Source: Paracidovorax wautersii
GTDB lineage: Bacteria > Pseudomonadota > Gammaproteobacteria > Burkholderiales > Burkholderiaceae_C
Length of the DNA stretch: 64,000 bases
Direction of reading: 5' to 3'
Assembly: GCF_031453675.1 (NCBI RefSeq)
Contig: NZ_JAVIZX010000001.1
Location: 3,866,001-3,930,000 of the forward strand
The notes beneath the pieces are model-generated. The model was given only the letters and a program-made list of their open reading frames with translations. It was not told where the DNA came from and did no database searches. Positions 1 through 64,000 of this stretch are shown here, piece by piece. The position numbers and the translations under genes were made by a program. Positions within the stretch are counted from its first letter, which is position 1. Each line of letters opens with the position of its first letter.

Positions 1-353
<353 letters not shown>

Positions 354-599
354 TTACTTGGAATCTTCGTCCGGCATGGGCCGGGGCTGCTGCATCAGGC
401 TTTCCACCTGCTGCTGGATCTGGCGCTGCACCTGCTGGCCCTGGACGCGGACGATCGCGTCGGAAGCGCCCTGTGCCGGCGCCGACGCGCCCGGAACAGC
501 GGGCACGGTGACGCGGGTGGCATCCACCTGCTTTCTGGCCAGCACGGCCACGATCGCCAACGCGGCCAGCACGCCCGCCAAACCCCATCCCATCCGCAT
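354..599 (-). CDS. Small membrane-anchored hypothetical protein
   Basis: 81 residues. Residues 4-21 form one hydrophobic segment ('GWGLAGVLAALAIVAVLA'), followed by a Pro/Ala stretch and a Gln-rich segment (about 53-71) likely to be helical, ending in an acidic tail. Topology suggests an inner-membrane anchor with a periplasmic tail (inference). The ATG at 599 is chosen because AGGAGA stands 8 bases before it; the open frame continues further upstream but without a site. No family recognised. It sits between tadA and the binding-protein gene, both also on the minus strand. Its stop lies at the edge of repeat copy 1. Confidence 0.65.
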   Translation of the reverse strand: MRMGWGLAGVLAALAIVAVLARKQVDATRVTVPAVPGASAPAQGASDAIVRVQGQQVQRQIQQQVESLMQQPRPMPDEDSK

Positions 600-703
600 A
601 TGCCGTTCTCCTGTGCTTGGTGACCTGGTTCCCCTCACGCTACAAGGTGGGCGGACGGTCACGCCCCGCACTGTAGCGACAACGCGTGGTACCCGCAAAA
701 GAC

Positions 704-731
704 AAACGGCCGCCCCGCAGGACGGCCGTTT
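704..731 (-). terminator. Rho-independent terminator after the binding-protein gene
   Basis: Nine-base perfect stem AAACGGCCG / CGGCCGTTT with a 10-base loop. Read on the minus strand it is followed by TTTGTCTTTT. It lies 18 bases past the stop of the gene ending at 749, so it ends that transcript before the small gene at 354-599. Confidence 0.8.
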
Positions 732-748
732 CAAGCACCCGCTGCCGG

Positions 749-1906
749 TCAGTTCAGCGCCACGCGGGCGTTGGCGGGGTAGTGGTACAGCGTGACGGCC
801 GGGGCCGTCAGCTCCCCCTTGGGCGTGAACGACACGTTGGCGGTCACCCCCTTGTAGTTGGTCTTGGCGATGAACGGCGTGTACTTGCGCGGGTCGACCG
901 AGTCGGCGCGCTTCATGGCGTCCACCAGCACCATGGCCGCGTCGTAGGCGTAGGGGCTGTAGATCTGGAACTGGCCGGGGAACTTGGCGTCGTAGCGTTT
1001 CTTCCATTCGGCGCCGCCTTGCATCTTGGTGACCGAGGCACCGCCCGTGGCGCAGGTCACGTTCTTGAGCGCGGCCACCTTGCTGGCCAGCTCGGGCAGC
1101 TTCTCGGTGCACAGTGCGTCGCCGCCGAAGTACTTCACCTGGCCCAGGCCCAGCTGCTCCATCTGGCGCAGCATGGGGCCGGCCTGCGCGTCCAGGCCGC
1201 CGTAGAAGATGCCGTCGGGCTTCTTGTTCTTGAGCGAAGTGAGGATGGCCATGAAGTCCGTGGCCTTGTCGTTGGTGAACTCCTCGCCCACCACCGTCAG
1301 GCCCTTCTGCTGCGCCGTGGCCTTGAACACCTGCGCCACCCCCTGGCCGTAGGCCGTGCGGTCGTCGATGATGGCCACGGTCTTGAGCTTGAGGTGGTCG
1401 GCCGCGTAGATGGCCAGTGCCGCGCCCAGGGCGCTGTCATTGGCGATCAGGCGGAAGGCGGTCTTGTAGCCGGGCTTGGTCAGGTCGGGGTTGGTGGCCG
1501 ACGCCGTGATGTGCGGCAGGTCGCACTTGTCGTAGATGGTGGATGCAGGAATCGACGTGCCCGACTGCAGGTGGCCCACCACGCCGGCCACCTTGAAGTC
1601 GCACAGCTTCTGCGCCACGGCCGTGGCCTGGCGCGGGTCGCCGGCGTCGTCTTCGGCGGCCAGCTCGAACTTGATCTTCTTGCCGCCGATCACCAGGTTC
1701 TGCGTGTTCAGCTCGTCCACCGCCATGCGCACGCCGTTCTCGGTGTCCTTGCCGATGTGGGCGATGCCGCCCGACACGGGGCCGGCGTGGCCGATCTTGA
1801 CGGTCTGGACTTCCTGGGCGGAAGCGGCACCTGCGGCCAGGGCGCAGGCGATGGCGGTCAGCGCCAGGGGCGAGCGCAGGCGGGAAACGTTGGACGGCAC
1901 GTTCAT
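749..1906 (-). CDS. Branched-chain amino acid-type ABC transporter substrate-binding protein
   Basis: 385 residues, the usual size for LivJ/LivK-type periplasmic binding proteins. Residues 1-30 are a Sec signal peptide ending 'AAGAASAQE'. The mature N-terminus 'VKIGHAGPVSGGIAHIGKD' is the standard start of the leucine/isoleucine/valine-binding fold (Peripla_BP_6). 'DDRTAYGQGVAQVFK' and 'YDAAMVLVDAMKRA' also match family positions. It would deliver an amino acid, or another small amide or aromatic acid, to an ABC permease; no permease or ATPase gene is adjacent, so this is an orphan binding protein. A clean terminator follows. Start ATG at 1906; divergent from rlhA. The substrate cannot be told from sequence. 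Confidence 0.9.
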   Translation of the reverse strand: MNVPSNVSRLRSPLALTAIACALAAGAASAQEVQTVKIGHAGPVSGGIAHIGKDTENGVRMAVDELNTQNLVIGGKKIKFELAAEDDAGDPRQATAVAQKLCDFKVAGVVGHLQSGTSIPASTIYDKCDLPHITASATNPDLTKPGYKTAFRLIANDSALGAALAIYAADHLKLKTVAIIDDRTAYGQGVAQVFKATAQQKGLTVVGEEFTNDKATDFMAILTSLKNKKPDGIFYGGLDAQAGPMLRQMEQLGLGQVKYFGGDALCTEKLPELASKVAALKNVTCATGGASVTKMQGGAEWKKRYDAKFPGQFQIYSPYAYDAAMVLVDAMKRADSVDPRKYTPFIAKTNYKGVTANVSFTPKGELTAPAVTLYHYPANARVALN

Positions 1907-2126
1907 TCGATCTCCGGAAAATCAATCACTCACAACAGCCCAAGCCGGCTGCACAGCGGCGCCTATGCTAGCGGCACTGCGCCCCGTTTTCGTGCAAGCC
2001 AGCACCACAAAGGCGCACGCTCTGTGGATTTCTCAGCGGATTCGTCCAGCTAATGGTGCGGGTCGGGCCTCCCGGCGCCCGCCCCGCCCCCCCGCCATGG
2101 CGCGGCGCTGGGATAATCCGTGCCTT

Positions 2127-4133
2127 ATGTCTTTGCTGCCCCACCAACTCGAACTCCTGTCCCCCGCCCGCGATGCCGACATCGGCATCGAGGCCGTGAA
2201 CCACGGCGCCGACGCCGTCTACATCGGCGGGCCGGCCTTCGGAGCGCGGGCGACGGCGGGCAACGATATCCGCGACCTGGAGCGGCTCATCCGCCACGCG
2301 CACCGCTTCCACAGCCGCATCTTCATCACGCTCAACACCATCCTGCGCGACGACGAGCTGGAGGACGCCCGCCGCATGGCCTGGCAGGTGTACGAAGCCG
2401 GGGCCGACGCGCTCATCATCCAGGACATGGGCCTGCTGGAGCTGGACCTGCCCCCCATCCAGCTGCACGCCAGCACGCAGACCGACATCCGCACGCCCGA
2501 GAAGGCGCGCTTCCTGCAGGACGCCGGCCTGTCGCAGATCGTGGTCGCCCGCGAGCTGGACCTGGACCAGATCGCCGCCGTGCGGGCCGCCACCGACCCT
2601 GCCCGCACCACCATCGAATTCTTCGTGCACGGCGCGCTGTGCGTGGCCTATTCGGGCCAGTGCTATATCACCCACGCCCACACCGGCCGCAGCGCCAACC
2701 GCGGCGACTGCAACCAGGCCTGCCGCCTGCCCTACGAGGTGCTGGATGGCCAGGGCCGCATCCTGGCACACGAGAAGCACGTGCTCTCGATGAAGGACAA
2801 CAACCAGAGCGACAACCTGCGTGCGCTGATCGACGCCGGCGTGCGCAGCTTCAAGATCGAGGGCCGCTACAAGGACATGGGCTACGTGAAGAACATCACG
2901 GCCCACTACCGCAAGCTGCTCGACGAGATCATCGAGGAGCGCGAGTTCACCGCGCAGCCGCTGGCGCGGTCGTCCTCGGGCCGAACCACCTTCACCTTCA
3001 CGCCCGATCCCGATCAGAACTTCAACCGCGAGTTCACCGACTACTTCGTCAACGGCCGCAAGGAAGACATCGGCGCCTTCGATACGCCCAAGACGCCGGG
3101 CCGCGCCATCGGCTGGGTGACCCAGGTGGGCGAGAACTTCGTCGAGCTGGAGCTGTCGAGCCCCGAGACCGTGCTGCACAACGGCGACGGCCTGTGCTAC
3201 TACGACCTGCAAAAGGAACTGGTGGGCCTGCAGATCAACCGCGCCGAGGCCGTGAACGCCCAAAAGGGCCGGTGGCGCGTGTTCCCCAAGGACCCCATCG
3301 CCGGCTTCAAGGACCTGCGCCGGGGCCTGGAAGTGAACCGCAACCGCGACATGGACTGGGTGCGCACGCTCGACAAGAAATCGAGCGACCGCCGCATCGG
3401 CCTGTGGGCGCAGCTGTCGGAGACTTCGGACGGCTTCGACCTGACGCTGACGGACGACGATGGCTTTGTGGGCAGCGCGGCCATTCAGCATGCCCACCAG
3501 CGCGCCACCGATGCCGCCCAGGCCGAGGCCACGCTGCGCGAGCAACTGGGCCGCTTCGGTGCCACGAGCTTCTCGGTACACGACATCGCGCTCAGCCTGT
3601 CGCAGCCCTGGTTCATTCCGGCGTCAGCGCTCAACCAGCTGCGCCGCGACGCCGTCGCCGCCCTGGAATCGGCACGCGCTGACGGCCTCGCGCGCCTGCC
3701 GCGCGCCACGCCGGTCGAGCCGCCAGCCCCCTTCCCCGAAGACACGCTCACCTACCTGGCCAACGTGTACAACCAGAAGTCCCACGACTTCTACATGAAG
3801 CACGGCGTGAAGGTGATCGACGCGGCCTACGAGAGCAAGGAAGAGGAAGGCGAGGTCAGCCTGATGATCACCAAGCACTGCGTGCGCTTCTCCATGAGCC
3901 TGTGCCCCAAGCAGGCCAAGGGCGTGATCGGCGTGAAGGGCACCATCAAGGCCGAGCCGCTGCAGCTCATCAACGGCAAGGAAAAGCTCACGCTGCGCTT
4001 CGACTGCAAGCCCTGCGAGATGCACGTGGTGGGCAAGATGAAGAAGTCGGTGCTGAACCAGCACGCCAAGGACATGCAGATTGCGCCGCTGCAGTTCTAC
4101 CGCACGCGGCCCGCGCCCTCATCGCTCTCATAA
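2127..4133 (+). CDS. rlhA: U32-family protein RlhA (YdcP), 23S rRNA C2501 hydroxylation
   Basis: 668 residues, close to E. coli YdcP/RlhA, which is needed for 5-hydroxycytidine at position 2501 of 23S rRNA. It carries the peptidase U32 signature at about 164-182 ('EFFVHGALCVAYSGQCY') and a second Cys pair in 'RGDCNQACRLPY'. The four cysteines at 172, 179, 195 and 199 are the likely iron-sulfur ligands. The N-terminus 'LELLSPARDADIGIEAVNHGADAVYIGG' is the standard start of the TIM-barrel. The frame is open far upstream (to 1536), but that part is antisense to the neighbouring gene; ATG 2127 begins the conserved protein. A repeat copy begins exactly at the TAA stop. Older annotations call the family 'collagenase-like protease'. 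Confidence 0.9.
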   Translation: MSLLPHQLELLSPARDADIGIEAVNHGADAVYIGGPAFGARATAGNDIRDLERLIRHAHRFHSRIFITLNTILRDDELEDARRMAWQVYEAGADALIIQDMGLLELDLPPIQLHASTQTDIRTPEKARFLQDAGLSQIVVARELDLDQIAAVRAATDPARTTIEFFVHGALCVAYSGQCYITHAHTGRSANRGDCNQACRLPYEVLDGQGRILAHEKHVLSMKDNNQSDNLRALIDAGVRSFKIEGRYKDMGYVKNITAHYRKLLDEIIEEREFTAQPLARSSSGRTTFTFTPDPDQNFNREFTDYFVNGRKEDIGAFDTPKTPGRAIGWVTQVGENFVELELSSPETVLHNGDGLCYYDLQKELVGLQINRAEAVNAQKGRWRVFPKDPIAGFKDLRRGLEVNRNRDMDWVRTLDKKSSDRRIGLWAQLSETSDGFDLTLTDDDGFVGSAAIQHAHQRATDAAQAEATLREQLGRFGATSFSVHDIALSLSQPWFIPASALNQLRRDAVAALESARADGLARLPRATPVEPPAPFPEDTLTYLANVYNQKSHDFYMKHGVKVIDAAYESKEEEGEVSLMITKHCVRFSMSLCPKQAKGVIGVKGTIKAEPLQLINGKEKLTLRFDCKPCEMHVVGKMKKSVLNQHAKDMQIAPLQFYRTRPAPSSLS

Positions 4134-4193
4134 CCATAGCTGCCTGCGCTTGCTGCATAAGCACAACAGGCCGATTTGGCTTGGATTTTCAAG
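4131..4193. repeat. Dispersed palindromic repeat, copy 2
   Basis: 'catagctgcctGCGCTTgctgcatAAGCac' followed by the typical tail 'ggccgatttggcttggattttc'. It starts at the stop codon of rlhA and fills the first third of the gap before the O-acetylhomoserine sulfhydrylase gene. Confidence 0.85.
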
Positions 4194-4322
4194 CCCCTTT
4201 GGCAAGGCATAAGCTCATCGCCAAAGATTCGATCCCTGGGCGAAGGCCCGGTGCCAGAATGGCCGCGACCCGCCCGCCCCGTGCGGTGCGCGGCACCCAT
4301 TCACACACCGGAGACCTGCCGC

Positions 4323-5606
4323 ATGAAGATCGAAACGCTTGCCGTCCACGCGGGCTACACGCCCGACCCCACGACCAAGGCCGTGGCCGTGCCCATCTAC
4401 CAGACCGTGGCCTACGCCTTCGACAGCGCGCAGCACGGCGCCGACCTGTTCGACCTGAAGGTGGCGGGCAACATCTACACCCGCATCATGAACCCGACGA
4501 ACGACGTGCTGGAAAAGCGCGTCGCGGCGCTGGAGGGCGGCATCGCCGCGCTGGCGGTGGCCTCGGGCATGGCGGCCATCACCTACGCCATCCAGACCAT
4601 CGCCGAGGCGGGCGACAACATCGTGTCGGCCAGCACGCTCTATGGCGGCACCTACAACCTGTTCGCCCACACGCTGCCGCAGCAGGGCATCACCACCCGC
4701 TTCGCCGACCCGCGCGATCCGTCCAGCTTCGCCGCGTTGATCGATGAGAAGACGAAAGCCATCTTCATCGAGTCCATCGGCAACCCGCTGGGCAACGTGA
4801 CCGACATCCGCGCACTGGCCGACGTCGCCCACGCGCACGGCGTGCCGCTGATCGTGGACAACACGGTGCCCAGCCCCTACCTGCTGCGCCCCATCGAACA
4901 CGGCGCCGACATCGTCGTGCACTCGCTCACGAAGTACCTGGGCGGCCACGGCAACAGCGTGGGCGGCGCCATCGTGGACAGCGGCAAGTTCCCGTGGGCC
5001 CAGCACAAGGCGCGCTTTCCCCGCCTGAACGAGCCCGACGTGAGCTACCACGGCGTGGTCTACACCGAGGCGCTGGGCGAGGCCGCCTTCGTCGGCCGCG
5101 CCCGCGTGGTGCCGCTGCGCAACACCGGCGCAGCGCTCGCGCCGCAGAACGCCTTCCTGATCCTGCAGGGCATCGAGACGCTGGCGTTGCGCATGGACCG
5201 TATCTGCGACAACACGCTGGCGCTGGCGCAGTACCTGCAAAAGCATCCCAAGGTCGAGTGGGTGCGCTACGCGGGCCTGGCCGACCACCCGGACCACGCC
5301 ATCGTGCAAAAGCAGCTGGGCGGGCGCGCATCGGGCATCCTGTCGTTCAGCCTGAAGAGCGACGGCGGCGAGCCGCGCGCAGCCGGGGCGCGCTTTCTCG
5401 ATGCGCTGCAGCTCTTCACCCGCCTGGTCAACATCGGTGATGCGAAGTCGCTGGCCACGCACCCCGCGTCCACCACGCACCGCCAGCTCAACCCCGAAGA
5501 GCTGGCTAAGGCCGGGGTGAGCGAGGGCATGGTCCGCCTGTCCGTGGGCATCGAGCACATCGACGACCTGCAGGCCGACCTGGCGCAGGCGCTGGACGCG
5601 GTCTGA
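4323..5606 (+). CDS. metY: O-acetylhomoserine sulfhydrylase (aminocarboxypropyltransferase)
   Basis: 427 residues, a PLP enzyme of the Cys/Met metabolism family. It makes homocysteine (or methionine with methanethiol) from O-acetylhomoserine and sulfide in the cytoplasm. The N-terminus '[30 protein letters not shown]' is diagnostic for the family. The PLP lysine is K204 in '[11 protein letters not shown]'. The conserved C-terminal 'SLGDAKSL'-like stretch reads '[17 protein letters not shown]', with '[11 protein letters not shown]' near the end. The ATG at 4323 has GGAGA upstream; the 49-residue upstream extension is poor in family features. I looked for a SAM riboswitch in the leader and saw none. 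Cystathionine gamma-synthase is less likely because of the length and the '[18 protein letters not shown]' pattern. Confidence 0.92.
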
Positions 5607-5651
5607 CCTGGCAGGCCGCAGGGGGGCGATGTTGGGAGGATACTCAGGGGC

Positions 5652-6101
5652 ATGAACCGCACTCATGCCCTCCTCTCCTGCCTGCTGGCCGGTCTCGTCC
5701 TGGCCGGCTGCTCCACCTCTTCGGTCAACCTGCCGCCGCGCGGTGCCGAAGCGACCGAGGTCGACGCCACCAACTTCCGCCAGGGCGAGGCCGAACGGAT
5801 GCTGCGCCAGCAGATCAGCCCGCCGCTGGACGCACCGCTGCGCATCGTGGAGTTCGCCGAGCCGCGCTACCCGTCCTTCCTGCTGGCCGATAGCGCGCGC
5901 AGCCCCCGTGGGGACGTGGTGGTGTCGTTCGAACTGTTGCCCAGTGGGGCCGTGGGCGCGACCAAGGTGCTGTCGAAGACCGACGAAACCCTGAACAAGG
6001 CCGCCGTCGCCGCCATCCGCAGCTGGCGCTTTTCGCCGCCGCTGCGCGACGGCAAGCCGGCCCGGCTGTTCCTGCAGCACACCTTCCGCATCGAACCCTG
6101 A
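5652..6101 (+). CDS. TonB C-terminal-domain lipoprotein
   Basis: 149 residues. Lipoprotein signal with lipobox 'LVLAGC' (Cys 20), so it is probably anchored on the periplasmic face of a membrane. The C-terminal half (about 60-149) is a TonB C-terminal domain: 'AEPRYPSFLLADSARSPRGDV', 'VSFELLPSGAVGATKVL' and 'AAIRSWRFSPPLRDGKP'. True TonB proteins have an N-terminal membrane helix and a Pro-rich spacer, and these are absent, so the role is likely accessory (periplasmic binding, or an orphan energy-transducer-like domain). ExbB/ExbD are not adjacent. Followed by a hairpin with a T-run at 6136-6156. Confidence 0.8.
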   Translation: MNRTHALLSCLLAGLVLAGCSTSSVNLPPRGAEATEVDATNFRQGEAERMLRQQISPPLDAPLRIVEFAEPRYPSFLLADSARSPRGDVVVSFELLPSGAVGATKVLSKTDETLNKAAVAAIRSWRFSPPLRDGKPARLFLQHTFRIEP

Positions 6102-6135
6102 GCGGCCAGGCGCGCAAAGCCTGCCGTGCGTGCTG

Positions 6136-6156
6136 GCCGCCCGGCGGCGGCTTTTT
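6136..6156 (+). terminator. Probable rho-independent terminator
   Basis: GCCGCC / GGCGGC stem with a 4-base loop followed immediately by TTTTT, 35 bases after the lipoprotein stop and before the convergent egtB stop at 6189. Confidence 0.7.
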
Positions 6157-6188
6157 CCATCGCCACGGGCGCGCCACTGCGCGCCAGC

Positions 6189-7562
6189 TCAGGCGTCGCG
6201 GGCCAGCCGCAGCCCGCTGAACTGCCACTGCGCCGTGGCAGGGAAGAAGTTGCGGTAGCTCGCCCGCACATGGCCTGCAGGTGTCGCGCATGAGCCGCCG
6301 CGCAGCACATACTGGTTCACCATGAACTTGCCGTTGTACTCGCCCACGGCCCCGGGCGCCGTGCGAAAGCCGGGGTACGCCGCGTAGCTGGACTGCGTCC
6401 ATTCCCAAACGTCCCCGAACAGCTGCTGCAGCGCCGCGGATGGCCCCGTGGCACCGTCCAGCGCTGCGGACGGGACGGCACGCGGGTGCAGCACGCCGCC
6501 GTCGGCGAAGTGGCCGTGCTGCGGCGCAGCGCCCGTCGCCGCGGCCGCGGCCTCCCACTCCGCTTCGGTCGGCAGGCGCGCTCCGGCCCAGCGGGCATAG
6601 GCGTCGGCCTCGTAGTACGACAGATGCACCACGGGCTGGTCGGGCACCAGCGGCTGCAGGCCAGCCAGCGTGAACTCATGCCAGCCGCCGTGCCCGTCGC
6701 GCTGCCAATACATCGGCTGCTCCAGCTGCTGGCGCCGGCGCCAGTCCCAGCCCTCGGCCAGCCAGTGGGCTGGGTCCCGGTAGCCACCGGCCGTGATGAA
6801 GGCCAGGTAGTCGGCATTGGTCACCAGCCGCGACGCCATCTGGTACGGCGCCAGGTACAAGCGATGGCGCGGCGTCTCGTTGTCGAAAGCAAAGCCCGGC
6901 CCGCCGTGCCCGATCTCTTGCAGCCCGCCGCCGAAGCGGTGCCACGTCAGCGGCAAGGCTACCCGCCGTACCGCGCGCTCCTGTCCCTGTTGGCGCAGTG
7001 CGGCCGGCCCGTCCGCCTCGTGGTAGGCAGGCCAGAGCGGATTGCACGACAGCAGGTGCTTGACGTCGGTGACGATCAGTTCCTGGTGCTGCTGCTCATG
7101 CTGCAGGCCCAGTTCGACCAGGGCAGCCAGCTCGGCATCGTCGGCACGCGCGCGCAGCAGCTGCTGCATCCGCGCATCCACATGCGAGCGGTAGGCCAGC
7201 ACATGGGGCAGTGCCGGGCGCGTCAGCAGCCCGCGCTGCGGCCGCGGGTGCTGTTCGCCCACGCCGTTGTAGTACGAGTTGAACAGCACGCGGAAAGCCG
7301 GATGGAACGGGGTGAAGTCGGCGGCATACCGCTCCAGCAAAAAGGTCTCGAAGAACCAGGTGGTGTGCGCCAGGTGCCATTTGACCGGGCTGGCGTCGGG
7401 CATGGACTGCGCGCAGCAATCCTCGTCCGACAACGGCTGCGCCAGAGCGACGGTCTGCTGCCGCACCTGGGCAAAACGCCGCTCCAGCAGCGTCTGCCGC
7501 CCCGGCAGCGGCGGGTACGGAGAAGGGACGGCAGAGGCTTCACGCGTGGCGATGGCAGACAT
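6189..7562 (-). CDS. egtB: Ergothioneine biosynthesis sulfoxide synthase EgtB
   Basis: 457 residues. Non-heme iron enzyme that joins a thiol (gamma-glutamylcysteine or cysteine) to carbon 2 of hercynine with O2. The N-terminal DinB-like domain holds the three iron histidines: H66 in 'WHLAHTTWFFETF', and H155 and H159 in 'HEQQHQE'. The C-terminal half is a formylglycine-generating-enzyme/C-type-lectin fold ('RLPTEAEWEAAA', 'GDVWEWTQSSY', 'LRGGSCATPAGHVRASYRNFF'). ATG 7562 is preceded by AGGAGA; a longer open frame (to 7751) overlaps egtD and is rejected. Second gene of an egtD-egtB operon with a 10-base gap. No egtA, egtC or egtE lies nearby. Confidence 0.93.
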   Translation of the reverse strand: MSAIATREASAVPSPYPPLPGRQTLLERRFAQVRQQTVALAQPLSDEDCCAQSMPDASPVKWHLAHTTWFFETFLLERYAADFTPFHPAFRVLFNSYYNGVGEQHPRPQRGLLTRPALPHVLAYRSHVDARMQQLLRARADDAELAALVELGLQHEQQHQELIVTDVKHLLSCNPLWPAYHEADGPAALRQQGQERAVRRVALPLTWHRFGGGLQEIGHGGPGFAFDNETPRHRLYLAPYQMASRLVTNADYLAFITAGGYRDPAHWLAEGWDWRRRQQLEQPMYWQRDGHGGWHEFTLAGLQPLVPDQPVVHLSYYEADAYARWAGARLPTEAEWEAAAAATGAAPQHGHFADGGVLHPRAVPSAALDGATGPSAALQQLFGDVWEWTQSSYAAYPGFRTAPGAVGEYNGKFMVNQYVLRGGSCATPAGHVRASYRNFFPATAQWQFSGLRLARDA

Positions 7563-7572
7563 CACCGTCTCC

Positions 7573-8607
7573 TCAGGTGCGGGCATGCACCATGGCATAC
7601 CAACCGCGCTCGTCCGTCCACGCCTGCGGCTGCGAGAAGCCGGCCTGCGCCAGCATCTTGGAAAACACGGGCACGGTGTACTTGTAGCTGTTCTCCGTGT
7701 GGATGCGCTCGCCCGCAGCGAAGTCGCGCCCGCCACCGGCCCAGCGCACACGCTGCGGCGTCCGGGCTTCGAGGTGCATCTCGATGCGCGACGTCGCCGT
7801 GTTGAAGAACGCGCGGTGCTGCCACTGCTGCGGGTCGAAGTCGGCCTGGATGAGCCGGTTCACATGGGACAGGATGTTGCGGTTGAATGCCGCCGTCACG
7901 CCAGCCGCATCGTCGTAGGCGGCCTCCAGCACGGCCGTGTCCTTCGGCAGGTCGATGCCAATGAGCAGTCCGCCGTTGGCGCCCGCCAGCTCCCGCATGT
8001 GCGTCAGCAGCTCAACGGCCTGTGGCGGATCAAAATTGCCGATCGACGAGCCGGGGTAGAACACGAGCCGATGGGTCTGCGGCAGATCAGCCGGCAACTG
8101 CACGCCGCGCGTGATGTCGCCACCGACGGCCCGCGCATCCAGACCGGGCAGATCGGCGCGCAGGCGGGCCACGCCGTCCTGCAGATAGTCCGCCGAAATA
8201 TCGATCCCGATGAAGTAGAACGGCTGGAGCAGCCTGCAGAGCCCACGCGCCTTTTCGCAGCTGCCGGCGCCCAGTTCGATGACCACGCCCCCCTTGCCGA
8301 TGGCCCGGGCGATGTCCGGGCCGTGCCCGACCATCAAGGCGTGCTCGGTGCGCGTGGGGTAGTACTCCGGAACCTCCGTAATCTGGGTGAAGAGCTCGGA
8401 CCCCTTCTGGTCGTAAAAATATTTGGGAGAGATGCCCGGCACCTCCCGCAGCAGCCCGTCGATGATGTCCTGGTAGGCATGTCGGCCCCGCGCGCGGGCA
8501 TCGCCCCTCTGCTTCGGAGCGGCAGAAAGAGCCGCAGGCGTTCGCCGGTCAAACCAGGCGGTCCGGGGGAACAAGGAGGCGCGGGGCGAAGGAAGGGCTG
8601 TAGGCAT
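7573..8607 (-). CDS. egtD: L-histidine N-alpha-methyltransferase EgtD
   Basis: 344 residues. Transfers three methyl groups from S-adenosylmethionine to histidine, making hercynine, the first step of ergothioneine synthesis. Family marks: 'PKYFYDQKGSELFTQITEVPEYYPTRTE' near the N-terminus, the SAM motif 'VIELGAGSCEKA', 'FYPGSSIGNF', 'LLIGIDLPKD', and the C-terminal 'IHTENSYKYT'. The ATG at 8607 gives a normal length for the family; 42 more residues are open upstream but look non-conserved. First gene of the operon with egtB. Promoter elements should lie in the 325-base gap shared with the divergent gene at 8934. Confidence 0.93.
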   Translation of the reverse strand: MPTALPSPRASLFPRTAWFDRRTPAALSAAPKQRGDARARGRHAYQDIIDGLLREVPGISPKYFYDQKGSELFTQITEVPEYYPTRTEHALMVGHGPDIARAIGKGGVVIELGAGSCEKARGLCRLLQPFYFIGIDISADYLQDGVARLRADLPGLDARAVGGDITRGVQLPADLPQTHRLVFYPGSSIGNFDPPQAVELLTHMRELAGANGGLLIGIDLPKDTAVLEAAYDDAAGVTAAFNRNILSHVNRLIQADFDPQQWQHRAFFNTATSRIEMHLEARTPQRVRWAGGGRDFAAGERIHTENSYKYTVPVFSKMLAQAGFSQPQAWTDERGWYAMVHART

Positions 8608-8933
8608 AGGCTCATAGCCTAGGGTGGTACCGCCCCGCCTGGCGCAAGCCGGCATGGCGAGGCGCGGTAGGACGGTGGCGCGTACCGACAAAGCGCCCTT
8701 GCGCACGAGCGCCATTCGTGATGGGGCCTCCATGGCCGACGGGCATGCCTGCGGCCAACCTCATCAGGGTGCACCCGCACCACAATGCCCGGCGCAGCGC
8801 AGGCCCAACGGCCAGCGATGTGCAGCGTGCATGGAACTGCTGCACACTCGCGCCGCTCCAGGTTGTGGCGGCTGCGGCGACTGCCCATCCCCGGCGCCGC
8901 CTGGTCCGATATCCCACTTTTGCTTTTACCGCC
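8608..8933. other. Divergent intergenic region, egtD / YdjM-like gene
   Basis: 325 bases holding the start regions of both divergent genes. I see no convincing promoter hexamers, riboswitch or repeat of the dispersed family. Short G+C-rich inverted stretches are present but none is followed by a T-run. Open frames crossing it on both strands are extensions of the flanking genes and lack ribosome binding sites. Confidence 0.5.
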
Positions 8934-9971
8934 ATGGATTCACTGACCCAGATCGCCCTCGGTTCCGCCGTCACCCTGGCCGCCATGGGCCGGCGCACCG
9001 CCGCCTGGAAAGCCGTGTTATGGGGCGCCATCGCCGGCACGCTGCCCGACCTGGACGCGTTCATCGACCACGGCAACGCCATCGCCAACATGGTGCGGCA
9101 CCGCGGCGAGAGCCACGCGCTGCTCTACCTCACGCTACTGTCCGTGCCGCTCGGCGGATTGGTAGCACGGCTGCACGGGGAGACGCAGCAGTGGCGGCGC
9201 TGGTGCTTCGCCTTGTGGCTGGCCCTCATCACGCACCCGCTGCTGGACTGGATGACGGTCTATGGCACGCAACTGCTGCTCCCGTTCACCGACTACCCGT
9301 TCGGCGTGGGCAGCATCTTCATCATCGACCCGCTGTACACCGTGCCCCTGCTGGTGGGTGTCACCGCCGCCCTGCTCCTGCACGACCGGAGGGGCTTGCA
9401 CTGGAACGGGTGGGGCCTGGTCTGCAGCAGCCTCTACCTGGCCTGGAGCGTGGCAGCGCAGCATTACGTGACCGGGGTGGCGATGGCCTCGCTGCACGCC
9501 CAGGGCGTGCGGGCCGAGCGCGTTCTCGTCACGCCTTCCCCCTTCAACACCCTGCTGTGGCGGGTGGTCGCCGTCACCCCCACCCAGTACCTCGAAGGCT
9601 TCTATGCGCTGGCGGACGGCGATCGGCCGATGCGGTGGAGCCGGCACGAACGCGGCGCCGACCTGCTGGCCCGCTACCGGAGCCAGGTGCATGTGCAACG
9701 TCTGCAACGCTTCAGCCACGGGTTCATGCGCATGGAACAGGACGCACGCGGCCATGTCTTCGCGACCGACCTGCGCATGGGCCAGGAGCCGCATTACTTC
9801 TTCCACTTCGATCTGGGGCCGGCGGATGACTTGCAGGGCAGCGGCGGCCCCGTCACGCAGCACGGTACGCGTCCTGACATCGCCGCGGCCCTCCCGGCCT
9901 TGTGGCACCGCATGTGGGGCCGTGACGGAGGCGAAGGGGCTTACGGCGCAGACGCATCGGGCCGCCCCTGA
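8934..9971 (+). CDS. YdjM-like inner-membrane metal-dependent hydrolase
   Basis: 345 residues. The N-terminal 'MDSLTQIALGSAVTLAAMG', the 'GTLPDLDAFIDHG' acidic motif, 'HRGESHALLY' and 'THPLLDWMTVYGTQLLLPF' are the marks of the LexA-regulated YdjM/membrane-bound hydrolase family (DUF457). Several hydrophobic segments occur in the first 190 residues (around 60-80, 95-110, 135-155 and 165-185); the C-terminal half is soluble. The conserved His and Asp residues suggest metal binding, but the substrate of the family is unknown to me. The frame is open upstream to 8718; the ATG at 8934 begins the conserved protein. No LexA-type operator is evident upstream. Confidence 0.8.
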   Translation: MDSLTQIALGSAVTLAAMGRRTAAWKAVLWGAIAGTLPDLDAFIDHGNAIANMVRHRGESHALLYLTLLSVPLGGLVARLHGETQQWRRWCFALWLALITHPLLDWMTVYGTQLLLPFTDYPFGVGSIFIIDPLYTVPLLVGVTAALLLHDRRGLHWNGWGLVCSSLYLAWSVAAQHYVTGVAMASLHAQGVRAERVLVTPSPFNTLLWRVVAVTPTQYLEGFYALADGDRPMRWSRHERGADLLARYRSQVHVQRLQRFSHGFMRMEQDARGHVFATDLRMGQEPHYFFHFDLGPADDLQGSGGPVTQHGTRPDIAAALPALWHRMWGRDGGEGAYGADASGRP

Positions 9972-10015
9972 TCCTTCGCCCGTCCGGCCTCCTCGCTCAC
10001 GCGTCCCCAACGAAA

Positions 10016-10039
10016 AAGGCCGGCGCATGCGCCGGCCTT
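10016..10039. terminator. Bidirectional terminator between YdjM-like gene and ompW
   Basis: A perfect 24-base palindrome with a GGCCGGCGC / GCGCCGGCC core and AT pairs outside. On the minus strand the stem is followed by a T-run (complement of 10013-10017), serving ompW. It can also stop transcripts arriving from the gene ending at 9971. Confidence 0.8.
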
Positions 10040-10064
10040 CCCGCCATGAAGGAAACGGACCGTT

Positions 10065-10700
10065 TTAGAAGCGGTAGCCCACGCCCACGCCCACCAGCAG
10101 CGGGTCCACTTTGAACGTGCCCACCTTGGTGCCGGCCGAGCGCACGTCGGTCTTGATGTAGACCTTCTTCACGTCGAAGTTGAGGGACCAGTTCTTGTCC
10201 AGGGCGTAGTCGAAGCCGATCTGGAGCGCGCCGCCAAAGCTGTTCTTCTTGACGGAAGGCTGGAGGGCCGCGTCCACGGCGGGGTCGAAGCGCACGCTGG
10301 AGAAGCGGGTGTAGTTCACGCCAGCGCCCACGTAGGGCTTGAACGCGCCGAAGTTGGTGAAGTGGTATTGCGCCGTCAGCGTGGGCGGCAGGTGCTTGAG
10401 CGAACCGATCTTGCCCAGATTGCCCAGAGCGCCGTTGGAGCGCAGGTCGTGCTTTTGCGGGTACGTCAGGATCAGCTCGGCAGCGAAGTTGGGCGAGAAG
10501 AAGTAGCTGATGTCGAACTCGGGGAACGTTTTGTCGTTGATCGACAGACCCAGGTTGGGGTTGGTGGAGCCCCCGTTGTCGCTGTCCAGGTGCAGGGCAC
10601 GCACCCGCACTTGCCATGGGCCAACGTCGGCCTGCTGCGCGAAGGCAGCACCAGAGGTCATTGCGCACAGGACGGCCACGGCCAGCAGATTCTTTTTCAT
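10065..10700 (-). CDS. ompW: OmpW-family outer membrane protein
   Basis: 211 residues. Signal peptide of about 21 residues ('VLCAMTSGAAFAQ'), then an eight-stranded beta-barrel pattern of alternating hydrophobic residues. Family marks: 'GPWQVRVRALHL', 'FPEFDISYFFSPNFAAELILTYPQ', 'LPPTLTAQYHF', 'FKPYVGAGVNYT', 'DKNWSLNFDVKKVYI', and the terminal 'PLLVGVGVGYRF' ending in Phe as required for barrel assembly. OmpW proteins are small porin-like channels for hydrophobic compounds. Single gene with its own terminator. The leader on the minus strand carries a short GGGG/CCCC inverted repeat near 10717-10736 of unknown meaning. Confidence 0.92.
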   Translation of the reverse strand: MKKNLLAVAVLCAMTSGAAFAQQADVGPWQVRVRALHLDSDNGGSTNPNLGLSINDKTFPEFDISYFFSPNFAAELILTYPQKHDLRSNGALGNLGKIGSLKHLPPTLTAQYHFTNFGAFKPYVGAGVNYTRFSSVRFDPAVDAALQPSVKKNSFGGALQIGFDYALDKNWSLNFDVKKVYIKTDVRSAGTKVGTFKVDPLLVGVGVGYRF

Positions 10701-10854
10701 AGGAACTCGATGCGGTTGAACGGGGACGACCCCCGTGCAACGTATTGGGCCTACAAAGCGTAGGGACTGCCTTGCCGCAGATCAAACGCTTCGCCGATGC
10801 CGCAGCGTCGCCCGCAGACGTTGCGCCCGTGCATCGGGCGGCCTGTGCAGCCGG

Positions 10855-11862
10855 TCAGGAGGCGTGGGGCGCAGCACCGCTGCGGCCGCGCAGCCGCTGC
10901 ACCAGCGTGACGCCCATCAACACCACCGCACCCGCCACGATGCCGACCAGGGCGTTCAGCGCGCTGGAAGCCAGCACGCTCCAGAGGCCCGCCGCGGGGC
11001 CACGGGCGGCCGCCGCGGCCAGGCCCTCCACGGCGTGCGCCAACACGGGCACGCCATGCACCAGGATGCCGCCGCCGACGAGGAACATGGCCGCGGTGCC
11101 GGCCACCGACAGGCCCTTCATCAGCCAGGGCGCCGCGGCGACGATGCCGCGCCCCAGGGCCTGCGCCGCGCTGGCGTTCTTGCGGCTGAGCCACAGGCCC
11201 AGGTCGTCGAGCTTGACGATGCCGGCGACGAAGCCGTACACGCCCACCGTCATCAGCACGGCGATGCCCGCCAGCACGGCCACCTGCTGGCCGAACGGCG
11301 CGTCGGCCACAGTGCCCAGCGTGATGGCGATGATCTCGGCCGACAGGATGAAGTCGGTGCGCACGGCGCCCTTCACCTTGTCCTTCTCGAAGGCCGCCAT
11401 GTCCACCGCCGGATGGGCGTTCGCCTGCGCGTGTGCCTCGCGGGCGGCGTCCTCGCGCGGCGCGTCGTGGCGGTGCAGGAACTTGTGGGCCAGCTTCTCG
11501 AACCCTTCGAAGCACAGGAAGGCACCGCCCACCATGAGGAGCGGCGTCACCGCCCACGGCAGGAAGGCGCTGATCAGCAGTGCCGCCGGCACCAGGATCG
11601 CCTTGTTGACCAGCGAACCCTTGGCCACCGCCCAGACCACGGGCAGCTCCCGCTCGGCGCGCACGCCCGTGACCTGCTGCGCGTTGAGCGCGAGGTCATC
11701 GCCCAGCACGCCGGCCGTCTTCTGCGCGGCGACCTTGGTCATGGCGGAGACGTCGTCGGCCATGGCGGCGCTCTTCTTGGCGGCCACCTTGGTCATGAGG
11801 GCCACATCGTCGAGGACGGTGGCGATATCGTCGAGCAGGGTGAGCAGACTGGCACCGGCCAT
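10855..11862 (-). CDS. yedI: DUF808 (YedI-like) inner-membrane protein
   Basis: 335 residues. The start '[41 protein letters not shown]' (given here only as a family mark: LLDDIA, DDVA, TKVAAKK, VLGDDLA) is highly typical of DUF808. Then come several membrane helices ('[36 protein letters not shown]', '[24 protein letters not shown]', '[13 protein letters not shown]', '[16 protein letters not shown]'). The family function is unknown. ATG at 11862, with GGAGG upstream on the minus strand. It lies downstream of purL on the same strand, separated by a very strong palindrome. Confidence 0.88.
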
Positions 11863-11896
11863 GGGAGCGCTCCGGGAGGATGGATCGGAAGCGCAT

Positions 11897-11956
11897 TATC
11901 AATAAAAATGCTCTCAGCGCTTGTCAGACAAGCGCTGAGAGCTATGCTTTTGATAG
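11897..11956. repeat. Dispersed palindromic repeat, copy 3 (near-perfect hairpin)
   Basis: The most symmetrical copy. Two perfect 15-base arms (11911-11925 and 11927-11941) around one base, containing CTCTCAGCGCTTGTC and its complement, nested inside outer TATCAA / TTGATA ends. Lies between purL and the DUF808 gene; it could stop or stabilise transcripts on either strand. Confidence 0.85.
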
Positions 11957-11976
11957 TGCGCCGATGCGGTGCGCGG

Positions 11977-14900
11977 TCAGCCCACCCACTTGCGCGCGTT
12001 GCGCCAGATGCGCATCCACGCGCTGAACTGGTCAGCGTCGCCGCTGGTCCAGCTCATCTGGATGTTGCGGAACACGCGCTCGGGGTGCGGCATCATGGCC
12101 GTGAAGCGGCCGTCCGCCGTGGTCACCGCCGTCAGGCCGCCCGCGCTGCCGTTCGGGTTGAACGGGTACTGCTCGGTGGCTGCGCCGTGGTTGTCCACGT
12201 AACGCATCGCCGCAATCGCCTGCGCCGCATTGCCGCGGCGGCTGAAGTTGGCGTAGCCCTCGCCATGTGCCACCGCGATCGGCAGCCGGCTGCCGGCCAT
12301 GCCGGCAAAGAACAGGCTGGGTGACTCCAACACCTCCACCAGCGACAGGCGGGCCTCGAAGCGCTCGCTCTGGTTGGTGGTGAAGCGCGGCCAGGCTTCG
12401 GCGCCGGGAATGATGTCGGCCAGCTCGGCGAACATCTGGCAGCCGTTGCACACGCCCAGGCCGAACGTGTCGGTGCGGCCGAAGAAGCCCTTGAACTGGT
12501 CCGCCAGTACCGGGTTGAAGGTGATGGAACGCGCCCAGCCGATGCCGGCACCCAGCGTGTCGCCGTAGCTGAAGCCGCCGCAGGCGACCACGCCCTTGAA
12601 GTCGGCCAGATTCGCGCGGCCGGTCTGCAGGTCGGTCATGTGCACGTCGTACGCCTCGAAGCCTGCCTCGGTGAAGGCGTAGGCCATCTCGATGTGCGAG
12701 TTCACGCCCTGCTCGCGCAGGATGGCGACCTTCGGCTTGGCGAGGTTCAGGAACGGTGCGGCCACGTTCTCGGTCGGGTCGAACGTCAGGGCGACGTGCA
12801 GGCCCGGGTCGGTCGGCTCGCCGGCAGCGGCGTGCTCGGCATCGGCGCAGGCGGGGTTGTCGCGCTGCTGGCAGATCTTCCAGCTCACGGCGTCCCACAC
12901 CTGGTGCAGGTCGGACAGCGTGGCGCTGAACACGCTCTTGGCATCGCGCCACACCTGCAGCTCGCCCTTGCCCACGTCCATGCTGGACGACTGCGGGCGC
13001 GTCTTGCCGACGAAGTGGCTCCACTTACTCAGGCCGTGCTCGCGCAGCGTCTGCATCACGTCATTGCGGTCGGCCGTGCGCACCTGCAGCACCACGCCCA
13101 GCTCTTCGTTGAACAGTGCCTTCAGCGTGAGTTCTTCGCGGCGCGCGCTCACCTGCTGGGCCCAGTTCTTGGCGTCGCCGGTTTCCATGCGGCTGTCGCT
13201 GATGCCGTCGCCTTCGGTGACCAGCATGTCCACGTTCAGTGCCACGCCCACGTGGCCGGCGAAGGCCATCTCGGCCGCTGCGGCCAGCAGGCCACCGTCG
13301 CTGCGGTCGTGGTAGGCCAGGATCTGGCCCTTGGCACGCAGCGCGTTCACGGCGTTGACCAGGTTCACCAGGTCCTGCGCGTCGTCGAGATCGGGCGCTA
13401 CGTCACCGGCCTGGCCCAGCACCTGGCCCAGGATGGAGCCGCCCATGCGGCACTGGCCCTTGCCCAGGTCGACCAGCACCAGTGTGGTGTCTTCTTCCGT
13501 GGCGTCGAGCTGCGGCGTGAGCGTGCCGCGCACGTCGGGCAGCGTGGCGAAGGCGCTCACGATCAGGCTCACGGGCGAGGTCACCTTCTTGGCCGCGCCG
13601 GACTCGTCCTTCCACTGCGTGCGCATGGACAGCGAATCCTTGCCCACGGGGATGCTGATGCCCAAAGCGGGGCACAGCTCCATGCCCACGGCCTTCACCG
13701 TGGCATACAGATCGGCGTCTTCACCGGCTTCGCCGCAGGCGGCCATCCAGTTGGCGGACAGCTTCACGCGCGGCAGCTCGATAGGCGCGGCCAGCAGGTT
13801 GGTGATGGCCTCGGCCACGGCCATGCGGCCGGATGCGGGCGCGTCGATGGCAGCCAGCGGCGTGCGCTCGCCCATGCTCATCGCCTCGCCGGCAAAGCCT
13901 TTGTAATCGGCCAGCGTGACGGCGCAATCCGCCACCGGCACCTGCCAGGGGCCGACCATCTGGTCGCGGTGGCTCAGGCCGCCCACCGTGCGGTCGCCGA
14001 TGGTGATCAGGAAGCGCTTGGACGCCACCGTGGGGTGCGCCAGCACGTCGATCACGGCCTTTTGCAGCGGCACGCCGGTCAGGTCGATGGGCGCCAGTTC
14101 CCGCTTCACCGTGGTCACGTCGCGGTGCATCTTGGGCGGCTTGCCCAGCAGCACTTCCATGGGCATGTCCACGGGCAGCTTCTGGTCTCCGGACGCAACG
14201 GCGGTGTCTTCCAGCACCAGCTGGCGCTCGCCCGTGGCTGTGCCGATCACGGCAAACGGGCAGCGCTCGCGCTCGCAGAACGCGCGGAACTGTTCCAGCG
14301 ATTCCGGAGCGATGGCCAGCACGTAGCGTTCCTGGCTCTCGTTGGACCAGATTTCTTTCGGAGCCATGCCCGACTCTTCGAGCTGCACGGCGCGCAGGTC
14401 GAAGCGCGCGCCACGGCCCGCATCGTTGGTCAGCTCGGGGAAGGCGTTGGACAGACCGCCCGCGCCCACGTCGTGGATCGCCAGGATGGGGTTGGCCGCG
14501 CCTTGTGCCCAGCAGTGGTTGATGACTTCTTGCGCGCGGCGCTCGATCTCCGGATTGCCGCGCTGCACGGAGTCGAAGTCCAGCTCGGCCGCGTTGGCGC
14601 CCGTGGCCATCGAACTGGCCGCGCTGCCGCCCATGCCGATGCGCATGCCGGGGCCGCCCAGCTGGATCAGCAGCGAGCCGGCCGGGAACTCGATCTTCTG
14701 CGTGAGGCCGGAATCGATCACGCCCACGCCGCCCGCGATCATGATGGGCTTGTGGTAGCCGCGATCGATGCCGCCCACGGTCTGCTCGTATTCGCGGAAG
14801 TAGCCCAGCAGATTGGGACGGCCGAATTCGTTGTTGAACGCGGCGCCGCCCAGCGGGCCCTCGACCATGATCTGCAGCGGGCTGGCGATGTGCTCGGGCT

Positions 14901-15987
14901 TGCCGAACTCACCGCCCCACAGCTTGGACACGGTGAAGCCCGTCAGGCCGGCCTTGGGCTTGGAGCCCCGGCCCGTGGCGCCCTCGTCGCGGATTTCTCC
15001 GCCCGCGCCGGTCGATGCACCGGGGAAGGGCGAGATCGCCGTCGGGTGGTTGTGCGTTTCCACCTTCATCAGGATGTGGTTGGTCGCACTACTCTTTTCA
15101 TAGCTGGAAGCGCTTGCTACACCTGCGCTGGAGGCCATTTTGGCCACAAAACGCTCCACCGGCACGCCTTCCATGATGGAGGCGTTGTCCGAGTACGCCA
15201 CCACCGTGTGCTGGGGCGCCAGCTGGTGCGTATTGCGGATCATGGCGAACAGGCTCTTGTCCTGCTTTTCGCCGTCAATGGTGAACTGCGCGTTGAAGAT
15301 CTTGTGGCGGCAGTGCTCGCTGTTGGCCTGCGCGAACATCATCAGTTCCACATCGGTCGGGTTGCGCTTCAGGGCCGTGAAGGCGTTGACCAGGTAGTCG
15401 ATCTCGTCTTCCGCCAGCGCCAGGCCCCAGCGGGTGTTGGACGCCACCAGCGCCGCGCGGCCGCCGCCCAGCACATCGACGAACTCCATCGGCGCGGCCG
15501 GCAGCTCGGTGAACAGGCCGGACGCATCGGCGCGGCTCCACACCACCGATTCGGTCATGCGGTCATGCAGCAGCGCGGCGACCTGCTGGCGCTGCGCCTC
15601 GGTCAGCTCCGGCGCGCCCCCCAGCAGGCCGGCCTTGAGCGCCACACGGTACTCGGTGATGCGCTCCACGCGGCGGATGTCCAGGCCGCAGTTGCGGGCG
15701 ATGTCCGTCGCCTTGGAGGCCCAGGGCGACACCGTGCCGATGCGCGGCGTGACGATGATGGCGGGGCCGTCGACCGGGCCGGTATAGGCATCGCCGTAGG
15801 TGAGCAGCGCCGACAGGCGCTCGCGCTCGGCGGGCGTGGGTTCGGCATCGGTCGCCACCACATGCACGAAGCGCGCTGCAATGCCGGTGATCTTGGGGTG
15901 GATGGCCTCGAGGGCGGGCTGCAGTTGCTGGGCGCGGAAGGAGCTGAGGGCATTGCCGCCCTCCAGCTGGGTCAAGTGCAAGGTCAC
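11977..15987 (-). CDS. purL: Phosphoribosylformylglycinamidine synthase PurL (single-chain)
   Basis: 1336 residues, about 40 longer than the E. coli enzyme. Converts FGAR, glutamine and ATP to FGAM in purine synthesis. Order: N-terminal PurS-like part, synthetase domain ('[14 protein letters not shown]', '[19 protein letters not shown]', 'GGSAASSM'), second synthetase lobe, C-terminal glutaminase ('[19 protein letters not shown]', catalytic Cys in 'GVCNGCQM', His-Glu pair in 'AVAHGEGY' / 'PHPERVFRN'). Residues about 281-302 ([20 protein letters not shown]) are translated from a copy of the dispersed palindromic repeat, in a place where I would expect a short poorly conserved loop ahead of '[12 protein letters not shown]'. 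Single gene; the ATG at 15987 fits the start of family members. Confidence 0.96.
15082..15145. repeat. Dispersed palindromic repeat, copy 4, inside purL coding sequence
   Basis: 'ctcttttcatagctggaaGCGCTTgctac..' followed by 'gcgctggaggccattttggccacaaaa' matches the family arm by arm. It sits inside the purL frame without a stop codon. Confidence 0.75.
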
Positions 15988-16166
15988 GGTAGCGGCCTGT
16001 GTGGTGGGGAAACGGGGCGATGAAGAGCGCCATGCCGGGCGGCCGCTGAATGGGGCCGCGGCGTGCGGGGCGCCGGTATCTTTGGAAACCCTGCATTTTA
16101 GCGGTGCCGGCCCGCCACCCGCCGGCTGGCTGCAGGGAATGGGACCGGGTGGGATAATTCGGCCCC

Positions 16167-16982
16167 ATGAGCATCAACATCAAAGACGCCGCGGGCATCG
16201 CGGGCATGCGCGAAGCGTGCCGGCTCGCCTCGGAAGTGCTGGACTACATCGCGCCCCACATCCGTCCCGGCATCACCACCAAGGACGTCGACCGCCTGGG
16301 CGCCGAATGCATGGCCCAGCAGGGCACCGTGTCCGCCACCATCGGCTACCAGCCGCCGGGCTATCCGCCCTACCCCGGCCACCTGTGCACCTCGCTCAAC
16401 AACGTGGTCTGCCACGGCATCCCGAACGACAAGCCCCTGAAGAAGGGCGACATCATGAACGTGGACGTCACCGTGATCACCAAGGACGGCTGGTACGGCG
16501 ACAACAGCCGCATGTACCTGATCGGCGACGTCTCCATCGCGGCCAAGCGGCTGTGCGCGTTGACCTTCGACGCCATGTGGCTGGGCATCCAGCAGGTCAA
16601 GCCGGGCGCGCGCCTGGGCGACGTGGGCCATGCCATCCAGAAGTTCGCCGAGGGGCATGGCCTGTCGGTGGTGCGCGAGTTCTGCGGCCACGGCATCGGC
16701 CAGAAGTTCCATGAGGAGCCGCAGGTGCTGCACTACGGCCGCCCCGGCACGCTGGAAGAGCTGGTGCCGGGCATGGTCTTCACGATCGAACCCATGCTCA
16801 ACGCAGGCCGCCGCGAGGTGAAGGAACACGGCAACGACGGCTGGACCATCGTCACCAAGGACCGCAGCCTGTCGGCCCAATGGGAGCACACCGTCCTCGT
16901 CACCGAGACGGGCTACGAGGTGATGACCCTGTCGGCGGGCTCCCCGCCGTTGCCTCCGTTCGTGACCGCCACGCGCACCTGA
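16167..16982 (+). CDS. map: Methionine aminopeptidase, type I
   Basis: 271 residues. Removes the initiator Met from nascent proteins. The five metal ligands are in their usual phrases: Asp in '[21 protein letters not shown]' (two), His in '[18 protein letters not shown]', Glu in '[12 protein letters not shown]', Glu in '[10 protein letters not shown]'. ATG at 16167. Followed after 84 bases by glnD, the same order as in many proteobacteria. Upstream, the purL start is divergent; 'gcattttagc' and 'gggataattcgg' are possible promoter -10 elements but neither has a clear -35. Confidence 0.95.
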
Positions 16983-17066
16983 CGGCCAGCCGCCACACGG
17001 TGGCGGCCGCCTCCCGGGGTCACGTTCGGCGTGTCCATCGCATGTTTCTTGCATGATGCCGCTGCC

Positions 17067-19703
17067 ATGTCCCTTCGCACGCCCTCGCCCCCTTCCACTC
17101 CCGCCTGCCTGGCGGAGCTGCACTCTCTGCGCGATACCTACCGGCGGGACAAGGCCGCACTGCTGGCCTCGCTGGCATCCGCCGGCGCCTCCACGCGCAG
17201 CATCCGCACATTGCTGGCGCGGCTGTCGGCACTGACGGACCGGCTGCTGTGCCAGCTCTGGCACCGGGCCGGCCTGCCGCAAGACGTGGTCCTGGCGGCG
17301 GTCGGTGGCTACGGCCGTGCGCAGCTGTTTCCACACTCTGACGTCGACGTGCTGGTGCTGCTGCCCGCAACGGCCGACTCTGGCGACTGCGGCCCGCTGC
17401 GCGCGCCGATCGAGGCCTTCATCGGCAGCTGCTGGGATGCGGGGCTGGAGATCGGCTCCAGCGTGCGCACCGTGGCCGAATGCCTCACCGAGTCCGCCGC
17501 CGACGTCACCGTGCAAACCTCGCTGCTGGAGGCCCGGCGCATCTGCGGCAGCCAGGCGCTGTTCGACGAGTTCAGGGTGCGCTACGACCAGCAGATGGAC
17601 CCCGCCGCCTTCCTCGTCGCCAAGACGCTGGAGATGCGCCAGCGCCACAACAAGTACGAGAACACGCCCTACTCCCTGGAGCCCAACTGCAAGGAATCCC
17701 CGGGCGGCCTGCGCGATCTGCAGACCGTGCTGTGGGTGGCGCGCGCAGCCGGCCTCGGCAGCCACTGGAGCGAGCTGGCTGCCAGCGGCCTGGCCACGCC
17801 GCTCGAGGTGAATGCCATCGAGCGCACGGAAGCGCTGTTGTTCCTGATCCGCACCCGCCTGCATGCCATTGCGGGCCGGCACGAAGACCGGTTGGTGTTC
17901 GACCTGCAGACCGCCGTGGCCGAGGCTTTCGGCTACCGCTCCACCTCGCCCGACGGCAAGCGCCTGGCCATGCGCGCCAGCGAGACGCTGATGCGCCGCT
18001 ACTACTGGGCCGCCAAGGCCGTGTCCCAGCTCAGCCAGATCCTGCTGCTGAACATCGAGGAACGGCTCAGCCCCTCCACGCACGAGCTGCGCCGCATCAA
18101 CGATCGCTTCTTCGACAAGGCCGGCCTGATCGAGGTCGCCAGCGACGACCTGTACGAGAAGCATCCGCACGCCATCCTCGAAACCTTCCTGCTCTACGAG
18201 ACCACGCCCGGCCTGCAGGACCTGTCGGTGCGCACGCTGCGCGCGCTGTACAACGCACGGGGCGTGATGGACGCGGCCTTCCGCCGCGATCCGGTCAACC
18301 GCGCCAACTTCATGCGCATCCTCAAGCAGCCGTCGGGCATCACCCACGCCATGCGGCTGATGAACCAGACCTCGGTGCTGGGGCGCTACCTGTGGCCGTT
18401 CCGGCGCATCGTCGGGCAGATGCAACACGACCTGTTCCACGTCTACACCGTGGACCAGCACATCCTGATGGTGCTGCGCAACGTGCGCCGCTTCTTCATG
18501 CCCGAGCACGCGCATGAGTACCCCTTCTGCTCGCAATTGGCCGGTGGCTGGGACAAGCCGTGGCTGCTTTATCTGGCCGCGCTGTTCCACGACATCGGCA
18601 AGGGCCGCGGCGGCGACCACTCCAAGATCGGTGCCGAGGAAGTGCGCCACTTCTGTCGCCAGCACGGCGTGGGCAAGGACGATGCGGCCCTCGTCGAATT
18701 CCTGGTCAGCGAGCATCTGGCCATGAGCCAGGTGGCGCAGAAGCAGGATCTGTCGGACCCCGACGTGATCGGTGCCTTCGCGCGCCGGGTGGGCAACGAG
18801 CGCAACCTGACAGCGCTGTACCTGCTGACCGTGGCCGACATCCGCGGCACCAGCCCCAAGGTCTGGAACGCCTGGAAGGGCAAGCTGCTGGAAGACCTGT
18901 ACCGCGCCACGCTGCGCACCCTGGGCGGCCGCGCACCCGACGCCGCCGCCGAAATCGAAGCCCGCAAGCGCGAGGCGCTGGTGCTGCTGGCACTGAGCGC
19001 CCAGCCTTTCGAGGCCCACAAGAAGCTGTGGGACACGCTCGACGTGGGTTACTTCATGCGCCACGAGGCAGCCGACATCGCCTGGCACACGCGCCATCTC
19101 TCGCGCTTCGTGGGTTCCGCCAAGCCGGTGGTACGGGCACGCCAGTCGCTGGCGGGCGAGGGACTGCAGGTCATGGTCTATGCGGCGGATCAGCCCGACC
19201 TGTTCGCCCGCATCTGCGGCTACTTCGACCGGGCGGGCTTCAGCATCCTGGACGCGCGTGTGCACACGGCGAACAACGGCTACGCGCTGGACACGTTCCA
19301 GGTCGTGGCCTCCGACCAGGCCGGGCACTACCGCGAGCTGACCAACATGGTGGAAAACGGCCTGGTGCAGGCCATCGAGGAAGGCGGCCCCCTGCCCGAG
19401 CCGGCCCGACGGCGCGTGTCGCGGCGCGTGAAGAGCTTTCCCATCGCGCCCCGCGTGGCACTGCGCCCGGACGAAAAGGCACAACGCTGGCTCATCAGTA
19501 TCTCTGCCAGCGACCGCGCGGGCCTGCTGTACCTGGTGGCGCGGGTGCTGTCGCAGCACCACCTCAGCGTGCAACTGGCCAAGGTCAGCACGCTGGGCGA
19601 GCGCGTCGAAGACACCTTCCTGGTGCAAGGGCCCGAACTGCAGAACAACGCGCGGCAGATCCAGATCGAGACCGAGCTGCTCGACACGTTGTCCGCGCAC
19701 TGA
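17067..19703 (+). CDS. glnD: Bifunctional uridylyltransferase/uridylyl-removing enzyme GlnD
   Basis: 878 residues. Senses glutamine and adds or removes UMP on PII proteins, setting nitrogen control. Domains in order: nucleotidyltransferase with '[19 protein letters not shown]' (about residues 77-96), central helical linker, HD domain '[19 protein letters not shown]' (about 502-520), and two C-terminal ACT domains (starting near '[21 protein letters not shown]' and '[20 protein letters not shown]'). A GTG at 17031 in frame gives 12 more residues; the ATG at 17067 is preferred by comparison with family starts. Likely co-transcribed with map. Repeat copy 5 begins right after the stop. Confidence 0.95.
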
Positions 19704-19763
19704 TTGCTACGCTTTATATAGCATCATGCGCTTATTCATGAAGCGCTGCAGCCTGTTTGATAC
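19704..19763. repeat. Dispersed palindromic repeat, copy 5
   Basis: 'tatatagcatcatGCGCTTattcatgAAGCGCtgcagcctgtttgatac' fills nearly the whole 74-base gap between the convergent glnD and def stops. A terminator-like role is possible. Confidence 0.85.
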
Positions 19764-19777
19764 GCAACAGGTCGACG

Positions 19778-20317
19778 TCAGTCATCCTCTGCCGCATCGA
19801 TGCCGGGGAACAGCACCTCGGTGTAGCCGAACTGCGTGAAGTCGCGCACCCGCATCGGATAGAGCTTGCCCACGAGGTGATCGCATTCATGCTGCACCAC
19901 ACGCGCATGGAAGCCCTCAGCCACGCGGTCAATGGGGTCGCCGTACGGGTCCACGCCGGTATAGCGAATGCGCGACCAACGCGGCACCAGCCCGCGCAGG
20001 CCCGGCACCGACAGGCAACCCTCCCAGTCACTGTCTTCCTCCGGACCCAGGGGCGTGATCACCGGATTGATCAGCACCGTGGGTGGAACGAGAGGCCGGT
20101 CCGGATAGCGCGGATTGCGGTCGTTGGAGCCGAAGATGACGAGTTGAAGGTCCACGCCGATCTGCGGCGCCGCCAGCCCTGCCCCGTTCACCGACTGCAT
20201 GGTCTCCCGCATGTCGCGCACCAGCAGGTGCAGCGCATCGGTATCGAACTCCGTCACAGGCTGGGCCACCCGCAGCAAGCGCGGATCGCCCATCTTCAGA
20301 ATGGTGTGAATGGTCAT
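19778..20317 (-). CDS. def: Peptide deformylase
   Basis: 179 residues. Removes the N-formyl group from nascent chains, the step before methionine aminopeptidase (map is 3 kb away). All three motifs are present: '[11 protein letters not shown]' (motif I), 'EGCLSVPG' (motif II, metal Cys), '[13 protein letters not shown]' (motif III, HExxH-type: His, Glu, His). The frame stays open to 20893 on the minus strand, but this overlaps the opposite gene at 20445; the ATG at 20317 gives the standard N-terminus '[19 protein letters not shown]'. Not next to fmt, so it may be one of two deformylases (inference). Confidence 0.94.
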
Positions 20318-20444
20318 GGGAATGCAGTGGGGGATAGATGGCAGCGGCTCCCAAGTCCTTGAACGCCGCCACACGTGACACGGACCGCAGCATAACCCTG
20401 TGTGCCCCGACAGACGCGCCCATGCAGGGCACAATCCACAGGCC

Positions 20445-20870
20445 ATGCAGGAACCGCAGCCGCCCCTCCCTCCGCCTCCCCAACATAAACGCCTGCCGCT
20501 GGTTGCACGCTGGCTCCTGCTGCTGTTCGCTGCACTGTGCCTGGTGATGGGTGTGATCGGCATTTTCGTGCCCGGCCTGCCGACAACGGTCTTCATCCTG
20601 ATGGCAGGCTGGGCAGCCGCCCGTAGCTCACCGCGCTTGCACGCCTGGTTGTGGCGCCACCCGCTCTTCGGATCCATTCTGCGCAACTGGGCCAACGGCG
20701 GCCGGGTGAGCCGTCGCGCCAAGTGGAGCGCAACCCTTCTGATGGCCCTGTGCGCCGTCGTTCTGATCGTGAGCAGCGCCCCGCGCTGGGTTGCACTCAC
20801 GGCATCACTGTGCATGGGCTGCGTTCTGCTCTGGCTCTGGCGCCGGCCCGAACCGCCGTCGGTGCCGTAG
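20445..20870 (+). CDS. DUF454 (YbaN-like) inner-membrane protein
   Basis: 141 residues. Pro-rich start, then membrane helix 1 ('[22 protein letters not shown]'), the family signature '[31 protein letters not shown]', and two more helices at the C-terminus ('[15 protein letters not shown]', '[16 protein letters not shown]'). Function of the family is unknown. ATG 20445 chosen over an upstream in-frame ATG/GTG at 20400. Divergent from def. The tRNA genes follow 80 bases later with their own promoter. Confidence 0.85.
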
Positions 20871-20934
20871 GGCCGCACGCCAAGGCACCCCATCGCCTGG
20901 GCTTCGCTTTTCCTAAGAGCCCCATTTTTGTGTA

Positions 20935-20940
20935 TATAAT
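20935..20940 (+). promoter_or_regulatory. -10 element of the tRNA-Asn promoter
   Basis: Perfect TATAAT, 11 bases before the first mature tRNA base. No good -35 hexamer at the usual distance; 'cctaag' is at 17-base spacing. Confidence 0.65.
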
Positions 20941-20951
20941 CTAAGTCTTGT

Positions 20952-21027
20952 TCCTCGATAGCTCAGTCGGTAGAGCGCCGGACTGTTAATCCGTAGGTCC
21001 CTGGTTCGAGCCCAGGTCGAGGAGCCA
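20952..21027 (+). tRNA. tRNA-Asn (anticodon GTT), copy 1
   Basis: 76 bases including encoded CCA. Acceptor stem TCCTCGA / TCGAGGA, D arm 'GCTC..GAGC', anticodon GTT at 20985-20987, T arm with 'GGTTCGAGCC'. The anticodon reads AAC/AAU. Confidence 0.97.
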
Positions 21028-21089
21028 AGATTTTTGTCTTGTGCTTAGTCAACATCACAAGATCAACCGACATTCGACATACCGAATAT

Positions 21090-21165
21090 TCCTCGATAGC
21101 TCAGTCGGTAGAGCGCCGGACTGTTAATCCGTAGGTCCCTGGTTCGAGCCCAGGTCGAGGAGCCA
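21090..21165 (+). tRNA. tRNA-Asn (anticodon GTT), copy 2
   Basis: Identical over all 76 bases to the copy 62 bases upstream; anticodon at 21123-21125, encoded CCA. Probably in one transcript with copy 1, ended by the terminator directly after it. Confidence 0.97.
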
Positions 21166-21170
21166 AACAA

Positions 21171-21197
21171 ATGCCACCCTAGGGTGGCATTTTTTAT
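21171..21197 (+). terminator. Rho-independent terminator of the tRNA-Asn pair
   Basis: Perfect 20-base palindrome ATGCCACCCT/AGGGTGGCAT followed by TTTTTT, six bases after the second tRNA. Confidence 0.92.
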
Positions 21198-21362
21198 TTC
21201 CAGATAGGCATTCACCGCTGGCCACGGACGTCGCCCACTTCACAGCGCCCCGCTTAACAGAACCACGTCCAATCTCAACCGACTGCAGCGGATAGTGACA
21301 CCTTCTACACAAGTAGATGAGCGCGCAATTGAGACGCCAAACAACACCGGCAGCGGACAAAG

Positions 21363-21400
21363 AAAAACCGCCACAGCCCGGGTGATCCGGAGTGTGGCGG
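21363..21400 (-). terminator. Rho-independent terminator of tmRNA
   Basis: Stem CCGCCACA / TGTGGCGG with a 17-base loop; on the minus strand it ends in TTTTTC. It lies 10 bases beyond the tmRNA 3' CCA. Confidence 0.85.
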
Positions 21401-21409
21401 TGTCTTGGG

Positions 21410-21788
21410 TGGTGGAGCTGGGGGGAATTGAACCCCCGTCCGCAAGCCTTCTTCGGGCAGATCTACATGTTTAGCGGTCTGTTTTGAATCTCACTCCCGA
21501 CATCGCGCAGTCGCACGCTATGCCGGAAGCCAGCACCCTTGGATCTCGCTCAACACCAAGGTACCCGGTGCCAAGCCAGCTGATGTGAATAACCTTGCAG
21601 CCGGGAGGCCTTGCGGCCCCCTTGCCCAGCCCATCAGCGTGCTGTTGCAAGGCTCACCGGTTATTAAGCGGCGAGTGCGAAACGTTCGTCGTTTGCAGTT
21701 AGTTTTTTGAATGCAGATTTACGAGCGCCACTCAAGCTCGACATGCACCACGCCGATTCCGAACCCACGTCGAAACCAGGGCAGCCCC
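21410..21788 (-). ncRNA. ssrA: Transfer-messenger RNA (tmRNA, ssrA)
   Basis: 379 bases. Rescues stalled ribosomes with SmpB. The 5' end GGGGCTG pairs with the 3' CAGCTCC of the tRNA-like part, which ends in encoded CCA; the T arm reads 'GGTTCAATTCCCC'-like at the 3' side. The mRNA-like part encodes the tag ANDERFALAA followed by two stops (TAA TAA), a sequence typical of betaproteobacteria; the resume codon region lies near 21700. A G+C-rich stretch between 21540 and 21660 would form the pseudoknots. Promoter at 21798-21826. Confidence 0.97.
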
Positions 21789-21797
21789 TTGTCATCC

Positions 21798-21826
21798 ATT
21801 TTAGTCCCAGCCCAGCCATTTCAAGA
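21798..21826 (-). promoter_or_regulatory. Promoter of tmRNA, overlapping the end of gph
   Basis: On the minus strand: -35 TCTTGA (21821-21826), 17-base spacer, -10 TAAAAT (21798-21803), with the first tmRNA base 10 positions after the -10. The elements overlap the last codons and stop of gph (stop at 21801-21803). Confidence 0.7.
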
Positions 21827-22475
21827 GCTCGACTGGAGATTTAATCAGGACGTCCGCTTTCCACGACGCCGGATCCTTGGCGGCCAGATAGCCCCAGGTG
21901 GCCGCAGCAGTTCGCATTCCTGCCGCACGACCTGCTTCGATGTCACGCTCATCGTCGCCCACGTACACACAGCGCCCGGGATCCACCCCCAACCGACGGG
22001 CAGCCTCGAACAAGGGCTCCGGATGCGGCTTGGAGTGTGGCGTGGTGTCGCCGCTCACGACGGTACCCGCGCTAGCGAAAAGCGGCAACGCGGCAGTCAA
22101 GGGCTCTGAAAATCGGGCCGCCTTGTTCGTCACCACCCCCCAAGGCACCGACCGCAGACGCAGGGCGGCGATCAGTTCCGGCACTTCCGCAAATATGACC
22201 GTTCGATCGTGGAGGCAGGCTTCGTAATTGCGAAAGAACTCTTCTCGCAATGACAAGAAGTCAACGTGGTCCGGCCCCATGCCAAACGCGACAGCCAACA
22301 TGCCGCGCGCTCCGGCTCCAGCCATGGGCCGATAAAGCTCGTATGCCAGCGACGGCAGGCCACGGTCCGTTCGCAATTTGTCGGCTGCCGCACCCAGATC
22401 GGGTGCGCTGTCGACCAATGTGCCATCCAGATCGAAAAGGATGGCATCCACGCCGCCGAATGCACCTATCTTCAT
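21801..22475 (-). CDS. gph: Phosphoglycolate phosphatase (HAD family)
   Basis: 224 residues. Hydrolyses 2-phosphoglycolate; HAD-superfamily with the four motifs 'ILFDLDGTLVDSAPD' (nucleophile Asp and acid/base Asp), 'VVTNK' (Thr of motif II), Lys in 'PHSKPHPEPLFEAARRLG', and 'VYVGDDERDIEAGRAAGM'. The ATG at 22475 overlaps the stop of ubiG (ATGA), so the two are translated in tandem. The pair ubiG-gph is a common betaproteobacterial arrangement. The longer open frame (to 22601) runs inside ubiG and is rejected. Its 3' end carries the tmRNA promoter. Confidence 0.93.
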   Translation of the reverse strand: MKIGAFGGVDAILFDLDGTLVDSAPDLGAAADKLRTDRGLPSLAYELYRPMAGAGARGMLAVAFGMGPDHVDFLSLREEFFRNYEACLHDRTVIFAEVPELIAALRLRSVPWGVVTNKAARFSEPLTAALPLFASAGTVVSGDTTPHSKPHPEPLFEAARRLGVDPGRCVYVGDDERDIEAGRAAGMRTAAATWGYLAAKDPASWKADVLIKSPVELLKWLGWD

Positions 22476-23185
22476 GCTGCAGGGCGCTTGGTGGCAAACA
22501 TATAGTTCACGCTCAAATCGGCGCTCAGCCAATAACGCCCCGTCACCGGATTGTGCTCCAGCCCCTTGGTTTGCAAAACGTCCAGTTGCGCCCCACGGCA
22601 AGCAGACGCCAATTCGCTCGGGCGGATCAGCTTTCCATACTCGTGCGTCCCCTGCGGGAGCATTTTGAGCAGATATTCAGCCCCCACGATGGCCAACAAA
22701 AAGGCCTTGGCATTCCGGTTGATGGTCGAGAAGAAAACCCATCCACCGGGTTTGACCAGTTCGGCGCAAGCCCTCACCACAGACGCAGGGTCGGGCACGT
22801 GCTCAAGCATCTCCATGCAGGTCACGCTGTCGAAGGCACCCGGCATCTCGCGCGCCAAAGCCTCCACACTGATCTCTCGGTACTGCACGTTGGGCGTGCT
22901 GGCCTCGACAGCATGCAACTGGGCCACCCGGAGAGCCTTGGTCGCCAGGTCGATCCCCAGCACCTCCGCCCCGCTGCGCGCCATGGAGTCGGACAAAATG
23001 CCTCCGCCACAACCTACGTCCAAGACCTTCTGGCCCTGCAGAGGCGAGAGACCATTGATCCACTCCAGCCGAAGCGGGTTGATCTGGTGCAGAGGCTTGA
23101 ATTCGCTTTCGGGGTCCCACCACCGATGGGCAAGTTCCGAGAATTTGGCCAGTTCAGCCGGGTCGGCATTCAAGGTTTCACTCAT
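22472..23185 (-). CDS. ubiG: Ubiquinone biosynthesis O-methyltransferase UbiG
   Basis: 237 residues. Makes both O-methylations of ubiquinone synthesis (catechol intermediate and demethylubiquinol). 'FSELAHRWWDPESEFKPLHQINPLRL' at the N-terminus is specific for UbiG; SAM site 'VLDVGCGGGILSDSMARSG'; 'VTCMEMLEHVPDP' and 'FFSTINRN' follow. ATG 23185, no strong ribosome binding site but the start fits the family. Overlaps gph by four bases (ATGA). Confidence 0.95.
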   Translation of the reverse strand: MSETLNADPAELAKFSELAHRWWDPESEFKPLHQINPLRLEWINGLSPLQGQKVLDVGCGGGILSDSMARSGAEVLGIDLATKALRVAQLHAVEASTPNVQYREISVEALAREMPGAFDSVTCMEMLEHVPDPASVVRACAELVKPGGWVFFSTINRNAKAFLLAIVGAEYLLKMLPQGTHEYGKLIRPSELASACRGAQLDVLQTKGLEHNPVTGRYWLSADLSVNYMFATKRPAA

Positions 23186-23222
23186 ATCTTGATTGTCCCA
23201 TCAGGAACCAAATGGGCATAAA

Positions 23223-23246
23223 AAAAGCCCCGTCGCCGGGGCTTTT
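23223..23246. terminator. Terminator of ompA
   Basis: Perfect stem AAAAGCCCCG / CGGGGCTTTT with a 4-base loop. On the minus strand it ends in a T-run (complement of 23220-23226). It separates ompA from ubiG on the same strand. Confidence 0.88.
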
Positions 23247-23262
23247 CTTTGACCTGGGAAGA

Positions 23263-23922
23263 TCAGTTGGAGGCGCGGGTGCCCACCACTTCGATTTCCA
23301 CGCGACGGTTCTTCGCGCGGCCTTCCTTCGTCTTGTTGTCGGCGATAGGCTGCTTCTCGCCCTTGCCTTCGGTGTACACGCGGTTCTTTTCCACGCCCTT
23401 GGACACCAGGTACGCCTTCACGGCTTCGGAACGACGGACCGACAGCTTCTGGTTGTAGGCATCGCTACCGATGGAGTCGGTGTGACCCACGGCGATGATC
23501 ACTTCCAGGTTGATACCCTTGATCTTGGACACCAGATCGTCCAGCTTGGCCTTGCCTTCAGGCTTCAGCACGGACTTGTCGAAGTCGAAGAACGCGTCGG
23601 CAGCGTAGGTCACTTTCGTGGCCACTGCGGGAGCAGGAGCGGGTGCCGGAGCGGGAGCCGGGGCGGCCGCAACGGGAGGAGCCACCGGAGCTGCGGCAGG
23701 AACCACCAGAGCGCCGTCGCAGCCAACAGCTGCCGTAGCAGGCGTCCAGCTCGCATTGCGCCAGCACAGTTCGTTGGTGCCGTTCTTCCACACCAGTTCG
23801 CCCGTGCCGTTTTGCCAGTTGTCGACGACCTTGCCGCCGTCAGCTGCCTGCACTTGAGCGCCGGCCGAGGTCGCAATCACGGCAGAGGCCAACAACATCG
23901 CCACTTTGTTCAGTTTCTTCAT
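23263..23922 (-). CDS. ompA: OmpA-family outer membrane protein
   Basis: 219 residues. Signal peptide about 21 residues ('LLASAVIATSAGAQ'), a short Trp-containing segment instead of a full eight-strand barrel ('VVDNWQNGTGELVWKNGTNELCWRNASW'), an Ala/Pro linker (about 86-98), then an OmpA C-terminal peptidoglycan-binding domain: 'DAFFDFDKSVLKPEGKAKLDDL', 'VGHTDSIGSDAYNQKLSVRR' and 'NRRVEIEV'. It would tie the outer membrane to peptidoglycan. The small N-terminal part without a barrel is the usual form next to gyrA in betaproteobacteria. Strong ribosome binding site GGAGAA before ATG 23922. A hairpin with a T-run lies in the leader (23937-23960). Confidence 0.92.
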   Translation of the reverse strand: MKKLNKVAMLLASAVIATSAGAQVQAADGGKVVDNWQNGTGELVWKNGTNELCWRNASWTPATAAVGCDGALVVPAAAPVAPPVAAAPAPAPAPAPAPAVATKVTYAADAFFDFDKSVLKPEGKAKLDDLVSKIKGINLEVIIAVGHTDSIGSDAYNQKLSVRRSEAVKAYLVSKGVEKNRVYTEGKGEKQPIADNKTKEGRAKNRRVEIEVVGTRASN

Positions 23923-23936
23923 GGTTCTCCTCTTGG

Positions 23937-23960
23937 GGAAAAAGCCGCAGCCGGGCTGCG
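23937..23960 (-). promoter_or_regulatory. Terminator-like hairpin in the ompA leader
   Basis: On the minus strand a GCAGC / GCTGC stem with a 3-base loop, followed by GGCTTTTT, 15-38 bases before the ompA ATG and just before the ribosome binding site. It may attenuate or stabilise the message. Confidence 0.4.
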
Positions 23961-24147
23961 AATCAGGGACGTCGTCAGTGACCATCACTAAAAACGTTGA
24001 AATGATTGTGCCATACGTAACAACCCAAACGCCGCTCCGGTCCAGCCCCAACCGTAGGACAAAAGCGCAATACCCCCGGATGTGTTGCTAAGCTGCGACA
24101 GGCTCTTGGAACTAAAATGATCGCCTCCCGCCGCCCTCAAAGTCGCT

Positions 24148-26796
24148 ATGACCCAGTTCGCTAAAGAAACCCTGCCCATCAGCCTAGAAGAAGAGATGCG
24201 GCGCAGCTATCTCGATTACGCCATGAGCGTGATCGTGGGTCGGGCACTGCCAGATGCGCGAGACGGTTTGAAGCCGGTCCATCGGCGCGTGCTGTTTGCC
24301 ATGCACGAACTGAATAACGACTGGAACCGTCCATATAAGAAGTCTGCGCGTATCGTGGGCGACGTGATTGGTAAGTACCACCCGCACGGCGACAGTGCGG
24401 TGTACGACACCATCGTTCGCATGGCCCAGGACTTTTCGCTGCGCCACATGCTGGTGGACGGCCAGGGCAACTTCGGATCGGTGGACGGTGATAACGCTGC
24501 GGCCATGCGCTACACCGAAATCCGGCTCGCGAAGATCGCCCACGAAATGCTGGGTGACATCGACAAGGAAACCGTCGACTTCGGCCCCAACTACGACGGC
24601 TCGGAGAAAGAACCGCTGGTTCTGCCCAGCAAGCTGCCCAATCTGCTGGTGAACGGCTCGGCAGGTATTGCCGTGGGCATGGCCACCAACATTCCGCCGC
24701 ACAACCTGAACGAAGTGGTGGATGCCTGCCTGCACATGCTGCGCAATCCGGAAGCCTCGATCGACGAACTGATGGAAATCATTCCGGCGCCTGACTTCCC
24801 TACGGCCGGGATCATCTACGGCATCAACGGCGTGAAGGACGGCTACCGCACGGGCCGCGGCCGCGTGATCATGCGCGCCAAGTGCCACTTCGAGGACATC
24901 GACCGCGGCCAGCGCCAGGCGATCATCGTCGACGAGCTGCCGTACCAGGTCAACAAGAAGACGCTGCAGGAGCGCATGGCCGAGTTGGTGCACGAGAAGA
25001 AGATCGAGGGCATCAGCCACATCCAGGACGAGTCCGACAAGTCGGGCATGCGTCTGGTGATCGAGCTCAAGCGCGGCGAAGTACCCGAGGTGGTACTGAA
25101 CAACCTGTACAAGCAGACGCAGCTGCAGGACACCTTCGGCATGAACATGGTGGCGCTGGTCGACGGCCAGCCCCGCCTGTGCAACCTGAAGGACCTGATC
25201 GTCGTCTTCCTGCAGCACCGCCGCGAAGTGGTGACGCGCCGGACGGTGTTCGAGTTGCGCAAGGCGCGCGATCGCGGCCATGTGCTGGAAGGCCTGGCCG
25301 TCGCCTTGGCCAACATCGACGACTTCATTGCCATCATCCGCAACGCGCCCACGCCCCCCGTGGCCAAGGCGGAGCTGATGACCCGGTCCTGGGACAGCAA
25401 GCTCGTACGTGAAATGCTGACCCGCACCCGTGCCGACGGCGGCGTGGTCAGCGCCGATGACTACCGCCCCGAGGGCCTGGAGCGCGAGTTCGGCATGGGC
25501 CAGGACGGCCTCTACCGGCTGTCGGACACCCAGGCCCAGGAAATCCTGCAGATGCGGCTGCAGCGCCTGACCGGACTGGAGCAGGACAAGATCGTGGCCG
25601 AGTACAAGGACGTCATGGCGGTCATCGAAGACCTGCTGGACATCCTGTCCAAGCCCGAGCGCGTGTCGACCATCATTGGCGACGAGCTCACCTCGATCAA
25701 GCAGGAGTTCGGACAGCACAAGCTGGGCGCACGCCGCAGCATCGTCGAGCACAGCGCACAGGACCTCTCCACCGAAGACCTGATCACCCCGACCGACATG
25801 GTGGTGACGCTGTCGCACACCGGTTACATCAAGAGCCAGCCCCTGTCCGAGTACCGCGCTCAGAAGCGCGGCGGCCGCGGCAAACAGGCCACGGCCACCA
25901 AGGAAGACGACTGGATCGACCAGCTCTTCATCGCCAACACGCACGACTACATCCTGTGCTTCTCCAACCGCGGCCGCCTTTACTGGCTCAAGGTGTGGGA
26001 AGTGCCCGCCGGCTCGCGCGGCTCGCGCGGCCGTCCCATCGTCAACATGTTCCCGCTGCAGGACGGCGAGAAGATCAACGTCGTGCTGCCGCTCACCGGC
26101 GACATGCGCACCTTCCCGGCCGACCGCTTCGTGTTCATGGCGACCAGCATGGGCACCGTGAAGAAGACGGCGCTGGATGAGTTCAGCAATCCGCGCAAGG
26201 GCGGCATCATCGCCGTCAACCTCGATGATGGCGACTACCTCATCGGCGCGGCGCTCACGGATGGCAAGCACGACGTGATGCTGTTCAGTGATGGCGGCAA
26301 GGCCGTGCGCTTCGACGAGAACGACGTGCGCCCGCTGGGCCGGGCTGCGCGCGGCGTGCGCGGCATGATGCTGGAGGATGGCCAAAGCGTCATCGCCATG
26401 CTGGTGGCCGAGGACGAAACGCAGAGCGTGCTGACCGCCACCGAAAACGGCTACGGCAAGCGCACCAGCATCGTCGAGTACACGCGCCACGGCCGTGGCA
26501 CCAAGGGGATGATCGCCATCCAGCAGAGCGAACGCAACGGCAAGGTCGTGGCCGCCACGCTGGTGCATGCGGACGATGAGATCATGCTCATCACGGACAA
26601 GGGCGTGCTGGTGCGCACCCGCGTATCGGAGATCCGCGAACTGGGCCGTGCCACCCAGGGCGTGACGCTGATCGCTCTGGACGAAGGCTCGCAATTGAGC
26701 GGCCTGCAGCGCATCGTGGAAAACGACGCGAACGTGGCGGATGCCGATGCCGACGCTCCGGATGCCCAGGAGACGCCGCCGGCCGGCGAAGCCTGA
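24148..26796 (+). CDS. gyrA: DNA gyrase subunit A
   Basis: 882 residues. Breaks and rejoins DNA during negative supercoiling. Catalytic Tyr 122 in 'AAMRYTE'; quinolone-resistance region '[13 protein letters not shown]' keeps Ser 83 and Asp 87, the susceptible state in E. coli numbering, which aligns exactly. The C-terminal half contains the GyrA beta-pinwheel repeats, with the GyrA box '[10 protein letters not shown]' near residue 570, and ends with an acidic tail ('[17 protein letters not shown]'). First gene of the gyrA-serC-pheA-tyrA-aroA/cmk-rpsA-ihfB cluster; a terminator lies between it and serC. 'TAAAAT' at 24113 is a candidate -10. Confidence 0.97.
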
Positions 26797-26816
26797 ACCT
26801 GCCCTGCCTTGCAAGG

Positions 26817-26839
26817 CGCCCCGCTGCGCGGGGCGTTTT
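26817..26839 (+). terminator. Terminator after gyrA
   Basis: Stem CGCCCCGC / GCGGGGCG with a TGC loop and TTTT. It separates gyrA from serC, so serC-pheA-tyrA likely also have their own promoter. Confidence 0.85.
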
Positions 26840-26846
26840 GCTACGG

Positions 26847-26896
26847 ATAATATAGCTGCATGCGCTTATGCATCAAGCGCCAGCGCCCTGTTTGAT
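26847..26896. repeat. Dispersed palindromic repeat, copy 6, in the serC leader
   Basis: 'ataatatagctgcatGCGCTTatgcatcAAGCGCcagcgccctgtttgat'. It lies between the gyrA terminator and the serC start codon, so it is probably the 5' leader of serC. An in-frame ATG (26868) lies inside it. Confidence 0.85.
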
Positions 26897-26906
26897 GTCA
26901 AAGACC

Positions 26907-28016
26907 ATGAACCGCCCGTACAACTTTTCCGCCGGCCCTGCCGCCATCCCCGCCGAAGTCCTGGAGACCGCCGCCGCCGAGATGCTGGACTGGCATGGCA
27001 GTGGCATGGGCGTGATGGAAATGAGCCACCGCGGCAAGGAGTTCATTGCCATCTACGAGCAGGCGGAAGCCGATCTGCGCGAACTGCTGGCCGTCCCGGC
27101 CCACTTCAAGATCCTGTTCATGCAAGGCGGCGGCCTGGCCGAAAACGCCATCGTCCCGCTGAACCTGTCCCGCGCCGCCACGGTGGATGTCGTCGTGACG
27201 GGCAGCTGGAGCCAGAAGTCGCAGAAGGAAGCGCGCAAGTACGCCTCCGAGGTGCGCGTGGTGGCCTCCGGCGAAGGCAGCCACTTCACCACCCTGCCCG
27301 ATCCTTCCACCTGGCAACTCAGCCGTGGCGCCAGCTACGTGCACCTGTGCAGCAACGAGACCATCCACGGCGTCGAGTTCCATGAGCTGCCGGACCTGCA
27401 GGCGCTGGGCAGCGACGCGCCGCTGGTCATCGACTTTTCTTCGCACGTCGCCTCCCGGCCCGTGGACTGGTCGCGCGTGGGCCTGGCCTTCGGCGGTGCA
27501 CAGAAGAACCTGGGGCCGGCCGGCCTCACCCTGGTCATCGTGCGCGAAGATCTGTTGGGCCACGCCCTGCCCGCCTGCCCCAGCGCATTCGACTACAAGG
27601 TGGTGGCCGATAACCAGTCCATGTTCAACACGCCGCCCACCTGGGGCATCTACATGGCCGGTCTGACCTTCCAATGGCTCAAACGCCAGAAGGAAGGCGA
27701 CGCCACGGGCATCGCGGCCATGGAGCGCCGCAACATCGCCAAGGCGCAGCTGCTCTACAGCTACATCGACCAGTCGCAGCTCTACCTGAACAAGGTGGCA
27801 CCCAACGCGCGCTCGCGGATGAACATCCCCTTCTTCCTGCGCGACGAGTCCCGCAACGACGCGTTCCTGGCGGGCGCCAAGGAACGCGGCCTGCTGCAGC
27901 TCAAGGGCCACAAGTCCGTGGGCGGCATGCGGGCCAGCCTCTACAACGCCATGCCGCTGGCCGGCGTCGAGGCGCTGGTGTCCTACATGCGAGAATTCGA
28001 GCAGCACCAGGCCTGA
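26907..28016 (+). CDS. serC: Phosphoserine aminotransferase SerC
   Basis: 369 residues. PLP enzyme of serine synthesis (3-phosphohydroxypyruvate to phosphoserine), also used in pyridoxine synthesis. N-terminus '[19 protein letters not shown]', '[18 protein letters not shown]', PLP-lysine in '[16 protein letters not shown]', and the C-terminal '[16 protein letters not shown]'. Start uncertain: ATG 26907 fits the family best; in-frame ATGs at 26895 and 26868 lie in repeat copy 6. Followed by pheA after 97 bases. Confidence 0.94.
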
Positions 28017-28113
28017 GCCGCGCGCGCGAACACGGCGCTCCCGCCGGCTGCACACGCGCCCGGCCGGCCTCCCCTGTAGACGGCTGCGCCGCGGCCGCAC
28101 ACACCAAATTCCG

Positions 28114-29211
28114 ATGTCCTCTCCCCAAACCTCTCCCGACCTGTCCAGCCTGCGCGTGCAGATCGACAACATCGACCAGCAGCTGCTCACGCTGCTGAAC
28201 CAACGCGCTCTGGTGGCCGAGCGGGTGGGCGAAGTCAAGAAGCGCGAGGGCACGCCTTTCTTCCGCCCGGACCGCGTAGCCCAGGTGATCGACAAGATCC
28301 AGCACGCCAACCCCGGCCCGCTGAAGGGCGCGCACGTGACGGCCATCTGGCGCGAGATCATGTCTGCCTGTCTGGCGCTGGAATCGCCGCAGCGCGTGGC
28401 CGTGCTGGGCCCGGCCGGTACGTTCTGCGAACAGGCAGCCGTCGAATTCTTCGGCGGTGCCGCAGACCTGATGTACTGCGCCAACTTCGACGAGGTGTTC
28501 CACGCCACGGCGGCCGGCAGCGCGCAGTACGGCGTGGTCGGCGTCGAGAATTCGGTCGAGGGCGTCGTCACGCGCTCGCTCGACCTGTTCCTGCACACGC
28601 CTTGCCATGTCGTCGGCGAGGTCAGCCTGCTCGTGCGACACAACCTGCTGCGCCAATCGAACGCGCTGGAAGGCATCGAAGTGGTGCTGGCCCATCCGCA
28701 GGCGCTGGCCCAGTGCCAGGCCTGGCTGACCAAGCACCTGCCGCATGCCGAGCGGCGGCCCGTCTCCAGCAACGCCGAAGGCGCCCGTCTGGCCGCCACC
28801 AACCCTGCGTGGGCGGGCATTGCCAGCGAGCGCGCGGCATCGCAGTTCGGCCTGCACATCGTGTCGCACGCCATCCAGGACGATGCCTACAACCGCACGC
28901 GCTTCGCCATCATCTGTCTGCCGCACACGCTGCAGACGCCGCCGGCCAGCGGCAAGGACTGCACCAGCCTGGTGGTCTCCGTGCCCAACCGGCCCGGCGC
29001 CGTGCACGATCTGCTGGTGCCGTTGAAGACCCATGGCGTGTCGATGACGCGCTTCGAGTCGCGCCCCGCCCGCACGGGCCAGTGGGAGTATTACTTCTAC
29101 ATCGACCTGGACGGCCACCCCTCGCAGTCCCATGTGGCACGCGCGCTGGAAGAGCTGCGCAGCCTGTGCGCTTTCTACAAGGTGCTGGGTTCCTACCCGG
29201 TGGCGCCATGA
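28114..29211 (+). CDS. pheA: Chorismate mutase / prephenate dehydratase PheA
   Basis: 365 residues. Two steps from chorismate to phenylpyruvate. Chorismate mutase helices at 1-95 ('LRVQIDNIDQQLLTLLNQRALVAERVGEVKK'), prephenate dehydratase from about 95 ('VAVLGPAGTFCEQAA', 'YGVVGVENSVEGVVTRSLDL', 'NRTRFAIICL'), and a C-terminal ACT domain ('TSLVVSVPNRPGAVHDLLVPL', 'ESRPARTGQWEYYFYIDLDGH'). The 'GALV' and 'ESRP' ACT motifs bind Phe for feedback inhibition, and 'ESRP' is intact. Next gene tyrA starts 60 bases later. Confidence 0.95.
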   Translation: MSSPQTSPDLSSLRVQIDNIDQQLLTLLNQRALVAERVGEVKKREGTPFFRPDRVAQVIDKIQHANPGPLKGAHVTAIWREIMSACLALESPQRVAVLGPAGTFCEQAAVEFFGGAADLMYCANFDEVFHATAAGSAQYGVVGVENSVEGVVTRSLDLFLHTPCHVVGEVSLLVRHNLLRQSNALEGIEVVLAHPQALAQCQAWLTKHLPHAERRPVSSNAEGARLAATNPAWAGIASERAASQFGLHIVSHAIQDDAYNRTRFAIICLPHTLQTPPASGKDCTSLVVSVPNRPGAVHDLLVPLKTHGVSMTRFESRPARTGQWEYYFYIDLDGHPSQSHVARALEELRSLCAFYKVLGSYPVAP

Positions 29212-29271
29212 GCGGGAATGCCAACGGCGGGGCCGCCTGCGCGATGTGCCTCACGCGCGCCGGGAGCCGGC

Positions 29272-30156
29272 ATGTTTGAGCAACTGGGCCTCATCGGCTG
29301 CGGCCTCATGGGCGGCTCCTTCGCGCTGGCCCTGAAAAAGGCCGGGCTGGTGAAGCGCGTGGTGGGCTACAGCAAATCGCCCTCCACCACGGACCGCGCG
29401 CGGCAGCTCGGGGTGATCGACGTCGAAGCGCCCTCGGCGCTGCTCGCCGTGGCCGGTGCGGACATCGTTCTGCTGGCCGTTCCGGTCGCCGCCACGGAAT
29501 CGACGCTCAAGGCCATCAAGCACCTGGTGACGCCGCAGATGCTCATCATGGACGTGGGCTCCACCAAGGGCGACGTCGTGGCCGCGGCCCGCAGCGCGCT
29601 ACGCGACCAGATCGGCTCTTTCGTGCCGGCGCACCCCATCACGGGGCGCGAAGTGTCCGGGGTTGAGTACGCCGATGCCGATCTGTACAGCGGCCGCCAA
29701 GTCATCCTGACGCCCATCGAACGCACGCTCACCCTGCAGCTACGCCGCGCCGAGGAAACCTGGGCCGCCCTGGGCTGCCGTGTGCAGAGCATGTCGCCCG
29801 AGTCGCATGACGCCGCCTTTGCGGCCGTCAGCCACCTGCCGCACCTGCTGGCGTTCGCCATGATGAACAGCATCACCGCCCAGCCCGAAGGCGATGCCTT
29901 CCTGTCGCTGGCCGGGCCCGGCTTCCGCGATTTCACGCGCATCGCCGCAGGCGATCCGAAAATGTGGCGCGACATCCTGCTGGCCAACCGCGAGGAACTG
30001 CTGACGCAGTCCAAGCTGTTCCAGCTGGCACTGCAGCAGTTCGAGCACGCCATGAAGAAGGACGACGCGCAGGCTGTCGAAGACATGATCACCCTGGCCA
30101 GCGAGACCCGGGCGCACTGGCGCATGGGTGCGCAGCGCACCTCCAAGCACTCCTGA
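29272..30156 (+). CDS. tyrA: Prephenate dehydrogenase TyrA
   Basis: 294 residues. NAD(P)-dependent oxidative decarboxylation of prephenate to 4-hydroxyphenylpyruvate. Rossmann start '[25 protein letters not shown]', '[16 protein letters not shown]', '[11 protein letters not shown]', '[18 protein letters not shown]' and '[10 protein letters not shown]'. ATG 29272 gives the standard N-terminus; an in-frame ATG at 29218 adds 18 poorly conserved residues. Stop overlaps the aroA start (TGATG), showing translational coupling. Confidence 0.94.
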
Positions 30157-32183
30157 TGTACGACACCGCCTTTCTCGACCTGCCGCCGCTGGCTTCCGCC
30201 GGCGGAGAGGTTCTGCTGCCTGGCTCCAAGAGCATCTCCAACCGCGTGCTGCTGCTGGCCGCGCTGAGCGAAGGCACGACCACCATCCACGATCTGCTGG
30301 ACTCTGACGACACGCGCGTCATGCTCACCGCGCTGCGCGAACTGGGCTGCCAGGTCACGCCCGCCCAGGCCACACCGGGCCAACCCGTGCAGATCACCGG
30401 CATCGATGGTGCCCTGCCCAACAATGCGCGCGTGCAATTGTTCCTCGGCAATGCCGGTACCGCCATGCGCCCGCTGACGGCGGCCCTGGCCGTGTTGGGC
30501 GGCAGCTTCGAGATGACCGGCGTGCCGCGGATGTACGAGCGCCCCATCGGCGACCTGGTGGACGCCCTGCGGCAGCTGGGCTGCCACATCGACTACCTGG
30601 GCAACCCCGGTTTTCCGCCGCTGCGGATCGGCCAGCCCGACTCCAGCCAGCTGAGCGATGCGCCCATCACCGTACGCGGCGATGTTTCCAGCCAGTTCCT
30701 GACCTCGCTGCTGATGGCCCTGCCCCTGCTGGCGACGGAACGCGACATTCATATCGAGGTGGTGGGCGAGCTGATCTCCAAGCCCTACATCCACATCACG
30801 CTGGAGCTGCTGGCCCGCTTCGGCATCGCTGTGCGCAACGAAGGCTGGCAGCGCTTCGTGATTCCGGCCGGCAGCCGCTACCGCTCGCCCAGCACGATCC
30901 ATGTCGAGGCCGACGCCTCGTCCGCTAGCTATTTCATAGCGCTTGGCGCAATTGCAGCAAGCGCCGAAGGCCAAAATGGCATCAAAATCCTGGGCGTGGG
31001 CCTGGATTCGATCCAGGGCGACATCCGCTTCACGGAAGCCGCCCAGGCCATGGGCGCCGCCATCACCGGCGGGCCCAACTGGCTGCACATCCGGCGCGGC
31101 ACGTGGCCGCTCAAGGCCATCGACCTGGACTGCAACCACATCCCAGACGCCGCCATGACGCTGGCCGTCATGGCGCTGTACGCCGAAGGGACGACCACGC
31201 TGCGCAACATCGCCAGCTGGCGGGTCAAGGAGACCGACCGCATCGCCGCTATGGCGACCGAGCTGCGCAAGCTTGGTGCCACCGTGGAGGAAGGCGCAGA
31301 CTACCTCCGCGTCACACCGCCCGCCGGCCCGGGCGGCTGGCGCATCGGCAGCATCCACACCTACGACGACCACCGCGTGGCCATGTGCTTCTCGCTGGCG
31401 GCCTTCAACCCGGCGGGCCTGCCTGTGCGCATCGAAGACCCGAAGTGCGTCGCCAAGACCTTTCCGGACTACTTCGAGGCGCTGTTCAGCGTCGCCCACA
31501 CGGCGACCGCGTCCGTGCCCGTGATTTGCATCGACGGTCCCACCGCCTCGGGCAAGGGCACGGTAGCGGCTGCGGTCGCCCGCCGCCTGGGCTACCGCTT
31601 CCTCGACTCCGGTGCCATGTACCGCATCACCGCGCTCGCTGCAGCGCGCGCCGGGCTGGCGATCGATGCGCAACACGAACCGCAGATCGCAGCCCTCGCC
31701 CGCACCCTGCCCGTGCGCTTCGAGGACGGCCGCATCTGGCTGGGCCAGGACGACGTGACCGATGCCATCCGTACCGAAGAGGCCGGCATGAACGCCTCCC
31801 GCGTCTCGGCCCTGCCCTCGGTGCGCGAGGCGCTGGTGGCGCTGCAGCACGGCTTCCGGCGCCTGCCGGGCCTCGTCGCTGACGGGCGCGATATGGGCAC
31901 GGTGATCTTCCCGGAAGCCCCGCTCAAGGTCTATCTGACCGCCAGCGCCGCCTGCCGCGCGGAGCGCCGGCATAAACAATTGATTTCAAAGGGAATTTCG
32001 GCTAACATAGCCGACCTTCGCGCCGACCTAGAGGCGCGCGACGCACGGGACAGTTCTCGCAGCGTGGCGCCCTTGAAGCCTGCCGAAGATGCTTTGGTGC
32101 TGGACAACTCCACGCTCACGGTCGATGAGGCCGTTGAACAAGTGGTTGCCTGGTGGCTGGAGCGCCAGCCTTTCGCTACCTGA
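30156..32183 (+). CDS. aroA-cmk: Fused EPSP synthase (AroA) / cytidylate kinase (Cmk)
   Basis: 675 residues, two enzymes in one chain. AroA part (about 1-450): '[20 protein letters not shown]', '[15 protein letters not shown]' and '[18 protein letters not shown]' are the EPSP synthase signatures. Cmk part (about 454-675): P-loop '[32 protein letters not shown]' and '[11 protein letters not shown]'; the CMP-binding insert is conserved. AroA makes EPSP in the shikimate pathway; Cmk phosphorylates CMP/dCMP. In many bacteria the two are adjacent separate genes; no stop or start separates them here. The start overlaps the tyrA stop. Residues about 257-276 are possibly read from a repeat copy. Confidence 0.93.
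30924..30985. repeat. Possible dispersed palindromic repeat, copy 7, inside aroA
   Basis: 'tagctatttcataGCGCTTggcgcaattgcagcAAGCGC' followed by 'cgaaggccaaaatggcatcaaaat' follows the family in arm, core and tail order, but part of it encodes residues ('[10 protein letters not shown]') common in AroA, so the similarity could be partly chance. Confidence 0.45.
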
Positions 32184-32367
32184 GCGGGGGCCGGCATCCG
32201 AAGCCGCGAGGCCTCGGGCGGGCCCGCACAGCCCCCATCGCGCCTCCAGCGCCCGGCCGTGCGGTTTCACAACCTAACCGCGGTTCTGCCGCAAAAAACC
32301 TCCGCAAGCAGCTATAAAAACGATGGCAACGGTGCCACCGGAATCCTGTTTGCGGCTGAGGAAACAC

Positions 32368-34053
32368 ATGTCTGAATCTTTTGCCGCCCTTTTTGAAGAG
32401 TCGTTGACGCGCACCGAAATGCGCCCAGGCGAAGTCATCACCGCTGAAGTCGTGCGCGTCGAGCACAACTTCGTCGTGGTGAACGCAGGCCTCAAGTCCG
32501 AAGCCTACGTGCCCCTGGAAGAGTTCAAGAACGACAAGGGCGAAGTCGAAGTCCAGGTGGGCGATTTCGTCTCCGTGGCCATCGGCTCGATCGAAAACGG
32601 TTACGGCGACACCATCCTGTCGCGTGACACCGCCAAGCGCCTGGCTTCGTGGCTGGCGCTGGAAAAGGCCCTGGAATCCGGCGAATTCGTCACCGGCACG
32701 ACCAGCGGCAAGGTCAAGGGTGGCCTGACGGTGCTGGTCAACGGCATCCGCGCCTTCCTGCCCGGTTCGCTGATCGACACGCGTCCGATCAAGGACCTGA
32801 CGCCCTACGAAAACAAGACCCTGGAATTCAAGGTCATCAAGCTGGACCGCAAGCGCAACAACGTGGTGTTGTCGCGCCGCGCTGTGGTGGAAGCCTCCAT
32901 GGGCGAAGAGCGCGCCAAGCTGATGGAAACCCTGAAGGAAGGCTCCATCGTGCAAGGCGTGGTCAAGAACATCACCGAATACGGCGCGTTCGTGGACCTG
33001 GGCGGCATCGACGGCCTGCTGCACATCACCGACATGGCATGGCGCCGCGTACGTCACCCCTCGGAAGTGGTGACGGCTGGCCAGGAAATCACGGCCAAGA
33101 TCCTGAAGTTCGACACCGAAAAGAACCGCGTGTCCCTGGGCCTGAAGCAAATGGGCGACGACCCCTGGATGGGCGTTTCGCGTCGCTATCCTTCGGGCAC
33201 CCGCCTGTTCGGCAAGGTCACGAACATCGCCGACTACGGCGCGTTCGTGGAACTGGAACCCGGCATCGAAGGCCTGGTCCACGTGTCCGAAATGGACTGG
33301 ACGAACAAGAACATCGCTCCTTCCAAGCTCGTGTCGCTGGGTGACGAAGTCGAAGTCATGGTCCTCGAGATCGACGAAGACAAGCGCCGCATCAGCCTGG
33401 GCATGAAGCAGTGCAAGGCCAACCCCTGGCAAGAGTTCGCCCAGAACACCAAGCGCGGCGACCGCGTGAAGGGCCCGATCAAGTCGATCACCGACTTCGG
33501 CGTGTTCGTGGGCCTGGCTGCCGGCATCGACGGCCTGGTGCACCTGTCCGACCTGTCGTGGAACGAGGCTGGTGAAGCCGCTGTCCGCAACTACAAGAAG
33601 GGCCAGGAAGTCGAAGCCATCGTGCTGGCCGTGGACGTGGACCGCGAACGCATCTCCCTGGGCATCAAGCAGCTCGACGGCGACCCGTTCACCACGTTCG
33701 TGACCGTGAACGACAAGGGCCAGACGGTGACCGGCAAGGTCAAGACCGTGGACGCCCGTGGCGCTGAAATCGACCTCGGCGAAGACATCGTAGGCTACCT
33801 GCGCGCTTCGGAAATCTCCCGCGACCGCGTGGAAGATGCCCGCAACGTGCTGAAGGAAGGCGACGAAGTCACGGCCGTGGTGGTGAACGTGGATCGCAAG
33901 ACCCGCAACATCCAGCTGTCGATCAAGGCCAAGGACATGGCGGACGAGCAAGGCGCCATGGCTTCCCTGTCGCAACAGTCGGCCCGCGAAAGCGCCGGCA
34001 CGACCAGCCTGGGCGCCCTGCTGCGCGCCAAGCTGGACAACTCCGACAAGTAA
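32368..34053 (+). CDS. rpsA: 30S ribosomal protein S1
   Basis: 561 residues. Binds mRNA at the ribosome and helps it unfold. Six S1 RNA-binding domains: the third to sixth show '[19 protein letters not shown]', '[20 protein letters not shown]', '[20 protein letters not shown]' and '[18 protein letters not shown]'. The N-terminus '[26 protein letters not shown]' binds S2. GAGGAA before ATG 32368. The 184-base leader after cmk has a 'TATAAA' at 32313 and may hold its own promoter; codon use is stricter than in neighbours, as expected for a highly expressed gene. Confidence 0.97.
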
Positions 34054-34094
34054 GCAAAGCGAAGGCATGCCGGCCGGGCTCTCCGGCTGGCAAC

Positions 34095-34125
34095 GGCGGG
34101 CGCCTTGTGCGCCCGCCTCTTTTTG
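34095..34125 (+). terminator. Terminator/attenuator between rpsA and ihfB
   Basis: Stem GGCGGGCGC / GCGCCCGCC with a 5-base loop, followed by TCTTTTTG, 22 bases before the ihfB start. Confidence 0.85.
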
Positions 34126-34146
34126 TGAACCACGCAGCTCCTTTCC

Positions 34147-34464
34147 ATGACCCGATCTGACCTCGTCGAAGAACTGGCCGCGCGCTTTGGCCAGCTCACG
34201 CAGCGCGACGCCGAGTACGCCGTCAAGACCATCCTGGACGCTGTCGGCGACGCCCTGGTGCGCGGACACCGCATCGAGATCCGAGGCTTCGGCAGCTTTT
34301 CGGTCAACCGGCGGCCGCCCCGCATGGGCCGCAATCCCCGCAGCGGCGAGGCCGTGGCCATCCCGGAAAAGCGGGTGCCCCATTTCAAGCCGGGCAAGGC
34401 CCTGCGCGAGGCCGTTGATGCCCGCACCGCACAGTTGAAGGACAGGCCAGAAAACGCTATTTAA
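34147..34464 (+). CDS. ihfB: Integration host factor subunit beta
   Basis: 105 residues. DNA-bending protein, pairs with IhfA. Typical HU/IHF pattern: '[31 protein letters not shown]', '[27 protein letters not shown]' (DNA-binding arm with the intercalating Pro), '[13 protein letters not shown]'. The last codons and the TAA lie in repeat copy 8, so the C-terminal 'NAI' may be repeat-derived. Conserved position after rpsA; a terminator between them suggests only part of the rpsA transcripts reach ihfB. Confidence 0.96.
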
Positions 34465-34512
34465 ACAATAGCAAACTGCGCTTATCAGTCCTGCACCGAG
34501 GCCACTTTTGAC
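34454..34512. repeat. Dispersed palindromic repeat, copy 8 (degenerate), at the end of ihfB
   Basis: 'acgctatttaaacaatagcaaactGCGCTTatcagtcctgcaccgaggccacttttgac': left arm and tail recognisable; right half of the core decayed. Provides the ihfB stop codon. Confidence 0.65.
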
Positions 34513-34616
34513 ATACAGTTGAACGTTCGCACACCTTAGCCTCTCCGGACGGCAACAGTGCTTGCGACCACCGGCCAGCACTCCTCTTAGAATCTCCCCA
34601 CCACCCGAGGAGACGC

Positions 34617-34934
34617 ATGAAATACCTCCTGTGGCTGCTCAAGGCAGCCATTTTTTTTACGCTTTTCGCTTTCGCGCTGAACAACCAGCAAGACGCCACC
34701 GTCCACCTCTTCTTCGGCACGCACTGGAGCGCGCCGCTGGTGCTGGTGGTGCTCACGGCGTTCGCGGCCGGCCTGATCGTCGGGGTGCTGGGCATGGTCC
34801 CGCGCTGGTGGAAGCACCGCAATGCCGCGCGCCGCGCACAGTCTGGCTCCCCCGCCACGGACGCCCCGCCGCCTGACGCAGGCCTGCGCGCCGCCGTCCC
34901 CTCCCCCGCCTCTTCCGCCGACCCTCTGGCCTGA
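34617..34934 (+). CDS. lapA: Lipopolysaccharide assembly protein LapA
   Basis: 105 residues. Two membrane helices (about 5-21 and 41-60) with the DUF1049 signature 'FAFALNNQQDATVHLFFG' and 'FAAGLIVGVLGMVPRWWKHRN', then a Pro/Ala cytoplasmic tail. Works with LapB in controlling LPS synthesis. AGGAG six bases before ATG 34617. lapB follows 15 bases later, in the same order as in many proteobacteria. Confidence 0.9.
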   Translation: MKYLLWLLKAAIFFTLFAFALNNQQDATVHLFFGTHWSAPLVLVVLTAFAAGLIVGVLGMVPRWWKHRNAARRAQSGSPATDAPPPDAGLRAAVPSPASSADPLA

Positions 34935-34948
34935 CCGGCCCGCGCTCC

Positions 34949-36106
34949 ATGGAATTCGATCTCAGCTGGATCCTTCTGGGCCTGCCCCTGGCCTTCGTCC
35001 TCGGGTGGCTGGCCTCCCGCTTCGACCTGCGCCAGTTGCGCGAGGAAAACCGGCGCGCGCCCAAGGCGTATTTCAAGGGGCTGAACTTCCTGCTCAACGA
35101 GCAGCAGGACCAGGCCATCGACGCCTTCATCGAAGCCGTGCAGAACGACCCCGACACCTCGGAGCTGCACTTTGCGCTCGGCAACCTGTTCCGGCGCCGG
35201 GGCGAGTACAACCGCGCCGTGCGGGTGCACGAGCACCTGCTCTCGCGGGGGGACCTGAGCCGCAGCGACCGCGAACGGGCGCAGCATGCGCTGGCACTCG
35301 ACTTCCTGAAAGCCGGACTGCTCGACCGGGCCGAGGACGCCTTGCGGCGCCTGGAGGGCAGCCCCTTCGAGGGCCAGGCCCGGCTGGCGCTGCTGGCCAT
35401 CTACGAGCGCTCACGCGACTGGCCCCAGGCGACCGCCATCGCCGGCAAGATGCACGGCTCACACCAGGGCGACTTCAGCACCCGGCAGGCCCATTACCTG
35501 TGCGAGCAGGCCCTGGCCCAGGCGGCACACGGCGACCTGCCCGCGGCGCAAGCCCAGCTGCGCGAGGCCATCGCGGCAGCGCCGCAAGCGCCGCGCGCCT
35601 ACATCGAACTGGCCCGCCTGCAACAGCGCATGGGCCAGCCGGCCGAAGCGCTGGAAACGCTGCTCAGGCTGGAGCAAACCGCGCCCGCCGCCCTGCCCCT
35701 GGCTGCGCCACTGCTGGTGGAAGCCGCCCAGGCCACGCAGCGCACCGACGCGGTGTACGACCTGCTGCGGGAGCGCTACGCCCAGGCCCCGTCGCTCGAC
35801 CTGCTGGAAAGCATCGTGGCGATGGACGCAGCCTCGGGCCAGCCGGACGCGCCGGGCCGCGAATGGTATGTGCGCCATCTGGAGAAGGAGCCCTCGCTCG
35901 TTGCTGCCGCGAAATGGCTGGCTGGCGAAAAGCTCGAACACGAGCAGTTCCATCCCCAGATCCAGCGCGCCCTGGACCAAGCAGCCAAGCCGTTGACGCG
36001 CTACCGCTGCGCGGCCTGCGGCTTCGAGGCGCGCCAGCATTTCTGGCAGTGCCCTGGGTGCCAGACCTGGGACAGCTACCCTGCCCGCCGGGTGGAAGAG
36101 CTGTAA
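34949..36106 (+). CDS. lapB: Lipopolysaccharide assembly protein LapB (TPR and rubredoxin-like)
   Basis: 385 residues. N-terminal membrane helix ('WILLGLPLAFVLGWLASRFD'), several TPR repeats ('QQDQAIDAFIEAVQNDPDTSELHFALGNLFRRRGEYNRAV'), and a C-terminal zinc-ribbon/rubredoxin domain with two CxxC pairs ('YRCAACGF' and 'WQCPGCQTWD'). LapB controls LpxC breakdown by FtsH in enterobacteria. Forms an operon with lapA. Confidence 0.95.
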   Translation: MEFDLSWILLGLPLAFVLGWLASRFDLRQLREENRRAPKAYFKGLNFLLNEQQDQAIDAFIEAVQNDPDTSELHFALGNLFRRRGEYNRAVRVHEHLLSRGDLSRSDRERAQHALALDFLKAGLLDRAEDALRRLEGSPFEGQARLALLAIYERSRDWPQATAIAGKMHGSHQGDFSTRQAHYLCEQALAQAAHGDLPAAQAQLREAIAAAPQAPRAYIELARLQQRMGQPAEALETLLRLEQTAPAALPLAAPLLVEAAQATQRTDAVYDLLRERYAQAPSLDLLESIVAMDAASGQPDAPGREWYVRHLEKEPSLVAAAKWLAGEKLEHEQFHPQIQRALDQAAKPLTRYRCAACGFEARQHFWQCPGCQTWDSYPARRVEEL

Positions 36107-36247
36107 GAGCCTGTTCAAGGCCTGCCGCTGCCTGCCGTGGCGGGGTGCGCGCCCAGGCCCTTGCCCGGCCCGGATCAGTTTCACGTCAGCAAGGCAACCC
36201 AACATGGCTTGCGCAGCACCATCGCTGCGCAAGACAAGGGGTGGGTC

Positions 36248-36562
36248 ATGTGGAAAAATTTGCTCGGCTTCATCGCCATGCTGGCGGCCGCCACGGCCTT
36301 CGCAGCCGTGGACATCAACAAAGCCTCGGAAGCCGACCTGGACGGCATCAAGGGCATCGGGCCGTCGCTGTCAGGCCGCATTCTGGCGGAGAGAAAGAAG
36401 GCGCCTTTCAAGGACTGGGCAGACCTGATCGCGCGGGTCCAGGGCGTGGGTCCAGGCTCCGCCCGCAAGTTTTCTGCCGAGGGGCTCACAGTGAACGGTG
36501 CTGGCTTCGACGCCACGCAGGCAGCAGCGGCTGGCGCGGCGGCCCAGCCTGCCAGCCGCTAG
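36248..36562 (+). CDS. ComEA-like helix-hairpin-helix DNA-binding protein
   Basis: 104 residues. Signal-like hydrophobic start ('LLGFIAMLAAATAFAA'), then two helix-hairpin-helix motifs: 'DINKASEADLDGIKGIGPSLSGRI' and 'LIARVQGVGPGSARKFSAEGL'. The domain binds double-stranded DNA; in competence systems ComEA pulls DNA through the periplasm. No other competence gene is adjacent. ATG 36248 is preferred; an in-frame start at 36137 would add 37 residues with no signal peptide. Low-complexity Ala-rich tail. Confidence 0.82.
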   Translation: MWKNLLGFIAMLAAATAFAAVDINKASEADLDGIKGIGPSLSGRILAERKKAPFKDWADLIARVQGVGPGSARKFSAEGLTVNGAGFDATQAAAAGAAAQPASR

Positions 36563-36903
36563 GTCGGGCACGAGCGCTGCGGCCCACGCGGACCCGCGCT
36601 TCGTGCACCGACGGCAGGCCTGCCGCGCTGCCCCCTGAAAACTGCCCCCTGAAACCTGCTCCGTGGCCCTGCCCGCGGCATCAACAGAGCACCCTGTGCC
36701 GCAGTAGCGCCCCGCCCGGTGCGGGCTAGAGCGATTGAAGCGGCATCCCTCCGGAAACGCGTAGAGGGGCCCTGAGCGAAACCCCCGGAAGAACGGCCAG
36801 ACATTCATCGCATGTTTTCTGCTGCCGGCCCAAGGCCAATGGCCCGAGTCTGCTCGGGTTTTCATAGCGGCGGTTGGGGGCTTGCCCGTAGAATCTTTCG
36901 CAC
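36563..36903. other. Intergenic region before the mrp operon
   Basis: 341 bases. Contains a terminator-like CCCGAG / CTCGGG hairpin with TTTT at 36843-36862, probably for ComEA-like gene readthrough or as an mrp leader element, and a short direct repeat 'ctgccccctgaaa' (near 36629 and 36643). No gene supported on either strand. Confidence 0.5.
36843..36862 (+). terminator. Terminator-like hairpin upstream of mrpA
   Basis: CCCGAG / CTCGGG with loop TCTG and TTTT, 41 bases before the mrpA start codon. The distance suggests either the end of an upstream transcript or an attenuator in the leader. Confidence 0.55.
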
Positions 36904-39879
36904 ATGCCCCTCGTACTCCTCATCCTCCTGCCCTTCCTCGGCAGCCTGGTAGCCGCCGTGCTGCCGGCCAACGCCCGCAACACCGAGTCCACGCTGGCAG
37001 GGCTGATCGCCGTGGCCTGCACGGTGCAGGTAGCGATGTGTTTTCCGGAGATCGCTGCCGGCGAGGTGCTGCGGCAGGAGATCGCCTGGCTGCCATCCCT
37101 GGGGCTGAATCTGGTCATCCGCATGGATGGTTTCGCCTGGATGTTCTGCATGCTGGTGCTCGGCATCGGCTCGCTCGTCGTGCTGTACGCGCGCTACTAC
37201 ATGTCCGCGGCCGACCCGGTGCCGCGCTTCTTCTCGTTCCTGCTGGCCTTCATGGGCGCGATGACCGGCGTGGTGCTCTCGGGCAACATCATCCAGCTGG
37301 CGTTCTTCTGGGAGCTGACCAGCCTCTTCTCGTTCCTGCTGATCGGCTACTGGCACCACCGCCAGGACGCCCGCCGCGGCGCGCGCATGGCGCTGACGGT
37401 GACCGGCACCGGTGGCCTGTGCATGCTGGCCGGCATGCTGGTCATCGGCCACATCGTGGGCAGCTACGACCTGGACCGCGTGCTCGACGCCGCCCAGCAG
37501 TTGCGTGACCACCCGCTCTACCTGACGGCCCTGGTGCTGGTGCTGCTGGGCGCACTGACCAAGAGCGCGCAGTTCCCTTTCCATTTCTGGCTGCCCAACG
37601 CCATGGCCGCGCCCACGCCGGTGTCCGCCTACCTGCACTCGGCCACCATGGTGAAGGCGGGGGTGTTCCTTCTGGCGCGCTTCTGGCCGGCCCTGGGCGG
37701 CACCGAAGCCTGGTTCTGGCTGGTGGGCGGTGCCGGCGTGTGCACGCTGCTCATCGGCGGCTACGCCGCCATGTTCCAGCACGACCTGAAGGGCCTGCTG
37801 GCGTATTCGACCATTTCCCACCTGGGCCTCATCACGCTGCTGCTGGGCCTGAACAGCCCACTGGCCGCCGTTGCCGCCGTCTTCCACATCATGAACCACG
37901 CGACCTTCAAGGCCTCGCTGTTCATGGCGGCGGGCATCATCGACCACGAAAGCGGCACGCGGGACATCCGGCGCCTGTCCGGGCTGCGCAAGATGATGCC
38001 TGTGACCGCCACGCTGGCCACCGTGGCCAGCGCATCGATGGCCGGGGTGCCGCTGCTCAACGGCTTCATCTCCAAGGAGATGTTCTTCACCGAGACGGTC
38101 TTCCTGGATGCAACGCCCCTGGTCGCCACGGCCCTGCCCATCGCCGCCACCGTGGCCGGCATGTTCAGCGTGGCCTATTCCCTGCGCTTCATCGTCGACG
38201 TGTTCTGGGGCCCCGAGGCCACCGATCTGCCGCATGAACCGCACGAGCCGCCCCACTGGATGCGCGTGCCCGTGGAACTGCTGGTGCTGGCATGCCTGGT
38301 GGTGGGCATCGTGCCGGCGTGGTCCGTTGGCTCCTTTCTCAACGCGGCCGCCCTGCCGGTGGTCGGCGGTGAGCTGCCCGAGTTCAGCTTGGCCGTGTGG
38401 CACGGCTTCAATACGCCCTTTCTGATGAGCCTGGTGGCCATGGTGGGCGGCACGGCCCTGTACCTGCTGCTGCGCTGGCAGAGAGCGGCTGGCCGGGTCG
38501 ATGCGCCGCCGCTGATGTACCGCATCAGCGGCCGCCGCGTCTTCGAAGGCACGCTGGCGCTGCTGACGCAGAGCGGGCGGCGCGGCCGTCGCATGCTCTC
38601 CACCCACCGTCTGCAGTGGCAGATGCTGTGGCTGGTGATCGCCGCGCTGGCCGCCGGAACCATGCCGCTGTGGACGCAGGGCCTGCAGCTGGGCGACCGC
38701 GGCACGCTGCCCCTGTCGCCGGCCTTCGTGCTGCTGTGGCTGCTGGGGGTGGTCTGCGCCGTAGGAGCCGCCTGGCAGGCCAAGTACCACCGGCTGGCTG
38801 CGCTCACCCTGATGGGCGGGGCGGGCCTGTGCACCTGCATTACCTTTCTGTGGTTCTCCGCACCTGATCTGGCGCTCACGCAGCTGGTGGTCGAAATCGT
38901 CACCACCGTGCTGATTCTGCTGGGCCTGCGCTGGCTGCCCAAGCGCGACGAGCGCCTGCGCGGCATGGATTCGGACGGCGCGGTGGCCAAGGCGCGCCGC
39001 GTGCGCGACCTGCTGATCGCCGTGGCGGCCGGCGGCGGCATGGCATGGCTCGCGTTCGCGATGATGAGCCGGCCATTCGCCGACAGCGCTTCCACCTTCT
39101 TCCTGGAACGTGCGCTGACCGAGGGCGGCGGCACCAACGTCGTGAACGTGGTGCTGGTGGACTTCCGCGGCTTCGACACGTTCGGCGAGATCGTCGTGCT
39201 CGGCGTCGTGGCGCTCACGGTGTATGCGCTGCTGCGCCGCTTCCGCCCCGCACGCGAGACCATGGACTTGCCCGAGCAGCAGCGCTACCTGCCAGCCGAC
39301 CTGCAGACCGACCTGCTGAACCCGCGCAACGCCAAGGACACGGCCGTGGGCTACCTGATGGTGCCCGCCGTGCTGGTGCGCCTGCTGCTGCCCTTCGCCG
39401 CGCTGGTGTCGTTCTACCTCTTCATGCGCGGCCACAACCAGCCGGGCGGCGGCTTCGTGGCCGGCCTGGTGCTGTCGGTGGGCCTGCTGCTGCAGTACAT
39501 CATTTCGGGCACCGAATGGGTCGAGGCGCACCTGCCGCTCTATCCGCGGCGCTGGATCGCTACCGGTCTGCTGTTCGCCCTGGGCACGGGCCTGGGTGCC
39601 GTGGCGCTGGGGTACCCGTTCCTCACCAGCCACACGGCCCACCTGAGCCTGCCGGTCATCGGCGAGATCCACGTGGCCAGCGCGCTGTTCTTCGACATCG
39701 GCGTGTTCGCGCTCGTCGTCGGCTCGACCCTGCTGATCCTCACCGGCATCGCCCACCAATCCGTGCGCGGCCACCGCTACCACGCCCGTTTGATGGAGGA
39801 AGCTCAGGAAGAGCGCGAGCGCCAGGACCAAGAAGCACAACAGGCAGCCAACGGCGCCGCACCGGAAGGAGCCCGCTGA
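36904..39879 (+). CDS. mrpA: Mrp Na+(K+)/H+ antiporter subunit A-B fusion
   Basis: 991 residues. Large membrane subunit of the multi-gene cation/proton antiporter. Residues about 1-780 correspond to MrpA/MnhA (NADH-ubiquinone oxidoreductase chain 5-like: 'SLFSFLLIGYW', 'KSAQFPFHFWLPNAMAAPTPVSAYLHSATMVKAG', 'YSTISHLGLI'). The C-terminal part (about 820-960: 'LPFAALVSFYLFMRGHNQPGGGFVAGLVLSVGLLLQYI') is the MrpB domain, so no separate mrpB exists. This is the group 2 (PhaAB-type) form. The stop overlaps mrpC (TGATG). First gene of a tight operon A/B-C-D-E-F-G with overlaps throughout. Confidence 0.95.
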   Translation: MPLVLLILLPFLGSLVAAVLPANARNTESTLAGLIAVACTVQVAMCFPEIAAGEVLRQEIAWLPSLGLNLVIRMDGFAWMFCMLVLGIGSLVVLYARYYMSAADPVPRFFSFLLAFMGAMTGVVLSGNIIQLAFFWELTSLFSFLLIGYWHHRQDARRGARMALTVTGTGGLCMLAGMLVIGHIVGSYDLDRVLDAAQQLRDHPLYLTALVLVLLGALTKSAQFPFHFWLPNAMAAPTPVSAYLHSATMVKAGVFLLARFWPALGGTEAWFWLVGGAGVCTLLIGGYAAMFQHDLKGLLAYSTISHLGLITLLLGLNSPLAAVAAVFHIMNHATFKASLFMAAGIIDHESGTRDIRRLSGLRKMMPVTATLATVASASMAGVPLLNGFISKEMFFTETVFLDATPLVATALPIAATVAGMFSVAYSLRFIVDVFWGPEATDLPHEPHEPPHWMRVPVELLVLACLVVGIVPAWSVGSFLNAAALPVVGGELPEFSLAVWHGFNTPFLMSLVAMVGGTALYLLLRWQRAAGRVDAPPLMYRISGRRVFEGTLALLTQSGRRGRRMLSTHRLQWQMLWLVIAALAAGTMPLWTQGLQLGDRGTLPLSPAFVLLWLLGVVCAVGAAWQAKYHRLAALTLMGGAGLCTCITFLWFSAPDLALTQLVVEIVTTVLILLGLRWLPKRDERLRGMDSDGAVAKARRVRDLLIAVAAGGGMAWLAFAMMSRPFADSASTFFLERALTEGGGTNVVNVVLVDFRGFDTFGEIVVLGVVALTVYALLRRFRPARETMDLPEQQRYLPADLQTDLLNPRNAKDTAVGYLMVPAVLVRLLLPFAALVSFYLFMRGHNQPGGGFVAGLVLSVGLLLQYIISGTEWVEAHLPLYPRRWIATGLLFALGTGLGAVALGYPFLTSHTAHLSLPVIGEIHVASALFFDIGVFALVVGSTLLILTGIAHQSVRGHRYHARLMEEAQEERERQDQEAQQAANGAAPEGAR

Positions 39880-40244
39880 TGGAAATCGTCCTCACTATCG
39901 CCATCGGCATCCTGACCGGCTCGGGCGTGTGGCTGCTGCTGCGCCCGCGGACCTTCCAGGTGATCATGGGCCTGTCGCTGCTGTCCTATGCGGTCAACCT
40001 GTTCATCTTCAGCATGGGCCGCCTGGGCCTGGCCATCGACAAGGAGCCGGTGCTGGTGCCCGGCGTGCCGCAGGACCTGCAGCACTATGCCGACCCCATG
40101 CCCCAGGCGCTGGTGCTCACGGCCATCGTCATCGGCTTCGCCATGACGGCGCTGTTCCTCGTGGTGCTGCTGGCCTCGCGCGGCATCTCGGGCACCGACC
40201 ATGTTGACGGCAGCCATTCGCGTGACGTGCAGGAAATGCCATGA
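39879..40244 (+). CDS. mrpC: Mrp antiporter subunit C
   Basis: 121 residues, NuoK-like: three membrane helices ('IVLTIAIGILTGSGVWLLL', 'VIMGLSLLSYAVNLFIFSMG', 'ALVLTAIVIGFAMTALFLVVLLAS') with the conserved 'DPMPQALVLTAIVIGFA'. Start overlaps the mrpA stop; end overlaps mrpD (ATGATG with TGA). Confidence 0.93.
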   Translation: MEIVLTIAIGILTGSGVWLLLRPRTFQVIMGLSLLSYAVNLFIFSMGRLGLAIDKEPVLVPGVPQDLQHYADPMPQALVLTAIVIGFAMTALFLVVLLASRGISGTDHVDGSHSRDVQEMP

Positions 40245-41968
40245 TGAGCCAGTTCAGTGCGCTCACGTCGGCCCTCATGCCGCACCTCATGCTGGCGCCC
40301 ATCGCGCTGCCGCTGCTCACGGCGGCGCTCATGTTGCTGCTGCGCGAAGAGCGCCAGCGGCTCAAGCTCGGGCTCAACATCCTTTCCACCTTGCTGGGGC
40401 TGGTGATCTCCATCGCCCTGCTGCGCTGGTCGCACCAGGCGGGCAGCACGCTGACCATGGGCGTGTACCTGCCCGGGAACTGGCCGGCGCCCTTCGGCAT
40501 CGTGCTGGCGCTGGACCGGCTGTCGGCCATGATGCTGGCGCTCACGAGCGGCGTGGCGCTGTGCTCCATCGTGTTTTCGGCCACGCGCTGGCACCGGGCC
40601 GGGGTGCATTACCACCCGCTGTTCCAGTTCCAGCTGATGGGCCTGGCGGGCGCCTTCCTGACGGCGGACCTGTTCAACCTGTTCGTGTTCTTCGAGATCA
40701 TGCTGGCCGCCTCCTACGGCCTGCTGCTCCACGGCTCGGGCCGCACGCGCATCCAGGCCGGCCTGCACTACATCGCCATCAACCTGGCCGCGTCGTCGCT
40801 GTTCCTGATCGGCGCGTCCATGCTGTACGGCATCACCGGCACGCTCAACATGGCCGACCTGGCGCGCGCCATTCCGCAGGTGGCGGCCGCCGACCGCGGT
40901 TTGCTGCATGCAGCGGCCGGCATCCTGGCGACGGCCTTCCTCATCAAGGCCGCCGTCTGGCCGCTCAACTTCTGGCTGGTGCCGGCCTACAGCGCAGCCA
41001 CGGCGCCGGTCGGCGCCCTGTTCGCACTGATGACCAAGGTGGGCGTGTACACGCTGCTGCGCCTGTGGACGCTCATGTTCAGCAGCGAGGCCGGTCCCTC
41101 GGCCCTGTTCGGGGGCCTGTGGCTCATAGGCGGCGGCATGCTCACCATGGCCTTCGGCGCCATCGGCATGCTGGGCTCCCAGCGGCTGACCCATCTGGCG
41201 GGCTTTGCGGCGGTGCTGTCGTCGGGAACGCTGCTGGCAGCGGCGGGCTTTGGGCAGAACCTGCTGACGGCGGGCTTGCTGTACTACCTGCCGAGTTCCA
41301 CGCTGGCGGTGAGCGCGCTGTTCCTGCTGGCCGACCTGATCGACCGCTGGCGCAACGATGGCTCCTCGCTGGACGTGGACGACGAGGACGCGCCCTTCCT
41401 CAACGCCCAGCTCATCCCCACCCCCGGCCTGAACCTGGACGAGGACGAAGTGGTGCTGATCGGCCGTGTGATCCCCGCGGCCGCAGCCTTCCTCGGCCTG
41501 GCGTTCCTGGTGTGCACGCTGGTGGTTGCCGGGCTGCCACCGCTGTCGGGCTTCGTGGGCAAGTTCACGATGCTGACCGCCCTGCTCAACCCCATGGGGC
41601 TCGGCTCCTCCGCGGGCCACCAGCTGGGCCTGCCGGGCTGGACGCTGCTGGCGCTGATGATCGCCACCGGCCTGCTGGCGCTCATCGCGCTCACCCGCGT
41701 GGGGGTGCGCCACTTCTGGGCGGCGCACGACCGGCCCACGCCGCGGCTGCGCATTGCCGAAGGCCTGCCGGTGGCCGTGCTGCTGGCCGGCTGCATCGCC
41801 CTCACGCTGCAGGCCGATTCCGTGATGCGCTTCACCCTGGCTACCGCCAACGCCCTGCATTCCCCGGGCACGTACATCAACGCCGTCATGTCCACCGTGC
41901 CCCGCCCCGGCCCCACCCATGCGGGCCCATCGCCGGCGGCTACGACGCCGGGAGGAACGACCCCATGA
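40241..41968 (+). CDS. mrpD: Mrp antiporter subunit D
   Basis: 575 residues, multi-spanning NuoN/NuoM-like subunit. Family marks 'FNLFVFFEIMLAASYGLLLHG', 'AFLIKAAVWPLNFWLVPAYSAATAPVGALFALMTKVGVY' (conserved Lys residues of the proton path) and 'AGLPPLSGFVGKFTML'. About 14 membrane segments. A charged loop 'DVDDEDAPFLNAQLIPTPGLNLDEDE' lies near 380-405. Last codons overlap mrpE (ATGA). Confidence 0.94.
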   Translation: MMSQFSALTSALMPHLMLAPIALPLLTAALMLLLREERQRLKLGLNILSTLLGLVISIALLRWSHQAGSTLTMGVYLPGNWPAPFGIVLALDRLSAMMLALTSGVALCSIVFSATRWHRAGVHYHPLFQFQLMGLAGAFLTADLFNLFVFFEIMLAASYGLLLHGSGRTRIQAGLHYIAINLAASSLFLIGASMLYGITGTLNMADLARAIPQVAAADRGLLHAAAGILATAFLIKAAVWPLNFWLVPAYSAATAPVGALFALMTKVGVYTLLRLWTLMFSSEAGPSALFGGLWLIGGGMLTMAFGAIGMLGSQRLTHLAGFAAVLSSGTLLAAAGFGQNLLTAGLLYYLPSSTLAVSALFLLADLIDRWRNDGSSLDVDDEDAPFLNAQLIPTPGLNLDEDEVVLIGRVIPAAAAFLGLAFLVCTLVVAGLPPLSGFVGKFTMLTALLNPMGLGSSAGHQLGLPGWTLLALMIATGLLALIALTRVGVRHFWAAHDRPTPRLRIAEGLPVAVLLAGCIALTLQADSVMRFTLATANALHSPGTYINAVMSTVPRPGPTHAGPSPAATTPGGTTP

Positions 41969-42456
41969 TCCGACGCCTGTTCCCTGCCCCGCTGCTGTCG
42001 GTGGTGCTGTTCATTCTCTGGCTGCTGCTCAACCATTCGGTGAGCGCGGGGCAGATGGTGCTCGGCTGCCTGGTGGCTATCGTCATCCCGGTACTGACCA
42101 GCGGCCTGCGCCCGCTGCCCGTGCGCATCCGCCGGCCCGGCACCGTGCTGCGGCTGGCCCTGCGCGTGGTGAAGGACACCATCGCCTCCAACCTGGCGGT
42201 GGCACGGCTGTTCATCCATCCCTCCAGCCGGCGCTACCCCTCGGGCTTCGTGCACATTCCCCTGAAAATGCGCGACCCCAACGGGCTGGCTGTGCTGGCC
42301 ATGATCGTGTGCATCACGCCGGGCACGGCCTGGGCCGAGCTGTCCCTCGACCGCACGGTGCTGCTGCTGCACGTGCTGGAGCTGGACGACCCGCAGGCCA
42401 CCATCGCGCACGTGCAAAGCTGCTATGAACGGCCCCTGATGGAGATCTTCGAATGA
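41965..42456 (+). CDS. mrpE: Mrp antiporter subunit E
   Basis: 163 residues. Two N-terminal membrane helices ('LLSVVLFILWLLLNHSVS', 'MVLGCLVAIVIPVLTSGL') then a soluble domain with 'KDTIASNLAVARLFI' and 'MIVCITPGTAWAELSLDRTVLLLHVLELDD'. Strong GGAGGA before ATG 41965; overlaps both mrpD and mrpF. Confidence 0.93.
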   Translation: MIRRLFPAPLLSVVLFILWLLLNHSVSAGQMVLGCLVAIVIPVLTSGLRPLPVRIRRPGTVLRLALRVVKDTIASNLAVARLFIHPSSRRYPSGFVHIPLKMRDPNGLAVLAMIVCITPGTAWAELSLDRTVLLLHVLELDDPQATIAHVQSCYERPLMEIFE

Positions 42457-42734
42457 ACGGCCCCATCCTCTCCTGGGCGCTGCCCGCCGCCCTGTTCCTG
42501 CTGGGCGTGGCGATGGCCTGCTGCCTGGTGCGCATGGTCAAGGGCCCCTCGGCGCAGGACCGCGTGCTGGCCCTGGACTGCATGTACCTCAACGGCATGC
42601 TGCTGATGCTGGTGCTGGGCATCTACTACGGCAGCTCCAACTACTTCGAGGCCTCGCTGCTGATCGCCCTGCTGGGCTTCGCCAGCTCCACGGCCATGGC
42701 CAAGTTCCTGCTGCGCGGCGAGGTGATCGAATGA
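42453..42734 (+). CDS. mrpF: Mrp antiporter subunit F
   Basis: 93 residues, three membrane helices, signature 'RMVKGPSAQDRVLALDCMYLNGMLLMLVLG' and 'LLIALLGFASSTAMAKFLLRG'. Overlaps mrpE and mrpG by four bases each. Confidence 0.93.
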   Translation: MNGPILSWALPAALFLLGVAMACCLVRMVKGPSAQDRVLALDCMYLNGMLLMLVLGIYYGSSNYFEASLLIALLGFASSTAMAKFLLRGEVIE

Positions 42735-43102
42735 CCGACCCCGCGCTGCCCCTCTGGGCCGAGGCCCTCATCGCCGCCCTGGTGCTGCTGGGCGCCGCCA
42801 TTGCCTTGCTGGGCTCGCTCGGCCTGCTGCGGCTGAAGACCTACTTCGAGCGGGTGCACGCGCCCTCCATCATCGCCACCATGGGGTGCTGGAGCATCAT
42901 GCACGGCACGCTGCTGTACTTCTCGCTGCAGGGCCACGGGCTGGCGGTGCACGCGCTGATGATCGCGCTGTTCGTATCCATCACCGTGCCGGTCACCAAC
43001 ATCTTCCTGATGCGCGCCGCTCTGTTCCGCGCGCGGCGCGCCGGCAAGGACGTGCCGCCCAGCCTGAGCCGCACCGTCGCGGCCGATGAGCGCGATTCCT
43101 GA
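42731..43102 (+). CDS. mrpG: Mrp antiporter subunit G
   Basis: 123 residues, three membrane helices with 'GSLGLLRLKTYFERVHAPSIIATMG' and 'ITVPVTNIFLMRAALFR'. Last gene of the mrp operon. Followed by repeat copy 9, which lies between this gene and the convergent oxoprolinase. Confidence 0.93.
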   Translation: MTDPALPLWAEALIAALVLLGAAIALLGSLGLLRLKTYFERVHAPSIIATMGCWSIMHGTLLYFSLQGHGLAVHALMIALFVSITVPVTNIFLMRAALFRARRAGKDVPPSLSRTVAADERDS

Positions 43103-43125
43103 AGCCTCGGCCGCAGCCACGTTCA

Positions 43126-43190
43126 TTGCTATATATTTTATAGCTGTAAGCGCTTATAAAAAAAGGGCTGCAGACCGATTTGGCTTGAAA
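43126..43190. repeat. Dispersed palindromic repeat, copy 9
   Basis: 'attgctatatattttatagctgtaaGCGCTTataaaaaaagggctg' with the full tail 'cagaccgatttggcttgaaa'. Fills the space between convergent mrpG and the 5-oxoprolinase. Confidence 0.88.
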
Positions 43191-43194
43191 ACCC

Positions 43195-46100
43195 TCAGCG
43201 GCTACCGAACCCGCCGCCGCCGGGCGTGTGCACCTCGAACACATCCCCCGCAGCCATCTGCGCCTGGCCGATGTGGGCCAGCGTCTCCACCGTGCCATCG
43301 ACCCGCACCACGCGGTTGATGCCGGGCTGGCCCGGCGCCCCGCCCGCCATGCCGAAGGCGCCGTGCTGGCGCCCGTTCGACAGAATGCTGGCCGTCATGG
43401 GCTCCAGGAACCGGATGCGGCGCACCCCGCCCGGCCCGCCCGGCCAGCGGCCGGCCCCGCCCGAATCCGGCCGCAGCGCGTAGCTTTCCAGCCGCACGGG
43501 GAAGCGGAACTCCAGCACCTCGGGATCGGTCAGGCGGGAGTTGGTCATGTGCGTCTGCACCACGCCCGTGCCGGCAAAGCCGCCCACCAGCCCGCCGGTC
43601 TCGTCGAAGAGCCCGCCCGCACCGCTGCCGCCCGAGATGGTCTCGTAGTATTGGTAGCGGTCGTTGCCGAAGGTGAAGTTGTTCATCGTGCACTGGCTGG
43701 CCGCCGACACGCCCAGCGCGCCCAGCAGTGCGTTGGTGATGCAAGTGGAGGTCTCGACATTGCCCGCCACCACCGAAGCCGGCGGGTGGGGGTTCAACAT
43801 GGAGCCCGGCGGAATGATGACCTCGATGGGCTTGAGGCAGCCCGCGTTGAGCGGAATGTCGTCATCGACCAGTGAGCGGAACACGTACAGCACCGCCGCC
43901 ATGCAGACGGCCGTGGGCGCGTTGAAGTTGTTGGCCTGCTGCGCGCTGGTGCCGGTGAAATCGATCACCGCGCTGCGCCGCGCGCCGCGTCGATGCGCAC
44001 GGCCACCTGGACCTGCGCGCCGTTGTCCAGCGGCAGCGTGAAGCGGCCGTCCTGCAGCCGCGCGGCCAGCCGCGTGATGGCGCGGCGCACCGACTCTTCG
44101 GCGTTGTCCTGCACATGCCGCATGTAGGCCTGCACCACCGGCAGGCCGAACTGCTGCACCATGCGGCGCAGCTCCTGCACGCCCTTTTCGTTGGCCGCGA
44201 TCTGCGCCTTCAGGTCGGCCAGGTTCTGCTGCGGGTTGCGGCTCGGGTAGCGCGCGCCCTCCTGGCCGTCCACGGCTTCACCGGCCAGCAGCGCCTGCAT
44301 CTCGGCTTCGCGCAGCACGCCGCGCTCGACCAGCTTCACGTTGTCGATCTGCACGCCCTCTTCCGCGATGTGCGTGGAGAACGGCGGCATGGAGCCGGGC
44401 GTGATGCCGCCCACGTCCGCATGGTGCCCGCGGCTGCCCACGTAGAAGGTGGGCGCGGCCTCGTCGGCCAGGTAGACCGGGGGTGATGACGGTGATGTCC
44501 GGCAGGTGCGTGCCGCCGTGGTAGGGGTCGTTCAGCACGAACACGTCGCCGGGCTGCATGCGGCCCGCGTTGCGCGCGATCACCGTCTTGATGCTCTCGC
44601 CCATCGAACCCAGGTGCACCGGCATGTGCGGGGCGTTGGCGATCAGCTGGCCTTCGGCGTCGAACAGCGCGCAGCTGAAGTCGAGCCGCTCCTTGATGTT
44701 GACGGAGTGCGCCGTGTTCTGCAGCTGCAGGCCCATCTGCTCGGCGATGTTCATGAACAGGTTGTTGAACACCTCCAGCAGCACCGGGTCCACGGCCGTG
44801 CCGGCGGCGTGCTGCACCACGCGCGGGATGCGCCGCTCCAGCACCAGGTGGTCGCGCGCGGTCAGCATGGCGCCCCAGCCCGGCTCCACGATGGTGGTGG
44901 CATTCTTTTCCGCAATGATGGCCGGGCCGGCGATGGCGTCGCCGGGGCGCAGGTCCTCGCGCACCAGCAGGGCGGCGTCCTGCCATGCCGGCGCGCCATC
45001 GGCCCCCACGGTGTACATGCGCACGCTGCCGCGGCGCGGCGCCTCGCGCGCAGGCTGCAGCGGGTGCACGGCCTCGTGCGGCGCCTCGCCGGCGACCACC
45101 GCCTCGACCGAAACAGCCTCCGCCACCAACCCCTTTCCGGGCATCAGGAAGGCGAAGCGCTGCCGGTAGGCGGCCTCGAAGCCCGCCACGATGGAGGCCA
45201 GATCGCCGAAGGGCACGACCAGCGCGGCATCCGAGCCCTCGTAGCGCACATGCACTCGGCGGTTCACGCGCACGGGACCGGCGCCCGCGGGCTGCTGCGC
45301 CAGCGCTGCGTGTGCTGCATCGGCCAACCCATCCAGCGTGGCGGCAATGCCGCCCAACGCCGGCTGCGTCAAAGGCTGCTCCACCGACTGCTCGCGGATC
45401 ACGCTCTGGTCCGCCAGCCCCATGCCGTAGGCCGACAGCACACCCGCCAGCGGATGCACGAACACGCGCTGCATGCCCAGCGCATCGGCCACCAGGCAGG
45501 CATGCTGGCCGCCCGCGCCGCCAAAGCACTGCAGCGTGTAGCGCGTCACGTCGTAGCCGCGCGCCACCGAGATCTTCTTGATGGCGTTCGCCATCTGCTG
45601 CACGGCGATCTGGATGAAGCCGTGGGCCACATCTTCGGCGCTGCGGCCCGTCTCGGCGGCCAGGGCCGCGAAGCGCTCGCGCACCACGGCATCGTCCAGC
45701 GGCTCGTCGGCCTTGGGGCCGAACACCCGGGGAAAATGGGCGGGCTGGATCTTGCCCACCAGCACGTTGGCATCCGTCACCGCCAGCGGCCCGCCCCGGC
45801 GGTAGCTGGCCGGACCGGGGTGCGCGCCCGCGCTCTCCGGCCCCACGCGAAAGCGCGCACCGTCGTAGCCCAGCAGGGAGCCGCCACCGGCCGCCACGGT
45901 GTGGATGCTCATCATCGGCGCGCGCATGCGCACGCCGGCCACCTGCGTCTCGAATTCCCGCTCGAACTCGCCCGCGTAGTGGCTCACATCGGTGGAGGTG
46001 CCCCCCATGTCGAAGCCGATCACGCGCACCGGGCCGGGGCCTGCCTCTGGGCCCGCCACGGCCTCCGTGGCGCCGCCAAAAGCCAGCTCCGCCGTGCGCG

Positions 46101-46905
46101 CCATGCCTACGATGCCGCCGGCGGGCCCGGACAGGATGGCGTCCTTGCCCTGGAAGCGGTGCGCGTCCGTCAACCCGCCTGACGACTGCATGAAGTACAG
46201 CGGCACGCCGGGCATCTCGGCAGCCACCTGCTCCACATAGCGGCGCAGGATGGGCGACAGGTAGGCATCCACCACGGTGGTGTCACCGCGGCTGATGAAC
46301 TTCATGAGCGGGCTGGTGCCGTGCGAAGTGCTGATCTGCGTGAAGCCGGCGGCCTGCGCCAGCGCAGCGGCGCGCTGCTCGTGCGCGGTGAACCGGTAGC
46401 CGTGCATGAAGACGATGGCCACGCTGCGCAGGCCGGCATCGTAGGCGGCCCAGAGGCGTTCCTTGAGATGGTCCTCGTCCAGCGGCTCGATCACGTCGCC
46501 GTGCGCCCCCACGCGCTCGACGGCTTCGATCACGCGGCTGTAGAGCAGCTCCGGCAGCACGATGTGGCGATCGAAGAGCCGCGGGCGGTTCTGGTAGGCG
46601 ATGCGCAATGCATCGCGAAAGCCGCGCGTGGTCACCAGCAGCGTGGGTTCGCCCTTGCGCTCCAGCAGCGCGTTGGTGGCCACCGTGGTGCCCATCTTCA
46701 CGCATTCCACCTGGGCCGGCGTGACCGGCTCGCCCGGTTGCAGGCCCAGCAGGTGGCGGATGCCGGCCACGGCAGCGTCGCGGTACTGGCCGGGGTTTTC
46801 GGACAGCAGCTTGTGCGTCGCCAGGCTGCCGTCCGGACGGCGCCCCACGATGTCGGTGAAGGTGCCGCCGCGGTCCACCCAGAACTGCCAGAGTTTGGTC
46901 GCCAT
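43195..46905 (-). pseudogene. 5-oxoprolinase (HyuA-HyuB fused), interrupted by two compensating frameshifts
   Basis: About 1236 codons, the length of ATP-dependent 5-oxoprolinase (pyroglutamate to glutamate). Starts '[20 protein letters not shown]', with '[14 protein letters not shown]', '[14 protein letters not shown]' in the HyuA half, then HyuB with '[19 protein letters not shown]'. After that the frame changes: an extra base in the G5 run at 44479-44483 shifts it, and residues continue in another frame ('[28 protein letters not shown]', to about 43985). A missing base near 43975-43990 returns to the first frame ('VIDFTGTSAQQANNFNAPTA') through the stop at 43195. Both shifts sit in G+C runs. 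Either sequencing error or recent decay. Divergent from the M14 peptidase gene. Start ATG 46905. Confidence 0.85.
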
Positions 46906-47006
46906 TGCCGTTTTCTCCCGGTGTGTATGCGTGCGGCGCGGGGCCGCCTCGCGGCATGAGCCGGCCCCGGCCCCGAGCACACAAAAATGCTTTTTGCCGA
47001 TAAATC

Positions 47007-47023
47007 GTCATCGATATGATGAC
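47007..47023. promoter_or_regulatory. Candidate operator in the oxoprolinase / peptidase divergent gap
   Basis: Perfect inverted repeat GTCATC-gatat-GATGAC in the only AT-rich stretch (46980-47025) of the gap between the divergent starts at 46905 and 47109. Suited to a dimeric regulator such as the MarR-like protein at 49004-49534 (inference). Confidence 0.4.
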
Positions 47024-47108
47024 ATGGAAGCCCGATTTGCAGGGACCGTGCCAGCCTCTGGCGCGGCACCTGTTTACGATCGGCCCACCCGCTCCCCCAC
47101 AACGCGCC

Positions 47109-48914
47109 ATGACCGACCACGCTGCTTCCTCCACGTTGCTCCTCGACACCACGGTGGAGCGCACCCTCACCGCCTGGGAGTCCGAATGGGCCCAGGCGCC
47201 TTGGCGCAACGCGCATGTCGAAGGCTGGCTGTTCGAAGGTGTGGCGGAGCGCCGCGCCGCCGAACGCCGCCTGGCCGCCGCGGGCGTGCACGCACGGCTG
47301 CGGTGCGCCTACAAGCCGCTGGTGCACTACTTTCTGGAAGAAGTGGCGGCCGAGCAGGTAGCGCAGGCCGTCGTCCGCTGCCCTGCGCCCATCCACGGAG
47401 CAGCACGGCGGTTTCAGGTCGAGGCCTATCCGCTGGCCGCTCTGCTGCGCCCCGGCGCCCTGCGGTGGGACGACACGCGCCCGGGCCACGGCCCCTGGTA
47501 CGACGTCACGCTGACGATGGACGACGGCACGGTGCAGAGCCACCGCGTGTTCGTGCCCCTGCGCGCACACGCGGACGCCATCGGCGCCCCGCAGGTCTCA
47601 CCGACCGGCTGGCTGCGCGTGGGCCGCGGCCCGGGCGGCGGGGAGCTGCGCGACGAGGCCGTCACCACCGACTTCGAGGCCCTCTTCGCCCACGTGATCG
47701 ACACCGTGCGGCGCCACCCCTGGCCGCAGCAGGAGCCCTACTTCGAACGGTTGGACATCCGCATCGACCTGCATGGCTTCGAACAGGCGCTGCCGGGCAT
47801 GGACGAGGTCATGAGCAGCTATGAGGCGCTGCACGAGGACGTGTACTTCTCGCTGCTGGAGATGTTCCAGCAGCACTCCGGCCGCGCCACCGGCGACCGG
47901 CGCCTGCAGCCGGGCCAGACCGTGCCCGATATCCGCCCGGCCACGGGCGCACCACGGGTGCGCATCGCGCTGCGGCCCTTCGACACCGCGGCCCAGGATG
48001 CGAGCGCCTGGACCGACGCCACCGCCGGCCAGCCCTTCGAGGCCATGGGCATGGCACCCCCGCCGGAGCGGGTGGCCGCCACGCTGGCGCAGTGGCCCGG
48101 CCAGCGCTTCGGCGCCACCTCGCGCCAGGGCCGTGCAGTGCAGGGGCTCTACCACCCCGGCAGCGACGTGCCCGTGTTCATCAGCGGCGGGCAGCATGCC
48201 AACGAGACCTCGGGCGTGGTGGGGGCACTGCGCGCGGCGCAGGCCCTGCTGGCGCAGCGGCCGGGCGCGCATTTCGCGCTGCTGCCGCTGGAGAACCCCG
48301 ACGGCTACGCCCTGCACCGCGAGTTGGGCGCCCAGCACCCGCACCACATGCACCACGCCGCCCGCTACAGCGCCCTGGGCGACGACATCGCTTACCGTGA
48401 AGGGGAAGGCGCGCCGCTGTACGAGCGCGCCGCGCGCGAGCAGGCGCTGGCCCTGTCTGGTGCACAGCTGCACATCAACCTGCACGGCTATCCGGCACAC
48501 GAGTGGACGCGCCCGCTGTCGGGCTACGTGCCGCGCGGCTTCGAGCAATGGATGCTGCCCAAGGGCTTCTTCCTCATCCTGCGCTGCCACGCCGGCTGGC
48601 AGGACCGGGGCCGCGCGCTGCTGCAGGCCGTCACCGCCGCGCTGCGCAGCGTGCCTGGGCTGCCCGAGTACAACGCGCGCCAGATGGCGCTGTACGCGCA
48701 GCATGCCGGTCCCATCCCCTTCGAGGTGCTGCACGGTACGGCCTGCCTGCAGTCGGAGACCTCCGATGGCGCACCCGTCACGCTCATCACCGAATTTCCG
48801 GACGAGACCATCGGCGGCGACGCCTTCCGTTTCGCCCATACGGTGCAGAAGGCGACCGTGCTGGCCGCGCAGCAGGCATGGCAGGAGATTGCCGCCAGGC
48901 CCCAGCAACCCTGA
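47109..48914 (+). CDS. M14-type zinc metallopeptidase/deacylase
   Basis: 601 residues. The N-terminal 340 residues match no family I recognise. The C-terminal catalytic part shows the zinc pattern HxxE at 363-366 ('GGQHANETSGVVGALRA'), then 'PLENPDGYALHRELG', and the third ligand His (455 or 459) in 'HINLHGYPAHEWTRPLSGY'; a catalytic Glu is likely in 'ITEFPDETIGG'. This is the carboxypeptidase/succinylglutamate desuccinylase clan. No signal peptide, so probably cytoplasmic. ATG 47109; the 31-residue in-frame extension is not convincing. Situated with 5-oxoprolinase, MarR-like regulator and TRAP genes; it may cut an acyl or peptidyl group from an imported substrate (inference). Confidence 0.75.
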   Translation: MTDHAASSTLLLDTTVERTLTAWESEWAQAPWRNAHVEGWLFEGVAERRAAERRLAAAGVHARLRCAYKPLVHYFLEEVAAEQVAQAVVRCPAPIHGAARRFQVEAYPLAALLRPGALRWDDTRPGHGPWYDVTLTMDDGTVQSHRVFVPLRAHADAIGAPQVSPTGWLRVGRGPGGGELRDEAVTTDFEALFAHVIDTVRRHPWPQQEPYFERLDIRIDLHGFEQALPGMDEVMSSYEALHEDVYFSLLEMFQQHSGRATGDRRLQPGQTVPDIRPATGAPRVRIALRPFDTAAQDASAWTDATAGQPFEAMGMAPPPERVAATLAQWPGQRFGATSRQGRAVQGLYHPGSDVPVFISGGQHANETSGVVGALRAAQALLAQRPGAHFALLPLENPDGYALHRELGAQHPHHMHHAARYSALGDDIAYREGEGAPLYERAAREQALALSGAQLHINLHGYPAHEWTRPLSGYVPRGFEQWMLPKGFFLILRCHAGWQDRGRALLQAVTAALRSVPGLPEYNARQMALYAQHAGPIPFEVLHGTACLQSETSDGAPVTLITEFPDETIGGDAFRFAHTVQKATVLAAQQAWQEIAARPQQP

Positions 48915-48940
48915 GCCGCGCCGCGGGGCGGCCGCACCAT

Positions 48941-49002
48941 TCAAGAAAAAATCGGCCTCTAGCGCTTATCCATCAAGCGCATATAGCTATCAAATAAATA
49001 GC
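48941..49002. repeat. Dispersed palindromic repeat, copy 10 (reverse orientation)
   Basis: Tail first ('tcaagaaaaaatcggcctctaGCGCTTatccatcAAGCGCatatagct'), then the AT-rich arm 'atcaaataaatagc'. Fills the gap between convergent peptidase and MarR-like genes. Confidence 0.87.
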
Positions 49003-49003
49003 A

Positions 49004-49534
49004 CTACAACGAAGCCGCCGCGCGGGCGGCCTGGTCGTACATGCCCGACAGCACGCGCAGCAGCCGGGCCAGTTCGCCAATGTCGCGGTTGAGCGCGTCG
49101 TCGGCGTTGAGCGCGTCGATCAGGCAGCTCTCGCGGATCTCGCGGTAGCGCTGCACATACGCCTTGCCGGCCTCGGTGGCGGCATAGGTCACGTCCTTGC
49201 CGTTCTTGCTCGACGCCACCACCCTCAGCGACAGGAGCTTCTTGAGCGAGTAGTTCACCACGTGGGTGTCCTCCACGTTCATGATGAAGCAGATGTCCGC
49301 CAGGCGCTTGTCGCGCGCCCGGTGCGTGACGTGGTGCAGCACGATCACGTCCAGCGGCGTCAGGTCGCGCAGGCCCGCCGCCGCCATGCAGTGCACGATC
49401 CAGCGCTCGAAGGCATTGCCCGCCACGATCAGTCCGAACTCGAACTCGCTCATCTCCGCGCTGTGGGCCGACACGAGATGCGCCGACGACACGATGGGCG
49501 CATGCCCGGGCTTGGGTTGGGCGGCTGGCTTCAT
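49004..49534 (-). CDS. MarR-like winged-helix transcriptional regulator
   Basis: 176 residues. 'FERWIVHCMAAAGLRDLTPLDVIVLHHVTHRARDKRLADICFIMNVEDTHVVNYSLKKLLSLRVVASSKNGKDVTYAATEAGKAYVQRYREIRE' contains the winged-helix pattern: recognition-helix region 'EDTHVVNYSLKKLLSL' and wing 'SSKNGKDVTYAATEAG'. The family is a predicted MarR-type regulator often beside TRAP or amino-acid catabolic genes. Divergent from the TRAP binding-protein gene at 49722, so it likely controls that operon and perhaps the oxoprolinase/peptidase pair. ATG 49534 chosen as first Met of the conserved part with AAGGGG upstream. Stop lies at the edge of repeat copy 10. Confidence 0.82.
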   Translation of the reverse strand: MKPAAQPKPGHAPIVSSAHLVSAHSAEMSEFEFGLIVAGNAFERWIVHCMAAAGLRDLTPLDVIVLHHVTHRARDKRLADICFIMNVEDTHVVNYSLKKLLSLRVVASSKNGKDVTYAATEAGKAYVQRYREIRESCLIDALNADDALNRDIGELARLLRVLSGMYDQAARAAASL

Positions 49535-49721
49535 GGCAGGAATCCCCTTCTTGGAACACGGTGCTGGCATGGCTTGTGCATGCCGACTGATTGTAGGCAG
49601 CACCCCGATGATTTGCCGGCGATTTGTCGACACACAGGTAAAGCCCCTAGGCCGTGCCGGCCCACCCCGGCTTACAGTCCGTCGCGGAAGCGAACGTCCC
49701 AACCACTGTGGAGTACCCAAG

Positions 49722-50717
49722 ATGATGAAGCGTAGAACCCTTTCCTTGCTCGCCATCGGTCTGGCCGGCAGCCTGGGCGTGCCCTCGGCCATGGCCCAGA
49801 CCAAGTGGGACCTGGCGTCCGCCTACCCGATCACCAACTTCCACACCGAGAACCTGCAGCAGTTCGCCAAGGACGTGGACGCGGCCACCAGCGGCAAGCT
49901 CAAGATCACCGTGCACGCCAACGCCTCGCTGTTCAAGGCCAACGAGATCAAGCGCGCCGTGCAGGGCGGCCAGGCGCCTGCGGGGGAAATCCTGCTGCCC
50001 AACTTCGAGAACGAGAACCCCATCTTCGGCGCCGACGGCATCCCCTTCCTCGCCACCTCTTATGCGGACTCCAAGCGCCTGTATGACGCGCAGAAGCCCG
50101 TGCTGGAGAAGCTGCTCAACGCCCAGGGCCTGCGCCTGCTGTACACCGTGGCCTGGCCGCCGCAGGGCATCTACGCCAAGAAGGAACTGGCCTCGGTGGC
50201 CGACCTGCGCGGCATCAAGTGGCGGGCCTACAGCCCCGCCACGGCCAAGATCGCCGAGCTGATCGGCGCGCAACCCGTCACCATCCAGGCGGCGGAACTG
50301 TCCCAGGCCATGGCGACCGGCGTGGTCGAGTCGATGATGACATCAGGCTCCACCGGGTACGACAGCAAGCTCTACGAGAGCATCAAGTACTTCTACGACA
50401 CGCAGGCCTGGCTGCCCAAGAACGCGGTCATCGTCAGCAAGAAGGCATTCGACGCGCTCGACAAGCCCGCGCAGGACGGCCTGCTCAAGGCTGCGGCCGA
50501 GGCCGAGGCGCGCGGCTGGAAGGTCAGCGCCGAGAAGAATGACTGGTACAAGAAGGCCCTGACCGAGAAGGGCATGAAGATCCTGCCGCCCTCGCCCAAG
50601 CTGGTGGCGGACATGCGCCAGGTCGGCGACATCATGCTGGCCGACTGGCTCAAGAAGGCCGGCCCCGACGGCGAGGCCATCGTCGCCGCGTACCGCAAGT
50701 CCGCGCCGGCCAAGTGA
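49722..50717 (+). CDS. TRAP transporter substrate-binding protein (DctP type)
   Basis: 331 residues. Signal peptide about 25 residues ('SLLAIGLAGSLGVPSAMAQ'). Mature part 'TKWDLASAYPITNFHTENLQQFAKDVDAATSGKLKITVHANASLFKANEIKRAVQGGQ' is the DctP fold; 'LRGIKWRAYSPATAKIAELIGAQPVTIQAAELSQAMATGVVESMMTSG' covers the ligand-binding hinge, with the conserved Arg in 'KWRAYS' that usually salt-bridges a carboxylate. So the ligand is likely an organic acid. ATG 49722 (MM start); first gene of dctP-dctQ-dctM. Confidence 0.93.
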   Translation: MMKRRTLSLLAIGLAGSLGVPSAMAQTKWDLASAYPITNFHTENLQQFAKDVDAATSGKLKITVHANASLFKANEIKRAVQGGQAPAGEILLPNFENENPIFGADGIPFLATSYADSKRLYDAQKPVLEKLLNAQGLRLLYTVAWPPQGIYAKKELASVADLRGIKWRAYSPATAKIAELIGAQPVTIQAAELSQAMATGVVESMMTSGSTGYDSKLYESIKYFYDTQAWLPKNAVIVSKKAFDALDKPAQDGLLKAAAEAEARGWKVSAEKNDWYKKALTEKGMKILPPSPKLVADMRQVGDIMLADWLKKAGPDGEAIVAAYRKSAPAK

Positions 50718-50734
50718 CGCGACGGACGCTGACG

Positions 50735-51268
50735 ATGCGCCGCTTTCTTGACCGCCTCTATCTCGGCGCCGGCGCCCTGGGCGCCGTGTTCGTCGCACTC
50801 ATCTGCGTGCTGATGATCGCCCAGAGCGTGCTGCGCGAGATGGGCGTGCGCACCGGCGCGCTGAACGACGTGGTGGCGTGGTTCTGCGCCGCCGCTGCCT
50901 TCTTCGCCATGGCACACGCCTTCAAGCACGGTGACTTCGTGCGCGTCACCCTGCTGCTGGAGAAGCTGCCGCCGCGGCGGCGCCGGCAGTTCGAGGTGGT
51001 GAGCCTGGCCATCGGCTCGGTGGCGGTGGCGTACCTGGCGTGGTCGGCCTGCCTGTTCACCTACGAAAGCTGGGAATTCAACGACATCGCCCAAGGGCTG
51101 CTGCCCCTGCCGATGTGGATTCCGCAGCTGAGCTTCGCCATCGGTTCCGTGCTGCTGCTGGTGGCCGTGGTGGATGAATTCGTCATCGTGCTGCGCGGCG
51201 GCGTGCCCACCTTCGTGCGCGAGGTCGAGGAGCGGCACGCACGCGGCGACTTCTCCTCCGACATCTGA
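50735..51268 (+). CDS. TRAP transporter small permease subunit (DctQ type)
   Basis: 177 residues, four membrane helices ('LGAVFVALICVLMIAQSVLREMG', 'DVVAWFCAAAAFFAMAHAFKHGDFVRV', 'VVSLAIGSVAVAYLAWSACLFTY', 'LSFAIGSVLLLVAVVDEFVIVL'). DctQ connects the binding protein to DctM. Two starts possible: GTG 50714, which overlaps the dctP stop (GTGA), or ATG 50735; neither has a strong ribosome binding site and I prefer the ATG. Confidence 0.88.
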   Translation: MRRFLDRLYLGAGALGAVFVALICVLMIAQSVLREMGVRTGALNDVVAWFCAAAAFFAMAHAFKHGDFVRVTLLLEKLPPRRRRQFEVVSLAIGSVAVAYLAWSACLFTYESWEFNDIAQGLLPLPMWIPQLSFAIGSVLLLVAVVDEFVIVLRGGVPTFVREVEERHARGDFSSDI

Positions 51269-51422
51269 GCATGGCGACCCCATGGCCCGGCCTGTCACGC
51301 TCCCGCACCCGGCAGCGCGCGGGCTGTGCGTTGCCCACTGCGCCGCCAGCACGGCAGCACGGCAGCACTGCGCAGCAGCTTGCGCCTGATCCCCTCCTCT
51401 CCCTAGGCTTCGAAAGTTCCCC

Positions 51423-52733
51423 ATGGATATCCTGATGGTGGGCGGCATCCTGTTGCTGCTGATGATCGTGCTGCTGGCCGGCGGCGTGTGGATCGCCATG
51501 ACGCTGGCCATCTGCGGCTGGGTCGGCCAGGCCTTCTTCACCTCGACCCAACCGGGCAAGAACCTGTTCTCGGCCTTCTGGGAGAGCAACGCCAGCTGGG
51601 AGCTGGCCGCCCTGCCGCTGTTCATCTGGATGGGGGAGATCCTCTTTCGCACCAAGCTCAGCGAAGAGATGTTCGAGGGCCTGCGCCCCTGGCTCAACCG
51701 CATTCCCGGCCGGCTGATGCACACCACCATTCTGGGCTGCGGCATCTTCGGCTCGGTGTCCGGCTCCTCGGCCGCCACCTGCGCCACCATCAGCAAGGTG
51801 GCCCTGCCGGAACTGCTCAAGCGCGGCTACGACGAGCGCATGGCGCTGGGCTCGCTGGCCACGGCGGGCACGCTGGGCATTCTGATTCCGCCGTCGATCA
51901 CCATGGTGGTGTACGCCGTCGCGGCCGATGCCTCCATCATCCGCATCTTCCTGGCCGGCTTCCTGCCCGGCCTGCTGCTGATGCTGCTGTTCTCCGGCTA
52001 CATCGGCTGGTGGAGCCTGCGCAACCCGGACAAGGTCCCGCCGGCCGACGCACCCACCACGTTCGCCCAGAAGATCCGCCAGTCGGGCAACCTGATTCCC
52101 GTGGCGGTGCTCATCGTCTTCATCGTGTGGGTGCTGGTGGCCGGCTACGCGACGGCCACCGAGTGCGCGGCCTTCGGCGTGGTGGGCTCGCTGGGCCTGG
52201 CGCTGTGGAGCCGGTCGCTCACCTGGAAGAACTTCAGCGAAGGGCTGATGAGCACCACGCGCACCAGCTGCATGATCATGTTCATCCTGGCCGGCGCGGC
52301 CTTCCTGACCAAGACCATGGCCTTCACCGGCATTCCGCGCGAGCTGGCGGAATGGGTCAACGCCATGAACCTGTCGCCCTTCGCCCTCATCGGCGTGCTG
52401 ACCATCGTCTACCTGATCCTCGGCACGGCGCTGGACGGCATCAGCATGATCGTGCTGACCAGCGCCGTCGTGCTGCCCATGATCCAGAAGGCCGGGTTCG
52501 ACCTGATCTGGTTCGGCATCTTCATCGTGCTGCTGGTCGAGATCGCCGAGGTCACGCCGCCGGTCGGCTTCAACCTCTTCGTGCTGCAGAACATGACGGG
52601 CAAGGACAGCACCCTCATCGCCAAGGCCGCCATTCCGTTCTTCCTGTGCCTGGTGGTGTGCATCGCGCTGATCACCGCCTTCCCCGAGATCGTCACCGCG
52701 CTGCCCGACATGGTGATGGGCAAGGAGCGCTGA
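51423..52733 (+). CDS. TRAP transporter large permease subunit (DctM type)
   Basis: 436 residues, the usual size. Many membrane helices. DctM marks: 'LTLAICGWVGQAF', 'LFIWMGEILFRTKLSEEMFEGLRPWLNRIPGRLMHTTILGCGIFGSVSGSSAATCATISKVALPELLKRGYD', 'LGILIPPSITMVVYAV', 'LDGISMIVLTSAVVLPMI' and 'EVTPPVGFNLFVLQNMTGKD'. It uses a Na+ gradient to import the substrate. Follows dctQ after 154 bases that hold a tandem 'gcacggca' repeat but no gene. Confidence 0.94.
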   Translation: MDILMVGGILLLLMIVLLAGGVWIAMTLAICGWVGQAFFTSTQPGKNLFSAFWESNASWELAALPLFIWMGEILFRTKLSEEMFEGLRPWLNRIPGRLMHTTILGCGIFGSVSGSSAATCATISKVALPELLKRGYDERMALGSLATAGTLGILIPPSITMVVYAVAADASIIRIFLAGFLPGLLLMLLFSGYIGWWSLRNPDKVPPADAPTTFAQKIRQSGNLIPVAVLIVFIVWVLVAGYATATECAAFGVVGSLGLALWSRSLTWKNFSEGLMSTTRTSCMIMFILAGAAFLTKTMAFTGIPRELAEWVNAMNLSPFALIGVLTIVYLILGTALDGISMIVLTSAVVLPMIQKAGFDLIWFGIFIVLLVEIAEVTPPVGFNLFVLQNMTGKDSTLIAKAAIPFFLCLVVCIALITAFPEIVTALPDMVMGKER

Positions 52734-52857
52734 ACGCGCGCCAGGGCGGTTCGCCGATAACCACCCACTGCCCACACAGGGAGGGCACTGGGCACCGTCC
52801 ACGCCACTTGGCCGAGGGATCGGGCGCCCCGTGCTACCCGGCCCGGCGCCCGCCGAT

Positions 52858-55083
52858 TCAGACGAAGCGGCTGCGCACCTCATCGGCGTCGGCGCGCAGA
52901 TCGGCCGCCAGCGCCTCGGCCAGCGCCAGCCGGCGCAGCAGCCACGGATGGAGATCGTGCTCGAACGGGTCCGGCAGCGGCTCGGGCCCCGCCGCCACGG
53001 CGCGCCGCCGGTCACCGTCCAACGGAGCCGCAGGGTGGGCCCCGGTAAGCACGGCGTCGATGCGTTCGGCCGTGTGCGCCAGCGGGCCCTCCACCCGCTC
53101 GGGCTGCAGCCGCCCCCGGCGCAGCAGCAGCATGGTCTTGACCGCCGTGAGCTGGGCCAGCAGCTGGTAGCAATGGGCCTGCAGGCGTTCCAACGTGGCG
53201 ACCGGTGGCCGCACCGCGCGGGGCTCCCTGAGCGAGCGGCCGGTCGCCTGCACCAGGGCGGACAGGCTGTCGTAGGCCTCGCGCCGCGCCAGGCGCCAGG
53301 CCAGCTCAGGGGCGTTGTCCACCGCCTGCAGCTGGCCCAGCGCGAGCGCCACGCGCGCATGCCGCGCCTGGGCCGCCACCGTGCGGGCGACCAGCGCTGG
53401 AATCTGTGAGCGCTCCCACGACGGCAGCACGTAGCTGCACGCCCAGGCGATGCCCGTACCGATCAGCGTATCGGCCATCCGCTCGAACAGCGCGAAAGTC
53501 GTACTCACGCCGTGGTTGAGCATGTGCGACTGCACCAGCCCCAGCACCGTGGCCGCCACGGCGGTAATGAGGTAACGCCGCACCGCAAAACCATGCGCCA
53601 CGGCCTGGGCCAGCGTCAGGCAGGCGATCAGCGCCAGCGGTGAAAAGTGCGCGGAGAGCACGCCCAGCGCCAGCACGCAGCCCAGGAGCGTGCCGGCCAC
53701 GCGGGCGTTGCGCCGCTCCAGCGTCTGCGCCAGGCTGCCGCGCAGCACCACCACGATGGTCAGCAGAATCCAGTACGCATGGGTGCCCCAGGGCAGTGCG
53801 AGCGACACGGCATAGCCGGTGCCGATGGCCAGGGACGCCCGCAGCGCGTGGCGCAGCGGCGGCGCGTCCCACCGCCACAGGCCGGCGAAGGGCTGCCACG
53901 ACCAGGCCGTGGGGCTCACGAACATCTGCCAGTTGGCGCGCACCACGGCCAGGTTGGGCTCGGCCGTTCCGCGCGCCAGGGCCACCAGCCGCTGCAGTTC
54001 GTCGCTGATGTGCCCCATGCGGTCGGCCAGTGCTCGGGCCAGCAACTGCGGCGAAGGCCCGCTTCCCTGGGCCGGTGGCAGGCCGGCATCGGCAGACCAG
54101 CGCAGCTCGGCCAGCCGGGCGCGGCGGTCGGGCACCGGCTGCGGCGTGCGGCCCAGCAGCAGGGCGTCGGCCAGGCGCGCCACATCACGGGCCATTTCGC
54201 GCAGCAGCGCCTGCAGACCCAGCAGCACCGGAGCATGGCCGGGATGGGCCTGCAGCGTATCCAGGTCGAGCTCGCAGGCCAGCAGGTGATCGCGCATCTC
54301 CAGCACCAGCACCAGCATGCCGGCCAGCCGCTGGCGCCGCGGCGTCCGGGGCGACTCCAGCACCACGTCGCGCGCCGACTGCAACTGGTCCGCCAGGGCC
54401 GCGTGGCGGCTCAACAGTTCCCCCGTCAGCGGCCGGCCCGCGGCACCATCGCCCCCGCGGCCGGTGGAGCCGAACTGGCGCATCTGCACGCGCATCAGCG
54501 CCGCCAGCGCCAGCAGCGCGTCGGCCACCAGCTGCACGCGGTAGCGCCCGTTGAGCGCCAGATGGGCAAGCACGCTGTACAGCACGTACAGGCCCGCGCC
54601 CAGGCCGAAGAAGCCAGTGGTGCGCAAGGACGCGGCGAGCGCGCCCGGCCCTTCGTGCGCGGGTACCGCCATCGAGAACAGGGCCGAGAACATCAGCGCC
54701 ACCGCGATCGGAATGCCCCGCCGGCCCCAGGCCATCGCCAGGAAGGACACGAAGGTGGCCGGCACGATCAGCGCCCCCAGGGCCAGCAGCTGGTCCTGCA
54801 GCAACTGCACGCCGAGGAACAGCGGCAGCCCCAGCAAGGGCGCCGGCAGCATCTGCAGGAACTTGCCGCGGCGCGGCCCCGGCAGGTCCGGCGGCGCGGT
54901 GACGATCACCCCCACCGACGCCGCCGAGGCGGCCGCGGCACCGAACAGCACATGCACCAGGGCCGAGATGAGCATCAGCCCGACGGCCACCGAGATGCCA
55001 TTGGCGACGTAGTGGCTCAGCGCCACGCGCATGGCGGCACGCAGCCGGCTGCGCACGGAGGAACGAAGAGGCAACGGATTCAC
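52858..55083 (-). CDS. FUSC-family efflux-like inner-membrane protein
   Basis: 741 residues. Two halves, each with about five membrane helices followed by a cytoplasmic helical region: N-terminal set from 'HYVANGISVAVGLMLISALVHVLFG', second set from 'RHALRASLAIGTGYAVSLALPWGTHAYWILLTIVVVLRGSLAQTLERRNARVAGTLLGCVLALG'. This is the layout of YccS/YhfK/AaeB (FUSC) proteins. Efflux of aromatic acids is one known function; the exact substrate cannot be read here. GTG 55083 is my start; other GTG or ATG choices lie at 55128 and 55032. No adaptor protein gene is adjacent, so this is not an AaeAB pair. Confidence 0.82.
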   Translation of the reverse strand: MNPLPLRSSVRSRLRAAMRVALSHYVANGISVAVGLMLISALVHVLFGAAAASAASVGVIVTAPPDLPGPRRGKFLQMLPAPLLGLPLFLGVQLLQDQLLALGALIVPATFVSFLAMAWGRRGIPIAVALMFSALFSMAVPAHEGPGALAASLRTTGFFGLGAGLYVLYSVLAHLALNGRYRVQLVADALLALAALMRVQMRQFGSTGRGGDGAAGRPLTGELLSRHAALADQLQSARDVVLESPRTPRRQRLAGMLVLVLEMRDHLLACELDLDTLQAHPGHAPVLLGLQALLREMARDVARLADALLLGRTPQPVPDRRARLAELRWSADAGLPPAQGSGPSPQLLARALADRMGHISDELQRLVALARGTAEPNLAVVRANWQMFVSPTAWSWQPFAGLWRWDAPPLRHALRASLAIGTGYAVSLALPWGTHAYWILLTIVVVLRGSLAQTLERRNARVAGTLLGCVLALGVLSAHFSPLALIACLTLAQAVAHGFAVRRYLITAVAATVLGLVQSHMLNHGVSTTFALFERMADTLIGTGIAWACSYVLPSWERSQIPALVARTVAAQARHARVALALGQLQAVDNAPELAWRLARREAYDSLSALVQATGRSLREPRAVRPPVATLERLQAHCYQLLAQLTAVKTMLLLRRGRLQPERVEGPLAHTAERIDAVLTGAHPAAPLDGDRRRAVAAGPEPLPDPFEHDLHPWLLRRLALAEALAADLRADADEVRSRFV

Positions 55084-55210
55084 GGAAGGCAGTGTGCGAT
55101 GGCGGCCCCGGTGGCACAAGCGGCGCACCAGCGATGCACTGCGTAGGCCGCAGGCTCAGGACCGGTTTCTTGCGCGACGGTCCTGATCACCTGGCCACGT
55201 CGCCCCCCGC

Positions 55211-56746
55211 TCAAGCCAAGGGGCGGATGGCCATGTACTGCTGGCGCCAGGCCTCGAACGGCAGGGAGTCGGCCGCTTCGATGGCCTTCTGATCGGCCAG
55301 CGATTGCTCAGCCAAGGCCGCGAACTGACGCTGCTGGGCATCGCTCCAGGGCAGCGCCAGAAGATCGTCCCGGGCGACCTCGGCCCGGTGCAGCGCGAAC
55401 GCGGTGAAGCTGTCGGCGTGGCGGCCCTGCAGTTCGGCCAGCACGCGGGCCGACGGCGTCTGCTCGGGCGCAGCCACGAGCGCCCTCGCCTGCTCCAGTG
55501 CGGCTGCATGGGCGTCGCCGCCCTGGGCCTTGTCCAGCGCGGCGGCCAGGGGCACGCATTCGGCCAGCACCTCGGCCGCCCAGTCGGCCAGGACAATGCT
55601 CTCGCCCCCCCGCTGCAGGCGCAGCCCAGGCTCGCGGCCGCGCTCGGCGGCCAGGTGCTGGTTGCGCTTGAGCTCGGCAATCTCCTGCGGCGTGTCCAGA
55701 GGGCTGTCCGACAGCAGGCAGTGCAGCAGGAAGACGTCGAGGAGGCGCATCGTCTGCGCGGTGATGCCGACGGAAGCGAAAGGGTCGAGGTCCATGAGAC
55801 GCACCTCCACGTACTCCACGCCGCGCTCGTGCAGGGCGTCGAGCGGGCGCTCTCCGCTGCGCACCGTGCGCTTGGGGCGGATGGTGCCGTAGAACTCGTT
55901 CTCGATCTGCAGCAGGCTGGTGCCCAGCTGGTTGTATTCGCCGCCCGGATTGAGCACGCCGACGGCTTCGTAGGCCGGGTACGGCCGCGTCAGCGCCTCG
56001 TACAGCGAGCGCGCGTAGCCTTCCAGCCCGTTGTAGCTCACGGCCAGCGTCGCCTGCGCATCGCTCTGGTAGCCCAGGCGCCCCATGCGCAGCGAGGTGG
56101 CGTGCGGCAGGTACAGCGCATGCTGGCCGGTGCCGAGCGGCTGCAGCGCATGCTCGCGGCCGGCCACGAAACAGGGGCACAGCGCCGGCGAGGCACCAAA
56201 CAGATACAGCAGCACGAAGGCCTGCCGGCGGAAATTGCGGATCAGCGCGAAGTACTCCTCGCTCGTCACGCCGGGCAGCGACCAGTTGTAGTGCACGCCC
56301 GAGATCGTCTGCATGCGCCGCCCGTAGCGGTGGCCCAGCCCCATGCGGTACACGCTCTTGGCCCGGCCCACGTTGGATGCGCCGTAGCGCGCCAGCGGAA
56401 TGGTCTCGTCGGTGGGCAGTCCGCAGGGCATGCTGGACACCCAGAGCATCTCGCCCCCGGGCTGTTGCTGCTGGAGCACGCGGTAGACGAACTGGTGCGT
56501 GGCGGTGAGCTCGTCCAGGCTGGCCTGCACGCTCCGGTGGGCTCCGGTGATCAGCTCGATCTGCGATTCCGAATAGTCGGTGGTGATATGGGGATGCGTC
56601 AGCGCGGACCCCAGGGCCGGCGGATGCGGCGTGAGCGCAAGCCCGCCGCCAGGCAGCACGCGCAGGCCTTCCTTTTCGATGCCGCGGCGGATGCCGGCCA
56701 GGCGCTCGGGGGGCTGCGCTTGGATGCGCTCGTGCAGTTTGCTCAT
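55211..56746 (-). CDS. gshA: Glutamate-cysteine ligase GshA
   Basis: 511 residues, E. coli type (class I). Joins glutamate and cysteine to gamma-glutamylcysteine, first step of glutathione synthesis and a possible sulfur donor for EgtB. Marks: 'GIRRGIEKEGLRV', 'ITTDYSESQIELIT', 'LWVSSMPCGLP', 'MQTISGVHYNWSLP', 'NEFYGTIRPKRTVRSGERPLDALHERGVEYVEVRLMDLDPF'. ATG 56746. No gshB in the window. Single gene here. Confidence 0.95.
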   Translation of the reverse strand: MSKLHERIQAQPPERLAGIRRGIEKEGLRVLPGGGLALTPHPPALGSALTHPHITTDYSESQIELITGAHRSVQASLDELTATHQFVYRVLQQQQPGGEMLWVSSMPCGLPTDETIPLARYGASNVGRAKSVYRMGLGHRYGRRMQTISGVHYNWSLPGVTSEEYFALIRNFRRQAFVLLYLFGASPALCPCFVAGREHALQPLGTGQHALYLPHATSLRMGRLGYQSDAQATLAVSYNGLEGYARSLYEALTRPYPAYEAVGVLNPGGEYNQLGTSLLQIENEFYGTIRPKRTVRSGERPLDALHERGVEYVEVRLMDLDPFASVGITAQTMRLLDVFLLHCLLSDSPLDTPQEIAELKRNQHLAAERGREPGLRLQRGGESIVLADWAAEVLAECVPLAAALDKAQGGDAHAAALEQARALVAAPEQTPSARVLAELQGRHADSFTAFALHRAEVARDDLLALPWSDAQQRQFAALAEQSLADQKAIEAADSLPFEAWRQQYMAIRPLA

Positions 56747-56875
56747 GTGTTTATTGCCGATCCATCTCTTGTGGGGCCGGAACTTAGCACGCCGGGCGCC
56801 CGGCTGCCCGGCGCCCCGTCAAGCGCTGGCCGGATCACAGGGCACTTTGGCCGTCCGCGCGCCTGCCCGTGCCGT

Positions 56876-57799
56876 TTACGGTATAGCGCGCGGCGTGCGG
56901 GCAGCGAGCGCCTTGCCCACCTCGTTCGTGCCCTGCGCCGCTCCGCTGGCCGGCACCGTATCGCCCGCGCGGTCCACCACCTCGCCCAGGCGGGCGGCCA
57001 GTTGCTCGGGGGCGTCGTCGCCCGCGCCGATGTGCACCCCCTGCGTCAGCGTGATGTGCGCGGCTTCGAAGGTGCCCGCCCCGGCGCACAGGATGGTGCG
57101 CGTCGGCGCGGTCTCGTGCGCCAGCACCAGCATCGCGGGCACCACCGCTTCGGGTTTGAGAGCAGCCAGCACGTCCTCGGGCATGAGGCCTTCCGTCATG
57201 CGCGTGGCGGCCGTGGGTGCGAGGGCGTTCACGTGGATGCCGTGCTTGGCGCCTTCGATGGCCAGCGTCTGCATCAGGCCCACCTGCGCCAGCTTGGCCG
57301 CGCCGTAGTTGGCCTGGCCGAAGTTGCCGTACAGGCCTGTCGACGAGGTCGTCATGACGATGCGGCCGTACTTCTGCTCCACCATGCGGGCCCACACCGC
57401 CTTGCAGCAGTGCGCGGCGCCCATCAGGTGCACGTCCACGACCAGCCGGAAGTCGTCCATGTCCATCTTGGCGAACGACTTGTCGCGCAGGATGCCGGCG
57501 TTGTTCACCAGGATGTCCACGCGGCCCCAGGCATCGACGGCCTGCGCCACCATCGCCTGCACGGCGGTGAAGTCGGTGACCGACGCGCCGTTGGCCAGCG
57601 CCTGCCCACCGGCCGCGCGGATCTCATCCACCACGGCCTGCGCGGCGGACACCGAGCCACCGCTGCCGTCAACCGTGCCGCCCAGATCGTTCACGAGCAC
57701 CTTCGCGCCGCGGGCCGCGAGCGCCAGTGCATGCTGGCGGCCCAGCCCGCCACCGGCGCCGGTCACGATGGCCACGCGGCCTTGGAAGTCGAGGGACAT
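56876..57799 (-). CDS. Short-chain dehydrogenase/reductase (3-hydroxyacyl-CoA type)
   Basis: 307 residues. Classical SDR pattern: nucleotide site 'VAIVTGAGGGLGRQHALALAARGAKVLVNDLGG', 'VDILVNNAGILRDKSF', active-site Ser and 'YGAAK' Tyr/Lys in 'TSSTGLYGNFGQANYGAAKLAQVGL'. 'VNDLGG' and 'NFGQANYGAAK' resemble the dehydrogenase part of multifunctional enzyme type 2 (HSD17B4), so a 3-hydroxyacyl-CoA substrate is likely. The C-terminal 70 residues extend beyond the SDR core. ATG 57799; the frame open to 58279 runs into the opposite gene and is rejected. Confidence 0.85.
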   Translation of the reverse strand: MSLDFQGRVAIVTGAGGGLGRQHALALAARGAKVLVNDLGGTVDGSGGSVSAAQAVVDEIRAAGGQALANGASVTDFTAVQAMVAQAVDAWGRVDILVNNAGILRDKSFAKMDMDDFRLVVDVHLMGAAHCCKAVWARMVEQKYGRIVMTTSSTGLYGNFGQANYGAAKLAQVGLMQTLAIEGAKHGIHVNALAPTAATRMTEGLMPEDVLAALKPEAVVPAMLVLAHETAPTRTILCAGAGTFEAAHITLTQGVHIGAGDDAPEQLAARLGEVVDRAGDTVPASGAAQGTNEVGKALAARTPRAIP

Positions 57800-58045
57800 G
57801 TCTTGGATCTCCTGGGTTGTGATTTGTGATGTAAGTGGAGGCGGTGTACCGGCCCGCAGTGGCTGCGCGGCCCGCCGTGCCACTCCGCGCGCCACTGTAC
57901 GGCAGCCGCAGGGTGTCGCGCAGCATCCTGCGCGACGCACGGCCGGCGCGGCCCCCGCCACACAGGTCACGCCTGCGCCACCCACACCGGGCATGATGGG
58001 CGGCGGCATCCATCCCCCCTCCTCACCTCCCAGAAAGGAGTTCCC

Positions 58046-58327
58046 ATGAAAGCCACCTGGAACGGCGCTACCCTGGCCGAGAGCGACGACACCGTGCTCG
58101 TTGAAGGCAACCATTACTTTCCTGAGGCTTCGCTGCGGCGCGAGCACTTCACGTTCAGCAACCACAAGACCTCCTGCGCCTGGAAGGGCCAGGCCACCTA
58201 CCTGTCGCTGCTGGTCAACGGCGAGCTGAACGCGGACGCCGCCTGGACCTACGCGGACCCCAAGCCCGACGCCGAGCACATCCGCGGCCGCGTGGCCTTC
58301 TGGAAAGGCGTCAAGGTCGAGGAGTGA
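58046..58327 (+). CDS. DUF427 domain protein
   Basis: 93 residues. 'KATWNGATLAESDDTVLVEGNHYFP', 'SNHKTSCAWKGQATYLSLLVNG', 'AAWTYADPKPDAEHIRGRVAFWKGVKV' are the DUF427 signatures (the 'TxCPWKG'-like and 'AAWxYxxP' motifs). Small cytoplasmic protein of unknown function. Strong AAAGGAG before ATG 58046. Divergent from the SDR gene. Three DnaA-box repeats follow. Confidence 0.9.
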   Translation: MKATWNGATLAESDDTVLVEGNHYFPEASLRREHFTFSNHKTSCAWKGQATYLSLLVNGELNADAAWTYADPKPDAEHIRGRVAFWKGVKVEE

Positions 58328-58341
58328 ACGGCGGCGGCGCA

Positions 58342-58425
58342 GTTATGCCCGCATCCGCTGGACAATCGTGTGGATAACCCTGAACAACCGCTGTATGACC
58401 ACGGCAAGTCGTTGATTTGCAAGGC
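58342..58425 (+). repeat. DnaA-box repeat, unit 1
   Basis: 84 bases: 'gttatgcccgc..' , 'cgctggacaatcg', DnaA box TGTGGATAA at 58369-58377 (27 bases into the unit), 'acaaccgctgtatg', 'aagtcgttgatttgcaaggc'. Confidence 0.85.
58369..58377 (-). promoter_or_regulatory. DnaA box (TTATCCACA) in repeat unit 1
   Basis: Perfect match to the consensus TTATCCACA on the minus strand. Confidence 0.6.
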
Positions 58426-58557
58426 CCATCGTCGTATTGCCTCCTTTTTAGGCAAGCGGGCATGGGGCAAACAGCCACCCTTGCGCGCATGGAACCGGGC
58501 GCCACCGAACGCGGCGCCAAAGCCTCACCGAGGCATCCATGGTGCGGCGAGGCCTCG

Positions 58558-58640
58558 GTTATCCCTGCGATCGCTGGACAATCGTGTGGATAACTGAGGA
58601 CAAGCGCTGTATGGGGATTCCAAGTCCTTGATTTGCAAGG
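58558..58640 (+). repeat. DnaA-box repeat, unit 2
   Basis: 83 bases beginning 'gttatccctgcgatcgctgg', with box TGTGGATAA at 58585-58593 and 'tccttgatttgcaagg' at the end. Followed by a hairpin-like segment with a T7 run (58659-58665). Confidence 0.85.
58585..58593 (-). promoter_or_regulatory. DnaA box (TTATCCACA) in repeat unit 2
   Basis: Perfect match to TTATCCACA on the minus strand, 27 bases into the unit as in the other two. Confidence 0.6.
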
Positions 58641-58692
58641 GATCCGGTCATGCTGCTGTTTTTTTAAGCACCCTGGCCCGCGCCGGGCCTTG

Positions 58693-58775
58693 GTTATCCC
58701 TGCCGGCGCTGGACAATCATGTGGATAAGTTTTGACAACCGCTGTATGGCGGCCGCAAGCCCTTGATTCATAAGG
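58693..58775 (+). repeat. DnaA-box repeat, unit 3
   Basis: 83 bases beginning 'gttatccctgccggcgctgg', with box TGTGGATAA at 58720-58728 and 'cccttgattcataaggc' at the end. Confidence 0.85.
58720..58728 (-). promoter_or_regulatory. DnaA box (TTATCCACA) in repeat unit 3
   Basis: Perfect match to TTATCCACA on the minus strand. Confidence 0.6.
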
Positions 58776-58840
58776 CAAGCCGCTGGAGTGCTGAAAAATG
58801 AGGCAGACGAGCGGGCAGCGCCTGCACGGCCAGCCGATCG

Positions 58841-58903
58841 ATCAAATGCTATACTATTTATAGCTTTATGCGCTTATCCCATAAGCGCCAGAGCCACAAA
58901 ACA
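58841..58903. repeat. Dispersed palindromic repeat, copy 11
   Basis: 'atcaaatgctatactatttatagctttatGCGCTTatcccataAGCGCcagagccacaaaac', ending 22 bases before the ferredoxin start. It may be the leader of that gene. Confidence 0.87.
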
Positions 58904-58925
58904 CCCTCAACACCTCGCACTGTCC

Positions 58926-59222
58926 ATGGCCGACGCTCCCCTGCCCCCTTTCTTCATCGCCCGCGTGGGCGACGACGGCACCCAATGCGATGCCTGGCCC
59001 GAGCAGCCGCTGCTGCATTCGCTGGAGCAAGGCGGCATCGACTGGCCCAGTTCGTGCCGCAACGGCACCTGCCGCACCTGCATCGGCGTGCTGGCCCATG
59101 GCAGCGTGCGCTACGAGATCGAATGGCCCGGCCTCTCCGCCGAGGAAAAGGCCGAGGGCTGCATCCTGCCCTGCGTGGCCTACCCGACCAGCGACCTGCA
59201 GCTTGAAGCGCCCGGCATTTGA
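58926..59222 (+). CDS. 2Fe-2S ferredoxin, plant type
   Basis: 98 residues. 'IDWPSSCRNGTCRTCIGVLAHGSVRYEIEWPGLSAEEKAEGCILPCVAYPTSDLQLEAP' contains the CX4CX2C motif ('CRNGTCRTC') and the distal Cys in 'CILPCVAYP'. Small electron carrier, partner unknown; not adjacent to a dioxygenase or P450. ATG 58926 rather than the upstream in-frame start at 58788, whose extension would be read from repeat copy 11. Confidence 0.9.
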   Translation: MADAPLPPFFIARVGDDGTQCDAWPEQPLLHSLEQGGIDWPSSCRNGTCRTCIGVLAHGSVRYEIEWPGLSAEEKAEGCILPCVAYPTSDLQLEAPGI

Positions 59223-59570
59223 CGTTGTCCAAGCCGGGGCGCCCTGCGCTTAGGGCGGCGCTGAACAAGTCACCGCGAAGCGGCGCGCCCTGCCGGGGGA
59301 TGTGGCTGCAAGGCGCGAACCAAGGCACCAGCCGCCGCGATGGCGGGGGTTGGCAACGTGGCAGACCGCCCCCAGCAGAGATGCGCAGCGCGAGAGGAGT
59401 TTGTTCAGCGTTGCCTTAGAATCGCCCGCTGGGAGCGCAGCGCTCCCGCACCGTGCGGCCCCGCCGCATCGCCTGTTCTTTGGGAGCGGCTCCGCCAGCA
59501 GGAGCCCGCCGCCGCCTCCGGAGACACGCGTTGCGCCCGGCCCGGCGGCCCACCCGAAAGCCCCAGCCCC
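59223..59570. other. Intergenic region ahead of ribB with an inverted-repeat element
   Basis: 348 bases. Holds an element bounded by perfect 10-base inverted repeats (59259-59268 and 59401-59410), then a GGGAGCG / CGCTCCC hairpin (59431-59448). I looked for an FMN riboswitch (RFN element), common ahead of rib genes, and found none of its conserved blocks. Confidence 0.6.
59259..59410. repeat. 152-bp element with terminal inverted repeats
   Basis: CGCTGAACAA at 59259-59268 is the exact reverse complement of TTGTTCAGCG at 59401-59410; just outside, GGC and GCC also pair, interrupted by two mismatches. No open frame of note inside. MITE-like or a folded leader RNA. Confidence 0.5.
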
Positions 59571-60692
59571 ATGAACTCCCCCCTCAGTCCCGCCCCCATC
59601 TCGCCGGTCGAAGACATCGTGGCCGAGATGCGCGCCGGGCGCATCGTCATCCTGGTGGATGAGGAAGACCGTGAGAACGAAGGCGACCTCGTGCTCGCCT
59701 CCGACCACGTCACGCCCGAAGCCATCAACTTCATGGCCCGCTTCGGCCGCGGCCTGATCTGCCTGACCCTCACCCGCGAGCGCTGCGAACTGCTCAAGCT
59801 GCCGCCCATGGTGGCGCGCAACGGCACCAAGATGGGCACGGCGTTCACCGCCTCCATCGAAGCCGCGACGGGCGTGACCACCGGCATCTCGGCCGCCGAC
59901 CGCGCGCGCACCGTTCAGGCCGCCGTCGCCCCGAATGCCGTGGCGGCCGACCTGGTGCAGCCCGGCCACATCTTCCCGCTGCAGGCCGTGGACGGCGGCG
60001 TGCTCATGCGCGCCGGCCACACCGAAGCCGGTTGCGACTTGGCCGCCATGGCCGGCTGCAGCCCGTCCTCCGTGATCTGCGAGGTGATGAAGGACGACGG
60101 CACCATGGCCCGCCTGCCCGACCTGCAGGTCTTCGCGGCCGAGCACGGCCTCAAGATCGGCACCATCGCCGACCTCATCGAATACCGCAGCCGCCACGAA
60201 TCGCTGGTGCAGAAGGTCGGCACGCGCCAGCTGCCCACCGCCTTCGGCGAATTCACCGCGCACGCCTTCCGCGACGAGCCCAGCCAGGCCGTGCACCTGG
60301 CGCTCGTCAAGGGCGAGTGGGGTCCGGACGACAGCGTGCCCGTGCGCGTGCATGAGCCGCTGTCCGTGCTGGACGCGCTGGAAGTGAACCGCGCCATGCA
60401 CTCGTGGGGCCTGGATACCAGCCTGCAGTACATCGCCAGCCAGGGGCGCGGCGTGGCCGTGCTGCTGAACTGCGGCGAGACGGCCGAGCAGCTGCTCGAA
60501 CAGTTCGAGGGCAAGGCCCGCTCCGCGCACGCGCCCGAGCGAGGCCGCATGGACCTGCGCACCTATGGCGTGGGCGCGCAGATCCTGCGCGAATGCGGCG
60601 TGGCCAAGATGCAGCTCATGGGCCAGCCGCGGCGCATGCCCAGCATGGCCGGCTACGGCCTCGAAATCACCGGATACATCCCCAAGGCCTGA
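59571..60692 (+). CDS. ribB: 3,4-dihydroxy-2-butanone 4-phosphate synthase with RibA-like C-terminus (RibBX)
   Basis: 373 residues. RibB part (about 1-205): '[25 protein letters not shown]' (acidic metal/substrate loop), 'RGLICLTL', 'TGISAADRA', '[21 protein letters not shown]' and '[13 protein letters not shown]' are complete. It makes the four-carbon unit of riboflavin. The C-terminal part aligns in place with GTP cyclohydrolase II but lacks the three zinc cysteines: where RibA has the CX10CXC pattern, this has '[20 protein letters not shown]'. So it is likely the RibBX hybrid class, without cyclohydrolase activity; a separate ribA is expected elsewhere. ATG 59571; ribH follows after 69 bases. 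Confidence 0.92.
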
Positions 60693-60761
60693 CCGCCGGC
60701 GCACACGCGAACCGGCGCCTCCCGGCACGAGGGGCACGCAACGACAAGAAGGAACAGCACC

Positions 60762-61226
60762 ATGTTTGGCGCAGACAAAGGAACGGCGAACAAGCTCGAT
60801 GGCAAGAAGCTGCACATCGGCATCGTCCAGGCCCGCTTCAACGAAAGCATCACCAACACGCTGGCAGCAGCCTGCCGCGCGGAACTGATCGCGCTCGGCG
60901 TGCAGGAAAAGCACATCCACCACGTGCTGGTGCCCGGCGCACTCGAAGTGCCCGTGGCCCTGCAGGCCATGGCCGAGCGTGACGAATACGACGCGCTCAT
61001 CGCCCTGGGCTGCATCATCCGTGGCGAGACCTACCACTTCGAGCTGGTGGCCAACGAATCCGGCGCCGGCGTGACGCGCCTGGCACTCGACTACCAGATC
61101 CCCATCGCCAACGCGATCATCACCACCGAGAACATGGAGCAAGCCATCGCCCGCCAGACTGAAAAGGGCGCGGACGCTGCCCGCGTGGCCGTGGAAATGG
61201 CCCATCTGCTGGAGGAACTGGCGTGA
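60762..61226 (+). CDS. ribH: 6,7-dimethyl-8-ribityllumazine synthase
   Basis: 154 residues. Joins the RibB product with the pyrimidine intermediate to make lumazine, the direct riboflavin precursor. Marks: '[22 protein letters not shown]', '[17 protein letters not shown]', '[47 protein letters not shown]'. AAGGAACAG upstream of ATG 60762. The stop overlaps nusB (GTGA). Confidence 0.96.
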
Positions 61227-61765
61227 GCGATTCGACCCCCGGCGCCAAGCGCCCGCCGCGCCAGTCACGCACCGGCGTCACCAGCACCGGCGCCCGCAAG
61301 GCCGGCTCCAAGTCCACACGCAGCCGGGCCCGCGAATTCGCCCTGCAGGCGCTGTACCAGCATCTGGTGGCCCGCAACGAGGCCACGGCGATCGACACCT
61401 TCACACGTGACCTGGCGGGCTTCCACAAGGCCGACTCCGCCCACTACGACGCGTTGCTGCACGGCTGCATCAACACCGCCGAAGCGCTGGACGCGCTGAT
61501 CGCACCGAAGCTGGACCGCAAGATGGCCGAGATCTCGCCCATCGAGCACGCCGCCATGTGGATCGGCGTGTACGAGTTCCAGCACTGCCTGGACGTGCCC
61601 TGGCGCGTGGTGATCAACGAATGCATCGAGCTGGCCAAGGAATTCGGCGGCACGGACGGCCACAAGTACGTTAACGGCGTGCTCAACGGCCTGGCGCCCC
61701 AACTGCGTGCGGCGGAAGTCGCGGCAGACAAGAGCCAGGCAGCACCCGCCGCGCCGGGAAACTGA
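61223..61765 (+). CDS. nusB: Transcription antitermination factor NusB
   Basis: 180 residues, longer than E. coli NusB (139), because of a basic N-terminal extension and an Ala/Pro tail. '[16 protein letters not shown]' and '[54 protein letters not shown]' are the family core. Binds boxA RNA with S10 in rRNA antitermination. GTG start overlapping the ribH stop, with GGAGGA upstream; ribH-nusB coupling is widespread. Confidence 0.93.
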
Positions 61766-61874
61766 CGAGGGCCTGCTGCCGCATGCATCCCGTCGCAGGC
61801 AGCGTGCCTTCCGCCACTGTCTCGCCCCGCCCTCCCTGCATCGCCGGCGCTTCGCCCGCCGCAAACACCAGCCC

Positions 61875-63059
61875 ATGAAGTTCTCCACACGCGCCGAGCG
61901 CATCGAACCGTTCTATGTGATGGAGGTGGCCAAGGCCGCCCAGGCCCTGGCGCGCAACGTGGCCGGCACGCGCGACCCGATGATCTTCCTGAACATCGGC
62001 GAGCCCGACTTCACCGCGCCCCCGCTGGTACAGGAAGCCGCCGACCGCGCCGTGCGCGCCGGCGCCACGCAGTACACCAACGCCCTGGGCCTGGAGGCCC
62101 TGCGCGAGCGCATCAGCGGCTGGTACGCACAGCGCTTCGGCGTCGACGTGCCGGCGCGGCGCATCGTGGTCACGGCCGGGGCCTCGGCGGCGCTGCAGCT
62201 GGCCTGTCTGGCACTGATCGAGTCCGGCGACGAGATCCTCATGCCCGACCCGAGCTACCCCTGCAACCGCCACTTCGTGAGCGCTGCGGAAGGCCGGGCG
62301 GTGCTGATCCCGACCACCGCCGAGGAGCGCTTCCAGCTCAGCGCCACCAAGGTCGAGGCGGCATGGGGCGCCAGGACACGCGGGGTGCTGTTGGCGTCGC
62401 CCTCCAACCCCACGGGCACGTCCATCGCCCCCGAGGAACTGCGCCGCATCCACGGCGTGGTGCAGGCGCGCGGCGGCATCACGCTGGTTGACGAGATCTA
62501 CCTGGGCCTGTCCTACGAAGACGCGTTCAGCCAGACCGCCCTGGCCATCGACGAGAACGTCATCAGCATCAACAGCTTCAGCAAGTACTTCAACATGACG
62601 GGCTGGCGCCTGGGCTGGATGGTGGTGCCCGAGGCCATGGTTCCCGTGGTGGAGCGTCTGGCGCAGAACCTGTTCATCTGCGCCTCGACCATCGCGCAGC
62701 ACGCCGCGCTCGCCTGCTTCGAAGCCGAAAGCATCGCCGAGTTCGAACGCCGCCGCGCGGAGTTCAAGGCCCGCCGCGACTTCTTCATCCCTGCGCTGCA
62801 ATCGCTCGGCCTGACCGTGCCGGTGATGCCCGACGGGGCGTTCTACGCCTGGGCCGACTGCACGCAGGCCGCGCAGCGGCTGGGCGTGGAAGGCAGCTGG
62901 GACTTCGCCTTCGCGCTCATGCAGCGCGCCCACCTGGCGATCACGCCCGGCCGCGACTTCGGCACGGCAGACACGCAGCGCTTCGTGCGGTTTTCCACGG
63001 CCAACTCCATGGAGCAGCTGCAGGAAGCCGTGGCGCGGCTGCGCACGCACATCGGCTGA
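61875..63059 (+). CDS. Class I PLP aminotransferase (aspartate aminotransferase-like)
   Basis: 394 residues. 'IFLNIGEPDFTAPPLVQEAADRAVRAGATQYTNALGLEALRERISGWY', 'VTAGASAALQLACLALIESGDEILMPDPSYPCNRHF', 'ASPSNPTGTSI' (Asn for PLP), 'LVDEIYLGLSY', and PLP-lysine in 'INSFSKYFNMTGWRLGWMV'. The substrate is not clear; LL-DAP, aspartate, or other keto acids are possible. ATG 61875 is at the first conserved Met; the frame is open upstream over the nusB 3' end. Confidence 0.9.
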   Translation: MKFSTRAERIEPFYVMEVAKAAQALARNVAGTRDPMIFLNIGEPDFTAPPLVQEAADRAVRAGATQYTNALGLEALRERISGWYAQRFGVDVPARRIVVTAGASAALQLACLALIESGDEILMPDPSYPCNRHFVSAAEGRAVLIPTTAEERFQLSATKVEAAWGARTRGVLLASPSNPTGTSIAPEELRRIHGVVQARGGITLVDEIYLGLSYEDAFSQTALAIDENVISINSFSKYFNMTGWRLGWMVVPEAMVPVVERLAQNLFICASTIAQHAALACFEAESIAEFERRRAEFKARRDFFIPALQSLGLTVPVMPDGAFYAWADCTQAAQRLGVEGSWDFAFALMQRAHLAITPGRDFGTADTQRFVRFSTANSMEQLQEAVARLRTHIG

Positions 63060-63078
63060 AGGCGGGCACGGCAACACC

Positions 63079-63501
63079 ATGGCATTCCACTGGCCGGTAC
63101 GCATCTACTGGGAGGACACCGATGCCGGCGGCATCGTGTTCTACGCCAACTACCTCCGATTCTTCGAGCGCGCGCGCACCGAGTGGCTGCGCTCGCTGGG
63201 CGTGGGCCAGCAGTCCCTGCGGGAACTCACGGGCGGCATGTTTGTCGTAACCGACGCGCAGCTGCGCTACCACCGTCCGGCGCGCCTGGATGACACACTG
63301 ATTGTTACCGCCGACCTACAGGAAGCCGGTCGGGCTTCCATGACAATACGCCAGCAAGCGCTCCTGAAACCAGAGCAAATGACTGAATCTAGCCCTGTGC
63401 TGCTGTGCGAAGGCACGATCCGCATCGGATGGGTGGATGCCTCCACCCTGCGTCCCGCGCGCATTCCGGGCACCCTTCTGGAAACTCTCTCAAGACCATG
63501 A
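63079..63501 (+). CDS. ybgC: Acyl-CoA thioesterase YbgC (tol-pal system)
   Basis: 140 residues. Hot-dog fold, 'RIYWEDTDAGGIVFYANYLRFFERARTEWLRSLG' with the catalytic Asp and conserved Tyr of YbgC, 'FVVTDAQLRYHRPARLDDTLIV' and 'CEGTIRIGWVD'. First gene of the tol-pal operon in many proteobacteria. Stop overlaps the tolQ start (ATGA). Confidence 0.94.
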   Translation: MAFHWPVRIYWEDTDAGGIVFYANYLRFFERARTEWLRSLGVGQQSLRELTGGMFVVTDAQLRYHRPARLDDTLIVTADLQEAGRASMTIRQQALLKPEQMTESSPVLLCEGTIRIGWVDASTLRPARIPGTLLETLSRP

Positions 63502-64000
63502 ATTCCCAAGACATGTCCATCGTCAGCTTGGTGCTGAACGCCAGCTGGGTCGTCCAGTTGGTCATGCTGCTGCTCATCGGTGTCTCGATAGCGAGCTGGG
63601 CCGCCATCTTCCGCAAGCTGTTCGCGCTCAAGCGCGTGCGCTCGCTCAACGAAGACTTCGAGCGCGACTTCTGGTCGGGCAACAGCCTCAATGACCTGTA
63701 TGCCGGCGCCGTGCAGAACGCCAAGAACGCCGGCCCGATGGAACGCATCTTCGCCAGCGGCATGCGCGAATACCAGAAGCTGCGCGAGCGCCGCATCTCC
63801 GACCCCGGCACGCTGCTGGACGGCGCACGCCGCGCCATGCGCGCGAGCTTCCAGCGCGAGATGGACGTGGTCGAGTCCAGTCTGTCCTTCCTGGGTTCTG
63901 TCGCCTCCGTTTCGCCCTACGTGGGCCTGTTCGGCACGGTGTGGGGGATCATGCACGCCTTCACCGGTTTTGCCGGCATGGAACAGGTCACGCTGGCCAC
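63498..64000 (+). CDS. tolQ: Tol-Pal protein TolQ (3' part outside window)
   Basis: First 167 codons of an ExbB/TolQ-family proton-channel protein that, with TolR, energises TolA and outer-membrane constriction at division. Visible: helix 1 ('ASWVVQLVMLLLIGVSIASWAAIF'), a long cytoplasmic stretch with 'FERDFWSGNSLNDLYAGA' and 'GARRAMRASFQREMDVVESSLSFLGSVASVSPYVGLFGTVWGIMHAFTGFA' (second helix, conserved TVWGIM). ATG overlapping the ybgC stop. Runs off the right edge. Confidence 0.94.
   Translation, partial: MNSQDMSIVSLVLNASWVVQLVMLLLIGVSIASWAAIFRKLFALKRVRSLNEDFERDFWSGNSLNDLYAGAVQNAKNAGPMERIFASGMREYQKLRERRISDPGTLLDGARRAMRASFQREMDVVESSLSFLGSVASVSPYVGLFGTVWGIMHAFTGFAGMEQVTLA

Follow-up and report, generated by a model that had tools for sequence, protein, structure and literature searches.

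How a dispersed palindromic repeat comes to be translated within an essential enzyme is the question raised by the purL gene of Paracidovorax wautersii, located in a window of 64,000 nucleotides (the whole stretch of DNA that was analysed). We consider it probable that an old repeat of the Comamonadaceae replaced a loop between a Phe and a Tyr residue of PurL, was inherited there, and has been eroding in lineages which lost the repeat family. The features concerned are the following.

Positions 11977-15987, minus strand: purL, encoding phosphoribosylformylglycinamidine synthase, an open reading frame (ORF) of 1336 amino acids with the repeat in frame inside it.
Positions 15083-15161, plus strand: envelope of the dispersed-repeat copy inside purL, whose best-scoring part is 15087-15153 (38.0 bits).
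Positions 15100-15115, plus strand: perfect core ATAGCTNNNNGCGCTT of the PurL copy.

The repeat profile was trained on 42 type-A copies, all from outside the window, and run on both strands of a genome sample composed of 60 evenly spread 20-kb stretches and the window (1.264 of 4.571 Mb). The segment 15087-15153 was found with an E value of 7.6e-10. The same 1.264-Mb sample, when reversed, gave zero profile matches at E<1. Codon-shuffled genes, amounting to 5.2 Mb, gave zero matches of at least 20 bits. Given this E value and the empty controls, the PurL match is real and beyond chance, which confirms the original prediction that a genuine copy of a dispersed repeat is read in frame inside the essential PurL protein. 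On the minus strand, the repeat is free of stop codons and corresponds to PurL residues about 279-301. Its translation (23 residues) directly precedes a conserved 12-residue PurL motif, and the reading of the ORF thus also bears out the proposed stop-free translation just ahead of that motif. The further proposal, that this position is a surface loop, is plausible from the alignment. A structure model of PurL residues 210-600, in which the repeat forms a loop flanked by two strands, was given no weight (mean pLDDT 49.7). Plasmid matches to the PurL query came from 12 records, all aligned to its first 43 bases, which is the conserved-motif region and lies outside the repeat.

The family is present across the genome. 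With at most one mismatch, the core ATAGCTNNNNGCGCTT occurs 250+229 times genome-wide, compared with 12+6 times for a backwards control; with at most two mismatches, the counts are 429+469 and 162+147, respectively. The sample contains 144 separate copies at E<1e-3 (training copies included), and their placement, based on gene calls made by a simple script, is intergenic in 88 cases, across gene ends in 42, and inside predicted genes in 14. Twelve of the in-gene copies are located well inside the gene and two near an end, to which a weaker one in aroA can be added. The predicted family was therefore recovered genome-wide, while PurL is not its lone coding case. The extragenic copies are unevenly distributed over three gap types (chi-square p 6e-5): divergent gaps hold 9 of the 127 copies with two neighbours, compared with 137 of 720 gaps of at least 40 nt. 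The median distance from a copy to the nearest gene 3' end is 26 nt.

The conserved blocks of the repeat are distributed over about 60 bp. Among 149 aligned matches, the 20 top covarying column pairs do not include any stem pair, and the stem columns hardly vary. A long form of about 100 bp, with an inverted core at each end, was observed in three stretches (L111 at about 13110, L113 at about 4615, and L134 at about 12472). An Rfam search with one intergenic copy gave two matches, both far below the gathering score. In the window, only the tmRNA and two tRNAs reach that score, with no family covering the repeat; the tRNA genes stand in tandem in identical 78-nt stretches (20951-21028 and 21089-21166, 138 nt start to start), and the tmRNA gene is located near them on the minus strand (21410-21788). 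A replichore-polarised orientation was considered, as no perfect plus-strand core fell at 1.1-3.0 Mb among the matches listed; it was dropped because, in the evenly spread sample, both strands carry copies in this region and no replichore pattern is seen.

Outside purL, the profile search of the window found eight more copies at E<1e-3 and two weaker ones (opposite-strand matches of palindromes uncounted), as listed here.

Positions 297-371, plus strand: repeat copy, 47.9 bits.
Positions 4121-4192, plus strand: repeat copy at a gene end, 51.7 bits.
Positions 11903-11958, minus strand: palindromic copy directly after the purL stop codon, 30.9 bits.
Positions 19702-19771, plus strand: repeat copy, 36.1 bits.
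Positions 26836-26903, plus strand: repeat copy, 47.9 bits.
Positions 30926-30994, plus strand: weak coding copy in an aroA-like gene, 18.3 bits, E 0.0011, just below the cut-off.
Positions 34453-34486, plus strand: weak partial copy, 15.9 bits, E 0.0062.
Positions 43125-43199, plus strand: repeat copy, 50.5 bits.
Positions 48931-49005, minus strand: repeat copy, 56.8 bits.
Positions 58845-58912, plus strand: repeat copy, 42.3 bits.

The copy after the purL stop is arranged head-to-head, with two 35-nt arms 1 nt apart and 83% complementary (11891-11961), and this palindrome may act as a terminator.

The PurL copy was followed in relatives using two sets of genomes. The first set, of named genomes, comprised the best 80 of 588 matches and is biased, being ranked by likeness to the repeat-containing query. 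Within these best 80 of the 588 named loci, 14 carry a DNA-level repeat (E<1e-3) at the same place of PurL, on the same strand and in the same frame; in the 50 of the 80 tested for the core, the enriched genomes are exactly those 14. The second set started from a draw of 240 evenly sampled genomes of the family, which is free of this ranking bias. Its purL genes were fetched from 80 genomes: 34 repeat-rich ones (at least 40 core matches and double the control count), 6 borderline ones, and 40 others listed high among the purL matches; the repeat-rich genomes G059, G257, and G280 were left out, having no listed purL place. Here the PurL DNA copy was detected in 22 of 34 repeat-rich genomes and in 1 of 46 other genomes (Fisher p 3.7e-10). 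In the combined set (n=130, including the window's own genome and omitting L198, which duplicates L035), the Spearman correlation of core count with PurL score is 0.75. A PurL score of at least 19 bits is reached by 38 of the 48 repeat-rich genomes, counting the window's own, and by 1 of 82 repeat-poor ones. The original prediction had held that the match would be accidental if relatives without the repeat family carried the same residues at this place; apart from this single genome, the 82 repeat-poor ones compared have no DNA-level copy.

In eight phylogenetically independent pairs, on average 6.3 agree with the association, 0 oppose it, and 1.7 show no difference (median p 0.031, range 0.016-0.125). 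Two observations count against the favoured history: ten of the 48 repeat-rich genomes are without a recognisable PurL DNA copy, and on the tree repeat richness has to change 18 times and the PurL copy 25 times. In the three genomes of the window's genus, core counts are 479, 124, and 11 (control 18, 30, and 32), and the PurL copy scores 38.0 bits, 10.9 bits, and none, respectively; the last of these, G240, has no core excess (11 versus 32) though its two congeners are enriched. As a correlation, the PurL DNA tends to remain repeat-like in genomes that keep the family, and in those that have lost it the loop has drifted or become shorter. Dozens of genomes thus show the fate of a repeat in an essential enzyme as its family lives or dies. 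In two relatives, the open frame of purL extends over only 616 codons (G065:C1:2046646-2047098) and 801 codons (G052:C20:136152-136628), versus about 1350 in most of the other genomes listed, which is possibly due to a frameshift or an assembly error.

The age of the copy was assessed in a tree of the PurL flanks (161 rows, FastTree). The long loop is found throughout a clade of 125 rows, termed Comamonadaceae here, and the 36 rows of the outgroup clades gave no repeat-profile match in PurL. The changed part of the protein is the loop between Phe and Tyr. The Tyr before HILMK is nearly invariant, and its distance to HILMK is constant in most rows; the Polaromonas branch (eight rows) has 4 more residues after the Tyr. 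When the last Tyr, Cys, or Trp is taken as the loop end, the Phe-to-Tyr spacing never falls below 16 in the 48 repeat-rich genomes; in 39 of them it is exactly 16, the same as in the repeat's own translation. In the 82 repeat-poor genomes, it is 8-13 in 48, 15 in 4, and at least 16 in 29 (exactly 16 in 19), with one unread. Many outgroup loops read like RWLPQGYTNAPQY. Some loops of Paraburkholderia and Achromobacter are equally long, repeat-less, and unrelated in sequence, so that loop length alone proves nothing. We read the repeat-poor comamonads at spacing 16 as probably eroded copies; the PurL of G240 is one of these by length and has no DNA-level match.

The near-invariant Tyr and the spacing data indicate that the repeat substitutes for an old loop, with a net gain over insert-less relatives of usually about 4 residues; relative to the closest solved chain, 1t3t (1303 residues), PurL has 7 extra residues at the repeat. 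Neither value accounts for the roughly 40 residues by which the original prediction found the protein to exceed the E. coli enzyme. Nor do most comparisons show the proposed insertion as a clean one; the repeat occupies the position of the old Phe-to-Tyr loop. The PurL repeat is old, with a loop of this type at the same place in repeat-rich relatives, and is no simple recent insertion.

The favoured history would involve a family which has several hundred copies in the window genome, mostly beside gene 3' ends. One repeat would have taken over the Phe-Tyr loop ahead of the conserved motif in the clade's common ancestor or close to it, as the tree suggests. A single strand and frame would have been inherited since then, this frame being open and its Phe and Tyr coinciding with existing PurL residues. 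The translated peptide would be tolerated filler, without selection for its own sequence.

A different explanation is that a mobile palindromic element, similar to Rickettsia palindromic elements (RPE) or to MITEs, simply inserted in a permissive PurL loop and was then trimmed, which we regard as unlikely. The full length of the PurL copy favours it, whereas the usual gain of just about 4 residues does not. The other coding copies bear on this explanation from both sides. Thirteen genes were compared, namely 12 sampled coding copies and the weaker aroA, with PurL kept apart and the L138 copy excluded because its gene extends past the sampled stretch; the gene names were assigned by eye and are partly uncertain. 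Orthologs were taken from two genomes of the window's genus, G138 with fewer repeats and the repeat-less G240, and from the repeat-less G094 of another genus. Relative to G240, the length change is zero in seven of the 13 genes (aroE, ligA, ileS, hpase, g135, hemD, and aroA), and amounts to +1 in ntp, +3 in E2, -8 in dsbD, -20 in mutL, +22 in abc (an ABC ATPase gene), and +26 in pgeF. Relative to G138, the length is unchanged in aroE, ileS, ntp, hpase, g135, hemD, and aroA (the aroA copy has the same length as both same-genus orthologs), and the change reaches +3 in pgeF and +5 in abc. The G094 values were set aside for ligA, in which -317 reflects an alignment failure, and for abc, which is without a G094 ortholog. 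Coding copies are therefore of two kinds, a minority that look like insertions and a larger group that is length-neutral.

Comparison with solved chains gives a similar division. PgeF has about 21 extra residues relative to chain 1z9t (YfiH), which together with the +26 and +22 of pgeF and abc argues for insertion. AroE and AroA gain only 5 residues relative to 3o8q and 3nvs, respectively, which argues against it, and HemD gains about 5 relative to 3re1 in a weak alignment. The seven unchanged lengths likewise count against simple insertion, with identity dropping inside the element: in nine genes, nucleotide identity to G240 is 0.20-0.60 there and 0.61-0.86 in the 60-codon flanks. In ligA, the two codons before the element are identical to those of G240. 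Identity to G138 inside the element is 0.56-0.78 in nine genes, and the repeat is recognised in G138 at abc (43.1 bits), g135 (32.3), mutL (22.3), dsbD (21.6), aroE (16.5), hemD (13.1), and hpase (12.4), with only a trace at the ligA site. No repeat match was found at the G138 sites of pgeF, ileS, ntp, and aroA, at any of the 13 coding loci in G240, or above 5.2 bits at the 11 loci available in G094. For the seven length-neutral copies of the 13, acquisition by replacement would be likelier than plain insertion.

Intergenic sites were comparable with other genomes in 4 of 9 cases in the window. Site 19702 supports simple insertion, since it measures 74 nt as compared with 36 in G240 and 17 in G138, both copy-less and thus 38-57 nt shorter. 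At site 299-371, the copy-less genomes are no shorter, and two further sites gave no clear difference. Site stability was also assessed in the congeneric, repeat-rich genomes G054 and G276, where only about 29 kb of 200-kb stretches aligned. Usable flanks were available for 9 of 37 tested copies, and the matched interval holds a copy in 9 of 9. Six of these nine rows come from three loci, each viewed from either genome and with the same spacing; the remaining three matched intervals differ by more than 1 kb. The three loci with a copy in both genomes at equal spacing argue against simple insertion.

A further alternative is an in-place drive, in which a motif similar to an uptake sequence is spread by biased recombination or conversion, so that codons are rewritten and length is kept. 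In its specific form, a repeat of about 60 bp would rewrite codons of the essential enzymes PurL, AroE, AroA, IleS, HemD, and LigA at constant length (almost constant in PurL). Even within coding sequence, it would be held to its consensus for as long as a putative driving factor stays in the genome. We regard the general explanation as doubtful, and its specific form as having an equally low probability. It would account for the length-neutral coding copies, among which IleS is an example: G138 and G240 share a plain ELVAGDAL of equal length, G094 is repeat-less too, and the repeat occurs only in the window genome. The lack of pairing covariation among the top column pairs is also in its favour, and so is the fact that the fidelity of the PurL copy follows repeat abundance.

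The codon positions of the PurL copy provide another argument of this kind, as they are equally conserved. In repeat-rich genomes, its match to the consensus is 0.61 at third positions and 0.62-0.65 at first and second positions (Polaromonas rows are out of register in this comparison), and third-position A/T is 0.45-0.51 in the copy versus 0.12-0.13 in the flanks. The equal match and the high A/T content count against neutral old capture, because such DNA should have ameliorated. In repeat-poor genomes, A/T is 0.46 versus 0.14 in the flanks when the loop is of the insert type (13 rows) and 0.22 versus 0.15 without insert; these are group means only, since the insert-type labels are over-strict and placed 21 repeat-rich rows under no insert. 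The similar A/T in repeat-poor insert-type loops argues against upkeep by the family. Whether each PurL copy evolves in concert with the family of its genome was also considered, and the data do not bear it out: a preference for the own profile is seen in three of the four genomes but clearly not in G122, and the four genome-specific profiles were built from unequal copy numbers (42, 18, 13, and 22). The G122 copy scores 6.8 with its own genome's profile and 19.2 with that of the window genome, and being lowest with its own profile, it speaks against renewal in G122.

Several observations weaken the in-place drive. At about 60 bp, the conserved stretch greatly exceeds the length of the DNA uptake motifs known to us. 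Only 14 of the 144 copies are in genes, and pgeF and abc look inserted. Most length-neutral copies are weaker matches of 18-26 bits, IleS with 24.6 bits among them, AroE (39.1) being the exception. On the other side, uptake sequences (USS) reportedly arise through point mutations rather than by the insertion of an element, according to the relevant passages of PMC7811141, which fits an in-place origin. The length-neutral copies make the route of entry testable, since the empty sites expected under plain insertion differ from those expected under in-place rewriting.

Two remaining explanations are far less probable than those above. It is very improbable that the PurL loop is the origin of the whole family: both repeat ends fall on residues that PurL already had, which speaks for it, but the repeat exists in short and long two-arm forms and is mostly intergenic, other genes read it in other frames, and none of the 36 outgroup rows score with the profile. 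That the PurL codons resemble the repeat by chance, for which it can be said that PurL has RF.A and the Tyr even where the repeat is missing, is the least credible of all in view of the E value, the empty null searches, and the association with repeat-rich genomes.

The reading that an old repeat replaced the PurL loop can be set beside several known systems. The family resembles REP/BIME elements in having hundreds of palindromic copies, mostly extragenic and near gene 3' ends. Similar to REP elements with their RAYT transposases (background from parts of PMC2817692), the window genome has one Y1-type transposase gene with a repeat copy upstream, but it is without two flanking inverted copies, the repeat being on one side only. 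This gene (PF01797; G000:C1:343932-344627, covered by L171 and L342) has a relative in 229 of 240 genomes, mostly as one match, and is possibly long-kept and domesticated. It was rejected as the spreader of the repeat because relatives occur whatever the repeat count and, among 30 loci fetched at 3.7 kb, a repeat lies near the gene in 4 of 16 repeat-rich genomes; the gene itself was located by motif only in L342 and elsewhere judged by its expected place in the locus. As regards MITEs, which have terminal inverted repeats, the ends of the long form are inverted.

The uptake sequences (USS/DUS) are described in the same passages of PMC7811141 as evolving in place and being scarcer in coding sequence. 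In-place evolution may be a point of likeness, with 7 of 13 comamonad coding copies length-neutral, 2 insertion-like, and the 4 others changed by -20 to +3; the difference lies in the comamonad repeat being much longer and mostly intergenic. Another abundant palindromic repeat of a comamonad is VeiPR1 of Verminephrobacter eiseniae, called unique to that species in the part of PMC3975124 that treats it, and compared here by description only. The portion of PMC2755013 consulted concerns CRISPR and general features. Among the literature matches listed, there was no description of the comamonad repeat inside genes.

The closest comparison is with RPE, which the relevant parts of PMC10969869 and PMC3733652 describe as dispersed palindromic repeats of about 150 bp found in frame inside unrelated genes, nearly half of them coding in R. 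conorii according to a review. The comamonad repeat is likewise palindromic, dispersed, and in frame in several unrelated genes (14 of 144, and aroA). In contrast to RPE, it is about 65 bp long and coding copies make up 14 of the 144 sampled; among the 13 coding copies compared, 7 are length-neutral and not insertions, and 2 make the gene longer by about one element; and the frame read in PurL differs from that of most antisense coding copies, as judged by eye. If this reading is true, protein-coding palindromic repeats extend beyond Rickettsia to free-living betaproteobacteria. Measured against the RPE descriptions, in which the length-gaining insertion is the defining trait that the comamonad copies mostly lack, the element is an RPE-like coding repeat of Comamonadaceae and not an RPE.
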